Of a stretch of 64,000 bases of DNA, positions 1 to 64,000 are shown piece after piece. Source of the DNA: Ferrovaceae bacterium (lineage in GTDB: Bacteria > Pseudomonadota > Gammaproteobacteria > Burkholderiales > Ferrovaceae); NCBI GenBank assembly GCA_027449685.1, contig DAIDLC010000001.1:157353-221352 (forward strand). The letters run 5' to 3'. Made by a program: the position numbers and the translations under genes. Within the stretch, counting starts at the first letter, position 1, and every line of letters starts with the position of its first letter. The notes under the pieces are model-generated. The model was not told where the DNA came from and did no database searches. It saw only the letters and a list, made by a program, of their open reading frames with translations.

Positions 1-65
1 CAACCGGTTGATTCGTCTGTACAATGCTGGGCTTTCCTCACGTGATAAAAGTTTTGGAGAACCAC

Positions 66-335
66 ATGGCTGCAACTGCCGCCCAGAAAGCACAAATTAT
101 GGCTGAATACCAGCGCGCCGCGAACGACACCGGGTCCCCCGAGGTGCAAATCGCCCTGCTCACCGGTCGTATCAATCAGCTCACCGATCATTTCAAAACC
201 CACGTCAAGGATCACCACTCCCGCCGTGGTCTGCTCAAGATGGTGAGCCAGCGGCGCAGCCTGCTGGATTATCTGAAGCGTAAAAATCTGGACGGCTACC
301 GTCAATTGATTGGTCGCCTGGGTATCCGCAAGTAA
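66..335 (+). CDS. rpsO: 30S ribosomal protein S15
   Basis: 89 aa [73 protein letters not shown]; classic S15; internal ATG preferred over the ORF-track start at 24; followed by pnp. Confidence 0.97.
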
Positions 336-437
336 TTTCCGGGTGTTGCCCCATCGAATTCCGAATCGCCGCGGTGTGATCCCAGCTGATCGCACCGTTT
401 TTTTTTCTGACGCTGCCTTATCAATGAGGATGTTCGC

Positions 438-2549
438 GTGAATCCAATTCGTAAATCGTTTCAATTTGGACGCCATCAAGTGCTGCTGGAGACGGGCGAA
501 ATCGCTCGTCAGGCAGACGGTGCCGTCATGGTGACCATGGAAGATACCGTGGTTCTGGTGACTTGCGTGGCCTTGAAAACGGCCAAACCCGGACAGGATT
601 TTTTCCCCTTGACGGTGGATTATCAGGAACGATTTTATGCCGGGGGGCGAATTCCGGGCGGGTTCTTCAAGCGGGAAGGACGCCCTTCGGAAAAGGAAAC
701 CTTAACCTCGCGCCTGATCGATCGTCCCCTGCGGCCTCTCTTCCCGGAGGGGTTTTACAATGAGGTGCAGATCATTGCCACGGTCATGTCCAGTAACAAC
801 GAAATCGATTCGGACATTCCCGCCCTGATCGGCGCCTCGGCCGCCGTGGCATTGGCAGGCATCCCTTTCAACGGCCCCATTGGCGCTGCCCGCGTGGGCT
901 ATATCAATGGGGAATATGTGCTCAACCCCACCGCAACCGAGTTACAGACTTCGCAGATGAATCTGGTGGTGGCCGGCACCAGCGAGGCGGTGCTCATGGT
1001 GGAATCAGAAGCCAATGAGTTACCCGAAGACGTCATGTTGGGCGCTGTGGTCTTTGGACACCAGCAAATGCAGGTGGCCATCGAGGCCATCAACGAGCTG
1101 GCTGACGAGGCCGGCAAAGACCCCTGGGATTGGCAAGCACCCGCCCGAGACGAACAACTGATTGCGCGCATTCGCGAATTGGCGCTGGAAGATCTCAAAC
1201 AAGCGTACGCCATTCGTGCCAAGCAGGCCCGAACCGAGCGTGTTTCCGAGATCCGCAAAAACACCCTGGAAGCCGTCCTGCCGGCCGACGCCGATGCTGA
1301 TACCCAAAATCGCATCAAGGGACTGTTCGGCGATCTGGAGGCCCATATCGTCCGTTCCCAGATTCTGGATGGAGAGCCCCGTATCGATGGGCGCGACACA
1401 CGCACCGTGCGCCCCATTTCCATTCGTGTGGGCGTGTTGCCCCGCACCCATGGTTCGGTGCTCTTTACCCGTGGCGAAACCCAGGCACTGGTGGTGGCCA
1501 CGCTGGGTACCGGGCGTGATGAGCAAATCATCGATGCGCTGCAGGGTGAATACAAGGACCGATTCATGTTGCATTACAATTTCCCCCCTTATTCCACGGG
1601 TGAAACGGGTCGTGTGGGAAGTCCAAAGCGGCGGGAAATTGGCCACGGTCGCTTGGCCAAGCGGGCTCTGGTGGCCACTTTGCCGAGTCCGGAAGAATTT
1701 GGGTACACCCTGCGTGTCGTTTCCGAAATTACCGAATCCAATGGTTCCAGCTCCATGGCCTCGGTGTGTGGTGGATCACTGGCGCTCATGGATGCGGGGG
1801 TGCCGGTAAAAGCGCATACGGCCGGTGTGGCCATGGGCCTGATCAAGGAAGGTAACCGCTTCGCCGTGCTAACCGATATCCTGGGAGACGAGGACCATCT
1901 GGGGGACATGGATTTCAAGGTGGCAGGCACCGAACGGGGTGTCACCGCCTTGCAGATGGATATCAAGATTACCGGAATTACCAAGGAAATCATGCAAGTG
2001 GCATTGGCCCAGGCCAAAGAGGGGCGCATGCATATCCTGGGGATCATGAAACAGGCGGTTCCCATGACGCGTCAGGAATTATCCAGTTATGCGCCGCGAA
2101 TCATCACCATCAAGATCAATCCGGAAAAAATCCGGGATGTTATTGGCAAAGGGGGCGCAGTGATTCGGGCCCTGACGGAAGAAACAGGCACCACCATCGA
2201 CATCCAGGATGATGGCACGGTCAATATTGCCTGTTTGAGTTCTGAAGCGGGCGCACTGGCCAAAAAACGGATCGAGGATCTGACGGCCAACGTGGAGGTG
2301 GGACGCGTGTATGAGGGTACCGTGCTAAAACTTCTGGACTTTGGGGCAATCGTCAGTGTGTTGCCGGGACGTGACGGTTTGTTGCATATCTCGCAAATCG
2401 CCAACGAGCGGGTCAACGCGGTGTCGGATTACCTGAAAGAAGGGCAACAGGTCAAGGTCAAGGTGCTGGAGGCCGACGAAAAGGGGCGTTTGCGTCTCAG
2501 TATGAAAGCCTTGCTGGAAAACGCTGCTCCCGCCACAACTACCGACTAA
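438..2549 (+). CDS. pnp: Polyribonucleotide nucleotidyltransferase (PNPase) with KH and S1 domains
   Basis: 703 aa, GTG start; [29 protein letters not shown]..., C-terminal KH ([20 protein letters not shown]) and S1 domain. Confidence 0.97.
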
Positions 2550-2684
2550 CCCCAGCCACATTGCGCCCGTCTGCCGGGATGGGCGCATGTGTTTACCCGA
2601 ATGCGTGCTAGAATCCTCCGGCAGGCGCAGTCACTCGAAGTACCGGGACATTTTTTGGACCCTCATCGATACGGTTTTAAAACT

Positions 2685-3107
2685 ATGGTAGAAGCCACTC
2701 TCAAGCACTTTGCTCCCTACGTCCCCAAAAAGGGCGAGGAGTATATGAACAAGAAGCAACTCGCCCACTTTCGTCACATGCTGGAGGAGTGGAAGTCGGA
2801 GCTAAGCCAGGATATCGATCGTACGGTGCATACCATGCAGGATGAGGCCACGGTCTTTGCCGATCCCAACGATCGGGCCAGTCAGGAATCCGATATGGCG
2901 CTGGAATTGCGTAACCGGGACCGGGAACGCAAATTGATCAAAAAGATCGATGAGACGATCGCCAAGATCGATGCCGAGGAATACGGCTACTGCAACAGTT
3001 GTGGCGTGGAAATTGGTTTGCAGCGTTTGCAGGCACGCCCCACCGCCAGCTTGTGCATCGATTGCAAGCAGCTCGAAGAAATGCGCGAACGGCAAGTGGC
3101 CAAGTAG
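2685..3107 (+). CDS. dksA: RNA polymerase-binding transcription factor DksA
   Basis: GEEYMNKKQLAHFRHMLEEWKSEL...ELRNRDRERKLIKKIDETIAKIDAEEYGYCNSCGVEIGLQRLQARPTASLCIDCK; C4 zinc-finger pattern. Confidence 0.95.
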   Translation: MVEATLKHFAPYVPKKGEEYMNKKQLAHFRHMLEEWKSELSQDIDRTVHTMQDEATVFADPNDRASQESDMALELRNRDRERKLIKKIDETIAKIDAEEYGYCNSCGVEIGLQRLQARPTASLCIDCKQLEEMRERQVAK

Positions 3108-3186
3108 GGTCCCAGGCCAGAGAGGACTTTAGCAGGTTTTCTTGTTCCAACGGTGGGCACAGGCTGACGTACGCCTGATAACCCAT

Positions 3187-3215
3187 AAAAAAACCCGCCT
3201 CGAGCGGGTTTTTTT
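3187..3215. terminator. Bidirectional Rho-independent terminator between convergent dksA and slmA
   Basis: AAAAAAACCCGCctcgaGCGGGTTTTTTT. Confidence 0.9.
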
Positions 3216-3230
3216 ATGGGTTGGAGCGCT

Positions 3231-3821
3231 TCAGGATGGTCTGGGGGGGGCGTGCGGGCACAAAAGTGCCCATTGTTGCTCCCAACCGGACAAGGGCAGG
3301 CGCTGAAAGCCGCTTTTGGCAAATTGTTGCCAACGACCCAGAACATAGCAGAGCAGGGCATTGGCCAGGGCGCTGGTATTCAGGTCGGAGGTCAGTTCGC
3401 CCCCCGAGACGGCCAGACGCAGGCTTTGGCGCAGGGTGGCTTCAACCCGATCCAGAATCTGGTTGATCCGGGCCTGGAGGCGCTCATTTTCATGAATCAG
3501 GGCATCTCCCAGCAGGACGCGGGTCATTCCCGGATTTTTTTCGGCAAAGGCGAGCAGCAGGGCCAGGGTGGATTCTGCTTGTTCCACGCCGCGCAAGCGC
3601 TCGGAAAGGATCCGATTGATCCGGGTAAACAGGGTTTCCTCGATGAATCCGATGAGCCCTTCAAACATTTGCGCCTTGCTGGCAAAATGACGATATAAGG
3701 CCGCCTCGGACAAGCCGAGCCGTTGGGCCAGACTGGCTGTCGTGGTCTTTTCAACCCGGGGTTGCTCCAGCATGGCCGCCAGGGCCTGCAGGATCTCGTT
3801 GCGCCGTTCTCCCGATTTCAT
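3231..3821 (-). CDS. slmA: TetR-fold nucleoid occlusion factor SlmA
   Basis: RRNEILQALAAMLEQ...LAQRLGLSEAALYRHFASKAQMFEGLIGFIEETLFTRINRIL; matches SlmA architecture. Confidence 0.85.
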   Translation of the reverse strand: MKSGERRNEILQALAAMLEQPRVEKTTTASLAQRLGLSEAALYRHFASKAQMFEGLIGFIEETLFTRINRILSERLRGVEQAESTLALLLAFAEKNPGMTRVLLGDALIHENERLQARINQILDRVEATLRQSLRLAVSGGELTSDLNTSALANALLCYVLGRWQQFAKSGFQRLPLSGWEQQWALLCPHAPPRPS

Positions 3822-4002
3822 ACTGCTTGATTCTCCCGATAGGAGGGCATAAATGCCCTGGATTCCTGTGAAGTCCGATGCGGATGGTACCATCCTCGCC
3901 CGGTCATGAGAATCTGGGAGGCTGCCGGATGGCCCCTTGCATGGCTCATGGTAGAATGGCGCAGGGCATTGATTCGATATTTATTGACTGTAAGGAACGA
4001 TC

Positions 4003-4728
4003 GTGGCGGGACATAGCAAATGGGCCAATATCAAGCATAAGAAAGCTGCGGCAGATGCCAAGCGCGGTAAGGTGTTTACCCGGTTGATCAAGGAAATCAC
4101 GGTGGCTGCCCGCATGGGTGGAGCGGACGTGGGGAGCAATCCGCGCTTGCGCCTGGCGGTGGACAAGGCTTACGACCAGAACATGCCCAAAGATACCATC
4201 GAACGGGCCATCAAGCGCGGAAGCGGCGGGTTGGAAGGCGTCAACTATGAGGAAATCCGGTATGAAGGCTATGGCATCAATGGGGCGGCCATCATCGTGG
4301 ATTGCCTGACGGACAATCGCACCCGCACGGTGGCGGATGTGCGCCATGCGTTTACCAAATTTGGCGGCAATCTGGGAACCGATGGATCGGTGGCTTTTTT
4401 GTTTACCCACTGCGGGCAAATGATCTTCTCTCCGGGTACGGCCGAAGAAGCGCTGCTGGAAGCTGCACTGGAGGCCGGTGCCGAGGATGTGATCACGCAT
4501 GATGACGGTAGCCTCGAGGTGCTTACTCCGCCCCACGAGTTTTCCACCATCAAACAGACGCTGGAGAAGGCCGGTCTTACCCCGGCGTTTGGTGAAGTGA
4601 CCATGAAGCCCCAAAACGAAACAGAGTTTTCCGGGGATGAGGCCGTACGCATGCAAAAGTTGCTCGATGCGCTGGAAAATTTGGATGACGTTCAGGCCGT
4701 GTATACCACGGCCATCATGTCCGACTAA
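4003..4728 (+). CDS. yebC: YebC/PmpR family transcriptional regulator
   Basis: [40 protein letters not shown]; upstream of ruvC as commonly found. Confidence 0.95.
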
Positions 4729-4847
4729 TCCACGGCACAAGTCCAGACTGTGAATCGGGAGTCCACGGGAACAGATTTTTTCTGTGGTTTTGTCCTCCGA
4801 CGGGTGGCTTGATTCGTTATCATCCCAGCGGCAAAAGGAGCTCTTGC

Positions 4848-5387
4848 ATGCGTATTCTTGGTATCGACCCGGGTTTGCGCGTGACGGGCTTTGGCCTCAT
4901 CGAAGCCCGAAGCCACAGTCGCACACTGGAATACATTACCAGCGGTTCGATTTCGAGTCGCCCACAGGATCCATTACCCCTGCGGCTAAAATCCTTGTTT
5001 GATGGGGTGAGTGAAGTCATTGAACGTTATGCACCTGAAATCGTTGCCGTGGAAATCGTGTTCGTCAACATCAACCCCCAGTCGACCCTGCTGCTGGGCC
5101 AGGCCCGGGGAGCAGCGATCGCAGCGGCTGTGGCCAGAGATCTGCCCGTGGCCGAATATACCGCGCTGCAAATCAAGCAGGCCGTTGTGGGGCACGGACA
5201 TGCCAGCAAGCAGCAGGTCCAGCACATGGTAATGCGACTGCTACAATTGACGGCACTCCCGGGCACCGATCCCGCTGATGCCCTGGCTTGCGCGATCCGC
5301 CATGCGCATGAACAGCACGGACTCACCATGCCTGCCGGTCTTTTGGCTGGTCTTAAGATGAAAGGGGGGCGCTTGATATGGAAATGA
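4848..5387 (+). CDS. ruvC: Crossover junction endodeoxyribonuclease RuvC
   Basis: [19 protein letters not shown]...; start at internal ATG 4848. Confidence 0.95.
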
Positions 5388-5487
5388 TACGGATTGGCGA
5401 GCCAAGTACGGGCCCAAACGCTGGAAGCCCTCGATCCAGGGTACTTGGGCGTGAGCCGCTGGTTGTGTTTGCGGGAAATACCATCGG

Positions 5488-6078
5488 ATGATTGGGCGGT
5501 TGGCAGGTAGTTTATTGGTGCGAACGCCGCCCCACATTCTGCTGGACGTGCAGGGGGTGGGCTACGAAGTGGATGTGCCCATGAGCACTTTCTACGAATT
5601 ACCGGCGTTGGGAGCCCCGGTGGTGTTACTCATTCACCAGGTGGTGCGGGAAGATGCGATTCTGTTGTTCGGTTTCCTGACCGAAGCCGAGCGCGAGGTG
5701 TTTCGACAGCTCCTCAAGATCTCGGGGGTTGGCCCCCGCTTGGCCTTGGCGGTGTTGTCGGGCTTGTCCATTGCGGAATTGGGACAGGCGGTGGCCAGCG
5801 CCGATACGGCCCGCTTGACGCGTATCCCCGGGGTAGGAAAAAAGACCGCCGAGCGCTTGCTGCTGGAATTGCGGGAAAAGGTCACTCCCTTGGCGGGTGT
5901 GGCGCACCCCACGGGGTCACAGGAGCATCAAATCCAGCAACGCGAAATCCATCATGCGTTAATGGCCCTGGGGTATAACGATCGGGAAATCGATTGGGTG
6001 ACCAAACAACTTTCCGCTGACCTCGGATTGGAAGAGGGCATACGACGTGCGCTCAAATTACTGTCCCGCAAGGAATGA
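5488..6078 (+). CDS. ruvA: Holliday junction branch migration protein RuvA
   Basis: [39 protein letters not shown]... Confidence 0.95.
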
Positions 6079-6084
6079 TGCATC

Positions 6085-7113
6085 TTGATTGAAACCGATC
6101 GACTGCTCATGGCCCAGTCTGGTTCCGTTCAGGAGGAAGCGCTGGAACGGGCTTTGCGTCCGCGGCATTTGAAAGAATACGTGGGGCAACCAAAAATTTG
6201 CGCGCAGCTGGAAATTTTCATTCAGGCCGCGCAACAACGTCGGGAACCTCTGGACCACGTGCTACTGTTTGGGCCTCCAGGGCTGGGAAAAACCACTCTG
6301 GCGCATATCATTGCCCGGGAGATGGGGGTCAATCTGCGCCAAACCTCCGGCCCGGTGCTGGAACGGGCCGGCGATTTGGCGGCGCTGCTGACCAACCTCG
6401 AACCCCATGATGTACTGTTCATCGATGAAATCCACCGCCTTAACCCAGTCGTGGAGGAGATGCTTTATCCGGCTCTGGAAGATTACCAGATCGACCTCAT
6501 GATAGGAGAAGGCCCTGCAGCGCGTTCGGTCAAGCTCGATCTGCCTCCGTTTACGCTGGTGGGCGCCACCACGCGGGCCGGCATGCTGACCAACCCGTTG
6601 CGCGATCGCTTCGGGATTGTGGCCCGTCTGGAATTTTACAGTGTGGAAGAATTGGCAAAGATCGTCGAGCGCTCAGCGCACTTGCTCACTATGGAAATCG
6701 ATCCTCATGGGGTGCGCGAAGTGGCGTGTCGCTCACGGGGCACGCCACGGATTGCCAACCGCCTATTGCGGCGCGTGCGGGACTATGCCGAAGTCAAGGC
6801 CGAGGGACGGGTAACCCGTGAAGTGGCTGATGCCGGCTTGCTGATGCTCGATGTGGATGCGGCGGGTCTGGATCTCATGGATCGCAAGCTGCTGTTGACC
6901 GTGATCGAAAAGTTTGCGGGCGGTCCGGTGGGCATCGATAATCTGGCTGCTGCCATCGGCGAAGAGCGGGATACCATTGAAGAGGTTCTGGAACCTTACC
7001 TCATTCAGCAAGGTTATTTGCAACGCACGGCCCGTGGCCGGATGGCCACGCCAGGGGCGTACCAATACTTTGGTTTGCTCCCTGCTGCGGGCAGTTCCGG
7101 GAGTTTGCTCTAG
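6085..7113 (+). CDS. ruvB: Holliday junction branch migration ATPase RuvB
   Basis: [12 protein letters not shown]...[60 protein letters not shown]; probable TTG start. Confidence 0.95.
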
Positions 7114-7222
7114 TGGGTTTCGGGGCAATCCGGTTGGGGTTCCTCGGCCCTGTTCTTGGCCCAGTGTTGGGCAGGCAGGAGGGGCAGGGGATTGATGTGT
7201 TTTCTTTTTTGGGACGATTCCA

Positions 7223-7666
7223 GTGACTCAGGCCACCAGCGTTAGCTTGCGCATCTATCACGAAGACACCGACTCGGGGGGAGTGGTCTATCACGCCAAC
7301 TACCTGCGTTATATGGAACGGGCTCGTACCGAATGGCTCTTGGCTCAAGGTTTTGATCATGAACGCATCGAGCGTGAGTTCGGCATTTTGTTCGTGGTTC
7401 GTTCCGTGGACATCAAATATTTGCGCCCCGCCCGTCTGGGCGACTATTTGCAGGTCTGGGCAGAACCGAAAGCCTTGCGGCGCGGATTGGTCACCTTTGA
7501 GCAAACCGTGCGCCGAGCCGATGAAGTGCTGGCACAAGCCACTGTTCGCGTGATTAGCGTATCCCTGAAAGACTTCCGATCCACGGATGTCCCTGCAGAA
7601 ATGGTTCGGATTTTCGGGCTGCGACCGGACACGCTAGTCCCACCCGTCTCTACAATGCCCCACTAG
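7223..7666 (+). CDS. ybgC: Tol-Pal system-associated acyl-CoA thioesterase YbgC
   Basis: VSLRIYHEDTDSGGVVYHANYLRYMERARTEWL hotdog thioesterase; first gene of a tol-pal cluster. Confidence 0.93.
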   Translation: MTQATSVSLRIYHEDTDSGGVVYHANYLRYMERARTEWLLAQGFDHERIEREFGILFVVRSVDIKYLRPARLGDYLQVWAEPKALRRGLVTFEQTVRRADEVLAQATVRVISVSLKDFRSTDVPAEMVRIFGLRPDTLVPPVSTMPH

Positions 7667-7676
7667 CCGGAGGAGT

Positions 7677-8375
7677 TTGTCAGTGAATGTGACGACCGAT
7701 ATTACCCTGCTGACATTGGTGACCAATGCCAGTGTTCTGGTACAAATCGTGATGGGATTATTGCTCCTGGTTTCTCTCATGTCCTGGTCCTACATTTTTT
7801 CCAAGATGTTGACCGTGCGCCGGGCGCGGCGTCAAACCAGTGATTTCGAGGAGTCCTTCTGGAGCGGCGCTGATTTGAACACGTTATTCCAGCGCAGTTC
7901 GGCCAACGCCCGCGAATCGGGTTCTCTGGAACGTATTTTTGAATCCGGGTTTCGGGAATTCATGCGCCACCGCAAGGCGGGTTCGCAAGATACTCAAGCC
8001 ATCACTAGTGGGGTGCAACGGGCCATGAAAGCGACTTTCCAGCGCGAAATGGACGCGCTGGAATCCCATCTGGCGTTTTTGGCCACAGTGGGCTCCGTGA
8101 GCCCTTATGTCGGGTTGTTTGGAACCGTGTGGGGCATCATGAACGCCTTTCGGGGTCTGGCCAATGTGGGGCAAGCCACTCTGGCCCATGTGGCCCCCGG
8201 GATTGCCGAGGCGCTGGTGGCTACAGCCATGGGTTTGTTTGCCGCCATCCCCGCTGTAGTCGCCTATAACCGCTATGCGCACGAAATCGATCGACTGGCC
8301 ATTCGCTTTGAGAGCTTCATGGAAGAATTTTCCAATATTCTGCAGCGCCAGATCAAGCCCGTGGCCACGCGTTAA
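7677..8375 (+). CDS. tolQ: TolQ proton channel subunit
   Basis: MotA/TolQ/ExbB family; VGSVSPYVGLFGTVWGIMNAFRGLA; start may be TTG 7677 or GTG 7683. Confidence 0.93.
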   Translation: MSVNVTTDITLLTLVTNASVLVQIVMGLLLLVSLMSWSYIFSKMLTVRRARRQTSDFEESFWSGADLNTLFQRSSANARESGSLERIFESGFREFMRHRKAGSQDTQAITSGVQRAMKATFQREMDALESHLAFLATVGSVSPYVGLFGTVWGIMNAFRGLANVGQATLAHVAPGIAEALVATAMGLFAAIPAVVAYNRYAHEIDRLAIRFESFMEEFSNILQRQIKPVATR

Positions 8376-8390
8376 AGGAATCGAGTCGCC

Positions 8391-8807
8391 ATGCTACGAA
8401 AACCGCGCCGTGCCATGAGTCAGATCAATGTGGTGCCCTATATCGATGTCATGCTGGTGCTGCTGGTCATCTTCATGGTTACGGCCCCCATGATCAATCC
8501 CGGCCAGGTGGATTTGCCTTCTGTGGGGCAGAGTCTGAGTCAACCCGAGCGCCCCGTACAGGTGACGCTGCGCCAGGATGGCAGTATTTCCCTGCTGGAT
8601 CCGCAAGGGGTGGCCGGTGAGGTGGTGGTCCCGCGCGGCCAGTTGGTCGCTGTTCTCAAAACCATCGTGGCGCGCACGCCGGAGCAACCGGTGGTGATTG
8701 CTGCGGATCGAACGGTGCGCTACGAAGAGGTTCTGCAACTAATGGATTTGATCAAGCAAGCCCAGGTCAAACGTCTGGGGTTGTTGGCGCGGGCTAGAAA
8801 TGGATAA
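8391..8807 (+). CDS. tolR: TolR
   Basis: RRAMSQINVVPYIDVMLVLLVIFMVTAPM. Confidence 0.95.
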   Translation: MLRKPRRAMSQINVVPYIDVMLVLLVIFMVTAPMINPGQVDLPSVGQSLSQPERPVQVTLRQDGSISLLDPQGVAGEVVVPRGQLVAVLKTIVARTPEQPVVIAADRTVRYEEVLQLMDLIKQAQVKRLGLLARARNG

Positions 8808-8872
8808 ATCCCTGGGGCGAGCGGCCTGCGAACAACGCGATCTGTGGTGGGGCCTGGTATCTCTGACACATC

Positions 8873-9733
8873 ATGTCCAACTGGCCGATTTCTGCTGAAC
8901 GGGGGGTACGTCCCTGGTCCTGGCTGCTGGCACTGGGGGTGCATGGCTTGTTCATCGCCGTACTGGTGGTGGGCGTGTCCTGGCAACGTCGGGTGGTATC
9001 CACCCCCTTGCAGGCCGAACTCTGGTCCGAACTGCCGGCACCGGCCACCAGCAATCGAGTGCCACCCCCGTCACCTAATCCGGAACAACCCAGCGCACCG
9101 CCCCCGACGCCTGCTCCGGCGCCACCGGTACCCCACCCGGCAGAGCAGCCCCCTCTAAAGCCTGCCACGACCCCTCCCATCAAGGCCAGCCCGGCGCGTA
9201 CCGAAGCGGCGCCTCCCGCAATAACCCAGGCGAGCAAATCCGACATTGCCCTGGAAAAAAAGCAACGGCAAGAACAGGAACGCGCAAAGTTGGCCTTGAA
9301 GCGGCAAAAAGAGCTGGAGGAGCAACTGCGCCAGGAACGTGCCGAAGCTGCGCAGGAAAAAAAACAGGATGATGCGCGTCGGGCCCTGAATGAGCTCCGT
9401 CACGAGCAACAAGTGCAACTGGCACAGGCGGTTCAGGCGGCCAAGGCGGCCCAGATCGATCGCTACAAACTGGCCATCATCAACAAAATCAAGAACAATA
9501 CAGAGGTGCCAGAGGGGGTGCCGGATGGAACGACGCTGGACGTGGATGTGACGATCCTGCCCACGGGGGAAGTGCTGACGCCCATCAAAATTGTTCAGTC
9601 CAGCGGCAATGCCCAGTATGATCAGGCCGTGATTCGCGGTATCATGCGTTCCCAACCGTTACCGCTACCACCGGATATGGCCTTGCGACGGGATTTCAGA
9701 ACGACTCACTTGCAATTACGCCATGAAAAATAA
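8873..9733 (+). CDS. tolA: TolA
   Basis: N-terminal TM helix, Pro-rich then charged coiled coil (KKQRQEQERAKLALKRQKELEEQLRQ), TonB/TolA C-terminus; syntenic. Confidence 0.92.
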   Translation: MSNWPISAERGVRPWSWLLALGVHGLFIAVLVVGVSWQRRVVSTPLQAELWSELPAPATSNRVPPPSPNPEQPSAPPPTPAPAPPVPHPAEQPPLKPATTPPIKASPARTEAAPPAITQASKSDIALEKKQRQEQERAKLALKRQKELEEQLRQERAEAAQEKKQDDARRALNELRHEQQVQLAQAVQAAKAAQIDRYKLAIINKIKNNTEVPEGVPDGTTLDVDVTILPTGEVLTPIKIVQSSGNAQYDQAVIRGIMRSQPLPLPPDMALRRDFRTTHLQLRHEK

Positions 9734-11012
9734 TTTGATTCGATGCGTTTTTTTGTGTTTGACCCTATTGGGCGCCTGGAGCGTACGGGCTGAAATCACG
9801 CTGGAAATCGTCACCCAGGGGACGCATCAGATTCCCATTGCCATTTTGCCCTTTGCGCACGAAGCCCCGTCCAATCTCAAGATTTCATCCATCGTGGCTG
9901 CCGACTTGACGCGCTCAGGCTTGTTTCAAACCCTCGATACCAGCAATGTGGACCCGGCGCCGGCCGATGTGGAGGGCGTCAAATGGGACGATTGGCAAAA
10001 CCGGCATGCCGATTTCCTGGTGGTGGGCAATGTGCAGCAAGAGGCCAACCACCGGGTACTGGCGCAATTCCGGCTGGTGGATGTGATGAATCATGATACA
10101 GCCCGGTTGAATCTGGCCTTTGAAGGAGAGGAAGATCAGTACCGCATGGTGGCGCATCATATTGCGGATGCCATTTTGGAGAACTTGACCGGCTACAAGG
10201 GCATGTTCAGCTCCCATATCGCCTACATCACTCAGCATGGTCAGCGCCGGACCCTCAAGGTGGCGGACAGCGATGGGTTCAACGAGCGCACGGTATTCAG
10301 TGCCAACGACCCCATCATTTCTCCACGCTGGTCTCCCGATGGCAAAAAAATTGCTTACGTCACCTTCGAACTCAAGCGCCCCACGGTCGTGGTGCAAACC
10401 CTGGCCACGGGAGCGCGAAAAATCGTCGCCAATTTCAAGGGGAGCAATAGTGCCCCGGCCTGGTCTCCCGATGGCTCGCGTCTGGCCGTCGTGCTGACGC
10501 GCGATGGACATTCGCAAATATACCTGGTCAACGCAGACGGCGCAGGGGCGCCACAACGCCTCACCTACAGCGAGGGCATCGACACCGAGCCGTTTTTTGC
10601 TCCGGACGGGCATACCCTGTATTTTGTGTCGGACCGGGATGGCGGGCCGCAAATTTACCGCATGGGTCTGGCCGGTTCGGACTCCAGTCCGGTACGCTTG
10701 ACCTTTGGCAGCACCTACGTGGTATCGCCGCGTCTGGACCCCGAGGGCAAGCAGATGGTGTACGTGCAGCGCGACGAGGGGGCCTTTCACGTCATGCTGA
10801 TGGATTTGAGCAACGGGCAAGCGCAATTGATGACGGATACGACGCTGGACGAATCGCCCACCTTTGCACCCAATGGCAAATACATTTTATACTCCACCCA
10901 GGTGCAGGGTCGGGGAATTCTTGGTATTGTAAGCACCGATGGAAGGATTCGCCAAAAATTGAGCACCCAGACCGGCGATGTGTACGAACCCATCTGGGGG
11001 CCTTTGCAGTAA
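9723..11012 (+). CDS. tolB: TolB beta-propeller
   Basis: Signal peptide plus repeated SPRWSPDGKKIAYVTFE / APAWSPDGSRLAVVLTRDG blades. Confidence 0.96.
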   Translation: MKNNLIRCVFLCLTLLGAWSVRAEITLEIVTQGTHQIPIAILPFAHEAPSNLKISSIVAADLTRSGLFQTLDTSNVDPAPADVEGVKWDDWQNRHADFLVVGNVQQEANHRVLAQFRLVDVMNHDTARLNLAFEGEEDQYRMVAHHIADAILENLTGYKGMFSSHIAYITQHGQRRTLKVADSDGFNERTVFSANDPIISPRWSPDGKKIAYVTFELKRPTVVVQTLATGARKIVANFKGSNSAPAWSPDGSRLAVVLTRDGHSQIYLVNADGAGAPQRLTYSEGIDTEPFFAPDGHTLYFVSDRDGGPQIYRMGLAGSDSSPVRLTFGSTYVVSPRLDPEGKQMVYVQRDEGAFHVMLMDLSNGQAQLMTDTTLDESPTFAPNGKYILYSTQVQGRGILGIVSTDGRIRQKLSTQTGDVYEPIWGPLQ

Positions 11013-11105
11013 ACCGGGAGGGGGGGTCATGCGTTAGCCCGGGGTGTGATGTTTTCCCGGCACAACAATAATTTTGTTACAATTTGGACAACACTGAGGA
11101 TGATT

Positions 11106-11624
11106 ATGAAAAAAACCCTGCTTGCATTGGCTTTGACCAGTATTTTGGCGGCCTGTAGTTCAACCCCACCGGCTACCACTGCGGCGCCTGCGGCCGAAAA
11201 AACCGCCGCTACGGCGCCTGCTGCAACACCGGCGACCACAGCCCCTGTGAAAGAAATGCTCTATCCCCCCAAGGGTGTGGGTGGCGCGCTGGGTGAGCGT
11301 GGCATTTTCTACGAATTCGACAAATATGCGGTCAAGGATCAATACCAGCCCGTCGTGTTCGCCCATGGCGATTTTCTCGTGCAGCACCCCGCCGCCAAGG
11401 TTACCCTTCAGGGCAACTGTGACGAGCGTGGTAGCCGCGAGTACAACCTGGGTCTGGGCCAACGTCGTGCCGATAGCGTGCGTAAAATGCTCGCCGCCAA
11501 GGGCGTGAAGGACAGCCAAATGGAAACCGTCAGCTTTGGCAAGGAAAAACCCCGTAATGCAGGGCATAACGAGGCAGCCTGGGCTGAAAACCGTCGTACC
11601 GATATCGTTTACCAGGGTGAATAA
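11106..11624 (+). CDS. pal: Peptidoglycan-associated lipoprotein Pal (OmpA-like)
   Basis: MKKTLLALALTSILAACSS lipobox; VTLQGNCDERGSREYNLGLGQRRADSVRKML. Confidence 0.95.
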   Translation: MKKTLLALALTSILAACSSTPPATTAAPAAEKTAATAPAATPATTAPVKEMLYPPKGVGGALGERGIFYEFDKYAVKDQYQPVVFAHGDFLVQHPAAKVTLQGNCDERGSREYNLGLGQRRADSVRKMLAAKGVKDSQMETVSFGKEKPRNAGHNEAAWAENRRTDIVYQGE

Positions 11625-11627
11625 CTC

Positions 11628-12464
11628 TTGAGGCGCTGTTCATACGCGTTCAAAACCCCGGGCTTGCCCGGGGTTTTGTTATGTTTGTTGCTTCTTTGTT
11701 CTGGAACTACTCAGGCCACCTTGTTCAGTGATGACGAGGCCAGGCAGGGGGTGGTGGATTTGCGCGCCCAACTGGAAGCGCTCAGTGCCCAACATCGGCT
11801 TCTGGATGAACGCGTCACACGCCTGGAAGAATCCCTCAAGGGTTATCCGGAAATGGTCAACAAAATGGATAATCTCAACCAGGATCTGGCCCAGATGCGT
11901 GGCCGTCTGGATGCTCTGGCGCACCAGATAGACACCGTGGATAAACGTTCCCACGAGTTGTATCTGGACTTGGACGCCCGTTTGAAAACCCTCGAAACCG
12001 CTGTCAGTCATCCGGGCGAAGGGGATTCCCCCCCTCCTAATGCATCGGGTGCTGCTGGCGCCGGTAGTGGTCCTGCAGGAGGGGGCGATGGTGCGGTGCC
12101 TTCGGCCGTGTACGACAAGGCCTTGGCCGCATTCAATGCGGGTGAATTCACCAAATCCATCAAGTTGTTTCAAAGTTTCATCAAGGCCAACCCCAAAGAT
12201 TCCAAGGTGCCCCACGCACTGTACTGGATTGGAGTCAACCAGATCTCCTTGAAGGATTTCAAGGGAGCTCGTGCCACCAATCAGGACATTTACAAAAACC
12301 ATCCGGATTCTCCCAAGGCTCCAGATGCCCTGCTCAATCTGGCCAGTGCCTGGACGGGACTCGGTGACTCCGCCACCGCCCGCGCCACGTTGAAGTTATT
12401 GATTTCCAAATATCCCGAGAGTGCAGCGGCAGAAAAAGCCAGGGCGCGACTCAAAGCGCACTGA
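11628..12464 (+). CDS. cpoB: Cell division coordinator CpoB/YbgF (TPR)
   Basis: Signal peptide, coiled coil, then YDKALAAFNAGEFTKSIKLFQSFIKANPKDSKVPHALYWIG TPR repeats; end of tol-pal cluster; TTG start likely. Confidence 0.9.
   Translation: MRRCSYAFKTPGLPGVLLCLLLLCSGTTQATLFSDDEARQGVVDLRAQLEALSAQHRLLDERVTRLEESLKGYPEMVNKMDNLNQDLAQMRGRLDALAHQIDTVDKRSHELYLDLDARLKTLETAVSHPGEGDSPPPNASGAAGAGSGPAGGGDGAVPSAVYDKALAAFNAGEFTKSIKLFQSFIKANPKDSKVPHALYWIGVNQISLKDFKGARATNQDIYKNHPDSPKAPDALLNLASAWTGLGDSATARATLKLLISKYPESAAAEKARARLKAH
11652..11680 (+). terminator. Terminator-like hairpin inside the predicted cpoB signal-peptide region
   Basis: AAAACCCCGGGCttGCCCGGGGTTTTGTT immediately after pal. Confidence 0.7.
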
Positions 12465-12468
12465 TCCG

Positions 12469-14781
12469 ATGCCGCCACTAAACCTGATTGAAAGCTTTCC
12501 CTGGAGCGAGCGGTTCAATACGGGTTTGCCACAGGTGGACGAGCAACACCAGATGCTGCTGCGCCTGCTCAATCAACTGGTGTTTGATCTGGCGGTTAAC
12601 CCCGAACTGACCGAAGAACAGATACGCACTTCTGTGCAGGCGCTGGTGGACTACACGCATTATCATTTCGATACCGAAAGCCAAATCTGGAACCAGTACC
12701 TGCCCGGCCATGCCCTGGAAATCCGCCACGAAACGGATCACGAGGGCTTTCGGCAAAAAATTGCTGCGGTGGCTGCCACTTTGCGCGGGCCTGTCGAACC
12801 CGGTGAGGTGCAACGGCAACTGCTGGAGGATGTGGCGCCGTTTTTGATTCGCTGGCTGGCCTATCACATCCTGGAAAGCGATCGACTGCTGGCCCACATC
12901 GTTTTGCGTCTGCAAGCCGGCGATACCCTGGAAACCGCCACCATCAGCGCAGAGTATATGGTGCGGGATAACAAGCCCTTTTATGTGGATTTCGTGGTCG
13001 CCAACTTTTTGCGTTTTTCCGAAATTGCGGTTCAGTTGGCCACCGAGGTGGCCGCTCGGCGCACTGCCCAGCAGATGGTGGAAAGAACCCAGGCCCATCT
13101 GCAGGCTGTGACGGATAGCACCGATGATTTGATCTGGTCGGTGCGCACCCACGATTTCACCCTGGAGAGCTGCAATCAGGGATTGATGCGCTATCTGCGG
13201 CAGCATCGGCATCAACCAGTCGATTCAGAAGCCCTGCAGGATTTTGTTGCGCAGTTTCGGGAGTACTATCTGGAAACCCAGAGCCAGGGAGCATACTCGC
13301 TGGATTACGAAGATTTATCCCATCAACGTACCCTGTTACTTAGCTTCAATCTGCTTTCGCAAGCAGAATCTTTTCACGAAATCACGGTCTTCGGCAAAGA
13401 CATTACCGATCAAAAACAATTGATGGCCTTGGCCAGCCATACGTCGCTGCACGATGTGTTGACCGATCTGCCCAACCGCCGTCTGTTGCTGGATCGCTTG
13501 CATCTGGCCTTGCTGTCCAGCAAACGAACGGGGCGTCATGGGGCTTTGCTGCTCTTTGACCTGGATGATTTCAAAGCCATCAACGATGGTATTGGGCACG
13601 AAGTGGGTGATCAGGTATTGGTGGAAGTGGCCCAGCGCGTGAACCGCCTTTTTAGAGGGGATGATACCTTTGCCCGCATGGGAGATGATGAGTTTTGCGT
13701 GTTGCTCAACGACTTGTCCACCAGCAAGGAAGCCTCGATCACGGCAGTCCAGTCCATCGCCCAAAAGATTCTGCTGGCCTTCAGAACGCCGTTTTTGGTA
13801 GCGGGGCAAGAACTCCACTGTACTTGTTCTGTTGGTGTTTGCCTGTTTTTGGGGGCTCAGGAAGGGCTCAAGGAGGTCATGCAGCAGGCCGAGTCGGCCA
13901 TGTACCGGGCCAAGTCTGATGGCAAGGATTCGGTGCGCTTTTTTGACCCTTCCATGCAGGCGTATCTGATCAGCCGTCTGGCCATCGAAACCGGCTTGCG
14001 TTCGGCGCTGCCAGAGCAGTTGCGGGTGTTCTATCAATTGCAGGTGAATAGTGCAGGACAGGTGTTTGGCGCCGAAGCTTTATTACGTTGGCAGCATCCC
14101 GCGCAAGGGTTCATCTCTCCCGAGTTGTTCATTCCCTTTGCCGAAGAATCGGGCATGATCGTGCCCATCGGTTACTGGATTCTGCGGGAGGTGTGCATTC
14201 AAATCAAGCGCTGGGAGCACGATGACCTCCTAAAGCATGTTCCCATCTCGGTGAATGTCAGTGTCAAGCAGTTCAATCAACCAGATTTCGTGAGACAGGT
14301 GCTGGAAATTCTGGATGAGACCGGCGTGTCGGGCCATCTTCTCAAGATGGAACTCACCGAAAGCCTGATGGTGGAGCGTGTGGAGGAGGTCTGTCAAACC
14401 ATGCTGCGACTCAAGGAGCGTGGCATCAGTTTTTCTCTGGATGATTTCGGAACCGGCTATTCCTCCCTGTCGTCCTTGTCGCGCTTGCCCTTGAATCAGA
14501 TCAAGATCGACCGGGCCTTTGTCATGGATATCACGGCCAGTCCCATCAATGCCTCCATTTCCAAAATCATTGCTTCGCTGTGCAAGACACTCGGATTGAA
14601 GGTGATTGCCGAGGGTGTGGAGAATACGGCACAACTCGCCCTGCTGGATGGCATGGGTTGTGACGGCTATCAAGGATTTTTCTTCAGCGAACCGGTGCCA
14701 GCCGAACGCTTCCAAGTCATAGTCCAGAGCCGCGGGCTTTGCTCCGACCTGAGCGATGAGGCCCGTAAGATTCGCGCTTGA
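12469..14781 (+). CDS. Bacteriohemerythrin-like domain fused to GGDEF (GDDEF variant) and EAL domains
   Basis: N-terminal FPWSERFNTGLPQVDEQHQMLLRLLNQL...HYHFDTE...HALEIRHETDHEGF; DLPNRRLLLDRL...RMGDDEFCVLL; FGAEALLRWQHP...DDFGTGYSSLSSL. Confidence 0.88.
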   Translation: MPPLNLIESFPWSERFNTGLPQVDEQHQMLLRLLNQLVFDLAVNPELTEEQIRTSVQALVDYTHYHFDTESQIWNQYLPGHALEIRHETDHEGFRQKIAAVAATLRGPVEPGEVQRQLLEDVAPFLIRWLAYHILESDRLLAHIVLRLQAGDTLETATISAEYMVRDNKPFYVDFVVANFLRFSEIAVQLATEVAARRTAQQMVERTQAHLQAVTDSTDDLIWSVRTHDFTLESCNQGLMRYLRQHRHQPVDSEALQDFVAQFREYYLETQSQGAYSLDYEDLSHQRTLLLSFNLLSQAESFHEITVFGKDITDQKQLMALASHTSLHDVLTDLPNRRLLLDRLHLALLSSKRTGRHGALLLFDLDDFKAINDGIGHEVGDQVLVEVAQRVNRLFRGDDTFARMGDDEFCVLLNDLSTSKEASITAVQSIAQKILLAFRTPFLVAGQELHCTCSVGVCLFLGAQEGLKEVMQQAESAMYRAKSDGKDSVRFFDPSMQAYLISRLAIETGLRSALPEQLRVFYQLQVNSAGQVFGAEALLRWQHPAQGFISPELFIPFAEESGMIVPIGYWILREVCIQIKRWEHDDLLKHVPISVNVSVKQFNQPDFVRQVLEILDETGVSGHLLKMELTESLMVERVEEVCQTMLRLKERGISFSLDDFGTGYSSLSSLSRLPLNQIKIDRAFVMDITASPINASISKIIASLCKTLGLKVIAEGVENTAQLALLDGMGCDGYQGFFFSEPVPAERFQVIVQSRGLCSDLSDEARKIRA

Positions 14782-14905
14782 ATCGTTCAAAGCCACGATC
14801 AGAGGTCTATTACCAGCACTGTTTACTCCATCGATTCGCCCGTGTCCATTTAAACTGAGGCTAGGGTGTTTTCGGGTGTGGATGCATACAAGCGGAGAAT
14901 CAATC

Positions 14906-15787
14906 ATGTCGATCATGAGCAGTATGCTGGGAATCGGTGGTCTGGGCGGAATGGCTGCCATGGGGGGGATCAATGCCCTCAAGTCGGGGTTTCCCTCGGG
15001 AGGAGCAGACAAAGACGGTGACGGCAGCGCCAACGCGGCTTCCGCCGTGTCGGGTAATCCCATGATGGCCGCCATGATGCAGACTCTGGCCCAGATGGGG
15101 GTGAATACACCCAACGGCACGCCGTCTTCCAATCTGACCACGAATACCGCAGGAGTCGCAGGCATGGGGGGGGTATTGTCTGCGTCTGCGCCCAATGCCA
15201 GTAGCCAATCGGATGCCACCAGTGGCCCCGGTACCAATCCCAGGGAAGCGCTGCATCAGTTCATGCACGATTTATTGGCCGCGTTGCAGGCTGCCAATAC
15301 AAGTGCTGCCTCTGGTGGCGCAACTTCGGCAAACACTACAAATACCACTAACACCACCAGCGCCGGGACCTCTCCCGCAAGCCCGGGTGCTACGCGCGAT
15401 GGGAGTTCCATTACCAGTCCTGCACCCTACGGTTCTCTGCTCAGCGGCATTGAAAGCAGTTTGCAAAATCTCATCCAGCAATTGGCCAGTTCCACCGCCG
15501 CAGCTTCCACGACCGGTTCGGGCAATGGCAACAGCAGTCCCCTTTCCTCCGCAACGACGGGCTCGACGACCTCATCCACTCTAACCGGTAGCGCTGGTTC
15601 CGCCAGCACGACAGGCACAGGAAGTCAGGTGCCCAGTTTGAATGCCACCTTGCAAACCGACTTCCAACAACTGATGTCTACCATGGGGGTGACCAGCTCG
15701 CAGGCAACCCTGGGGAATTTTCTCACCAACCTGTCTTCCAATTTACAGGGGAGCATGCAAGGCCTGGGCGTTTCGGCCATCGCCTAG
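14906..15787 (+). CDS. Hypothetical Ala/Ser/Thr/Asn-rich low-complexity protein with an EF-hand-like DKDGDG loop
   Basis: MSIMSSMLGIGGLGGMAAMGGINALKSGFPSGGADKDGDGSANAAS...; RBS-like GGAG before ATG 14906. Confidence 0.6.
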   Translation: MSIMSSMLGIGGLGGMAAMGGINALKSGFPSGGADKDGDGSANAASAVSGNPMMAAMMQTLAQMGVNTPNGTPSSNLTTNTAGVAGMGGVLSASAPNASSQSDATSGPGTNPREALHQFMHDLLAALQAANTSAASGGATSANTTNTTNTTSAGTSPASPGATRDGSSITSPAPYGSLLSGIESSLQNLIQQLASSTAAASTTGSGNGNSSPLSSATTGSTTSSTLTGSAGSASTTGTGSQVPSLNATLQTDFQQLMSTMGVTSSQATLGNFLTNLSSNLQGSMQGLGVSAIA

Positions 15788-15912
15788 AACGACATCACCG
15801 GTCGTGCTTTACGCCACGGGCACAGCCCGATACTTGGGGCTGCGCTCTGGCTTTGTCGATTCATGCGTGAGGTTCCGGGCCAAGGTTTGAAGCCGGCTGG
15901 TGAGGCAGGCGC

Positions 15913-16866
15913 TCAGGGGAGAGGGGGTTGTGATTTGCCCAGCAGACGCTCTGTGAACCCAGTTGCGGCACCCACAATGCCGCGTGGAAACACCAGCACA
16001 CACATCACGAAGATGGCGCCCAGAATGACCGTGACCAGCGAACCCACCTTGTCGGCCAATTGATCTTCCAGCGTGACCAACGTGGCTGCTCCCAACAAGG
16101 GGCCGGTCAGCGTGCCGATTCCTCCCAGAATGGTCATAAGGACCACCTCACCCGATTGGTGCCAATGGGTATCCGTCAAGGTGGCAAACTTGAACACCAG
16201 GGTCTTGAGGGCGCCAGCCAAACCGGAAAGTCCGGCGGACAGCACAAAGGCCAACCACTTGTACCGGACCACGTCATAGCCCAGGGAAAGGGCACGGGGT
16301 TCATTTTCACGAATGGCGAGCAGAATGCGTCCAAAAGGTGAGTGAATGGTGCGCCAGATCAGCAGGATGCCGGCACTACTGAAAACCAGTACGACATAAT
16401 AGAGCGTTAGATCGTCAGACAGATTCAATCCCAGCAGATTCCCCCGGGGAACCCCCTGCAGACCGTCCTCTCCACCGGTTTGCGGTAATTCCAGGCAAAG
16501 AAAGTAAACCATTTGTGCCAATGCCAGCGTAATCATGGCAAAGTAGATGCCTTGCCGTCGAATGGCGAGCAATCCCACCAATGCGCCCAGTGCGCAGGCA
16601 AACAATACGCCGCAGGCAATTCCCAACAGTGGGCCGAATCCCTGGGATTGCAACAGGTATCCTGTGACATAGGCCGCGCCTCCAAAAAACGCCGCATGCC
16701 CAAAGGAGAGCAACCCGGTATAGCCCAACATGAGATTGAAGGCGCTGGCAAAGAGGGCAAAGCAAAGCAGCTTCATGAGCAACACGGGATAAAACACCGC
16801 AGGGGCGGCCAGCAGAAGTATGAGCCCCAAACCCGGAAGGACGATGTTGCGGCGGCGCGCCTTCAT
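15913..16866 (-). CDS. livM: Branched-chain amino acid ABC transporter permease (LivM-type)
   Basis: LGYTGLLSFGHAAFFGGAAYVTGYLL; next to LivH. Confidence 0.88.
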   Translation of the reverse strand: MKARRRNIVLPGLGLILLLAAPAVFYPVLLMKLLCFALFASAFNLMLGYTGLLSFGHAAFFGGAAYVTGYLLQSQGFGPLLGIACGVLFACALGALVGLLAIRRQGIYFAMITLALAQMVYFLCLELPQTGGEDGLQGVPRGNLLGLNLSDDLTLYYVVLVFSSAGILLIWRTIHSPFGRILLAIRENEPRALSLGYDVVRYKWLAFVLSAGLSGLAGALKTLVFKFATLTDTHWHQSGEVVLMTILGGIGTLTGPLLGAATLVTLEDQLADKVGSLVTVILGAIFVMCVLVFPRGIVGAATGFTERLLGKSQPPLP

Positions 16867-17750
16867 GTCTGGCGTCCAAAGAGTCCGGCAGGGCGCAATA
16901 CCAGAACGAGTGCCATCAGCAGAAAAACCACCGTAGAGGAAGCTTCGGGCCAGTACACCTTGGTTAATCCTTCAATCAGTCCCAAACTCAACCCGGTTAC
17001 TACCGATCCCAGAATCGATCCCATCCCGCCGATGACGACGACGGCAAAGACTACAATGATCAGATTGGAACCCATGAGGGGGGCCACCTGAAAAATCGGG
17101 GCCGCCATGACCCCTGCAAGGCCCGCCAAGGCCACACCAAAGCCGTAGGTGAGAGAGACCATGAGCGGCACGTTGATGCCAAAAGCCTGGGTGAGGGTGG
17201 GGTTTTCTGTGGCCGCGCGCAGGTAGGATCCCAGCCGGGTTTTTTCGATGACAAACCAGGTGACCAGGCACACCAGGGTGGATACGGCAATGACCCATAA
17301 ACGATATTTGGGAATGACCATGAACCCCAGATCCAGGGCCCCTTGCAAGGACTCTGGCACGTCGTAGCTTTCGCCACTGACGCCAAACTGGTAACGAAAC
17401 CCACCCTCCAGTATCAGCGCCAGTCCAAAAGTCAGCAACAAACCATACAGCGGGTCCAGGTGCGCAATGCGTTTGAGCAGCAGGCGATCCACGATCAAAC
17501 CGACCCCTCCAATGAGCGGAGGAACCAGAACCAGCGCGCCAAAATAGCCGATGCCAGTAAGCGTAAGCAATCCCCAGGCCGCAAAAGCGCCCATCATGTA
17601 AAACGCGCCATGGGCAAAATTGATCACGTTGAGCAGGCCAAAGATGACGGCCAAACCCAGGCTGAGCAGGGCGTAGAAAGAGCCATTGACCAGACCCAGC
17701 AGCATCTGCCCCAGCAGGGCCAGCAAAGGCACTCCAAAAATGTCGGTCAT
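16863..17750 (-). CDS. livH: Branched-chain amino acid ABC transporter permease (LivH-type)
   Basis: LVNGSFYALLSLGLAVIFGLLNVINFAHGAFYMMGAF; ATG overlap with upstream gene. Confidence 0.9.
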   Translation of the reverse strand: MTDIFGVPLLALLGQMLLGLVNGSFYALLSLGLAVIFGLLNVINFAHGAFYMMGAFAAWGLLTLTGIGYFGALVLVPPLIGGVGLIVDRLLLKRIAHLDPLYGLLLTFGLALILEGGFRYQFGVSGESYDVPESLQGALDLGFMVIPKYRLWVIAVSTLVCLVTWFVIEKTRLGSYLRAATENPTLTQAFGINVPLMVSLTYGFGVALAGLAGVMAAPIFQVAPLMGSNLIIVVFAVVVIGGMGSILGSVVTGLSLGLIEGLTKVYWPEASSTVVFLLMALVLVLRPAGLFGRQT

Positions 17751-18985
17751 CGATGGATCAATGGGCAACGCGACAAGCTGAGGGGCTGGAAGGCTTCCGC
17801 TCCAGGCAAGGTGGCCCGCACAAAGTAGTCATCCCAGGGATAATGGGACTCGGAGGGTTTTTTTACCTGCATCAGGTACATGTCATGCTGCATCAGTCCG
17901 TCGGCGCGCAATTGGCCATTGTGGGTAAAGAAATCATTCACCGGCGTCTTTCTCATCTGAGCCATGACCACTGCTGTGCTGTCGGAGTGTGAAGCTTTCA
18001 CGGCTTCGAGGTAATGCGTCAGCGCGGAATAAAGACCTGCCTGGACCATGGTGGGCATTTTTTTATGCCGTTCATAAAAGCGCTTGGACCAGGTGCGGGT
18101 TTCCTGATTCATGTCCCAGTAAAAGGCTTCGGTCAGATACATACCCTGGGTGGCTTTCAAGCCCAAACTGTTGATGTCGGTGATGAACATCAGTAATCCA
18201 GCCAGGGTTTGTTTGGGCGTGATTCCAAATTCGGAGGCCTGCTTGACGGCATTGATGGTGTCTGCACCCGCGTTGGCCAACCCGATGACCTGGGCTCCCG
18301 AGGCCTGAGCCTTGAGCAGATAGGAGGAAAGATCCGTGCTGGGGAAGGGGTGGCGCACGGACCCCAGTACCTTTCCTCCATTGGCCAAAATGACTGCGGT
18401 AGTATCTTTTTCCAGGGATTGGCCAAAAGCGTAGTCGGCCGTCAAAAAAAACCAGGTTTTCCCACCCTGCTGCACGACTGCTTTGCCAGTGCCGTTTCCC
18501 GTGGCATAGGTATCGTAGGCCCAATGGGCCGTCACATCATTGCAGTCTTCGTTGGTGATGCGCGAGGACCCGGCTCCGGTGATCAGCGCAATGCGATTTT
18601 TTTCCTTGGCCACTTTCATGACGGCCAGGGCCGTGGAACTGGTGACCAACTCCGACACTACATCTACTTGTTCGCGATCAAACCATTCGCGGGCCTTGTT
18701 GGCGGCAATATCCCCCTTGTTCTGGTGATCGGCAGTTACCAGTTCCACCTTGAAGTCTGGTTTTTGTCGTGCCACAAAATCCTCGATGGCCATTTGTGCG
18801 GCCACGATGGCGCCGGGTCCGGCCAGATCTGAATAAGGCCCTGACATGTCGGTCAATACCCCGATTTTGACCACGTTGTCGGAGTACGCGGCGTGCGTCT
18901 GCGCAGAGCAAATGCTCAAAGCCAGTGCAATCCAGATGGAGGGGGCTAGGGCTCGTGACAAAAAACAGGTGTCAATCCGATGCAT
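17747..18985 (-). CDS. ABC transporter periplasmic substrate-binding protein (LivJ/UrtA-like)
   Basis: Signal peptide; VVKIGVLTDMSGPYSDLAGPGAIVAAQMAIEDF. Confidence 0.9.
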   Translation of the reverse strand: MHRIDTCFLSRALAPSIWIALALSICSAQTHAAYSDNVVKIGVLTDMSGPYSDLAGPGAIVAAQMAIEDFVARQKPDFKVELVTADHQNKGDIAANKAREWFDREQVDVVSELVTSSTALAVMKVAKEKNRIALITGAGSSRITNEDCNDVTAHWAYDTYATGNGTGKAVVQQGGKTWFFLTADYAFGQSLEKDTTAVILANGGKVLGSVRHPFPSTDLSSYLLKAQASGAQVIGLANAGADTINAVKQASEFGITPKQTLAGLLMFITDINSLGLKATQGMYLTEAFYWDMNQETRTWSKRFYERHKKMPTMVQAGLYSALTHYLEAVKASHSDSTAVVMAQMRKTPVNDFFTHNGQLRADGLMQHDMYLMQVKKPSESHYPWDDYFVRATLPGAEAFQPLSLSRCPLIHR

Positions 18986-19155
18986 GATTACTCCAAATAG
19001 GTGGGTCGATCAAAAAACTGTCATAGGGCCTGTTACCGAGGCATTTTACGGTGCTCCCGGCGATTCGTCGATGCTCCGGTGTCTGCGCAAAAAGTCCGCC
19101 CGAAAAGCGGTTGCAAGAAGGGGCGAGCGCCTGTCGGGCATGCATGATAGAGAGG

Positions 19156-19866
19156 CTAGATTCCCAACATCTGATGGAGTTGTTCCTGATGGTGGGCAAG
19201 TGCCTCCGGGCCTGATACCTCCAGCGCGATGGCTCCTTGCTCCAGAACGATCATGCGGTCGCACAGCGGAGCCGCAAAACGGAAATTTTGTTCCACCAAT
19301 AAAACCGTATAACCTCTGGCTTTCAGAAGATGCACCACTTCTCCCAGTCGTTGCACGATGACCGGTGCCAAACCTTCCGAGATTTCATCCAGTAGCAAGG
19401 TTCGCGCCCCCGTGCGCAAAATTCTGGCCAAGGCCAGCATTTGCTGTTCTCCACCCGATAACCTGGTTCCCGGACTATGGCGCCGCTCCCGAAGGTTGGG
19501 GAACAGCGCATACAGTTCCTCCAAAGACAGGCCGCCTGGTGCCACTAGCGGCGGCATGAGCAGATTTTCCTCACAGCTCAAAGAGGCAAAGATGCCGCGC
19601 TCTTCGGGACAGTATCCCAGCCCCAGCCGGGCAATGCGATGGGCTGGCAAGTGGATGGCTTCCACACCGTTGATCATGATCGAGCCGGTGCGTTGACTGA
19701 TCAAACCCATCAGGGCGCGCAAGGTGGTACTGCGTCCGGCACCGTTACGCCCCAACAAGGCCAGGCATTCGCCGCGGCGTAGAGAAAAATCCAGACCATG
19801 CAGAATATGCGATTCACCGTAAAAGGCATGCAGGTTGCTTACGCGGATATATTCTGCGGCTGTCAT
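19156..19866 (-). CDS. livF: Branched-chain amino acid ABC transporter ATP-binding protein (LivF-type)
   Basis: LHAFYGESHILHGLDFSLRRGECLALLGRNGAGRSTTLRALMGL; LSGGEQQMLALARIL. Confidence 0.9.
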   Translation of the reverse strand: MTAAEYIRVSNLHAFYGESHILHGLDFSLRRGECLALLGRNGAGRSTTLRALMGLISQRTGSIMINGVEAIHLPAHRIARLGLGYCPEERGIFASLSCEENLLMPPLVAPGGLSLEELYALFPNLRERRHSPGTRLSGGEQQMLALARILRTGARTLLLDEISEGLAPVIVQRLGEVVHLLKARGYTVLLVEQNFRFAAPLCDRMIVLEQGAIALEVSGPEALAHHQEQLHQMLGI

Positions 19867-19870
19867 GGAT

Positions 19871-20653
19871 TCAGGTCCCAGCGCGCGCAGGGTACAGAGG
19901 CTCAGTCCCCATATAGGCACTGATCACTTCAGGATGCCGGGCCATTTCTGCATAGCTGCCCTCTGCCAGTACCCGACCCCGCGCCAGTACCGTGATGCGG
20001 TCGCAAATGGCGGAGACCACCTTCATGTTATGCTCCACCATCAAGACCGTGCGCTGGGCCGCCACCTGTTGGATCAACCCCATGATCTGCACCACATCCT
20101 CTTGTCCCATGCCCTGGGTCGGTTCATCCAGCAGCAGCAGTTCGGGGTCGAGAGCCAGGGTAGTGGCAATTTCTAAGGCGCGCTTTTGGCCGTAGGGCAG
20201 GGCAACGGCCAAACGCTTTTCCTGATGCTCGAGTCCCACCTGATGTAACAGCTCCAGGGCACGTGTTTCCAGAGCCCGAAGAGAACGTCCCGATTTCCAG
20301 AAATGAAAGCTGTTTCCAAGTCTTCGTTGCAGGGCGACGCAGACATTTTCCAGCACGCTCAAGTGAGGAAAAACGGCCGAGATCTGAAACGAACGAACCA
20401 GTCCCTGACGCGCTACCCAAGCCGGTGGACGGCGCGTGATATCCTGACCGCGATACAGAATTTGTCCGGAATCGGCAGTTATGAAACGTGTCAGCAGGTT
20501 GAAGCAGGTGGTTTTGCCCGCGCCATTGGGGCCGATCAACGCATGAATCGTGCCTTGACGGACTGTGAGGTTTATCCCCTCCAGCGCGCTAAACCCGCGA
20601 AAGCCTTTGGTCAGTTGCAGGGCTTGCAGGATGATGGGGCCAGCGGCGCTCAT
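19871..20653 (-). CDS. livG: Branched-chain amino acid ABC transporter ATP-binding protein (LivG-type)
   Basis: LTKGFRGFSALEGINLTVRQGTIHALIGPNGAGKTTCFNLLTRF. Confidence 0.9.
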   Translation of the reverse strand: MSAAGPIILQALQLTKGFRGFSALEGINLTVRQGTIHALIGPNGAGKTTCFNLLTRFITADSGQILYRGQDITRRPPAWVARQGLVRSFQISAVFPHLSVLENVCVALQRRLGNSFHFWKSGRSLRALETRALELLHQVGLEHQEKRLAVALPYGQKRALEIATTLALDPELLLLDEPTQGMGQEDVVQIMGLIQQVAAQRTVLMVEHNMKVVSAICDRITVLARGRVLAEGSYAEMARHPEVISAYMGTEPLYPARAGT

Positions 20654-20764
20654 GTGAGTGGGTAATGGATCCCGAAAGGTACAGTGCGGGAGCATACCCC
20701 AAACCCCCCCAATTTTGTATAATGGGATGTTTAACTCCCGCTCAATCTCAATCAAGGCTCGGTA

Positions 20765-22075
20765 ATGGAAACAACGCAAGCTAGTACACTCGAACGCACC
20801 TTACATCTGAGCATCGCGCTCCCCGCAGTGGAAGCCGAAGTCGACAAACGGCTCAAGCGCCTGTCAAAAACCTTGCGTATCCAGGGTTTTCGTCCTGGCA
20901 AGGCCCCGATGCGCCTCGTCATGCAACAGTATGGGGGACAAGTTCACCAGGAAGCTCTGGGGGAGATGGCGCAACAGAGTTTTACCGAGGCCGTGGCCCA
21001 GGAGCAGATGCGTGTGGCCGGCTTACCGCGCTTTGAACCCAAAACGGATGGGGTCCAGGGGGCCTTCGAGTTTACCGCCCATTTCGAAGTGTTCCCCGAG
21101 GTGGTGCTGGGGGATGTTACGCAGCAACGGGTGGAGCGGACCGTCACCGAAGTGACCGAGGCGGATGTGGATCGCACCCTGGATATTTTGCGTCGGCAGC
21201 GCATGCACTACGAAACCGTAACGCGTCCCGCGCAAAAAGAGGATCAGGTCGTTCTGGACTATGCCGGTTTTCTGGACGATCAGCCTTTCGATGGGGGGAC
21301 CGCGAAAAACCAACGTCTGGTGTTGGGAAAGGGGCGCTTTCTTGCCGAGTTTGAAGCGGCGTTGGAGGGGATGCAGGCGGGCGAATCCAAATCTTTTCCC
21401 TTGAGTTTTCCGCAAGACTACCAAGCCACAGCACTGGCGGGCAAAACGGTGCGCTTTGATGTGACGGTGCACGAAGTGCGCCAAGGCGTATTGCCCGAGA
21501 CAAACGCCAGTTTCGTGCAAGCCATTGGGGTGAAAAGTGGCGACCTGACCGACCTGCGCGCCGAGTTGCGCACCAATCTGGAACGTGAAACGCGCACCCG
21601 TACCAAGGCGCTTTTAAAAGAACGGGTCATGAACGCCCTGTTGGAGACTACACCGCTAATCGTGCCCAATGTTCTGGTGCAACAGGAAATCCAGCAACTG
21701 CGGCAGGGCGCCATGGAAGAATTGACTTCGCGTCAAGGCGGCAAACAACCCGCTATCGATCTGCCCGATTCCCTGTTTGAGGCACAAGCCCGGCGGCGCG
21801 TTTCTTTAGGCATCATTCTGGCGGAAGTGATCAAACGTGAGGGGCTGAACGCATCGCCCGACAAGGTACGTGCCGCGGTGGAAGAGATGGCCCAGGCCTA
21901 CGAGCATCCCGAGGAGTTTGTGCGTTGGTATTTTCAGCAACCGGAGCGTCTGGAGGAAGTGCGCTCCTTGGTATTGGAGGATAGCGTGGTGGACTGGGTG
22001 TGCCAGCGTGCCCAAATGGTGGATGTGCCGACACCCTTTGAACAATTGGCCGGACAAACGGGAGGTGCCGCTTGA
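20765..22075 (+). CDS. tig: Trigger factor
   Basis: [58 protein letters not shown]; upstream of clpP-clpX-lon. Confidence 0.95.
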
Positions 22076-22701
22076 TGACTATGCGCGAGGAAATACAAAA
22101 TCTGGGTCTGGTCCCCATGGTGGTGGAGCAAAGTGGTCGAGGGGAGCGCTCCTACGACATCTTTTCTCGATTGCTGAAGGAACGGGTCGTTTTCTTGGTG
22201 GGCCCTGTAACCGAAATGTCCGCCAATCTCGTGGTGGCACAATTGCTGTTTCTGGAGTCCGAAAATCCGGACAAGGACATCAGCCTGTATATCAATTCTC
22301 CCGGAGGGTCGGTTTCGGCGGGTTTGGCCATCTATGACACCATGCAGTTCATCCGGGCTGACGTCAGTACCACCTGCACCGGCATTGCAGCCAGCATGGG
22401 CGCTTTTTTACTGGCTTCCGGGGCCAAAGGCAAGCGTTATTCCCTGCCCAATGCGCGGGTCATGATTCACCAACCCTCGGGCGGTGCCTCGGGACAGGCT
22501 TCGGATATCGAAATTCAGGCCAAGGAAATCCTTTACCTGAGACGGCGGTTGAATGAAATGCTGAGCCAACATACCGGGCAACCCATCGAAACCCTCGAAA
22601 AGGACACTGACCGCGACAACTTCATGAGCGCCGAAGAAGCGCAGGGGTACGGCATCATCGACCGGGTTTTGACCACCCGGGCCGAAATTGCCACGAAATG
22701 A
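22072..22701 (+). CDS. clpP: ATP-dependent Clp protease proteolytic subunit
   Basis: [34 protein letters not shown]...[35 protein letters not shown]. Confidence 0.97.
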
Positions 22702-22808
22702 TCGGAAAGCGCTAAACTAGAACTAAATCATGTCGTAATATATTTCATGTACTGCATGTTTGGCGTGCGCACATAGACGTGGTCTATGAAGGAAGTGAGG
22801 AAAACGCG

Positions 22809-24065
22809 ATGACCGAAAAATCCGGAAGTGACAAGCTGCTCTACTGCTCGTTTTGCGGCAAGAGTCAACATGAGGTGCGCAAGCTGATTGCAGGGCCCTC
22901 GGTCTTCATTTGTGATGAATGCATCGAGTTGTGCAACGATATCATTCGTGAAGACACACAGCTCTCCGAGACCAAAAGCTCCAAGTCCGAATTGCCATCG
23001 CCACAGGAAATCGCCGAGATCCTGGATCAGTATGTGATCGATCAGACCCAGGCCAAGAAAATTCTGGCCGTGGCGGTCTACAATCACTACAAACGCTTGC
23101 GCCATCAGGGTAAAGACCGTGATATCGAGCTCGCCAAAAGCAACATTCTGCTGATCGGTCCCACCGGTTCGGGTAAAACCCTACTGGCACAAACCTTGGC
23201 CCGCTTGCTCAATGTTCCCTTTGTCATCGCCGACGCCACAACGCTCACCGAGGCGGGATATGTGGGCGAGGATGTGGAAAACATCATTCAGAAACTCTTG
23301 CAGAAATGTGACTACGATGTGGAAAAGGCCCAGCGGGGTATCGTCTACATCGACGAAATCGACAAGATCTCACGCAAGTCGGACAACCCCTCCATTACCC
23401 GTGATGTATCCGGGGAAGGCGTGCAACAGGCGTTGCTCAAGCTGATCGAGGGGACCGTGGCCTCGGTGCCCCCTCAAGGTGGGCGCAAGCATCCCAACCA
23501 GGAATTCGTTCAGGTGGATACCACCAATATCCTGTTCATTTGCGGCGGAGCCTTTGGTGGGCTGGATAAGGTAATCCGGGATCGTTCCGACCGCAGCGGC
23601 ATCGGTTTTGGTGCCGAAGTCATGAGCAAGGACGGTCGCGACCTCAATCAATTGCTGGACAACGTGGAACCCGAAGATCTCATCAAGTTTGGCCTGATTC
23701 CCGAGTTTGTGGGTCGCCTGCCAGTGGTGGCCACCTTGGAAGAATTGCACGAGGAAGCCTTGGTGCGGATTCTCACGGAGCCCCGTAATGCCTTGACACG
23801 GCAATTCCAGAAGTTGTTTTCCATGGAGAACGTAGAGCTGGAGTTTCGCCCGGCAGCGTTGCGGGCCATAGCGGCCAAGGCCCTGGCACGCAAAACGGGT
23901 GCCCGCGGCTTGCGTTCCATCATCGAGCAGGTCCTACTGGACACCATGTTTGAGTTACCTTCGCTGGAAAATGTCAATAAGGTAGTGGTGGACGAAAATG
24001 CCATCAATGCCGAATCCCGGCCTTTGCTGATCTACGCTGATCAGCAAAAAGTGGCGGGTGTGTAG
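22809..24065 (+). CDS. clpX: ATP-dependent Clp protease ATP-binding subunit ClpX
   Basis: Zn-finger [58 protein letters not shown]. Confidence 0.97.
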
Positions 24066-24165
24066 GCGTTCATCGTTATTTTACAAGCAGGACCGATAGG
24101 CCTTATTGAAATGAGGGCAGTTAGTCCCCATTTCACCCTTGTTGAAACCTCTACAGGAATCTTTC

Positions 24166-26592
24166 ATGGCCTCTCTATTTGAATCGGAACAGGATTCCGC
24201 CCTGCAACTGCCTCTTCTTCCCTTGCGCGATGTGGTGGTTTTCCCCCATATGGTGATCCCCTTGTTCGTGGGCCGTCAAAAATCCATCAAGGCGCTGGAA
24301 ACCGCCATGGAACAAGGAAAGAACATTATCCTGGTGGCCCAGAAATCGGCGGCCAATGACGAACCCAAGCCCGAAGAACTGTATGGCGTGGGCAGTGTTG
24401 CCAACATTTTGCAGTTACTCAAATTGCCCGATGGAACGGTCAAGGTGTTGGTGGAGGGCTCTGATCGTACGCAGGTGCTGGCCGTGCATGATCTGAAAAC
24501 CCATTTCGTGGGGGCTGGACTACGGATCCAGAATACCGCGGCCGATCATCCTGAAATCGAAGCCATGCGCCGGACTTTGTTGTCCCAGTTTGACCAGTTC
24601 GTCAAGCTCAACAAGAAAATTCCGCCAGAGGTATTAACCTCCTTCAACAGCATTGACGACCCGGGACGTCTGGCAGATACCATTGCGGCTCACTTGCCCC
24701 TGAAACTGGAACAAAAACAGCAAATCCTCGAAATGTTCGACGTGCGGGTGCGCATCGAACATCTGCTCTCTGTTCTGGAAAGCGAAATTGACATTCTTCA
24801 GGTGGAGAAACGCATTCGCGGCCGGGTCAAGCGTCAGATGGAAAAAAGCCAGCGCGAGTATTACCTCAACGAGCAGGTGAAGGCCATCCAGAAAGAACTG
24901 GGTGACAGTGAGGAAGGCGCGGATCTGGAAGAGCTGGAAAAAAAGATCAAAAACGCCCATATGCCCAAGGAAGCGCGCGCCAAAGCCGATTCCGAGTTCA
25001 AAAAGCTCCGCATGATGGCCCCCATGTCGGCTGAAGCTACCGTGGTGCGCAACTATATTGATGTGTTGGTGGGCCTGCCCTGGAAGAAAAAAACCAAAGT
25101 CAGCACAGATCTGGCAGCCTGTGAGCGCATTCTGGATGAAGATCATTACGGCCTGGAAAAGGTCAAGGAACGCATCGTCGAGTATCTGGCGGTCCAATCC
25201 CGAGTGGACAAGGTCAAAGCGCCCATTTTATGTTTGGTAGGGCCGCCGGGTGTGGGCAAAACCTCTCTGGGACAATCCATTGCCCGGGCCACCAACCGCA
25301 AGTTTGTGCGCATGGCTTTGGGAGGAGTACGGGACGAAGCGGAAATCCGGGGGCATCGGCGCACCTACATTGGCGCTTTGCCCGGCAAGATATTGCAAAG
25401 CATGACCAAGGTGGCCGTGCGTAATCCTCTGTTTTTGCTGGATGAAGTGGACAAGATTGGGCAGGATTTCAGGGGCGATCCCTCTTCGGCCTTGCTGGAG
25501 GTTCTGGATCCCGAGCAAAACCATACCTTCATGGACCATTACGTGGAAGTGGAATATGACCTCTCGGATGTCATGTTTGTGGCCACAGCCAACACGCTCA
25601 ATATTCCTGCCCCGTTGCTGGACCGGATGGAGGTGATTCGACTGGCGGGTTATACCGAAGATGAGAAAATCAATATTGCCAGACAATATCTGCTGCCCAA
25701 GCAATTAAAGGCCAATGGCCTGAAAGAAGAAGAAATTTCGGTCACCGAATCGGCTTTGCGCGAAATCGTGCAGTACTACACGCGTGAAGCGGGTGTGCGT
25801 GCCATGGATCGGGAAATTGCCAAGATTTGCCGCAAGGTGGTTAAAGGTCTTCTGTTGTCAAAAAAACCGACCAAGGTGACGGTCACGGCCCGCAATATCG
25901 AAAAGTATCTGGGGGTGCGGCGCTACACTTTCGGGCTGGCAGAAAAAACCAACCAGGTGGGTCAGGTTACCGGTTTGGCATGGACCGAAGTGGGCGGGGA
26001 ATTGCTGACCATCGAAGCCGCCCGTCTGCCCGGCAAAGGCAAGATGACCACCACGGGTAAATTGGGGGACGTGATGCAGGAGTCCATTCAGGCGGCTTTG
26101 AGCGTTGTGCGTGCCCGTGCCAGCCACTTGGGCATTGCAGCCGATTTTTATGAGAAATCTGACATTCATATCCACCTACCGGAAGGAGCCACGCCCAAGG
26201 ATGGCCCGAGTGCGGGCATTGCCATCACTACTGCCATGGTGTCGGTGCTGACCGGAATTCCGGTGCGCTCTGATGTGGCCATGACCGGCGAGATCACTTT
26301 GCGCGGTGAAGTATTACCCATTGGCGGGTTGAAAGAAAAATTATTGGCCGCACACCGTGGGGGGATCAAGACAGTGTTGATTCCGGAGGAAAACACCAAG
26401 GACCTGGTGGAAATCGCTGATAACATCAAGAGCCGCCTGGAGCTACATCCCGTGCGTTGGATCGACCAGGTGCTTGCGGTGGCCTTGGAACAGCTGCCTG
26501 TTCCGGTTGTTACCACGTCCGAACCGCCTGCAGTTCCGCAACCGCCCGTAGTGACCAGCAAGAAAGCTACAGCGAGCTCCATCAAACATTAA
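24166..26592 (+). CDS. lon: ATP-dependent protease Lon
   Basis: [23 protein letters not shown]...[57 protein letters not shown] catalytic Ser. Confidence 0.97.
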
Positions 26593-26625
26593 AGCACCCA
26601 GCTCATTGGGATGCGCCTTTTTGAG

Positions 26626-26657
26626 ACCCCACAAACGCTCTGTTTCGTGGGGTTTTT
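26626..26657 (+). terminator. Rho-independent terminator downstream of lon
   Basis: CCCCACaaacgctctgtttcGTGGGGTTTTTG. Confidence 0.75.
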
Positions 26658-26803
26658 GTTGATGGGGTGCACGGTTGCAGAAAATGATTGACACAACCCG
26701 GCAGGGGATTTTATAAAGGCTATCGCATAACATAAAATGTGTATAGTTGTAACATGTTGGCCAATCTGTACTGTCCAAACCAAACAATAAAAGGGGAATT
26801 CAG

Positions 26804-27076
26804 GTGAACAAGACTGAGCTCATCGAGCACATTGCAACCGAATCGGATATTTCAAAGGCGGCCGCGGGGCGCGCGCTGGATAGCGTCGTGGGGGCCGTCA
26901 AAAAAGCCTTGAAAAAAGGGGGACAAGTCACCTTGGTGGGGTTTGGCACCTTTTATGTCAGCAAGCGTGCTGCGCGGGTTGGCCGCAATCCGCGCTCGGG
27001 CGAGGCCATCAAGATCAAGGCGGCCAAGGTTCCAAAATTCAGGGCTGGTAAAGCACTAAAAGATGCGCTAAACTAG
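26804..27076 (+). CDS. hupB: DNA-binding protein HU (beta-like)
   Basis: [67 protein letters not shown]. Confidence 0.95.
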
Positions 27077-27086
27077 CGGTCTTTGG

Positions 27087-27162
27087 GGGTGCTTAGCTCA
27101 GTTGGTAGAGCGTCGCCCTTACAAGGCGAATGTCGGGGGTTCGAACCCCTCAGCACCCACCA
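27087..27162 (+). tRNA. tRNA-Val (anticodon UAC)
   Basis: GGGTGCT acceptor pairs AGCACCC-A-CCA; anticodon loop CTTACAA; T-arm GGGTTCGAACCCC. Confidence 0.95.
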
Positions 27163-27301
27163 GTTCAGCGCCTCGATTCTTGCTGAAATGATGCCGTTTT
27201 ATGGCACGGATCGAGGTTTCAGCCGATCAACAGGGTGGAAAACGGTCGCTCATGCCTGAGCTGGGTTGGGGCGGTGGTTGTTGTGATGCTGTCGTAGTCA
27301 C

Positions 27302-27378
27302 GGAGTGGTAGTTCAGTTGGTTAGAATACCGGCCTGTCACGCCGGGGGTCGCGGGTTCGAGTCCCGTCCACTCCGCCA
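27302..27378 (+). tRNA. tRNA-Asp (anticodon GUC)
   Basis: GGAGTGG acceptor pairs CCACTCC-G-CCA; anticodon loop CTGTCAC; T-arm GGGTTCGAGTCCC. Confidence 0.95.
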
Positions 27379-27537
27379 TCTTTTGTCCAAAGATGTACAG
27401 GTTTGTCCTGTCAAAAATGTAAGTTGTTGATTTACAATAACTTTATATCCAGTAGCGTCCATAGATGTCCAGTTGCAGCCAGGGTATGACCGTGGTAAAA
27501 GTTGTGGTAACAGCGTTCCTTTTAGGGAGTTACCACG

Positions 27538-27665
27538 ATGGCAGCCAGAATGAACCTCCTCACCGATACCCAATGCCGCAATGCCACTTGCGCGACGGGG
27601 CAGCAGATTCGCAAACTATCTGAGGTGCTGGCCTGTATCTGTGGGTCTACTCGGATGGGAAGTTG
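27538..27665 (+). pseudogene. P4-type tyrosine recombinase (integrase) N-terminal remnant, frameshifted
   Basis: MNLLTDTQCRNATCATGQQIRKLS then, one frame over, GAGLYLWVYSDGK (hallmark of P4-like integrase N-termini); frameshift near 27621-27625; 160 nt after tRNA-Asp. Confidence 0.75.
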
Positions 27666-27992
27666 TTCGCTCCATCGGTTGCGGCGAATCCTTCGGTGCA
27701 GCCCGCACCGAATCCATTGCGTCAGATGTCGGGAGCCAAGCGATTCGGCGACCGCCTCGACAACCGCAGGGATGAAACCGAATCGGACGAGGATGTCGGC
27801 AACCCGTCGCACCGACCGTTCGGCAAGAAGATTGCCGACTACCTGAAACAGTTTTCCCTCACGCCCGAGGCCCTGGCTGACGAGACGACCGTCGAGAAAC
27901 CTGTCGCGGCACCACCCGTCGAAATGAACGTCGTGGCCGAGGCCGCCAATCAGCCTGCGGTGAAGCGTCGTCGTGTCGGCATGAGGATATGA
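27663..27992 (+). pseudogene. Chimeric ORF joining the integrase remnant to a basic C-terminal tail of unknown mobile-element protein
   Basis: FAPSVAANPSVQPAPNPLRQMSGAKRFGDRL...KKIADYLKQFSLTPEALADE...AVKRRRVGMRI; no integrase catalytic domain follows. Confidence 0.4.
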
Positions 27993-28242
27993 CCCTATTC
28001 ATGATGGGCTCTCCGAGTCTTTCCAGACTGGCTCACCTACTGAGCTTTTCATGGTGCATTCTGGCCCTGCCACACGCCACGGATTTCCATCGCTGACGGC
28101 GGTTTCCCGTGACTCAGATGGGGGCTTTCAGCTATGATTTCGGCTTAAAACCTGCGGATTCTCGCGGAAATCACGACTAACGCCATAGGCTGCCCGAGCC
28201 GACGGTCAAGAATCATAAGGGAGGGTCGTTCGGCGACCAGCG

Positions 28243-29817
28243 ATGAACCAAGATTTACAGAAAACACTCTGGGCCGCCGCCGACAAACTGCGTTCCAACA
28301 TGGAAGCGGCGGAATACAAGCACGTCGTTCTTGGACTCATCTTCCTGAAATACATCTCCGATGCCTTCGGCGAGCGGAAGGAAGAGTTGAGGGCCGCATT
28401 TGCCGACCCCAAGCATGACCTCTACCTTGGCGACGACAGCCAGATTCCCTCGCTGCTGGAAGACCGCGCTTACTACACCATGGCGAATGTCTTCTGGGTG
28501 CCAGAGTCGGCCCGTTGGGAGACGATTCGCAATCAGGCCAAGCAGCCCGACATCGGCAAACGGATTGATGATGCTCTCATCGTCATCGAGCAGGACAACG
28601 CAAGATTAAAAGGTATCCTCGACAAGCGTTTCGCCCGCGCCCAGCTCGCAGACGGCAAGCTCGGCGAACTCATCGACCTCGTGTCGAGCATCGGCTTCGG
28701 CGGCAAGGACAAGGCTAAGGACGTTCTCGGTCAAGTCTATGAATACTTTCTCGGCCAGTTCGCCAGTGCCGAGGGCAAGAAGGGCGGCCAGTTCTACACG
28801 CCCGCCTCCGTGGTCAAGGTGTTGGTCGAGGTGCTGTCGCCACATCGGGGCAAGGTTTATGACCCGTGCTGCGGTTCGGGCGGCATGTTCGTCCAGTCCG
28901 AGAAGTTCATGGAGTCGCACGGCGGCAAGTTCGGCGACATCTCCATCTACGGGCAGGAAGCCAACCCGACGACGTGGCGGCTGGTGGCGATGAACCTTGC
29001 CATTCGCGGCATGGACTTCAATCTCGGCAAGGAACCCGCCGACACCTTCCACCGCGACCAGCATCCCGACCTGCGGGCTGATTACGTCCTCGCCAATCCG
29101 CCGTTCAATATCTCCGACTGGGGCGGCGACAAGCTGGCCTCCGACCCCCGTTGGGTGTATGGCACGCCGCCGACGGGCAATGCCAACTATGGCTGGTTGC
29201 AACACATCCTCTGGCACCTGAAACCGACGGGGACGGCGGGCGTGGTGCTCGCCAACGGCTCCATGTCCTCGAACACCAACAACGAGGGAGCCATCCGCAA
29301 GGCGATGGTCGAGGGCGACGCGGTGGAGGTCATGGTGGCCCTGCCGCCGCAACTGTTTTTCAACACGCCGATTCCCGCCTGCCTGTGGTTTCTCGCCAAG
29401 GACAAGACGAAGGGCGGACGCAACCGCAAGGGCGAGTTTCTGTTCATCGACGCACGCAAGCTGGGCCGCATGGAAACCCGCGTCAATCGCGTGTTCGACG
29501 ATGCCGACATCGACAAAATCGCCCGCACCGTGCATGCGTGGCGGCAGGATGGCGAAACGGATGCGACCTATGCCGACGAGGCGGGATTCTGCCGTGCGGT
29601 GAAACTCGACGAAATCAGGGAACACGGCTATGTGCTGACTTCGGGCCGCTATGTTGGCACCGAGGAGGTCGAGGACGATGACGAGGCGTTTTCCGAGAAG
29701 ATGGTGATGCTGACCGCCAAGCTCGCCGAGCAGATGAAGAAGGGCAACGAGCTTGACGGCCTCATCCGCGAGAAGCTCGCCAAGCTGGGCTTTCCATTGG
29801 AGTTGTACAATGACTGA
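28243..29817 (+). CDS. hsdM: Type I restriction-modification DNA methyltransferase subunit HsdM (N-6 adenine)
   Basis: [27 protein letters not shown]...[22 protein letters not shown]...[11 protein letters not shown]...LANPPFN (NPPF motif); 524 aa, apparently full length. Confidence 0.96.
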
Positions 29818-30220
29818 GAAACTCGACCTTACGCCGCTGGCGAATGCGGTGAATCGGCTTGCCGAGGGGCTGGCACGTTATGAGAAGGACATCACCGACA
29901 CGCAGATTCGCGATGGCCTGATTCAGCGGTTCGAGTTCAGCTACGAAATCAGCCACAAAATGTTGAAGCGTCATCTCGAAGCGGTGTCGCCGACTCCCGA
30001 ACAGTTCGACGGCATGGCGTTCGCCGACCTGATTCGTTCAGGCAACGAGCAGGGTTTGTTGCTGGGCGACTGGTCGAAGTGGAGGAACTATCGGGAGATG
30101 CGGAGCAAGACCAGCCACACCTACGACGAGGAAGTCGCCATTGAAGTTGTGCAGGGTATTCCCGCGTTTCTTGAAGAGGCACGCTATCTGCTGAAACAAC
30201 TCCAAGAACGGAATCAGTAG
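29810..30220 (+). CDS. HEPN-domain protein (HI0074-like nucleotidyltransferase substrate-binding / HepT-type putative RNase toxin)
   Basis: [58 protein letters not shown]...[14 protein letters not shown] with RX4HXY motif; start overlaps the hsdM stop by 8 nt. Confidence 0.88.
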
Positions 30221-30224
30221 CGGC

Positions 30225-31769
30225 ATGGCAGACCAGCCCCTTATCGACATCAGCCCCGAGAACTGGCGAATCGTTCGCGATATCCTGCAACGGCATGTGC
30301 CCGACCGTGAAGTATGGGCCTTCGGTTCGCGGGCGAAATGGACGGCCAAGGAGTTCTCCGACCTCGACATCGCAGTCATCGGTGACGAACCGTTGAGCAT
30401 CGGCGTGATGGCCGAACTGTCAGAATCGTTTCAGGAATCGGCGTTGCCGTTCAAGGTGGATGTCGTGGATTGGGCGGTGATTACGCCGTCGTTCAGGAAG
30501 ATTATCGAGGGCGGAAAAGTCCTATTGAGCAGTGGTGGCCAAGGAAATGAAAGCCTTCGAGGATGGAGAAAAACAACATGGGGCGAACTGGCCACCCTTG
30601 AATATGGAAAATCGCTGCGTGGATATGGCTCAGAAGGCAAATATCAGGTCTATCGAATAAATGGCCCGATAGGTTGGCACTCGCAACCTTTCTGTGAAGT
30701 TCCTAGCGTAGTAATAGGCCGAAAAGGAGCTTACAGGGGGGTGCATTATTCTCCCGCACCGTTTTTTGTAATCGACACGGCGTTCTTCTTGAAGCCGAAA
30801 GTAGATTTCGACATTAAGTGGGCCTACTACCAGCTTCTTACGCAAGACATCAATGGAATGGACAGCGGTTCGGCTATTCCATCTACAAGCAGGGACGAGT
30901 TTTATAAGCTTCAAGTCTTGGTTCCACCGCTCTCAGAACAACGTGAAATGTCCGCAGTTCTGACAGCATTTGACGACAAAATCTCGTTGCTACGCGAAGC
31001 CAACGTAACCCTCGAAGCCATCGCCCAAGCACTGTTCAAGTCGTGGTTCGTCGATTTCGACCCTGTGCGGGCGAAGGCGGAAGGCCGCGAGCCCGAGGGG
31101 GTGCCGCCAGAGATAGCCGAGCTTTTCCCGAGTGAGTTCGAGGATTCGGAGCTTGGGGAGATTCCTCAGGGATGGAAAACGAAACCAGTTTATGACTTGG
31201 CGGAATACATAAACGGGGCGGCATACAAGGCGTTTTCGCCAAATGGAGAAGAAAGAGGTCTGCCAATCATTAAGATTGCTGAGTTAAAAGCAGGAATCAC
31301 TTCCCAGACGGCATACTCTGATGTATCCATGCCAGAAAAATACCTTCTCGAAACTGGCGACATATTGCTCTCTTGGTCTGGCAATCCTGATACCTCAATC
31401 GGCACGTTTATTTGGCATCACGGACGAGCTTGGCTCAATCAGCACATATTCCGAGTAGTGATTCAGCAAGCGGCTGAGCGTCCGTTCGTTCTTCAAACGT
31501 TGAAACATCTGCGTCCTGTGTTTGCTGAGCTTGCACGTAACAAGCAAACAACTGGTCTTGGGCACTTTACTGTTGCAGACATGAAACGTTTGTTGGTGGT
31601 TCAACCGAACAGTCCAGTGCTTGTCGCATTTGGAGAAATGGTTACACCCATTCATGCCCGCATTTTTGAGAATGAGCAGCAAGCAATAACGCTTACGTCG
31701 CTTCGAGATAGTCTGCTACCGAAACTGATGGCGGGAAATATCACTGTTGGCGGGGACATTGTCGCATGA
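30225..31769 (+). CDS. hsdS: MNT nucleotidyltransferase domain fused to a type I R-M specificity subunit HsdS
   Basis: N-terminus WAFGSRAKWTAKEFSDLDIAVIG (GSX10DXD), MNT end PSFRKIIEGGKVLLSS continues without stop into GWRKTTWGELATLEYGKSLRGY...; conserved SFRDSLLPKLMAG-like end (LRDSLLPKLMAGNITV); 514 aa. Confidence 0.9.
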   Translation: MADQPLIDISPENWRIVRDILQRHVPDREVWAFGSRAKWTAKEFSDLDIAVIGDEPLSIGVMAELSESFQESALPFKVDVVDWAVITPSFRKIIEGGKVLLSSGGQGNESLRGWRKTTWGELATLEYGKSLRGYGSEGKYQVYRINGPIGWHSQPFCEVPSVVIGRKGAYRGVHYSPAPFFVIDTAFFLKPKVDFDIKWAYYQLLTQDINGMDSGSAIPSTSRDEFYKLQVLVPPLSEQREMSAVLTAFDDKISLLREANVTLEAIAQALFKSWFVDFDPVRAKAEGREPEGVPPEIAELFPSEFEDSELGEIPQGWKTKPVYDLAEYINGAAYKAFSPNGEERGLPIIKIAELKAGITSQTAYSDVSMPEKYLLETGDILLSWSGNPDTSIGTFIWHHGRAWLNQHIFRVVIQQAAERPFVLQTLKHLRPVFAELARNKQTTGLGHFTVADMKRLLVVQPNSPVLVAFGEMVTPIHARIFENEQQAITLTSLRDSLLPKLMAGNITVGGDIVA

Positions 31770-32166
31770 CTGTCGATAAGTGTTGCGGCCCTGATTATTC
31801 CGCCACGAGAATCCCGCAATAATCCGCGCTGAAATGGGGGAGGCATCCCGGGATGATTCCCCAGGTGGGGTAATGCGGGAAGGTGGAAGAAAGTGAATCA
31901 GGGTGATGCCCTGAAAGAGCCTTGTTATGAACACAAGGATTTCTCAGGGGGTGTGGGGTTTAGGGGGATGGCAGATCTGGGAAGAGGACGAGTTGTCTAG
32001 GTTTGGGAGTGGGATATGTGGGGTTGGTCTTCCTGGAGCGGGGTTTTCTGATTTGTCTGGATCGTGCTTTTTTTAAGTACCGGGCCAGATCGGAGAGGAA
32101 GTCGTCCCACCCTTGTGCCCACCATTAGAGCCACTCTAGGCTAGGCGGGCGATAATCTCCCAGCGC

Positions 32167-32282
32167 AAAAAAAAACCGCGAATCGCTTCGCGGCTAGTTG
32201 CGCTGCAGCGGGGGAGGGCCACCGCGCCAAGGAGGAGTTCACGACCCAACCACCCATCGGAGGATCTGCGGAGATTGAATCG
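32167..32282 (-). ncRNA. Candidate small RNA with own sigma70-like promoter and intrinsic terminator
   Basis: Minus strand: TTGTTA (32318-32313) - 18 nt - TATATT (32294-32289); terminator CCGCGAAgcgaTTCGCGG followed by nine T (32193-32167); no minus-strand ORF upstream. Confidence 0.55.
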
Positions 32283-32534
32283 GTTCTAAATATAGACCAT
32301 TAAGGTACTGATTAACAATCACGTTTATTTGTCATTATCATAAATAAAGAATTATGGATATGGTTTTCAACCCCCATGAGCCATCCATCCGGACAGGTGA
32401 GATCCGGTTTTTCTGATAGAATTGGCACACTTCATCGTGTTCCGGTCGCGTGATCTGAGTCTTTCTACGCATCTATATTTCTGCCTTGACCGGGTTTGGC
32501 GCAAAACGCTGGAAGGCCGATCAGGAGCATAATA

Positions 32535-34049
32535 GTGAGTTTTGATTCATTGGGGTTGTCCCCCGAGCTTCTCCGCGCAGTGACCGAACAGGGCTATACC
32601 GAACCGACCCCCATTCAGGCGCAGGCCATTCCCTTGATCCTGGCAGGTCGGGACGTTCAGGCCGCCGCCCAAACGGGGACGGGCAAGACGGCCGGTTTTA
32701 CCTTGCCGATTCTGCATCGCCTGCAGCCCTTGGCGAGCAGCAGCGTTTCTCCCGCCAAACATCCCATTCGCTGTCTGGTGCTGACCCCCACACGCGAGTT
32801 GGCCGCGCAAGTTCATGCCAGCGTGCAAACCTACGGAAAATATTTGCCCTTGCGTGCCGCCGTGATTTATGGGGGCGTCAACATGAACCCACAGATCAAG
32901 GAACTGATGGCCGGTGTGGAAATCGTGGTGGCAACGCCCGGTCGCTTGCTGGACCATGTTCAGCAACGCACCATCAATTTGTCTCAAGTGGAAATTCTGG
33001 TGCTGGATGAAGCCGACCGCATGCTGGACATGGGGTTCATTCCAGACATTCGGCGCATTTTGCTCCTGTTGCCCAAGCAACGGCAAAACCTGTTGTTTTC
33101 TGCCACCTTTTCGGACGATATCAAAAAACTCTCCGGGGGCCTGTTACAGGATCCGGTCACCATCGAAGTGGCGCGTCGCAATGCCACAGCAGACCTGGTA
33201 CGGCAAGTCATTTATCCGGTGCATAAGGAGCGCAAACGCGAATTGCTGGTTCACCTGATTCGCACCGAACCAATCCCCCAGGCCATTGTGTTCATGCGCA
33301 CCAAACATGGGGCCAATCGTCTGTGCCACCAGTTGGAGCGCGAGGGGGTTTCGGCGGTCGCCATTCATAGTGACAAAACCCAGGTGCATCGCACGCGTAG
33401 TCTGGAAGAGTTCAAGACCGGCAAGGTCAGTATCCTGGTGGCCACAGATATTGCCGCCCGAGGCCTGGACATCGACCAACTACCCTTTGTGGTGAACTTC
33501 GAATTACCCCATGTTCCCGAGGATTATGTGCATCGCATAGGCCGAACGGGGCGGGCCGGCAGCACCGGACATGCCTATTCCCTGGTTTGCCCCGAAGAAG
33601 CGAAAGAATTGGCAGCCATCGAGCGCCTGATCAAAACCACGCTCGAACAAGTGCCTGTTCCTGGGTTCGACCAGCCCAGCCCAACCCCGGAGGGCATCGA
33701 TGGCAAGGGTATGCGTACTCGCACGGGATTACGCCGCCCAGGGGGGGGGAGCACTGCACGCACGCCAGGGGCTACGGTCGGGCAATCCGCGTCAAGGGCG
33801 GCATCCAGCGGGGCCGGGCAACCAATGCCCGCAACGCACGCAATGGCCGAACCCGGGTTGCAGAGATTGCAAGAGGGAGAAGCGGTGCAGGAGACGCCGG
33901 CGCCCTCCAAGGTTAGACGGGAGCCCAGCGAGCATCACCGGGGGCACTTGTCGCGCGCGCATTTTGGCCGCCCTCCCTTGGCCAGCTTGGGCAAGAAGCC
34001 CAGGGAAATTCCAGCATTGCTGGGTGGTCTGATCAAAAAGAGCACCTGA
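32535..34049 (+). CDS. rhlE: DEAD-box RNA helicase RhlE family
   Basis: [71 protein letters not shown]; probable GTG start. Confidence 0.93.
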
Positions 34050-34156
34050 ACGCGGGCTCGCAAGTCTTTTTTTCAAAGCCATGCGCTACTTTAAAATGTC
34101 CCCTGTAGGCTTGGCGCTCCGGAGTTGGTGGGAGGTGGACTCTGGAGCCTGACGTC

Positions 34157-34438
34157 GTGTATCTGGACATCCATGCTCAGCCCGGCGCCAAACAAACGGC
34201 CTATGTGGGGCCTCATGGTGATGCGTTGAAGATTCGATTGGCCGCTCAGCCCGAGGACGGCAAGGCCAATCAGGCGCTGCTGCGCTTCCTGGCGCAGGTT
34301 TTTCAGGTGCCGCTGGCGCAGGTATACCTCTGTTCGGGGCATTCCGGGCGGCGCAAGCGGGTTGCCATCACGGGCAGCGCCTTGAGTGTGGCGCAAGTAT
34401 TTGCCCTGGATCCACGCGCTCCATTAAACAAGGGCTGA
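34157..34438 (+). CDS. DUF167/YggU family protein
   Basis: LDIHAQPGAKQTAYVGPHGDALKIRLAAQPEDGKANQALLRFLAQVFQVPLAQVYLCSGHSGRRKRV. Confidence 0.9.
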   Translation: MYLDIHAQPGAKQTAYVGPHGDALKIRLAAQPEDGKANQALLRFLAQVFQVPLAQVYLCSGHSGRRKRVAITGSALSVAQVFALDPRAPLNKG

Positions 34439-34505
34439 AAGTCAAGGCTGGAATCCTCTCCAGTCTTGGGCTATATTTCATAAAACGCCCTCAAGGATTC
34501 CCATC

Positions 34506-35972
34506 ATGTCCGTTTCTTTAACTCAGGCCCAAGTGGCGGCAGCCTTGTCCCAGTGGCTTCCCCCCGGAGCCGTGCTGACCAATCCAGAAGATCTGCGGCC
34601 CTTTGAAACCGACGGATTGACGGCCTATCGGCAGTTGCCCTGGATGGTTTTGTTACCCCAGACGGAAGCGCAGGTGCAATCCATCCTCAAGTATTGTTGC
34701 GAACACCATATTCCTGTGGTGGCTCGAGGTTCGGGCACGGGGTTATCCGGTGGGGCCTTGCCCCATGCCCAGGGGGTGTTGCTTTCCATGGCCCGATTCA
34801 TGGGCATTCTGGACATCGACCCTTTGGCTCGAACCGCCCGGGTACAACCCGGCGTGCGCAACCTGGCCATTTCCGAGGCAGTGGCTCCCATGGGGTTATA
34901 CTATGCCCCCGATCCTTCCTCCCAAATTGCCTGCAGCATTGGGGGTAACGTGGCCGAGAACTCCGGTGGCGTCCACTGCCTGAAATATGGCTTGACCTTG
35001 CATAATGTTCTCAAGGTCCGGGCGGTGACCATGGCGGGCGAGCTCATCGAACTGGGGGCACAGGCCCTGGATGGCCCGGGTTATGACCTGCTGGCACTGA
35101 TTACCGGGAGCGAGGGGTTGTTGGCGGTGATTACCGAAGTGACGGTCAAATTGCTTCCCAAACCGCAACGGGCCCAGGCCATTCTGGCGGCCTTCGACGA
35201 TATCGAAAAGGCTGGGCATGCGGTGGCCCAAATCATTGCCCAAGGAATCATCCCTGCAGGCCTGGAGATGATGGACGGACCGGCAACGCGGGCTGCAGAA
35301 GCCTTCGTGCACGCCAGTTATCCCCTGGAAGCAGAAGCCGTACTGATTTGTGAATCCGATGGTACACCGGAAGAGGTCAGCGACGAGATGGGGCGTATGA
35401 AAGCCATTCTGGAAGCCAGCGGAGCCATTGAAATTCGCTATTCGCAGGACGAGGCCGAGCGCCTTAAATTCTGGGCTGGGCGCAAAGCCGCATTTCCGGC
35501 GGTGGGGCGTTTGTCTCCCGACTATTACTGTATTGACGGCACCATCCCCCGACGTTTTTTGGCACCAGTGCTCAAACGCATCTATGAAATGTCGCGTGAG
35601 TTTGGTCTGGAAGTGGCCAATGTGTTCCATGCGGGGGATGGCAATCTGCACCCCCTCATCCTCTTCGATGCGGCCAAAGAGGGCGAATTTGAACGTACTG
35701 AAGCCTTTGCTGGCAAAATTCTCGAACTCTGCGTGGAAGTGGGGGGAACGATTACGGGCGAACATGGGGTTGGGGTAGAAAAGATCAACCAGATGTGTGT
35801 TCAATTCAGCCCCGAGGAACTGGAAGTGTTCCGCGCCGTCAAGGCCGCCTTCGATCCCCAGGGATTGCTCAACCCGGGTAAAGCCATTCCCACCTTGCAC
35901 CGCTGCGCTGAATGGGGAGGAATGCACGTGCACCATAACCAGTTGCCCCATCCCGAGCTGCCGCGTTTTTGA
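34506..35972 (+). CDS. glcD: Glycolate oxidase subunit GlcD (FAD-linked oxidase)
   Basis: RGSGTGLSGGALPHAQGVLLSMARF...SIGGNVAENSGGVHCLKYGLT; followed by glcE and glcF. Confidence 0.93.
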   Translation: MSVSLTQAQVAAALSQWLPPGAVLTNPEDLRPFETDGLTAYRQLPWMVLLPQTEAQVQSILKYCCEHHIPVVARGSGTGLSGGALPHAQGVLLSMARFMGILDIDPLARTARVQPGVRNLAISEAVAPMGLYYAPDPSSQIACSIGGNVAENSGGVHCLKYGLTLHNVLKVRAVTMAGELIELGAQALDGPGYDLLALITGSEGLLAVITEVTVKLLPKPQRAQAILAAFDDIEKAGHAVAQIIAQGIIPAGLEMMDGPATRAAEAFVHASYPLEAEAVLICESDGTPEEVSDEMGRMKAILEASGAIEIRYSQDEAERLKFWAGRKAAFPAVGRLSPDYYCIDGTIPRRFLAPVLKRIYEMSREFGLEVANVFHAGDGNLHPLILFDAAKEGEFERTEAFAGKILELCVEVGGTITGEHGVGVEKINQMCVQFSPEELEVFRAVKAAFDPQGLLNPGKAIPTLHRCAEWGGMHVHHNQLPHPELPRF

Positions 35973-36051
35973 TCACACCATGACACGGTCTTCTCATGCG
36001 TACTGTTTTTCCTGGCTTTTGTGTTGTGACAGGTTTTCCTGAAGGATCGGA

Positions 36052-37107
36052 TTGTTGATGAATGCTATTTTTCAGTCGTTGCAGGATCAGATTCGTTCGG
36101 CCCATGCGCTCCAGTTGCCCTTGCGCATCGGTGGGGGAGGGAGCAAGCATTTCTGGGTTCGCCCGCAAGGTTCTCAAGTGCTGGATATGCGCTTGTATAC
36201 CGGCGTGGTGGATTATCAACCCAGCGAACTGGTGTTGACGGTACGGGCCGGGACCAGCCTGTCGGATATCGAACATTTGCTGGATCAGCAGGGGCAGATG
36301 CTGGGGTTTGAGCCGCCTCATTTTGGACCGGATGCCACCATTGGTGGCACCCTGGCCTGTGGCTTGTCGGGACCGCGCCGAGCCAGCGTGGGCTCGGCAC
36401 GGGACTTCGTACTGGGGGTGCGCATACTGGATGGATTGGGGCGTGATCTGTCCTTTGGGGGGCGGGTGATCAAGAATGTGGCCGGGTTCGATGTGTCTCG
36501 CCTCATGGTGGGGGCCTGGGGGACTCTTGGTGCGTTGATGGAAGTATCTCTCAAGGTGCTTCCCAAACCTCCTTTCGAGACCACCCTGGAATGGGCCATG
36601 ACGGAACTGGAAGCCTTGGAGTCCATGAATCAATGGGCCGGGCAACCCTTGCCTCTGTCGGCCACCAGCTATCAGAATGGCCGCTTGCGAGTTCGCTTGT
36701 CTGGTGCTGAGGTGGCCGTGCGCGCTGCCATGTGCCATCTGGGGGGGGAAGTAATTCCGGAGGGACCCGCCTGGTGGCTGCAGGTACGGGAACAGCGCGC
36801 TGCCGGGTTTAGCGCGCAGCGTCCCCTATGGCGCTTAAGCGTGCGCAGCAATGCGCCCCCGCTGGGATTTTCTGGCGCCGTGTTGACGGAGTGGGGGGGA
36901 AGCCTGCGCTGGATTGCCTCTGACCATGCCCCCGCACAATTACAACGGGCAGCGCAAGAGGCGGGCGGTCATGCCCTGTTGTTTCGCGGGGGCGACCCCT
37001 TTCGTCCCTTGGGGCATCCCCTGGATCCAGTGCTCATGAACATTAATAAAAACATTAAACAAGTCTTTGATCCGAATAATATATTAAACCAGGGTTTAGG
37101 GGTTTGA
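36052..37107 (+). CDS. glcE: Glycolate oxidase subunit GlcE
   Basis: LRIGGGGSKHFWVRPQGSQVLDMRLYTGVVDYQPSELVLTVRAGTSLSDIE; ATIGGTLACGLSGPRRASVGSARDFVLG. Confidence 0.92.
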   Translation: MLMNAIFQSLQDQIRSAHALQLPLRIGGGGSKHFWVRPQGSQVLDMRLYTGVVDYQPSELVLTVRAGTSLSDIEHLLDQQGQMLGFEPPHFGPDATIGGTLACGLSGPRRASVGSARDFVLGVRILDGLGRDLSFGGRVIKNVAGFDVSRLMVGAWGTLGALMEVSLKVLPKPPFETTLEWAMTELEALESMNQWAGQPLPLSATSYQNGRLRVRLSGAEVAVRAAMCHLGGEVIPEGPAWWLQVREQRAAGFSAQRPLWRLSVRSNAPPLGFSGAVLTEWGGSLRWIASDHAPAQLQRAAQEAGGHALLFRGGDPFRPLGHPLDPVLMNINKNIKQVFDPNNILNQGLGV

Positions 37108-37142
37108 AGCCCTGTCCCCTTTCTTGAAGCGTATAACCATCC

Positions 37143-38408
37143 ATGTTTGCTGAACTGACTCCCGAGTTTTTGGCAACCCCAGAGGGCACCGAAGCACAAC
37201 GCATTTTGCGTGCTTGCGTGCATTGTGGGTTTTGCTTGGCCACCTGTCCCACCTATCAATTGCTGGGGGACGAGTTGGACAGTCCCCGGGGCCGTATCTA
37301 CCTGATGAAGGGGATGTTTGAAGGGCAACCCGTATCAGGCTTGACCCAGCATCACCTGGATCGTTGTCTAACTTGTCGGGCTTGTGAAACCACGTGCCCC
37401 TCCGGCGTTCAGTACGGAAAACTGGTGGACATTGGACGTCATTATCTGGAGCAACGCCAGCCCCGCAGCACACAGGATCACTTCAAGCGCACGGCTCTAA
37501 AAACGGTATTGACCTCTCCCTGGCTGTTCAAACCGCTTCTGGCGGCAGGGCGCTTGGTGCGAGCGCTATTACCCGAGCCCTTGCGCAACAAATTGCCCAT
37601 GCGCCAACCGGCCGGATTGCGTCCTGTGTCCAGACATTCACGGCGCATGTTGTTGCTGGAGGGTTGCGTGCAGCCGGATCTGGCGCCCAATATCAACACG
37701 GCCACGGCCCGGGTGTTGGACCGTTTAGGTATTACGGTCTTTTCTGTCCCCAAAGCGGGCTGTTGCGGGGCGCTGGCGCACCATCTGGCGGACGAGTCTG
37801 CGGCGCGCCTGGCCATGCAACGCAACATAGATGCCTGGTGGCCGCACGTAACCCAGGGGGTGGAGGCCATCGTCATGACGGCCAGCGGTTGTGGTACACA
37901 GGTGAAAGACTACGGGTACCAGTTGCGCCATGATCCGCTCTACGCTGAGCGGGCCAGCCAGATTTCGGCCTTGACACGGGACTTGTCCGAAGTCCTGCTC
38001 AAGGAACTGGAGGGAACGCCAGAGGAACGTCGTTTGTCGCTGCAAAGTCTGGGATTGCGCAGCGCCTCAAGTGCGCCGCGGATTGCTTTTCACGCGCCCT
38101 GTACCCTGCAGCATGGGCAGAAACTGAAGGGTGTGGTCGAGCAACTCCTGACGGCGGCCGGGGCGCAATTGACTCCAGTGCCCGATGCGCATCTGTGCTG
38201 TGGCTCTGCGGGGACTTACTCCTTGCTGCAACCCGAACTCTCCCACCGACTTCAAGCCAATAAGATCAAGGCCTTGACCAGCGGCCATCCAGAACTGATC
38301 TTGACAGCCAATATCGGGTGTCTTACGCATCTGGCAGCCGGTTCTCCCACTCCGGTGCGCCATTGGGTGGAATGGCTGGATACCTGTCTGACTCCTTCGG
38401 GGATGTAA
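37143..38408 (+). CDS. glcF: Glycolate oxidase iron-sulfur subunit GlcF
   Basis: CVHCGFCLATCPTY and CLTCRACETTCPSGV ferredoxin motifs; CCGALAHHL, CCGSAGTYS. Confidence 0.94.
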   Translation: MFAELTPEFLATPEGTEAQRILRACVHCGFCLATCPTYQLLGDELDSPRGRIYLMKGMFEGQPVSGLTQHHLDRCLTCRACETTCPSGVQYGKLVDIGRHYLEQRQPRSTQDHFKRTALKTVLTSPWLFKPLLAAGRLVRALLPEPLRNKLPMRQPAGLRPVSRHSRRMLLLEGCVQPDLAPNINTATARVLDRLGITVFSVPKAGCCGALAHHLADESAARLAMQRNIDAWWPHVTQGVEAIVMTASGCGTQVKDYGYQLRHDPLYAERASQISALTRDLSEVLLKELEGTPEERRLSLQSLGLRSASSAPRIAFHAPCTLQHGQKLKGVVEQLLTAAGAQLTPVPDAHLCCGSAGTYSLLQPELSHRLQANKIKALTSGHPELILTANIGCLTHLAAGSPTPVRHWVEWLDTCLTPSGM

Positions 38409-38428
38409 GCGGGTTATGCAGTGTTCGT

Positions 38429-39334
38429 TCAGGCGGGGGCCGTTGGGGCGGTGGCCAAACGTACGGCTAAAAAGTCGATCAGAACACGAATGCGGTGTGG
38501 AATCAGCCGATTGCTGGGCAATACCACATACACCCCCAGGGGTGCGGCAGGAAATTCCGTCAAAATCTCCACCAGTTTGCCTTCGGCAATCCAGGATGCA
38601 GCAGTAAAGATGGGTTCATGAGCGATCCCCATGCCGGCAGCCGCAGCACGCAGCAACATGACGCCATTATTGGCCCGCAGGTGCGAACGGATGGGAAAGG
38701 GCGTGAGCTTTCCTTGCTCCATCAGCTCCCAGTGCTGTGCGGAAGTACGGGAGGCGGTATATCCCAGACAGGCATGATGAATCAATTCGCGGGGATGTTG
38801 GGGGGTGCCATGACGCGCCAGATAGCCGGGGGAGGCCAACACCAGCATGCGGCTGACGGCTAATCGGCGTGCCACCACTTCCGGTGCCAGACGGGGCGTG
38901 ATGCGCACCGCCAGGTCGATGCCCTCCTGGATTAAATCGGAAAACTGATCGGAAAACTGCAGATCCAGCTCTACTTCAGGGTATGCGGCGCTGAATTCCA
39001 GCAGGGGGCCGGACAAATGTTCCAGGCTGTAATGCAGCGGCAGGCTGAGCCGGATCAGGCCCCTGGGGACTTGCTGCTTATCCGCCAGGCCCGATTCGGC
39101 CTCATCCACCAGATTGAGTATGACCCGACAGCGTTCAAGATAGAGGGCTCCGCTGGAGGTGAGAGACAGACTGCGCGTACTGCGGGCCAGCAGGCGCGTG
39201 CCCAGTCGTGTCTCGAGCGCGGCCACTTGACGGGTGACCACAGAGCGCGCCACCCCCATTTGCTGGGCCACCGCAGAAAAACTGCCCAGCTCGGACACCC
39301 GGACAAACAGCCGCATCGCCTGTAAGGAGTCCAT
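38429..39334 (-). CDS. LysR-family transcriptional regulator
   Basis: MDSLQAMRLFVRVSELGSFSAVAQQMGVARSVVTRQVAALETRLGTRLLARSTRSLSLT. Confidence 0.92.
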   Translation of the reverse strand: MDSLQAMRLFVRVSELGSFSAVAQQMGVARSVVTRQVAALETRLGTRLLARSTRSLSLTSSGALYLERCRVILNLVDEAESGLADKQQVPRGLIRLSLPLHYSLEHLSGPLLEFSAAYPEVELDLQFSDQFSDLIQEGIDLAVRITPRLAPEVVARRLAVSRMLVLASPGYLARHGTPQHPRELIHHACLGYTASRTSAQHWELMEQGKLTPFPIRSHLRANNGVMLLRAAAAGMGIAHEPIFTAASWIAEGKLVEILTEFPAAPLGVYVVLPSNRLIPHRIRVLIDFLAVRLATAPTAPA

Positions 39335-39370
39335 GCCACGCGCGCCTGATGAAGCTCGTGAAAAGACAGG

Positions 39371-39994
39371 TTAGGCGTGTTTGGTGCCGCAACGTTCTTG
39401 CATTTGCTGGCTCAGGTGCACCAGAAATTGCAAGGAATGAATCGTGTCCGCATCCGTCAAGGTGTGCCACAGGCTACCCAAGCCGCCCATTGCGGGTGTT
39501 TCCCGACTCTTGCGGGCCGCAGATTCCAGGCAGGACAATAGGCTGGCAATCATGTCCAGGCGATCGAGCAAGGCGGGCAGGGTATTGGCAATTTTTTCCA
39601 GGGTGCCAGTGGATTGCAGGCGTTCCAGCATCTCTACCAGGCGACCGGCACCACCCCGGTTGAGCCGATCCATCAGGGATAAGCCTTCGCCCACAGTTTC
39701 CGCCAGTCGGCCCACCATTTCATCGGTAAGCGCGTCCTGGGCCGAGTGGTACACCCGGGCCAATTGGGCCAGGCGTTCCAGATCGCCGTTGTTGATCATC
39801 TCGGCCAAGGTGGGAATGGCCCGGGCCAGGCCTGCGCGCCCGGCCTTGTCTACCAGATCCAGGGCCTCGGCCGCCGAACCGGCCAAACGCCCCACCATTT
39901 CATCGCTCAGTGAATCGCGGGCGGCGCACACCAGGCGCTCCAGCTCCAGGGATTCCAGAGGGCTTGTGGTATTGGTTTCAGCATTCATGCGCAA
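39371..39994 (-). CDS. DUF1641 domain protein with internal repeat
   Basis: Two copies of (S/T)DEMVGRLA..(A/V).E.L.L(V/M)D; downstream of an SQR-like flavoprotein. Confidence 0.75.
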   Translation of the reverse strand: MRMNAETNTTSPLESLELERLVCAARDSLSDEMVGRLAGSAAEALDLVDKAGRAGLARAIPTLAEMINNGDLERLAQLARVYHSAQDALTDEMVGRLAETVGEGLSLMDRLNRGGAGRLVEMLERLQSTGTLEKIANTLPALLDRLDMIASLLSCLESAARKSRETPAMGGLGSLWHTLTDADTIHSLQFLVHLSQQMQERCGTKHA

Positions 39995-40003
39995 GCCCTC
40001 CGG

Positions 40004-41137
40004 TTATAAAAGGCCACGGGCCGAAACCCAGTAGAGTTTGTTATAGGCCATCTTGAACCAATGCACGGCTTTGGTGGGTGCCTTGGGGTCGGGTGGGGTT
40101 TGGTAGTTGAACATGGCATAGGTGGCTCGGTCCTTGCCGGCTTCGATGAAACAGAACACCTTGCCGTCATATTCGCGTACGGGCACACCCATCTTGACGA
40201 TGGCGGCAATGTTCTCGCCCAGGGTATCGGCCTCGAAATGCGCTGTGGAGCCTGCTTTGCTGATGGGAATGTTGGTGGTGTCACCGCACACGTACACGTT
40301 GTCGTACCCCTCCAGCGTGAGTTTGGTGCGATGGGTGGGAAGCCAGCCATTTTGCCCCAGTTGGTTTTTTTCCAGAACCTCCATCCCCTTGTGGGCCGGA
40401 ATCGAGATGAGCAGATCGTAGGGAATGTCCACGCCTTCCTCGCTGCGCACCACCTGGTTGGCACCGTCTACCTCTTTGAGGTTGAAAAAGGTGTCGTAGG
40501 TGATTCCCAGGCGGTCCATCTCGGGAGCCGCCCATTTGGCCACGTTTTCCAGGCTATGCACCCGATTGATGGGATAGGTGTAATGCAGTTGCACCTTGTC
40601 GGAGAGCCCCCGGTCCTTGAAATAATCATGCAGCATGAAAGTGATTTCCAAAGGGGCCATGGGGCATTTGTGCGGAACTCCCACGGTAACGACTACCTTT
40701 CCGCCCGTAAAGGACTGCAGGCGCTTGAACATTTTCAGGGCACTGGCTTCGGTGTAGAAGGTTTCCGCATGTTCGCTCAAACCGGGAATGCCTTCCGGAT
40801 ACATGCGCGACCCGGTGGCAATGACCAGGATGTCGTAACCGAAGGTTTTGCCGCTTTGGGTGATGACGCGCTGCTGGTCCAACTCGAAGTGTTCCACAGG
40901 GTCCACATGAAACTGGATGCTGGGTTCCAGAAGGCTGGCCTGATCCCGGTACAGTTCGTCGGGGGTGGTGCGACCCACCGCCAGATAGAGCAGGCCAGGC
41001 TGATACATATGCTTGTCCGAGGCGGAGAGCATGGTGATCTGCGCTTTTCCGGACTTTAATTCCTGGGGCAAGCGCCGGGCCAGATTGTTGGCCAGAATGG
41101 TTCCTGCCATGCCCCCACCGATGATCAATATTTTCAT
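40004..41137 (-). CDS. Sulfide:quinone oxidoreductase-like FAD-dependent pyridine nucleotide-disulfide oxidoreductase
   Basis: MKILIIGGGMAGTILANNLARRLP; VATGSRMYPEGIPGL; VPHKCPMAPLEITFMLHDYF; YVCGDTTNIPISKAGSTAHFEADTL. Confidence 0.85.
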   Translation of the reverse strand: MKILIIGGGMAGTILANNLARRLPQELKSGKAQITMLSASDKHMYQPGLLYLAVGRTTPDELYRDQASLLEPSIQFHVDPVEHFELDQQRVITQSGKTFGYDILVIATGSRMYPEGIPGLSEHAETFYTEASALKMFKRLQSFTGGKVVVTVGVPHKCPMAPLEITFMLHDYFKDRGLSDKVQLHYTYPINRVHSLENVAKWAAPEMDRLGITYDTFFNLKEVDGANQVVRSEEGVDIPYDLLISIPAHKGMEVLEKNQLGQNGWLPTHRTKLTLEGYDNVYVCGDTTNIPISKAGSTAHFEADTLGENIAAIVKMGVPVREYDGKVFCFIEAGKDRATYAMFNYQTPPDPKAPTKAVHWFKMAYNKLYWVSARGLL

Positions 41138-41206
41138 GATGACGCTCCCCCTTGGATGGTTTGTTTTGTGTGAACCCCAGGCCGTGTCTGGTGGTTCCAG
41201 GTAGAT

Positions 41207-41437
41207 CTATTTGGTCTTGCGTACCAGAATATGCCATACCCCTTCTGATTCGGTTGTGGACAGATAGGCATGCCCCACCTTTTTGACCCACTCTGGAATG
41301 TCATTGGCGGAACCTTTGTCGGTGGACAGGACTTCCAGTTCATCCCCAACTTGAGAATTCTTTAGTGCCACGATCAACTCCATGAGCGGACCCGGGCAAA
41401 AACTGCCTCGGCCATCCACGATTTTGCGTTCAGCCAT
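41207..41437 (-). CDS. TusA/SirA-like sulfurtransferase family protein
   Basis: MAERKIVDGRGSFCPGPLMELIVALKNSQVGDELEVLSTDKGSANDIPEWVKKVGH; CPGPL motif. Confidence 0.88.
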   Translation of the reverse strand: MAERKIVDGRGSFCPGPLMELIVALKNSQVGDELEVLSTDKGSANDIPEWVKKVGHAYLSTTESEGVWHILVRKTK

Positions 41438-41461
41438 GGTTCAATTCCCTTCCTGTTAGCA

Positions 41462-41848
41462 TTAAAACGTCCAGATTTGCCCACCCCGCGCGTCATCCAA
41501 AAACTTGGTCAGCCCGGTAGCAGGCTGCAGCCAAGGTTCCAGCTGGTCTTGCTCCAAGGCCAACACATCCATGGCCATGGAACAGGGAAAAATTTTGGCG
41601 TCGCCCAATTCCACCGCTTGCTGAAACAACCCCTTGAAAGAGGGAATATTTTTGGTGCCCATCAATTGCCCCATGGGGCCCTCGGGCGCCGGTATCCTGG
41701 TGTCCCCCCGAGTGAAAAACCCCAACGCATTCATGGACAGAAACACGAGTACTTCCTGTCCACTGACTGCCCCCACCGAAGCCACCATGGCCGCCATTTG
41801 CAGGCGTTCTAGCGAATCGGAAACAACAACGACGCAGAGTTTGCTCAT
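41462..41848 (-). CDS. DsrE/DrsE2-like sulfur-carrier family protein
   Basis: VVVVSDSLERLQMAAMVASVGAVSGQEVLVFLSMNALGFF...AKIFPCSMAMDVLAL. Confidence 0.8.
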   Translation of the reverse strand: MSKLCVVVVSDSLERLQMAAMVASVGAVSGQEVLVFLSMNALGFFTRGDTRIPAPEGPMGQLMGTKNIPSFKGLFQQAVELGDAKIFPCSMAMDVLALEQDQLEPWLQPATGLTKFLDDARGGQIWTF

Positions 41849-42012
41849 GATACTCTCCTCCTGAAAGGCTTGGCGACCGGTTGTGATTGAACGAGGGTTG
41901 CAGCGTGCGATAAGCGCTCACGGAGCGATCAGGCAATCAGAAAAGGGCTCTGGCCAATGAATAGGGGGATTTTGCATCGCTTTGGTGCCGCTTGCAACTG
42001 GCAACCATAGCG

Positions 42013-42038
42013 AAAAAAATCCCTGCACGGGGCAGGGA
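42013..42038 (-). terminator. Rho-independent terminator downstream of the second c4-type cytochrome gene
   Basis: Minus strand: CCCTGCcccgtGCAGGG followed by ATTTTTTT. Confidence 0.8.
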
Positions 42039-42115
42039 CTGAACGGCGGCCAGCCAACAAAGGCTGCGGCACGACCTTCAACGGTTCACCGGGGGGCAAG
42101 CCCCCGGTGACACGC

Positions 42116-42826
42116 TTACTTGAGGGTTTGCAGATAAGCGGCTACAGCATGTTTTTGGTGGTCATCCAGACCGTGGGCGATGCCTTCCATGGCCACCCCG
42201 TGCGGACGTTCCAGATCATCATCCTTGGCGTTGTTATTTTCCTTTTCCTCCACCATTTCATCGGAGTTGAAGGCCATCAACTGCTTGTAGAGATAATCCT
42301 GATGCTGTCCAGCCAGGCGGGGAATGGGGCCATTGCCTTCGGCGTTGGAACCATGACAGCCCATACAGGCGGGCACACCCTTGTCCAGATTGCCTTCGTT
42401 GAAAATCTTGGCGCCTTCCGCTGCCAGGGCAGGGTTGACGGGATTGGGATTGGCCCGGGTAGGTTGCTTGGAGTAATACGTGGCCAATTCCTCGATCTGC
42501 TTGGGCGTAAAGTTACGCGCAATGCCCCACATCATGTCCTGAGCTGCAGGGTCCTTGCGGGTATGCTCGTGAAACTCGGTCATTTCCGCCACCAGATAAT
42601 CCTTCTGCTGGCCCGCCAGATTGGGGAAGGTGGGGTTGACGGAGTTGCCATTGACATTGCTGCCCACTTCGCCATGACAAATCGAACAGACCTGCTGCGC
42701 CAGGGTGTTACCCGAAACGGCTGGGTTGCCCAGATTGCGGCTCTTGTCGAGCCCCGTGGAACATGCCCCCAACGCCAGTGAAATGGCGGACAGGGTCAGA
42801 ACTTTTGCGATATGTTTCATATTCAT
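42116..42826 (-). CDS. Diheme c4-type cytochrome (copy B)
   Basis: Signal/lipobox-like MKHIAKVLTLSAISLALGACSTG; two CXXCH motifs: CSICHGEVGS and CMGCHGSNAEGNGPIPRLAGQHQDYLYKQL. Confidence 0.88.
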   Translation of the reverse strand: MNMKHIAKVLTLSAISLALGACSTGLDKSRNLGNPAVSGNTLAQQVCSICHGEVGSNVNGNSVNPTFPNLAGQQKDYLVAEMTEFHEHTRKDPAAQDMMWGIARNFTPKQIEELATYYSKQPTRANPNPVNPALAAEGAKIFNEGNLDKGVPACMGCHGSNAEGNGPIPRLAGQHQDYLYKQLMAFNSDEMVEEKENNNAKDDDLERPHGVAMEGIAHGLDDHQKHAVAAYLQTLK

Positions 42827-42833
42827 CCCCTAT

Positions 42834-44243
42834 TTAGTAAACGATAGTTGCATACAACATGGAGGTATTGAAGTCGTGCGGTCCCAGGCCACCTGTTAAC
42901 TGATTGCCGCTCACCCCGCCCATCTGGGTGTAGAAGGTATACATGTAGCCAAGTCTGACATTTTGATACGGTGCCCAGAATACGCTAGGCATCCAGGACT
43001 GCCAGTTGGGACTTCCTGTGGGGCCCATGCCATAAAGACCAGTGTCAGAACTTCCGGTGGCTCCGTGGTAAAACAACATGGCACCATATTTGGCTCTGTA
43101 TATATAGGTTACATCCGCCCAGGTTTCATTCAGGGTGTCGGTGGGATTAGTCGGGGTTCCACCTCCTGCGTTCGTAACTCCCAACACATTATTCATCGCC
43201 TCATGGGTCAAGCGGAAGTGGGCAGAGAAGTAATGGGGGTCAAGCACATATTGATACTGCGCATCAACACCTAGATCCCGATAGGTGCTAACCGAGCCAG
43301 ACCAGTCGGAATAATTCAGCACAGGATTGTAATTATGGGCATAGGAGGTCATCCCATGCAGACCAACTTCAAAGCTATTGGGCCCCCATTCCTTGTTGTA
43401 CGCCAACCGGAGATAAGGCGAAGGATCGAGTAGAGGTACACCAGTGCTGCCAGTGGCACCACCAGTCATGAAAGAGAGAGGGCCGTGGGTGATCGATTTA
43501 TAGACACCTAATTCCCCATACCAGGTCTTATTCAGGAAGCCATAGGCTCCAACCCCCACTTCTGCATGTTGGGCGGTTGCTCCCATCATGAAGGTCCCTG
43601 GAGCTTGAGCACCGCCAGCGTTGAAGTATCCAATCCAGTCAGAAGTCCAGTTCTCGGTGGTGTTCCAAACGTCAGACATCGTCGAGCGGTTGTTTGTATA
43701 AACACCGTAAATAATGTCCTTGGTGGGAGTGACAATGCGGTCGGCCCAGCGTAATTCCGTGTTATCGATTCCGGAAGATTGTGTGTATTGGCTCCCCGAA
43801 GTGATGTTGCCGTCATACTTATTCCAGGTCCACTGAACAAAGGCTCCCAAATTGTCTGTAATGTGACCTCCGGCAAATAAACTGACCACTTGCAGATCAA
43901 ATGACGAGGAGGGCGCCGTTCCGTTGCCAGCTGCTGGGGTGGTATTCGTGTAAAACTGTCGCGCTGTCTGCAGCATGACTGCCACGGGTGGCCGATCTAC
44001 ATTGGTAGTTAAGTTGAAAATGTCATTGGCATCACCCATGGTATAACCCGTGAGTTTGAACATCCGACCTAGAGAGGTTAACTGCGGATATTCACCCCCC
44101 ACGTGACAGGCAACACATTTGAAACCGGTTTGACGGGCAAAGACCGGGATGGCGCTGGCATCCATGGAGGCTGCCAAAGAGGCCATACCCAGAAGCGCAA
44201 GCAGCGGCCCACGCCCTTTTCCGAGCAGGTTGGATTGCTTCAT
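42834..44243 (-). CDS. Cyc2-like monoheme cytochrome-porin fusion (copy B)
   Basis: MKQSNLLGKGRGPLLALLGMASLAASMDASAIPVFARQTGFKCVACHVGGEYPQLTSLGRMFKLTGYTMG then a long beta-barrel-like region ending in aromatic ...LYATIVY. Confidence 0.72.
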   Translation of the reverse strand: MKQSNLLGKGRGPLLALLGMASLAASMDASAIPVFARQTGFKCVACHVGGEYPQLTSLGRMFKLTGYTMGDANDIFNLTTNVDRPPVAVMLQTARQFYTNTTPAAGNGTAPSSSFDLQVVSLFAGGHITDNLGAFVQWTWNKYDGNITSGSQYTQSSGIDNTELRWADRIVTPTKDIIYGVYTNNRSTMSDVWNTTENWTSDWIGYFNAGGAQAPGTFMMGATAQHAEVGVGAYGFLNKTWYGELGVYKSITHGPLSFMTGGATGSTGVPLLDPSPYLRLAYNKEWGPNSFEVGLHGMTSYAHNYNPVLNYSDWSGSVSTYRDLGVDAQYQYVLDPHYFSAHFRLTHEAMNNVLGVTNAGGGTPTNPTDTLNETWADVTYIYRAKYGAMLFYHGATGSSDTGLYGMGPTGSPNWQSWMPSVFWAPYQNVRLGYMYTFYTQMGGVSGNQLTGGLGPHDFNTSMLYATIVY

Positions 44244-44342
44244 TATTAAACCCCCTAATTGTTGTATGAAAAACTTTGGTGCGGGTGCATCAGAAAAACC
44301 AAAACGAAGGAACAACCGCAGATGCAGATGTTCTAACGCTCC

Positions 44343-44356
44343 TTGATCTAAGTCAA
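44343..44356. promoter_or_regulatory. FNR/CRP-family-like box upstream of Cyc2-like copy B
   Basis: TTGAT-CTAA-GTCAA, about 100 bp upstream of start codon 44243. Confidence 0.5.
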
Positions 44357-44460
44357 GTCCTCTGTCATAAAACTGAAAAGCTGCACCCGACATGTTGCTA
44401 AATTGCAACACTCCTCGGGCGGGACTTGCACCTGCAACAGTGCGCCCTGCCGGGCGCCCT

Positions 44461-44488
44461 AAAAAAAACGCCTTGCGGATGCAAGGCG
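44461..44488 (-). terminator. Rho-independent terminator between the two cytochrome modules
   Basis: Minus strand: CGCCTTGCatccGCAAGGCGTTTTTTTT. Confidence 0.85.
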
Positions 44489-44527
44489 TAATGGGGGGTA
44501 AATCGATTCTGAAAGGAGGCTTCGGGC

Positions 44528-45217
44528 TTATCTCAGGGATTGCAGATAGGCGGCAACCTGGTGCTTTTGCAGGTCATCCAAGCCATGGGAGATGTTCTCC
44601 ATGGCGGCCCCGTGAGGCCGTTCCAGTGCTTCGGGATGGTTTTCCCGTCCGGCATCGCTGTTGAAGATCATCAATTGCTTGTACAGGTAGTTGGCGTGCT
44701 GCCCGGCCAAGCGGGGAATGGGGCCATTGCCTTCAGCGTTAGCGCCATGACAGGAGGCGCAGGCAGGAACCCCTTTGTCGGACACCCCTTCGGCAAAGAG
44801 CTTTTGTCCCGCAGCAACCAGCGCGGGATTGCTCTGGTTGGGGTTGGGCAAGGGCTTCTGATGCGCGTAATACTCGGCGATGCTCTTCATTTGTTCCGTG
44901 GTCAAACGACTGGACAGCCCCCACATATAGTCTTTGGCCATCTTGTCCTTGCGGGTCTGGTCATGGAATTCCTGCAATTCGGTTTGCAGGTATTCCGCTT
45001 GCTGACCCGCCAGGTTGGGATAGGTGGGGTTGATGGAGTTGCCATTGGCGCTCATGTGTGTGCCCCCATGACAGGTGGAACACACCTGCTGGGCCAGGGT
45101 ATTGCCAGAGACCTGTGGATTGGACAAGTCGCGGCTGCGCTCCAGGTTGGAGCAGGCCCCCAGCGTAACAGACAGGGCGGTGAGGGTTAGCAAGGCTTGA
45201 TAACGTTTCATGTTCAT
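44528..45217 (-). CDS. Diheme c4-type cytochrome (copy A)
   Basis: MKRYQALLTLTALSVTLGACSNL; CSTCHGGTHMS and CASCHGANAEGNGPIPRLAGQHANYLYKQL; strongly similar to copy B. Confidence 0.88.
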   Translation of the reverse strand: MNMKRYQALLTLTALSVTLGACSNLERSRDLSNPQVSGNTLAQQVCSTCHGGTHMSANGNSINPTYPNLAGQQAEYLQTELQEFHDQTRKDKMAKDYMWGLSSRLTTEQMKSIAEYYAHQKPLPNPNQSNPALVAAGQKLFAEGVSDKGVPACASCHGANAEGNGPIPRLAGQHANYLYKQLMIFNSDAGRENHPEALERPHGAAMENISHGLDDLQKHQVAAYLQSLR

Positions 45218-45226
45218 CCCCTGTAA

Positions 45227-46546
45227 TCAATAAATGAAGCTAACGTAAAACGCGGAGGTGTTGAAGTCACTGGGCTTGAGCGTTTGCCCCGGAATGACGG
45301 AGGTGGCCCCTGCCATTTGGGTATAAACGGTGTATTGAAAGCCCAGACGCAGATTTTGCCAAGGCGTCCAGAAAATTTCCGGAATCCAGGCTTGCCAGTT
45401 GGGGCTGCCTGTGGTGGTGTTGAGGGCATTCAGGGTCAGGTCGTTGCTGCCTGTGATGTTGCGGTAGGTCAGCGTGCCGCCGTATTTGGCTTGATAGACA
45501 TACGACACATCCAGCCAGGCCTCGTTCAGGTAATTCGATCCATTTGCCGCTGTAGTTCCCACCTGATCGCCGGCAAAAGAGGAACTTTCGTGCAGGAAGC
45601 GGGCGTGGGCCCCGATGTAATGGGGATCCAGATTGTATTGATACTGGGCATCCAGCGCTGTATCACGGTAGGTGTTGACCGTAGTTCCCCAACTGCCGTT
45701 ATGGGCGTAGGAAATCATGCCGTGCATACCCACCTCGAAGCTATGCGCGCCGATGTCTTTACTGTAGGCCAAGCGATAATACGGGGAAGGATCGATGAAG
45801 ACGCTACCGCTTCCGGCCGTCAGGTCGGTGGTGGCAATGCCGTGAGTGAAGGATTTATACACGCCGGCCTCGGCATACCAGGTGGTATCCTTATACAGAT
45901 AGGCACCGATCCCTTCGGACTGCCCTGGGCCATATTGATCCAGGAAAGGTTGTGGGGTTTGGGCGGCGGCGTTGGCGTTGTAAAATCCCATGAGGATTAC
46001 ATTCCAGTTGGCCGTGTTGTTCCACACGTCCGAAACCGTGGGGTGATTGTTGACGTAGACCCCATAAATCAGGTCGTTGCCATTGTTCAGGTTACGGTCG
46101 GCATAACGGATTTCCGAGTTGTCCACGGTGAAGTTATAGCCACCCCCCGTGTTTCCCCCCGTCCATTGCAGAAAGCCGCCGATGTTGTCGGTGATCTTGC
46201 CACCGGAAAACAGGCTGATGGCCTGGATATTCTGAGTATCCCCTGGTTGGCTGGCTGCATTGTTTTTGTTGGTGAAACCTCGTCCAGCCTGCAACCAGAC
46301 ACTGATGGGGGGAGCATCTTTTTGCACTTCCAGATCGGTCAGGTTGGGGCGGGTGCCCATGGTGTAACCGGTCAACTTGAACAGTCTCCCATAGGAGGTG
46401 AGTTGCGGGTACATGCCCCCCAAGTGGCAGGTCACACAGGCCTGGCCGGTTTGTCGTGCGTAGATCGGTATGGCATTGGCGTTCATCGATCCTGCCAAAG
46501 CCAATCCTCCCATGAGTCCTAGCGTGATACGAGCTGGTGTTTTCAC
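45227..46546 (-). CDS. Cyc2-like monoheme cytochrome-porin fusion (copy A)
   Basis: Probable GTG start 46546; VKTPARITLGLMGGLALAGSMNANAIPIYARQTGQACVTCHLGGMYPQLTSYGRLFKLTGYTMG then barrel-like region ending ...FNTSAFYVSFIY. Confidence 0.72.
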   Translation of the reverse strand: MKTPARITLGLMGGLALAGSMNANAIPIYARQTGQACVTCHLGGMYPQLTSYGRLFKLTGYTMGTRPNLTDLEVQKDAPPISVWLQAGRGFTNKNNAASQPGDTQNIQAISLFSGGKITDNIGGFLQWTGGNTGGGYNFTVDNSEIRYADRNLNNGNDLIYGVYVNNHPTVSDVWNNTANWNVILMGFYNANAAAQTPQPFLDQYGPGQSEGIGAYLYKDTTWYAEAGVYKSFTHGIATTDLTAGSGSVFIDPSPYYRLAYSKDIGAHSFEVGMHGMISYAHNGSWGTTVNTYRDTALDAQYQYNLDPHYIGAHARFLHESSSFAGDQVGTTAANGSNYLNEAWLDVSYVYQAKYGGTLTYRNITGSNDLTLNALNTTTGSPNWQAWIPEIFWTPWQNLRLGFQYTVYTQMAGATSVIPGQTLKPSDFNTSAFYVSFIY

Positions 46547-46686
46547 ATTAACCCCCGTTGATGACGATAAAAAAACCTGTGCGTCAGTGGTGTTTTGAAA
46601 GGAACCCAAAGTAATCAAAAACACACTCTGATCGCAGTGCAAGGTCAAACCACTGGTTATTTTAAGGAGGGTTTGTTGTGTTTTCG

Positions 46687-46700
46687 TTGATCTGTATCAA
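46687..46700. promoter_or_regulatory. Consensus FNR/ANR-type box upstream of Cyc2-like copy A
   Basis: TTGAT-CTGT-ATCAA; 22 nt further on the minus strand lies TAAAAT, the spacing expected for a class II FNR promoter. Confidence 0.65.
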
Positions 46701-46870
46701 CAATGCAACAAATAGGTCGGTTTTTTTGAGAAATTTTGGAAAAACACTGCGCCCAAGCGGGTAAAAATGCGGCGCTGCAATAAAGGGAAGTGTTTGTCCT
46801 GGTGCGAATCGATGTCGTCCAGGCCGATCAGCAGGGGGCAGAGACCCTGTTCAGGGTTGTGGGGGTGTGA

Positions 46871-46902
46871 GGCAGAGGCAGAGGCAGAGGCAGAGGCAGA
46901 GG
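46871..46902. repeat. Hexanucleotide tandem repeat (GGCAGA)5+GG
   Basis: GGCAGAGGCAGAGGCAGAGGCAGAGGCAGAGG. Confidence 0.95.
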
Positions 46903-46973
46903 AGCAGGAAGTCATCCCGTTGGTAAAACCGGGCGGGGAAGAGAGACCCCGCCCGGGGTGATGCCCAGAACGA

Positions 46974-48965
46974 CTAGAGTACTGACTTCACGGTCTTGCA
47001 GAGGTTTTCAGCGGTCAAGCCAAAGTGCTTGAACAGGGCTCCTGCGGGTGCGGATTCGCCATAAGTGTCGATGCCCACCACGGCCTGACAGCCATACTTC
47101 CACCACAGGGCGGTACTTCCCGCCTCGATGGCAATCTTGGGAATGCCTGGCGGGAGCACAGTGGCTCGATAGTCGGCACTTTGGCGGTCAAATACCGTGG
47201 TGGCCGGCATGGACACCACGCGCACCGGAATTCCCTCGGCGTTGAGCAGTTTTTGCGCTTCCACGGCAATGCCCACCTCGGAACCCGTGGCGATCAAAAT
47301 GGCCCGGGCCAACCCTTCGGACTCCCGCAGAACATACCCCCCCTTGTTGATGTCCACGATCTGTTCCGGGGTGCGGGACTGGAAGGGCAGGTTCTGGCGG
47401 CTGAATATCAGACAGCTGGGGCCATTGTGGCGCCGCACGGCCGCTGCCCAGGCGGCTGCGGTTTCCGTGGTGTCACAGGGGCGCCATACATCCATGTTGG
47501 GAATCAGGCGCAAGCTCGAAACATGCTCGATGGACTGGTGCGTAGGCCCGTCTTCCCCCAATCCGATGGAGTCATGGGTAAACACGAAGAGGCTACGAAT
47601 GCGCATCAGGGCGGCCATGCGCAAGGCATTGCGGCTGTAGTCCGAGAAAGTGAGGAAGGTGCCGCCGTAAGGGATGAAGCCGCCATGCAGGGCAATGCCG
47701 TTCATGATGGCGCTCATGCCGAATTCCCGCACGCCATAACTGAGGTAGTTGCCTGCCGTGCTGGCGTTCATGGATTTACTGCCGCTCCAGTTGGTCAGAT
47801 TGGAGCCTGTCAGGTCGGCCGAACCGCCAAAGAACTCCGGCAATACGGCTCCCAGCGCTTCCAGCGTGTTTTGGCTGGCCTTGCGACTGGCAATCGTCTC
47901 ACCCTTGTCCCGGCATTTGGCAATGAACTCCAGTGCAGCCATTTCGAAGTGTTGGGGCAAGTCGCCTTTCATGCGTCGGGTAAATTCTGCTGCCGCGGCA
48001 GGATAAGCCCGTTGATACGCGCTAAAACGCTCATTCCATTCGGCTTCCTGGACCGCGCCTCGGGGCCGTGCGTCCCAGGCTTGATAGACCTCGGCGGGAA
48101 TTTCGAAAGGTCCATGGGTCCAGCCGATGGCCGCACGGGAAGCGGCAATTTCATCGTTCCCCAAGGGCGCGCCGTGGACGTCATGGGTGCCGGCCTTGTT
48201 GGGGCTTCCCTGACCGATGACGGTTTTGCAGCAAATCAGGGTGGGTTTGTCGCTGTTTTGGGCTGCAGTGATGGCGGCAGACACCGCTTCCACATCGTGA
48301 CCGTCGACCGCGCGCAGTACATTCCAGCCGTACGCCTCGAAGCGCTTGGGGGTGTCTTCCGCAAACCAGTCATGCACATGGCCGTCGATGGAGATGCCAT
48401 TGTCGTCCCAGAAGGCGATGAGTTTGTTCAGCCCCAGGGTCCCGGCCAGAGAGCAGGCCTCGTGGCTGATCCCTTCCATCAAGCAGCCATCCCCCATGAA
48501 GACATAGGTGTAATGGTTGACGAGGGTGTGCCCCGGCTGGTTGAATTGTTCAGCCAGAAGCCGTTCTGCCAGCGCAAAACCCACCGCATTGGTAATTCCT
48601 TGCCCCAAAGGTCCGGTGGTGGTTTCTACCCCAACCGTCATGCCATATTCAGGGTGCCCGGGTGTCTTGCTGTGCAGTTGGCGGAAGTTTTTGAGTTCCT
48701 CCAGCGGCAGGTCGTACCCGGTCAGATGCAGCAGGGCATAAATCAGCATGGAGGCATGGCCGTTGGACAACACAAACCGGTCCCGGTCGGCCCAATGGGG
48801 ATTGCTGGGATTATGCTTGAGATGCCGGCCCCACAACGCCACAGCCATTTCGGCCATTCCCATGGGTGCCCCGGGGTGGCCCGAGTTGGCCTTTTGTACG
48901 GCGTCCATGGCCAGGGCCCGGATGGCATTGGCCATCAGGGTGGTAGTTTTTGCGCCTTGAGTCAT
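46974..48965 (-). CDS. tkt: Transketolase
   Basis: [77 protein letters not shown]-track start at 49115 is an extension into fba. Confidence 0.96.
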
Positions 48966-48994
48966 GATCGATCTCTCGTTGAGTGAGTAGTCAG

Positions 48995-50059
48995 TTAGCG
49001 AATCTGGGGGGTCAATTGTCCCTTGGCATAGCGCTCGCTCATGACTTCCATGGAGAGCGGTTTGATTTTGCTGGCTTGACCGGCACTGCCGAAGGCCTCG
49101 AAGCGGGCCTTGCAAATGCCCATGGCCGCCTTGCGCGCCTCGGCCAGGAATTTGCGGGGATCGAATTCTTCCGGCTTCTTGAACATCAGGGCGCGAATGG
49201 CCCCCGTCATGGCCAAACGGATATCGGTGTCGATATTGACCTTGCGCACCCCATATTTGATGGCTTCCACGATCTCTTCCACGGGCACGCCGTAGGTTTC
49301 CTTGATGTCACCCCCATTGGCACGAATGATTTCCAGCCAATCCTGAGGAACTGAAGAGGAACCATGCATGACCAAGTGGGTGTTGGGAATGCGGGCATGA
49401 ATTTCCTTCACCCGCCAAATGGCGAGCGTCTCCCCAGTGGGAGCCTTGGTAAACTTGTAGGCGCCATGGCTGGTGCCAATGGCAATGGCCAGGGCATCCA
49501 CTTCGGTTTGGCGGACAAAATCGGCCGCCTGTTCCGGGTCGGTCAACAATTGATCATGGCTCAGTTGCTTGTCGGACCCATGTCCGTCTTCCTCGCCCAT
49601 CATGCCAGATTCCAAAGACCCCAGGCATCCCAGTTCGCCTTCTACCGAAACCCCCACGGCATGGGCCATGTCCACTACCCGACGGGTGGTGCTGACGTTG
49701 TATTCAAAGCTGGAAGGGGTTTTCATGTCTTCCATCAGGGAGCCATCCATCATGACGCTGGAAAAGCCGGAGCGGATGGAGCGCTGACAGACGGCCGGGC
49801 TAGCCCCATGATCCTGATGCATGCACACGGGAATATCCGGGTACATTTCGATGGCGCCTTCAATCAGCTTGCGCAGAAAGGGCTCGCCGGCATATTTGCG
49901 GGCTCCCGCCGAGCCTTGCATGATGACCGGGCTATTGGTGGCTTGAGCGGCTTCCATGATGGCCTGGATCTGCTCCAGGTTGTTGACGTTGAAAGCAGGG
50001 AGACCATAACCATGTTCGGCGGCGTGGTCGAGCAACTGACGCAGGGAGATGAGTGCCAT
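48995..50059 (-). CDS. fba: Class II fructose-1,6-bisphosphate aldolase (Calvin cycle type)
   Basis: [62 protein letters not shown]. Confidence 0.95.
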
Positions 50060-50081
50060 GAGCGTTCCTTGAAGAAAAGGG

Positions 50082-50780
50082 TTAAAGGGGGAGGGGTTCA
50101 GGCTGGGCTAAACCCAGTCTTGTGAGAAGTTCGTTGAAACTTTCAATGACCGCATCGGGACCTGCCTGAACGATGGGTTGTCCATGGTTGTAACCGTGGT
50201 TGAAAGTCCATACAGCAACGCCTGCGGCGCGCGCAGCCTGTACATCATTGCTGGAATCGCCCACAAACAGGGCCTGGGCGGGGTCCACGCCAGCACGTTG
50301 CAAAGCCAGTTGCAGGGGCAGGGGGCTGGGCTTGCCGGCTGCGGTGTCGCCGCCCGCGACGATGATTTCAAAGTGGTGCATCAAGGACTGCGACTGTAGC
50401 AATTTGAGGGTTAGACTGCGTTCCTTGTTGGTGACCACTGCCAGGCGACAGCCGGCCTGGCGCAGGGCCCCCAGTACCTCGTCGGCATCGGGATAGGGCA
50501 AGCTCAGCAACCCCGTCAGTTCGGCATAGGTATGCAGAAAACGGGGGTAAAGCCGGGCAAAACGTTCCGATTCGCGGATGGTTTGATCCCCGGTTACGGC
50601 TTGTAAGGCATTGCCAAACAACCAGGCCGTTCCCTTGCCGATCCAGTCCCGGATCTGCGTGGCGGGTAGTGGCGGAAGATGGTCTTCCTCCAGGGTGCGA
50701 TTGACCGTCTCGGCGATTTCGGCAGCGGTATCCACCAGGGTACCGTCCAGATCGAACATGATGAATTGCGGCAAGGGCAT
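50082..50780 (-). CDS. Phosphoglycolate phosphatase (HAD family)
   Basis: [41 protein letters not shown]; embedded in the Calvin operon. Confidence 0.9.
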
Positions 50781-50800
50781 GAGTGGGGGCGCTCCCGGGT

Positions 50801-51676
50801 TCAGAAGGATTTACGCTTGATATCCATCAACTTGAGGATCATGGGCGTAAAAATCAGTTGCATGGCAATGCCCATTTTCCCCCCGGGAATCACCAGGGAA
50901 TTGGGGCGCGTCATCCAGGAACCGTTCAACATGGAAAGCAGGTAAGGAAAATCGATGCCTTTGGGGTCGGCAAAGCGAATGACCACCATGCTTTCATCGG
51001 CCGAAGGAATATCGGCGGCGATGAAGGGGTTGGAGGTATCTACGGTGGGTACCCGTTGAAAGTTCACGTGGGTGCGCGAAAACTGCGGGCAGATGTGGCC
51101 CACGTAATCCGGCATACGGCGCAAAATGACGTCTGTCACCGCTTCTTGCGAGTAGCCCCGCAACTTTTGATCGCGGTGCAGCTTTTGAATCCATTCCAGA
51201 TTGATGATGGGGACCACACCCACCAGCAGGTCCACCTGGGCCGCCACATTGATTTTGTCGTCGGCATACCCGCCGTGCAAACCCTCATAAAACATCAGGT
51301 CGGTGTTGCCTTCGATGTCTTCCCAGGGGATGAAGGTGCCGGGTTCTTGCTTGTACGGGGCGGCTTCGCCGGCGTCGTGCAGGTAGCGGCGCACCTTGCC
51401 AGAACCCGTGGCGCCATAGGTTTTGAACAGGTTTTCAAGTTCATCCAACAGATTGGCTTCTGGACCGAAGTGACTGAAATGCCTATTTCCTTTGGCCTCT
51501 TGTTCCTTCATCTGGGCACGCATGGCCAGACGGTCAAAGCGATGGAAGGAATCGCCTTCCACGATTTGGGCGTGGATTTTTTCGCGCCGAAAAATGTGTT
51601 TGAAGCTATTCATGACCGTGGTGGTACCTGCACCGGAAGATCCGGTCACAGCAATGATGGGATGTTTACGCGACAT
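50801..51676 (-). CDS. prk: Phosphoribulokinase
   Basis: MSRKHPIIAVTGSSGAGTTTVMNSFKHIFRREKIHAQIVEGDSFHRFDRLAMRAQM. Confidence 0.95.
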   Translation of the reverse strand: MSRKHPIIAVTGSSGAGTTTVMNSFKHIFRREKIHAQIVEGDSFHRFDRLAMRAQMKEQEAKGNRHFSHFGPEANLLDELENLFKTYGATGSGKVRRYLHDAGEAAPYKQEPGTFIPWEDIEGNTDLMFYEGLHGGYADDKINVAAQVDLLVGVVPIINLEWIQKLHRDQKLRGYSQEAVTDVILRRMPDYVGHICPQFSRTHVNFQRVPTVDTSNPFIAADIPSADESMVVIRFADPKGIDFPYLLSMLNGSWMTRPNSLVIPGGKMGIAMQLIFTPMILKLMDIKRKSF

Positions 51677-51730
51677 GGAAAACCTCTCGCAAGATAATGA
51701 TAAATAGTGGTTTTACTGAAACCCTACGGC

Positions 51731-52798
51731 CTACGGGCGAAACAGGCTACGCTCATTGAACAGGGGCGAGTCGAAGGGCTTGTCCGTACCGGCATCATAT
51801 TGCTGATGGTAGTGATCCACGCGCGCCACTTCATGGCGTGAGCCCAGAATCACGGGAATCCGCTGATGGATTTTATCCGGTACCACATCCATGATGCGCT
51901 CGCGCCCGGTACTGGCGGCACCGCCCGCCTGTTCCACCAGAAAGCTCATGGGATTGGCTTCGTACATCAGACGCAGGCGACCAGGCTTGGTGGGGTCTTT
52001 GGTATCCCGTGGGTACATGAAAATCCCTCCCCGGATCAGGATGCGATGTACTTCGGCCACCATGGAGGCAATCCAGCGCATATTGAAATCCCGCTCCCGC
52101 GGGCCGGTTTTCCCGGCCTTGCACTCGTCGATGTAGCGCGTAACGGGTGGCTCCCAAAAGCGTTCGTTCGAGGTATTGATGGCGTATTCGCTAGTGTCGG
52201 CGGGAATCTGGATATGGGGATGGGTGAGGATGAAGTTGCCCACCTCCCGGTCCAGGGTAAAGCCGTGGGTTCCGTTGCCCACGGTCAGGACCATCACCGT
52301 GGATGGGCCGTACAAGGCATAACCGGCAGCCACTTGCTTGCTGCCCGGTTGCAGATAGTCCTCGATGCCTGGCTCTCCCGTGCCATTGGCGCGCAGGATG
52401 GAAAAGATCGAACCGACCGAGACATTGCCATCGATATTGGAGGAGCCATCCAGCGGATCGAAGATGGCCAGAAAAGGCCCCCGTGTATGGGGGGCCTTCA
52501 CCGGGAAAGGATCATCCATTTCTTCGGAGGCCACGCCCGCCACCAGGCCACCCATTTCGAAGGTATTGACGAAAGCGGTGTTGGACAGGACGTCCAGTGG
52601 TTTCTGGGTTTCTCCCTGCACATTGGTGCTGTCCAGACTACCCGAGGCACCGTCCAGAGCGCCCCGGGCGCTCATGGCGGCGATGGCTTTCACGGCTGCG
52701 GCCACGTCCACCAGCAAGGCCGCCAGTGCGGCGCCATCCTTGGAACCACTGATGTTTTCGATCAAGAACTTGGATAAGGTCTTACGCCCTAAGTGCAT
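51731..52798 (-). CDS. fbp: Class I fructose-1,6-bisphosphatase
   Basis: [72 protein letters not shown]. Confidence 0.96.
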
Positions 52799-53054
52799 GG
52801 TTTCTCCCCTCTGTTAGTATTAGAATATGTTGTTGTTTACCCACCGCACTGGAGTGAAGCGTGCAGGCGGGATCATAGACCTGTTTTATATAAGCCATAC
52901 TCAGTAATTCTTATTGGGTCTATAAGATGTACTGATTAGCACCGATTTCGGGCAGGTGACGTCCCGTCTTGACTCGTCCTGATTTTCATAAACCCTGAGT
53001 ATAGACTGAATTTTGCAGGGCTGAAACGACTCTGTTTGGAAAGATCACTCAGGA

Positions 53055-53324
53055 TCATTTTTTCCGGGCCCGCGCCCGCCGTAACTGTTTGGGATCGGCT
53101 TGTCGTGGCCGATAGATTTCTACCCGATCTCCCGCGTGCAGCACTGTGTTCAACGGGCGTATCTGCCCCCAGATGCCGGTTTTTTGGCGGTTCAAATCGA
53201 TGTCAGGAAAACGCTCCGGCAACCCCGAGGCCTGCAACGCCTGCTCCAGGGTACAAGGTTGAGGCACTTCCAGTTCGATAACGCATTGTTGCTCGGGCAA
53301 GGCGTAAGCTACCGTCACCTTCAT
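53055..53324 (-). CDS. rnfH: RnfH family ubiquitin-like protein
   Basis: MKVTVAYALPEQQCVIELEVPQPCTLEQALQASGLPERFPDIDLNRQKTGIWGQIRPLNTVLHAGDRVEIYRPRQADPKQLRRARA; downstream of ratA. Confidence 0.9.
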   Translation of the reverse strand: MKVTVAYALPEQQCVIELEVPQPCTLEQALQASGLPERFPDIDLNRQKTGIWGQIRPLNTVLHAGDRVEIYRPRQADPKQLRRARARKK

Positions 53325-53364
53325 GGGGTAAAAACAGGCTGTGGGCGCATGAACACTTGTGGGA

Positions 53365-53838
53365 TTACAGGCCAGCGCCCGGGGCGGAAGGGACCTCAGG
53401 CTTGGACATGGCGTAAACCTGATCGGCGCGCGAAACAAAAGCTTCCACCATGGAATTGGCAATGGAGTGAAACACCGGGCCCACCACTTTTTCCAGAATG
53501 CGGCTGGCAAAGGTCCATTCCAGGGCAAAGGAAATTTTGCAGGCCTGTGCTTGCAAGGGGGTAAAACGAAATTCTCCCCGCAAATGCTGAAACGGACCCC
53601 GGACCAGATCCATGGTGAGGCACTGGCCAGGTTGGGAGCGATTGCAGGTGGTGAATTGTTGGCGTAACCCATGAAAATTAATGTGCAGGGTGGCAATGAC
53701 CTGTTCTGAGCTGCGCTCGCTCACTTCTGCGCCACTACACCAGGGCAAAAAACCGGGGTATTCGGGGATGTTGTCCACCAATTCCCACATTTCCTGGGCA
53801 GAGTGCATCACCAATACTGATTTTTCAACACGACTCAT
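53365..53838 (-). CDS. ratA: RatA/COQ10-like START-domain protein
   Basis: MSRVEKSVLVMHSAQEMWELVDNIPEYPGFLPWCSGAEVSERS; divergent from smpB. Confidence 0.88.
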   Translation of the reverse strand: MSRVEKSVLVMHSAQEMWELVDNIPEYPGFLPWCSGAEVSERSSEQVIATLHINFHGLRQQFTTCNRSQPGQCLTMDLVRGPFQHLRGEFRFTPLQAQACKISFALEWTFASRILEKVVGPVFHSIANSMVEAFVSRADQVYAMSKPEVPSAPGAGL

Positions 53839-53909
53839 GGGGATAAAACCGTAAAATGGTCGACCAATACGCGCTAACATAACAGACCAAATACCGATAG
53901 TACAAAATT

Positions 53910-54353
53910 ATGAGCATTGTCGACAATCGCAAGGCGTTTCATGATTATTTCATTGAAGAGCGCCATGAAGCGGGGTTGGTCCTGGAAGGATGGGAAGTCA
54001 AGTCCATTCGGGCTGGGCGTGCCCAAATCAAGGAAGCCTATGTGGTCATTCTCTCTGGAGAACTGTTCTTGCTGGGGGCCCATATCAGCCCCTTGCCAAC
54101 CGCTTCGACCCACATTCATCCCGATCCCACGCGCACCCGAAAACTGCTCCTGAAGGCTGAGGAAATCGCCAAACTGGTGGGGAAAGTGGAGCGCGCGGGA
54201 TATACCCTGGTGCCTCTCAATTTGCACTATTCCAAGGGGCGGATCAAAGCCGAAATTGGTTTGGCCAAGGGCAAGAAGCAGCATGACAAGCGGGAGGCTG
54301 AAAAAGAGCGGGACTGGCAAAGAGAAAAACAGCGTTTGTTACGGCAGCGATGA
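53910..54353 (+). CDS. smpB: SsrA-binding protein SmpB
   Basis: [62 protein letters not shown]. Confidence 0.96.
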
Positions 54354-54378
54354 AGCGGCTGTTTGGCACCGGACTTGA

Positions 54379-55887
<1,509 letters not shown>

Positions 55888-55920
55888 CCTCCCGTCGCAC
55901 TGACCTCACAGGATCCACAT

Positions 55921-57486
55921 ATGTCCCGTCAAAAAATTCTGATACTGGACTTCGGGGCTCAGTATGCCCAGTTGATTGCCCGGCGCGTGCGGGAAGCCGG
56001 GGTTTATTGCGAGCTTCATCCCTGGGATGTGAGCGAGACCCTGGTGCGGGAATTCGCCCCCCAAGGCATCATTCTCTCGGGAGGGCCGGCCTCGGTAACC
56101 GACTCGACCCCGCCCCGGGCCCCTCAGGTCGTGTTTGAACTGGGCGTGCCGGTATTGGGCATTTGCTATGGGATGCAGACCATGGCGGCCCAATTGGGCG
56201 GGCAAGTGGAAAACGCCCGGCAGCGTGAATTCGGTTTTGCTCAGGTGCGCGCGCGCGGACATTCTGCCTTGCTGCAGGGAATTCAGGATCACAGTAACGA
56301 CCAGGGCCAGGGGTTGCTGGATGTGTGGATGAGCCACGGCGATAAGGTCACGGTTATGCCCCCCGGGTTTCACATCATTTGCGAAAACGCGGCCACACCC
56401 ATTGCCGGCATGGCCGACGAAAGCCGTCATTTCTATGGCGTGCAGTTTCATCCAGAAGTGACGCATACTTCTCAGGGCAAGGCCATTCTGGCACGGTTTG
56501 TTCATGACATTTGTGGGCTTGGTTCCGATTGGAATATGCCGGACTATGTGGTAGAGGCGGTGCGCTCCATTCGGGAGCAAGTGGGCGCAGAACAGGTCAT
56601 TCTGGGCTTGTCCGGCGGGGTAGACTCCTCGGTGGCGGCAGCCCTGTTGCATCGCGCCATTGGTGAGCGTCTAACCTGTGTTTTCGTGGATCATGGCCTG
56701 TTGCGCCAGGGGGAAGCCGAGCAGGTCATGGAGACCTTTGCGCGTCATTTGGGGGTGCACGTGGTGCACGTCAACGCCAAAGATCTGTTCATGCTGCATT
56801 TGAAGGGGGTGTCCGACCCCGAGCAAAAGCGCAAAATTATCGGACGCGAGTTTGTGGAAGTGTTTCAGCGGGAAGCGGCCAAACTCCCCCAGGCCCGCTG
56901 GTTGGCGCAGGGGACCATTTATCCCGATGTCATCGAATCGGCTGGTGCCAAGTCGGGCAAAGCGCAAAACATCAAATCCCACCACAACGTGGGGGGCCTG
57001 CCCGATACCTTGCATCTGAAATTACTGGAACCCTTGCGCGAACTGTTCAAGGACGAAGTACGGGAAATGGGTGTCGTGCTGGGATTGCCCCGTGACATGG
57101 TCTATCGTCATCCATTTCCAGGCCCTGGTTTGGGCGTGCGTATTCTGGGAGAGGTCCATGCTTCCTATGTGGACCTGCTGCAGCGCGCGGACGCCATTTT
57201 CATCGAAGAGCTGCGCCGAGCAGACTGGTACGACAAAGTCTCTCAGGCCTTTGCCGTGTTTTTGCCGGTGCGCTCGGTGGGGGTGATGGGCGATGGCCGT
57301 ACCTACGAATTCGTCGTGGCCTTGCGCGCTGTGGTGACGAGCGACTTCATGACCGCTCATTGGGCCGAACTCCCCTACGATCTGCTAGGTCGCGTATCCA
57401 ATCGCATCATCAACGAAGTGCGTGGCATCAATCGGGTGGTCTACGATATCTCCGGCAAACCCCCCGCTACCATCGAGTGGGAGTAG
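55921..57486 (+). CDS. guaA: GMP synthase (glutamine-hydrolyzing)
   Basis: [63 protein letters not shown]-terminus. Confidence 0.97.
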
Positions 57487-57930
57487 GTGAGGCCGAGCTG
57501 GCAGAGCGAAGGTGTAGGCAAAACAATTGGTTGCGGATGTTGTTGATATGCGCCACATCATCAACGAGATCCTTTATGCGACCCTATCCGATTGATTAAT
57601 ATACAGATTGTTGTTTTTCCTCGATCTTGCGGCGCAGAGGGTATTCGTCTCACTTTGACGGTATTTCTGGCGGTAAAAATGCGACGGCGTCCGCGTGCGC
57701 CTCTGGTGCCGTCAGTGCGCGTGGACTGCTGACGGTAAAAATACGCTCGATAAGACTAGATTCGACAAGAACTTATCTCGGTCGAGGACGTGTTTCTTGC
57801 GTGACGGTAATTTCTCTTCGATGCCTGTCCGGTGATCAAAGCGGCACATCGTGACGCGAGGTTCATCGTTGGTCGAGTGCGGAAATCGCGGGCGGCGAGC
57901 AACCCCTACGTTGCCAAATCCATTTCATCG

Positions 57931-58119
57931 TCACCCCCCACGATAGGGATCCAGTAACACGGGTTTGGAACCACTGATTCTGGGGGTGAACCGATCACAA
58001 CCCATCCACTTCAATGCCGTCTTGTAGTTGATCCCCAGATGGCGGGCAATCTGGGCTGCATTGAGCTTCTGTGTCTGATGCATCTGTCGAATCTGGCAAA
58101 ACAGTTCGTAGGTAATCAT
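57931..58119 (-). pseudogene. IS21-family transposase IstA N-terminal remnant
   Basis: MITYELFCQIRQMHQTQKLNAAQIARHLGINYKTALKWMGCDRFTPRISGSKPVLLDPYRGG; IstA-type HTH N-terminus truncated at 62 aa. Confidence 0.75.
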
Positions 58120-58469
58120 GCAGGGCCTCCCTATGGGATAGGTGCAACCATCTGGCGAGCCAGAATGTCACGGCCCATTTGTAGCAGATGGCGCGATGCC
58201 TGCGCGATGTCATCTTGTAACGGTGATGCGGTCAAATGGGCAATTAGCCCAATTAAAACAGCAGGTTGATCGATTAAGACATCCAGATCTGATCGTCTAA
58301 AAGGTCAGGTACAACTCAAGCCCAAAATCAGGCACCCATTGGAATTTCAAACTGCTGCCTGGTAGCCAATTTCAACTTGCTGTTGACAGTGGGCGGACAT
58401 GTGCTCATGGTATTGGGTCATAGAATCAGGATGGCTTAACCTACGTGGACAGTGCACTGGATTGGTTTC

Positions 58470-58485
58470 ATACCTGAAATGGTAT
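58470..58485. promoter_or_regulatory. Palindromic candidate operator upstream of the HigBA-like TA pair
   Basis: ATACC-TGAAAT-GGTAT ending 11 nt before the toxin ATG. Confidence 0.45.
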
Positions 58486-58496
58486 AAACTGGTCGC

Positions 58497-58874
58497 ATGG
58501 CAGAACAAGAAAAACCGTTGATCTGGATCGGGGGAAGCAAGCGAGACCTAGTGGCGCTTCCAATGGATGTGCGCAAGTTCTTTGGTCACGCCTTGGACTT
58601 CGCTCAGCGCGGGGATCAGCACGACGCGGCAAAGCCGCTCAAGGGCTTCGGCGGTGCCGGCGTCCTTGAGATCGTCGAGGATGATGCTGGCGGTACGTAC
58701 CGGGCCGTCTATACGGTGAAATTCGCGGAAGCGGTGTTTGTCCTGCATTGCTTCCAGAAGAAGAGCAAGAGCGGGATCGCTACGCCGAAAGAGGACATGG
58801 ACATCATTCGCGCTAGGCTGAAGGTAGCCGAGGCGCTGGCAAAGGAGCTACGACATGGCAAAGCGCATGATTGA
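58497..58874 (+). CDS. HigB/RelE-superfamily (phage Gp49-like) toxin
   Basis: KPLIWIGGSKRDLVALPMDVRKFFGHALDFAQRGDQHDAAKPLKGFGGAGVLEIVEDDAGGTYRAVYTVKFAEAVFVLHCFQKKSKSGIATP. Confidence 0.88.
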   Translation: MAEQEKPLIWIGGSKRDLVALPMDVRKFFGHALDFAQRGDQHDAAKPLKGFGGAGVLEIVEDDAGGTYRAVYTVKFAEAVFVLHCFQKKSKSGIATPKEDMDIIRARLKVAEALAKELRHGKAHD

Positions 58875-59190
58875 AGGCATCGAGATCGAAACCAGCTCTG
58901 GCAACGTGTTCGCCGATCTCGGCCTGGCTGACGCCGAGAAGCTCAAAATCAAGTCCGGCCTGGTGATCGAGATCACCCGTGCCGTGCGTCGTCTCGGTTT
59001 GACCCAAGAAGAGGCGGGCCGGCGCATGGGCATTCCGCAACCGAAAGTGTCGGGGATGATGCGCGGCGACTTCGCCAACCTCTCCGAGCGGAAGCTGATG
59101 GAGTGCCTGAATCGTCTCGGGTACGACATCGAGATCAAGGTGCGGCCGGCCGCCGAGCCGATCGGTCACCTGACGCTCGCGATCGCTTGA
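58855..59190 (+). CDS. XRE-family HTH antitoxin (HigA-like)
   Basis: IEIETSSGNVFADLGLADAEKLKIKSGLVIEITRAVRRLGLTQEEAGRRMGIPQPKVSGMMRGDFANLSERKLMECLNRLGYDIEI; overlaps toxin end. Confidence 0.88.
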   Translation: MAKRMIEGIEIETSSGNVFADLGLADAEKLKIKSGLVIEITRAVRRLGLTQEEAGRRMGIPQPKVSGMMRGDFANLSERKLMECLNRLGYDIEIKVRPAAEPIGHLTLAIA

Positions 59191-59259
59191 TTTGTTGCCC
59201 ATGACCAGGATCATGAACCACATCGACCTAGTAGACCGTTCCATTAAAGTTATTACATA

Positions 59260-59496
59260 TTAACCAATACCCAACTCGAAGTTTTTCCAGCGGAATACGA
59301 CGGGAGTAGCGTTCATTTCTGCAATTCCCTTCAGGATGCGATTTTTGAGTTCTGTGACTGAGTGCACGCGGATATGACGCAGAAAAGTACGGGCCATCTT
59401 GGAAAACGCGCACTCGATGAGGTTGAGCCAAGAACCATGCTTGGGCGTGTGGACATATTCAAACCTCCCAGGTCGCGTCGCCAAGTAGGTTGTCAC
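59260..59496 (-). pseudogene. IS630-family transposase C-terminal remnant
   Basis: YVHTPKHGSWLNLIECAFSKMARTFLRHIRVHSVTELKNRILKGIAEMNATPVVFRWKNFELG; lacks N-terminal two thirds. Confidence 0.8.
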
Positions 59497-59610
59497 CAGC
59501 AGTCTGAAATTCCCATCTAGCAGCAGTTTGAAATTCCATGGGCTATTGTGGTGCTGATCATCGATTAAGTGTTGTGTTTGTCATGGGAAAGAAACACAAG
59601 GGGCTTGATC

Positions 59611-59636
59611 AACACTCTAACAATCATTAGAGTGTT
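59611..59636. promoter_or_regulatory. Perfect palindromic candidate operator for the ArsR-rhodanese regulator
   Basis: AACACTCTAA-CAATCA-TTAGAGTGTT immediately before ATG 59640. Confidence 0.7.
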
Positions 59637-59639
59637 TGT

Positions 59640-60308
59640 ATGAATAAGCGATCCCTAAAGGACCTGCTCTACGAACAGGTTGCCCGAATTGGCAAAACCC
59701 TCTCCAGTCCGAAGCGACTGGAACTGGTGGAGTTGCTGGCGCAGGGCGAGAAGAGCGTCGAGGCCTTGGCAGGCGAGGCCGGTATCGATATAGGGCTTGC
59801 CAGCGCCCACCTCAAAGCGTTGAGAACGGCTCGGCTGGTCGATACCCGGCGCGAAGGCAAATACATCTATTACCGGCTGAGTGGCCAGGACGTGTCGCAC
59901 CTATGGGTTACTTTGCGGGAAACCGCTGAGGAGCATCTGGTTGAACTCCGCGTAGCTCTGGAACAGATAACGTCTCACCCAGATACCTTGGTTTCGGAAG
60001 GGCGGAAAAGCCTGCTGGAGAAGGCGCGGCAAGGAGAAATCGTCATGATCGACGTGCGACCGGTCAGCGAGTTCAAGGCTGGCCATTTGCCCTTTGCGCG
60101 CTCCTTGCCCCTGGTTGAGCTGGAAAAGCGTCTGGCCGAACTCCCTGCAGATCGCACCATCGTGGCTTACTGCCGGGGGCCGTTCTGCCTCATGGCCGAC
60201 GAGGCAGTACAACTGCTCCGTGCCCGTGGTTTCGTTGCCCACAAGACCAGTGACGGCGTGAGCGAATGGGCCGCCAACGGCCTGCCAATCGAAACCTCCG
60301 CCGAGTAG
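59640..60308 (+). CDS. ArsR-family HTH regulator fused to a rhodanese domain
   Basis: LSSPKRLELVELLAQGEKSVEALAGEAGIDIGLASAHLKALRTARLVDTRREGKYIYYRL; rhodanese EIVMIDVRPVSEFKAGHLPFARSLPL...IVAYCRGPFCLMADEAV. Confidence 0.92.
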   Translation: MNKRSLKDLLYEQVARIGKTLSSPKRLELVELLAQGEKSVEALAGEAGIDIGLASAHLKALRTARLVDTRREGKYIYYRLSGQDVSHLWVTLRETAEEHLVELRVALEQITSHPDTLVSEGRKSLLEKARQGEIVMIDVRPVSEFKAGHLPFARSLPLVELEKRLAELPADRTIVAYCRGPFCLMADEAVQLLRARGFVAHKTSDGVSEWAANGLPIETSAE

Positions 60309-60359
60309 GTCACGGCGCAGGCTTTCAGAACACAGACCTCGACCATATAGGAGAACGCC

Positions 60360-60701
60360 ATGCAAACACTATTCATTCTCAACGATGCGCCTTACGGTAG
60401 CGAACGAAGCTTTAACGCCTTGCGGCTGGCTCGGGCATTGGCCAAGCGGGAAGGCGAATCAGTTCGCGTTTTTTTGATGGGAGATGCCGTGGCCTGTGCC
60501 AAAGCCGGCCAAAAGGTGCCCGAGGGTTATTACAACGCCGGTGATATGGTGCGCATGGTCGGCGGTGAGGTGGCCCTGTGTGGCACCTGTCTGGATGCTC
60601 GGGGAATACAGAGCAGTGAGCTCATCGAAGGGGCCCGTCGCAGCACCTTGAGCGAGCTCGCCGCCTGGACGGCGGAAGCCGACAAAGTTGTAGTCTTTTG
60701 A
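60360..60701 (+). CDS. DsrE/DsrF-like (YchN-type) sulfur relay family protein
   Basis: MQTLFILNDAPYGSERSFNALRLARALAKREGESVRVFLMGDAVACAKAGQ...GGEVALCGTCLDARGI. Confidence 0.88.
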   Translation: MQTLFILNDAPYGSERSFNALRLARALAKREGESVRVFLMGDAVACAKAGQKVPEGYYNAGDMVRMVGGEVALCGTCLDARGIQSSELIEGARRSTLSELAAWTAEADKVVVF

Positions 60702-60711
60702 GGAGCAGCCC

Positions 60712-61448
60712 ATGTTCTTTAAGCAACTGGCCACCAAAGAATCGTCCTTGTCTTACTTTTTCGGCTGTGGCGGACTGGGCAAGGCCGTTGCGGTGGATGT
60801 GGTGGCAGGCGATGAGGATTGGTTTGTCGAGGCAGCCCGCGAAGCAAAGGTCGAGATCACCCATGTCATCGACACCATGTCCACGCCGACCACTACTCTG
60901 GTGGCCGTGTGCTGGCCCAGCGGGTCCATGCCCCTTACAGCCTGCACGAGTCCAATCGTCACCGGGTGCAATACGACTTCCAGACTTTGCACGACGGCCA
61001 GATGCTCGACATCGGCAACGTCAAGGTCAAGATCCTGCACACGCCCGGGCATACGCCCGACAGCCTCTGCCTACTGGTGACAGACAAACGGCGCGGCGAA
61101 GCGCCCTGGTTTGTCGTGACGGGCGACACTCTGTTCGTCGGCGCTGTCGGACGCCCCGACTTGGCCGGACAGGAGCGGGAAATGGCCGGTGTACTCTACG
61201 ACAGTCTGCACGCCAAGCTACTGCCACTCCCCGACGAAATCGAAATCTATCCAGGGCATCAGGCTGGAAGCATTTGCGGTGCTGGCCTGTCGGGCAAGCC
61301 GTCCTCGACACTGGGCTTCGAGAAACGCTGGAATCCAGCGCTCAGGATGGCGCGAGAAGCCTTCATCAACACCCTGACGCAAGAGATTCCGCCACGCCCA
61401 GCCGAGATGGACGCGATGGTGTGTTTCAATCTCGGTTTGGAGCGCTGA
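60712..61448 (+). pseudogene. MBL-fold persulfide dioxygenase-like (ETHE1-like) gene with a single-base frameshift
   Basis: Frame 1 MFFKQLATKESSLSYFFGCGGLGKAVAVDVV...ITHVIDT continues in another frame as HVHADHYSGGRVLAQR...LHTPGHTPDSLCLLVTD...VTGDTLFVGAVGRPDL; break at about 60874-60877 (ACCATG where ACCCATG is expected). Confidence 0.85.
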
Positions 61449-61451
61449 AGC

Positions 61452-61762
61452 GTGCACACGGCCACCATCCGCCTCGGGCTGAGTGAGAATCTGGGGCAGT
61501 TTTCTCTGCTGGTTCTGGTGAATGCCTTCGTTGGTGCGATGGTGGGCCTGGAGAGAAGCATCCTGCCTGGCGTGCCTCTGCCGTGGGTGTTTATCGGCTT
61601 TGGCGCGACCTCGGCTATGCAGTTGGTGCGCTCATGGCCGGCATTACCGCAGATCTGTTTGGGATAGCGGCGGCCGTGTGGTTGGTCTGGGCACTCACCT
61701 TCCTGTCTGGCGTGATCGCCGCTGTGCGGATGAACGAAACCCTGCTCAGAGGGAAAGCATGA
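61452..61762 (+). pseudogene. MFS transporter with large internal deletion (N- and C-terminal ends only)
   Basis: VHTATIRLGLSENLGQFSLLVLVNAFVGAMVGLERSILP joined near 61562-61570 to WRASAVGVYRLWRDLGYAVGALMAGITADLFGIAAAVWLVWALTFLSGVIAAVRMNETLLRGKA in a different frame. Confidence 0.8.
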
Positions 61763-61783
61763 GCGCAACGCGGATTGGCGGCC

Positions 61784-61930
61784 ATGAAGGGACGTGAAAG
61801 CGGTATGCCCGACGAGGCATACTGGTCGTCGTTTTTTGACCCGGAATCGGCGCTTGACCGACTACTCCCAGACGTTGGGAAGACCGGCTATGTCGTTGAG
61901 TTCGGCTGTCGCCGCTTAAGCGGGAATTAG
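61784..61930 (+). pseudogene. SAM-dependent methyltransferase N-terminal remnant
   Basis: MKGRESGMPDEAYWSSFFDPESALDRLLPDVGKTGYVVEFGC then truncated where the motif I Gly-rich loop should continue. Confidence 0.6.
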
Positions 61931-62053
61931 TCGCGAATCGCTTTATCGGACACTTTCTGCAAAGGGGAATCCGACATTGAAACCACTGCTTGCTGTATTG
62001 AAAGCAGTTGGCATGAAACTCTCGGTGGAATCAGAACATCAGGCTGCTGCATA
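61917..62053 (+). pseudogene. C-terminal remnant of an addiction-module antidote (HigA/COG3636-like)
   Basis: AGISRESLYRTLSAKGNPTLKPLLAVLKAVGMKLSVESEHQAAA*. Confidence 0.7.
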
Positions 62054-62163
62054 GTCAGTTACCTCCTGGTCATCACCCGATGATCGTGCTGGCAATCTGT
62101 TGAGCTGAATGCTCTACGGCGCTGCCGTTTGGTTCACAGGGGCGTATGCTGGCTGAAATAGTC

Positions 62164-62223
62164 AACGAGCGTTGAGTTTTTCTTGCGTTTACGGTCAATG
62201 AAAGGCAAAATTCAACGCTCGTT
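62164..62223. promoter_or_regulatory. Paired palindromic candidate HipB operators
   Basis: AACGAGCGTTGA (62164-62175) and TCAACGCTCGTT (62212-62223); each contains an AACG-NN-CGTT palindrome; just upstream of hipB. Confidence 0.65.
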
Positions 62224-62241
62224 TATCTTCGTGGGGGGCGT

Positions 62242-62478
62242 ATGGTACACAGGGAAGTAGGCATCTCCTCTGTCTCAGAGCTTGGGCAAATGATTCGGGC
62301 TGTTCGGAAGGAATCCGGACTGACCCAACGCGACGCCGCCGCGCTGTGCAATGTCAGCCTGCCATTTCTCAACGGCCTGGAGCAAGGGAAAGCGACCGCC
62401 CAGATCGGAAAAGTGTTGTCCGTCTGCAACCGCTTTGGCATTGGTGTCAGGCTGAGGCTGCCGGGTGAAACGGCATGA
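62242..62478 (+). CDS. hipB: HipB-like HTH antitoxin
   Basis: VSELGQMIRAVRKESGLTQRDAAALCNVSLPFLNGLEQGKATAQIGKVLSVCNRFGIGVRLRLPGE; ATGA overlap with hipA. Confidence 0.9.
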   Translation: MVHREVGISSVSELGQMIRAVRKESGLTQRDAAALCNVSLPFLNGLEQGKATAQIGKVLSVCNRFGIGVRLRLPGETA

Positions 62479-63818
62479 GTGTTTTGCTCGTCTCGGCCAA
62501 TGGGGTTCCGGTTGGAACCCTTAAAGTCAAGAAGGGGCAGTGGGAATTCGTCTACGCGACCGAGTGGAAGGATTATTCACTGTCGCCCAACTTTCCCCTG
62601 GCCACCGAAAAGTTTGAAGATACCGCGAACGATAAACCGGTCGAGTGGTTCTTCGAGAACCTGTTGCCCGAGGGCAGACTGCGCGACCTGATCGCTACTC
62701 GCCACAGGATTGATCCCCGCGATACGTGGGCGCTTCTGGCCAGACATGGGCAGGACACCGCAGGGGCGTTTTCGCTGATTCCGGAAGGAATCGTGGCAGC
62801 AACAAAGGAAATTCTGGTACCACTTTCGCAAGAGGCGCTACAGGAAAAGATCAAGGCTTCCAGAGCGCGCAATCTCCCCCTGATGGCATCATGGGACGAA
62901 ATCCGCATGTCTTTGGCAGGCGCTCAAGAAAAACTGGGGCTGCGAATAGATGCCAATGGCGCGATGTTTCTTCCTGAAGGTTTGGCACCATCTACCCACA
63001 TCCTCAAACCGGAAAATGCCAGCGCCGACTTTCCCTATTGTCCCGCCAATGAATTTTTTTGCATGCGCTTGGCTCATGAGCTGAAGGTTCCAGTACCTGC
63101 GGTTGGGTTGCTGCACCTCCCAGAACCCCTTTATATTATCGAGCGGTTTGACCGCGAGCCTATGGAAAAGAGGCCTGATAAAGGATTCAGGCGGCTCCAC
63201 CAGATAGACCTATGCCAGGTGATGGGTGTGGCACCGTCAAAAAAATACGAGAGCGAGGGTGGTCTGGGTTTGCATCACTTGTTTGAAGTGCTGCGAGGCT
63301 CTTTCATGGATCGTCCAATCGTAGCCGCCAATGTCCTTGTCCAATGGATTGCCTTCAACTATTTGATTGGCAACCTGGACGCCCACGCGAAGAACATCGC
63401 ATTCCTGATGCGTGGACAAAAAGCCGCTGTGGCGCCGTTCTACGACATGCTGTGCGTAGAGGCCTATCTGCCGAGACAGACCATGGCCATGTCCATCGCC
63501 GGAGAGAACAAGCCTGGCTGGGTGGAAGGGGCGCATTGGGATGCGATGGCCTATGAGGCCGGTGTGGCGCCCCGACTCGTTCGCGGTGTTTTGTCGCGCA
63601 TGAGCGAGGACCTGCCGGAAGCGATCTCCAAGGTGATTGGTGATGAACGTCTGTTGCCTGGGGAACGGGATTTCCTGCGAGAGAAAGTCCTTCCCGTTAT
63701 CGAAGATCGAACAGGCTTTGTTGCCGATGCGCTCAAAACCCAGCAGTCTACAATCGCTGAGCTGCTGACGAAGCGGGAATTGGACCCGTCAGTAACGGAG
63801 CGGTTGGCCAGGCTGTAA
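62475..63818 (+). CDS. hipA: HipA-like serine/threonine kinase toxin
   Basis: 447 aa: VGTLKVKKGQWEFVYATEWKDYSLSPNFPL...WFFENLLPEGRLRDLIATRH...AGAQEKLGLRIDANG...IERFDRE...NYLIGNLDAHAKNIAFLM...APFYDMLC. Confidence 0.93.
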   Translation: MSVLLVSANGVPVGTLKVKKGQWEFVYATEWKDYSLSPNFPLATEKFEDTANDKPVEWFFENLLPEGRLRDLIATRHRIDPRDTWALLARHGQDTAGAFSLIPEGIVAATKEILVPLSQEALQEKIKASRARNLPLMASWDEIRMSLAGAQEKLGLRIDANGAMFLPEGLAPSTHILKPENASADFPYCPANEFFCMRLAHELKVPVPAVGLLHLPEPLYIIERFDREPMEKRPDKGFRRLHQIDLCQVMGVAPSKKYESEGGLGLHHLFEVLRGSFMDRPIVAANVLVQWIAFNYLIGNLDAHAKNIAFLMRGQKAAVAPFYDMLCVEAYLPRQTMAMSIAGENKPGWVEGAHWDAMAYEAGVAPRLVRGVLSRMSEDLPEAISKVIGDERLLPGERDFLREKVLPVIEDRTGFVADALKTQQSTIAELLTKRELDPSVTERLARL

Positions 63819-63902
63819 GCAGGGTTGTATGGCCAGTTAGTGTAAGAATCAGTCCACCTGCTGCGACTAACAAGTTTCAGAATACTTGCCGTGAGTAACC
63901 CT

Positions 63903-64000
63903 ATGAGCACACCGTTCTACCCAAGAACGAGAGGGTCGCGCCGTCTTCTCCTTGTAGGCGGAGGGCATGCCCAGTTGAGTGTCCTGCATGCCCTGGCTGC
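63903..64000 (+). CDS. Start of an FAD/NAD(P)-binding oxidoreductase-like protein (truncated by window end)
   Basis: MSTPFYPRTRGSRRLLLVGGGHAQLSVLHALA: Rossmann GGGHAQ motif. Confidence 0.55.
   Translation, partial: MSTPFYPRTRGSRRLLLVGGGHAQLSVLHALA

Follow-up and report, generated by a model that had tools for sequence, protein, structure and literature searches.

The window, by which we mean the whole 64,000-nucleotide stretch of DNA analysed here, includes between hsdS (type I restriction specificity) and the helicase gene rhlE a noncoding region that raises the question of whether its minus strand carries a gene of its own. Both nearest genes are located on the opposite, plus strand, as an earlier note on this DNA had pointed out, with hsdS stopping at 31769 and rhlE running from 32535, and the promoter and intrinsic terminator found between them on the minus strand serve no ORF. 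Judged by its sequence, the region is very probably a real gene for a small regulatory RNA (sRNA) of ~115 nt, conserved so far only in one genus. The reading that we prefer, with a probability of about 0.68, is that of a stand-alone sRNA gene whose product likely acts in trans with the assistance of Hfq, its linker blocking ribosome-binding sites.

The putative promoter comprises a -35 hexamer TTGTTA (32318-32313) and a -10 hexamer TATATT (32294-32289), separated by an 18-nt spacer, and transcription is predicted to start, likely, at 32284-32280. Its previous description as near-consensus was overstated, as 9 of 12 positions agree with the consensus (4 of 6 in the -35 hexamer) and four sites with such a score are present in the region versus 2.7 +/- 1.6 in shuffles, which places the promoter match alone at chance level. 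About 106 nt after the promoter, a hairpin CCGCGAAGCGATTCGCGG is followed by nine Ts, all of these elements being present on the minus strand where the earlier note had placed them. The stem of this terminator hairpin, CCGCGAAgcgaTTCGCGG, comprises 32176-32193 and can extend to 32195/32174, with the T-run at 32175-32167. Under one strict rule, six strong terminators are found in the 64-kb window, this one included, versus one in 12 whole-window shuffles, which is far more than chance would give. None of the other five has a promoter-like site on its own strand 50-250 nt upstream; the pair is unique within the window, and the 12 shuffles yielded one weaker pair.

The A+T-rich block TTATGATAATGACAAATAAACGTGA, adjoining the -35 hexamer, could possibly be an UP element or a regulator site. 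A Fur box was considered and rejected, with the best consensus matches located at differing places in the two genomes that carry the sRNA and borderline relative to shuffles (0.052). The sequence CACGTTTATTTG(G/T)CAT, present within hsdS (31403-31418), recurs in this block (32320-32335) with 15 of 16 positions matching, which is probably due to chance.

Table 1. Features of the sRNA locus in window coordinates; G000 is the window's genome and G002 a genome of the same genus.
Feature	Position	Strand	Basis or conservation
Sigma-70-type promoter (putative), TTGTTA-N18-TATATT	32289..32318	-	Sequence; hexamers 12/12 identical in G002
Conserved A+T-rich block TTATGATAATGACAAATAAACGTGA, directly upstream of -35	32319..32347	-	25/29 identical in G002
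sRNA gene (candidate), about 114-118 nt, three stem-loops	32167..32283	-	Found only in G000 and G002
SL1, 5' stem-loop CCGATTCAATC ... GGTTGGGTCG, variable loop	32241..32282	-	Fold of both sequences
Open linker TGAACTCCTCC	32230..32240	-	Unpaired in both predicted structures
SL2, stem with apical loop CCCTCCC (RNA CCCUCCC)	32197..32229	-	Identical in both genomes; fold
SL3, intrinsic terminator, 9-bp stem, GCGA loop (GTGA in G002), nine Ts	32167..32195	-	Fold, shuffles, conservation
rhlE, DEAD-box RNA helicase, divergent neighbour and syntenic anchor	32535..34049	+	Pfam DEAD, Helicase_C

The fold is a prediction made for both available sequences, those of G000 and G002, in each of which all 33 consensus pairs form. 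Together with the following TT of SL2, the linker reads TGAACTCCTCCTT (RNA form GUGAACUCCUCCUU), and in G002 it is 3 nt shorter, TGAACTCCTT (RNA GUGAACUCCUU). The linker resembles the anti-Shine-Dalgarno end of 16S rRNA and includes the CCUCCUU of that end. The long U-tail of SL3, as expected of an Hfq-dependent sRNA, is encoded by nine Ts in both genomes. The folding energy is modestly lower than that of shuffles on the minus strand (z -1.1) and worse on the plus strand (z +1.0). With two sequences only, no compensatory double change is visible.

Three genomes of the genus were available: the draft that contains the window (G000, 1.86 Mb in 100 contigs), G001, and G002, which is 65% complete. 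The sRNA unit recurs in G002 in the same place beside rhlE, with 82% identity over 261 nt (E 6e-65), and the adjoining RhlE protein is 90% identical. Conservation in relatives had been set beforehand as a test of the candidate, and both the promoter and the hairpin are kept there; this is the decisive support for the candidate and for the earlier note's reading of it as an sRNA gene. Pairwise similarity ceases 4 nt after the T-run. Within the RNA, the 3' half is identical at 67 of 68 positions, versus 176 of 247 four-fold sites of rhlE (71%; Fisher p 6e-8); SL1 is identical at 37 of 45 positions, and the 46-nt spacer toward rhlE is 44% identical (18/41). Within the promoter, the hexamers are invariant and their spacer is identical at 11 of 18 positions (p 0.024). 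Nine substitutions distinguish the two RNAs, eight of them unpaired and the ninth keeping its pair (hypergeometric p 0.0065); seven of the nine are located in the loops of SL1, and one G-U to A-U change in SL1 preserves pairing. Such constraint is consistent with a minus-strand gene whose product is a structured RNA.

In the remaining genome of the genus, which is 70% complete, no closer counterpart of RhlE is present than a DEAD-box helicase with 46% identity, and the lack of a close rhlE makes its missing sRNA uninformative. In G002, the sRNA is flanked on its other side by genes that likely form an antitoxin-toxin pair and by an ion-channel-like gene (all identified by eye) in place of the restriction genes of G000, so the sRNA borders on a variable region. 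In the window, hsdS (30225-31769) encodes a type I specificity protein in which Methylase_S is fused to a nucleotidyltransferase domain (PF18765, PF01909) at the N-terminus, and the preceding ORF (29753-30220) encodes what appears by eye to be a HEPN/nucleotidyltransferase-partner-like protein; 29753-31769 may possibly represent an MNT-HEPN unit that became part of a restriction system. A G+C-rich near-palindrome, GGGGAGGCATCCCGGGATGATTCCCC (window 31837-31862), is present as well in the noncoding DNA beyond hsdS. Att-like repeats of the island were sought in the 3' end of the sRNA and none were found.

On the other side, the start of rhlE is likely GTG at 32535, preceded by AGGAG, and the best named match of its product, with 68% identity, comes from a Ferrovum sp. 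metagenome-assembled genome, a match by which the host is placed among Ferrovum-related betaproteobacteria. The rhlE leader (32451-32534) contains CCGGTC ... GACCGG, a motif that recurs in the leaders of loci L004 and L090 and is largely retained in G002; it is possibly a structured 5' element of rhlE.

Searches for relatives, proposed by the earlier note, delimited the spread of the unit. A covariance model built from the two sequences found it in only two of 32 family genomes, G000 and G002, and nowhere else in a sample of 399 genomes from the order; matches outside the genus were rejected as tRNA-plus-terminator, plain terminators or coding sequence. In 369 genomes of the class, an 18-nt core pattern had, outside the genome of the window, only one-mismatch matches, no more numerous than for a backwards control, and a search of viral_contigs for the sRNA found none. 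In most examined family members with this rhlE, the position divergent to it is taken by ssrA, the tmRNA gene (L086, L089-L096, L105-L108). The genome of the window has its full ssrA elsewhere (C6:118755-119121), with the sRNA occupying the divergent position by rhlE. Derivation from ssrA was considered and rejected, as the sRNA region has no similarity to ssrA loci, and no Rfam match to tmRNA (RF00023) is present at the sRNA locus.

Each of the three genus genomes has a gene for Hfq (PF17209 over cut-off), and in none was ProQ found. In the mechanism that we favor, the sRNA would have its own sigma-70 promoter for transcription on the minus strand and its own intrinsic terminator to end the transcript, yielding the ~115-nt RNA. 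Hfq would most likely bind it and assist it in trans, and the open linker GUGAACUCCUCCUU would pair with G-rich ribosome-binding sites, covering the Shine-Dalgarno sequence and blocking translation; the CCCUCCC loop of SL2 would perhaps also pair with such sites. Both CU-rich stretches to which the earlier note had ascribed complementarity to Shine-Dalgarno sequences, CTCCTCCTT and CCCTCCCCC, are indeed on the predicted RNA, and the Shine-Dalgarno reading is supported in part. The former, in the linker, is predicted to be single-stranded and favors start windows, but is cut to CTCCTT in G002. The latter is the invariant loop of SL2 and shows no preference for start windows. For 420 called starts sampled from about 460 kb of G000, the linker favors start over coding windows by 1.0 kcal/mol in pairing energy, and 10 of 10 shuffled linkers do less well; in the same sample, the SL2 loop pairs more strongly with coding windows, and so do its shuffles.

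Target prediction with the CU-rich stretch, also proposed earlier, gave scores that did not rise above those of shuffled linkers. The top linker pairings in the ~460 kb of G000 involve a sulfide:quinone-reductase-like gene (start near 41137 on the minus strand of the window, below the NCBIfam cut-off) and a dsrC/tusE-family gene; dsrE2 and dsrO rank lower. The parts of G002 that were sampled yielded no close orthologues of these sulfur-gene hits, and DsrO over the cut-off is absent from its 65%-complete assembly. Among 103 start pairs common to G000 and G002, the best linker score belongs to ihfA (named by eye), a score that 51 of 200 shuffled linkers attain, and when scores are averaged over the conserved starts, 186 of the 200 equal or beat the linker. 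Since the target scores do not exceed shuffled controls, it is the anatomy that suggests the base-pairing mechanism, and the targets serve as leads only. The region of contig C3 of G000 at about 6-21 kb (L149, L150, L214) contains dsrO, dsrE2, the dsrC/tusE-family gene and a dsrL-like ORF, likely a reverse-dsr sulfur-oxidation cluster; DsrO is also above the cut-off in G008 and G009.

Among the alternatives, it is unlikely, but deserves consideration, that the sRNA works mainly via the C-rich loop of SL2 without Hfq, in the manner of sX13, which acts through C-rich loops independently of this protein (PMC3771888). SL2 with its CCCUCCC loop is identical in both genomes, whereas the linker is not, and the sX13 model, among the best sub-threshold Rfam matches (18.6 bits), aligns to the SL2 loop region. 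That score, however, is far under the gathering threshold of 50, only one of the three loops is C-rich here, Hfq is encoded in the genome, and the loop has the same bias toward coding windows as its shuffles. Rather improbable in turn is the proposal that a new sRNA family, specific to the genus, emerged in the position divergent from rhlE, which in most examined family members with this rhlE is occupied by ssrA, and that it controls energy metabolism, as the sulfur-oxidation genes among the strongest linker pairings would suggest. It is very improbable that the transcript serves to titrate a protein, or has only a local effect on the divergent rhlE by promoter competition, with no pairing to distant mRNAs. 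The sRNA does adjoin rhlE in both genomes, and a possible plus-strand promoter, TTAACA-N18-TATCAT, overlaps its -35 region, but this promoter is not preserved in G002 (CATCAT) and rhlE lies outside the transcript. The conserved promoter block of rhlE itself (~32394-32450, 93% identical in G002, 53/57) is set apart from the sRNA by the diverged spacer, and the constraint on the RNA body itself argues against purely local action.

We give very little credence to a short protein gene in place of a regulatory RNA, although the 3-nt length difference preserves the frame GTG-NSSLARWPSPAAAQLAAK, in which neither genome has a stop before the terminator. This frame enters the terminator hairpin, ending with AAG-TGA inside the loop in G002 and reading through the T-run in the window. 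It has no clear ribosome-binding site and shows zero synonymous changes in a stretch that is 98.5% identical, and an alternative ATG frame is interrupted by a stop codon in G002. It is just as hard to credit that the locus is not a functional gene at all, with the conserved block due to shared ancestry and the promoter and terminator accidental. The sRNA is carried by two genomes only, both of the same genus, but the constraint lies far above that of four-fold sites and flanks, with an edge at the terminator, and strong terminators hardly appear in shuffles. The stand-alone, trans-acting sRNA with a linker that would block ribosome-binding sites remains our preferred reading. As a conserved and well-delimited candidate, the locus offers a concrete first point for RNA work in the acid-mine Ferrovum-type group and an example of a lineage-specific sRNA gene bordering a variable region.

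The literature search on small RNAs of Ferrovum-type bacteria found nothing beyond passing mentions, and no Rfam family matches the locus at the gathering threshold. The best sub-threshold matches up to E 10 are anti-hemB (19.5 vs 49.5 bits), OmrA-B (18.7 vs 40) and sX13. Burkholderia RNA 7 "anti-hemB" (RF02837) is likewise betaproteobacterial, with UCCUCC in its 5' part, a middle hairpin and a strong terminator; however, its model has 81 positions, and 32 nt of the sRNA stand against three of them, and membership is rejected by the score. The sibling sRNAs NmsRA/NmsRB (NgncR_162/163) of Neisseria have CU-rich open segments that presumably resemble that of the sRNA described here, whereas the latter is present as a single copy. 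NmsRA/NmsRB are described as betaproteobacterial sRNAs of central metabolism (PMC5362039, PMC9973317). The sX13 RNA of Xanthomonas (RF02232) is also about 115 nt long, with three stem-loops and a C-rich loop able to meet G-rich motifs near starts. Unlike sX13 with its three C-rich loops, the sRNA here combines one such loop with a CU-rich open linker, and at 18.6 bits it is not a member of that family; the resemblance is one of a way of working. The sRNA is new as a sequence family and ordinary as a kind.
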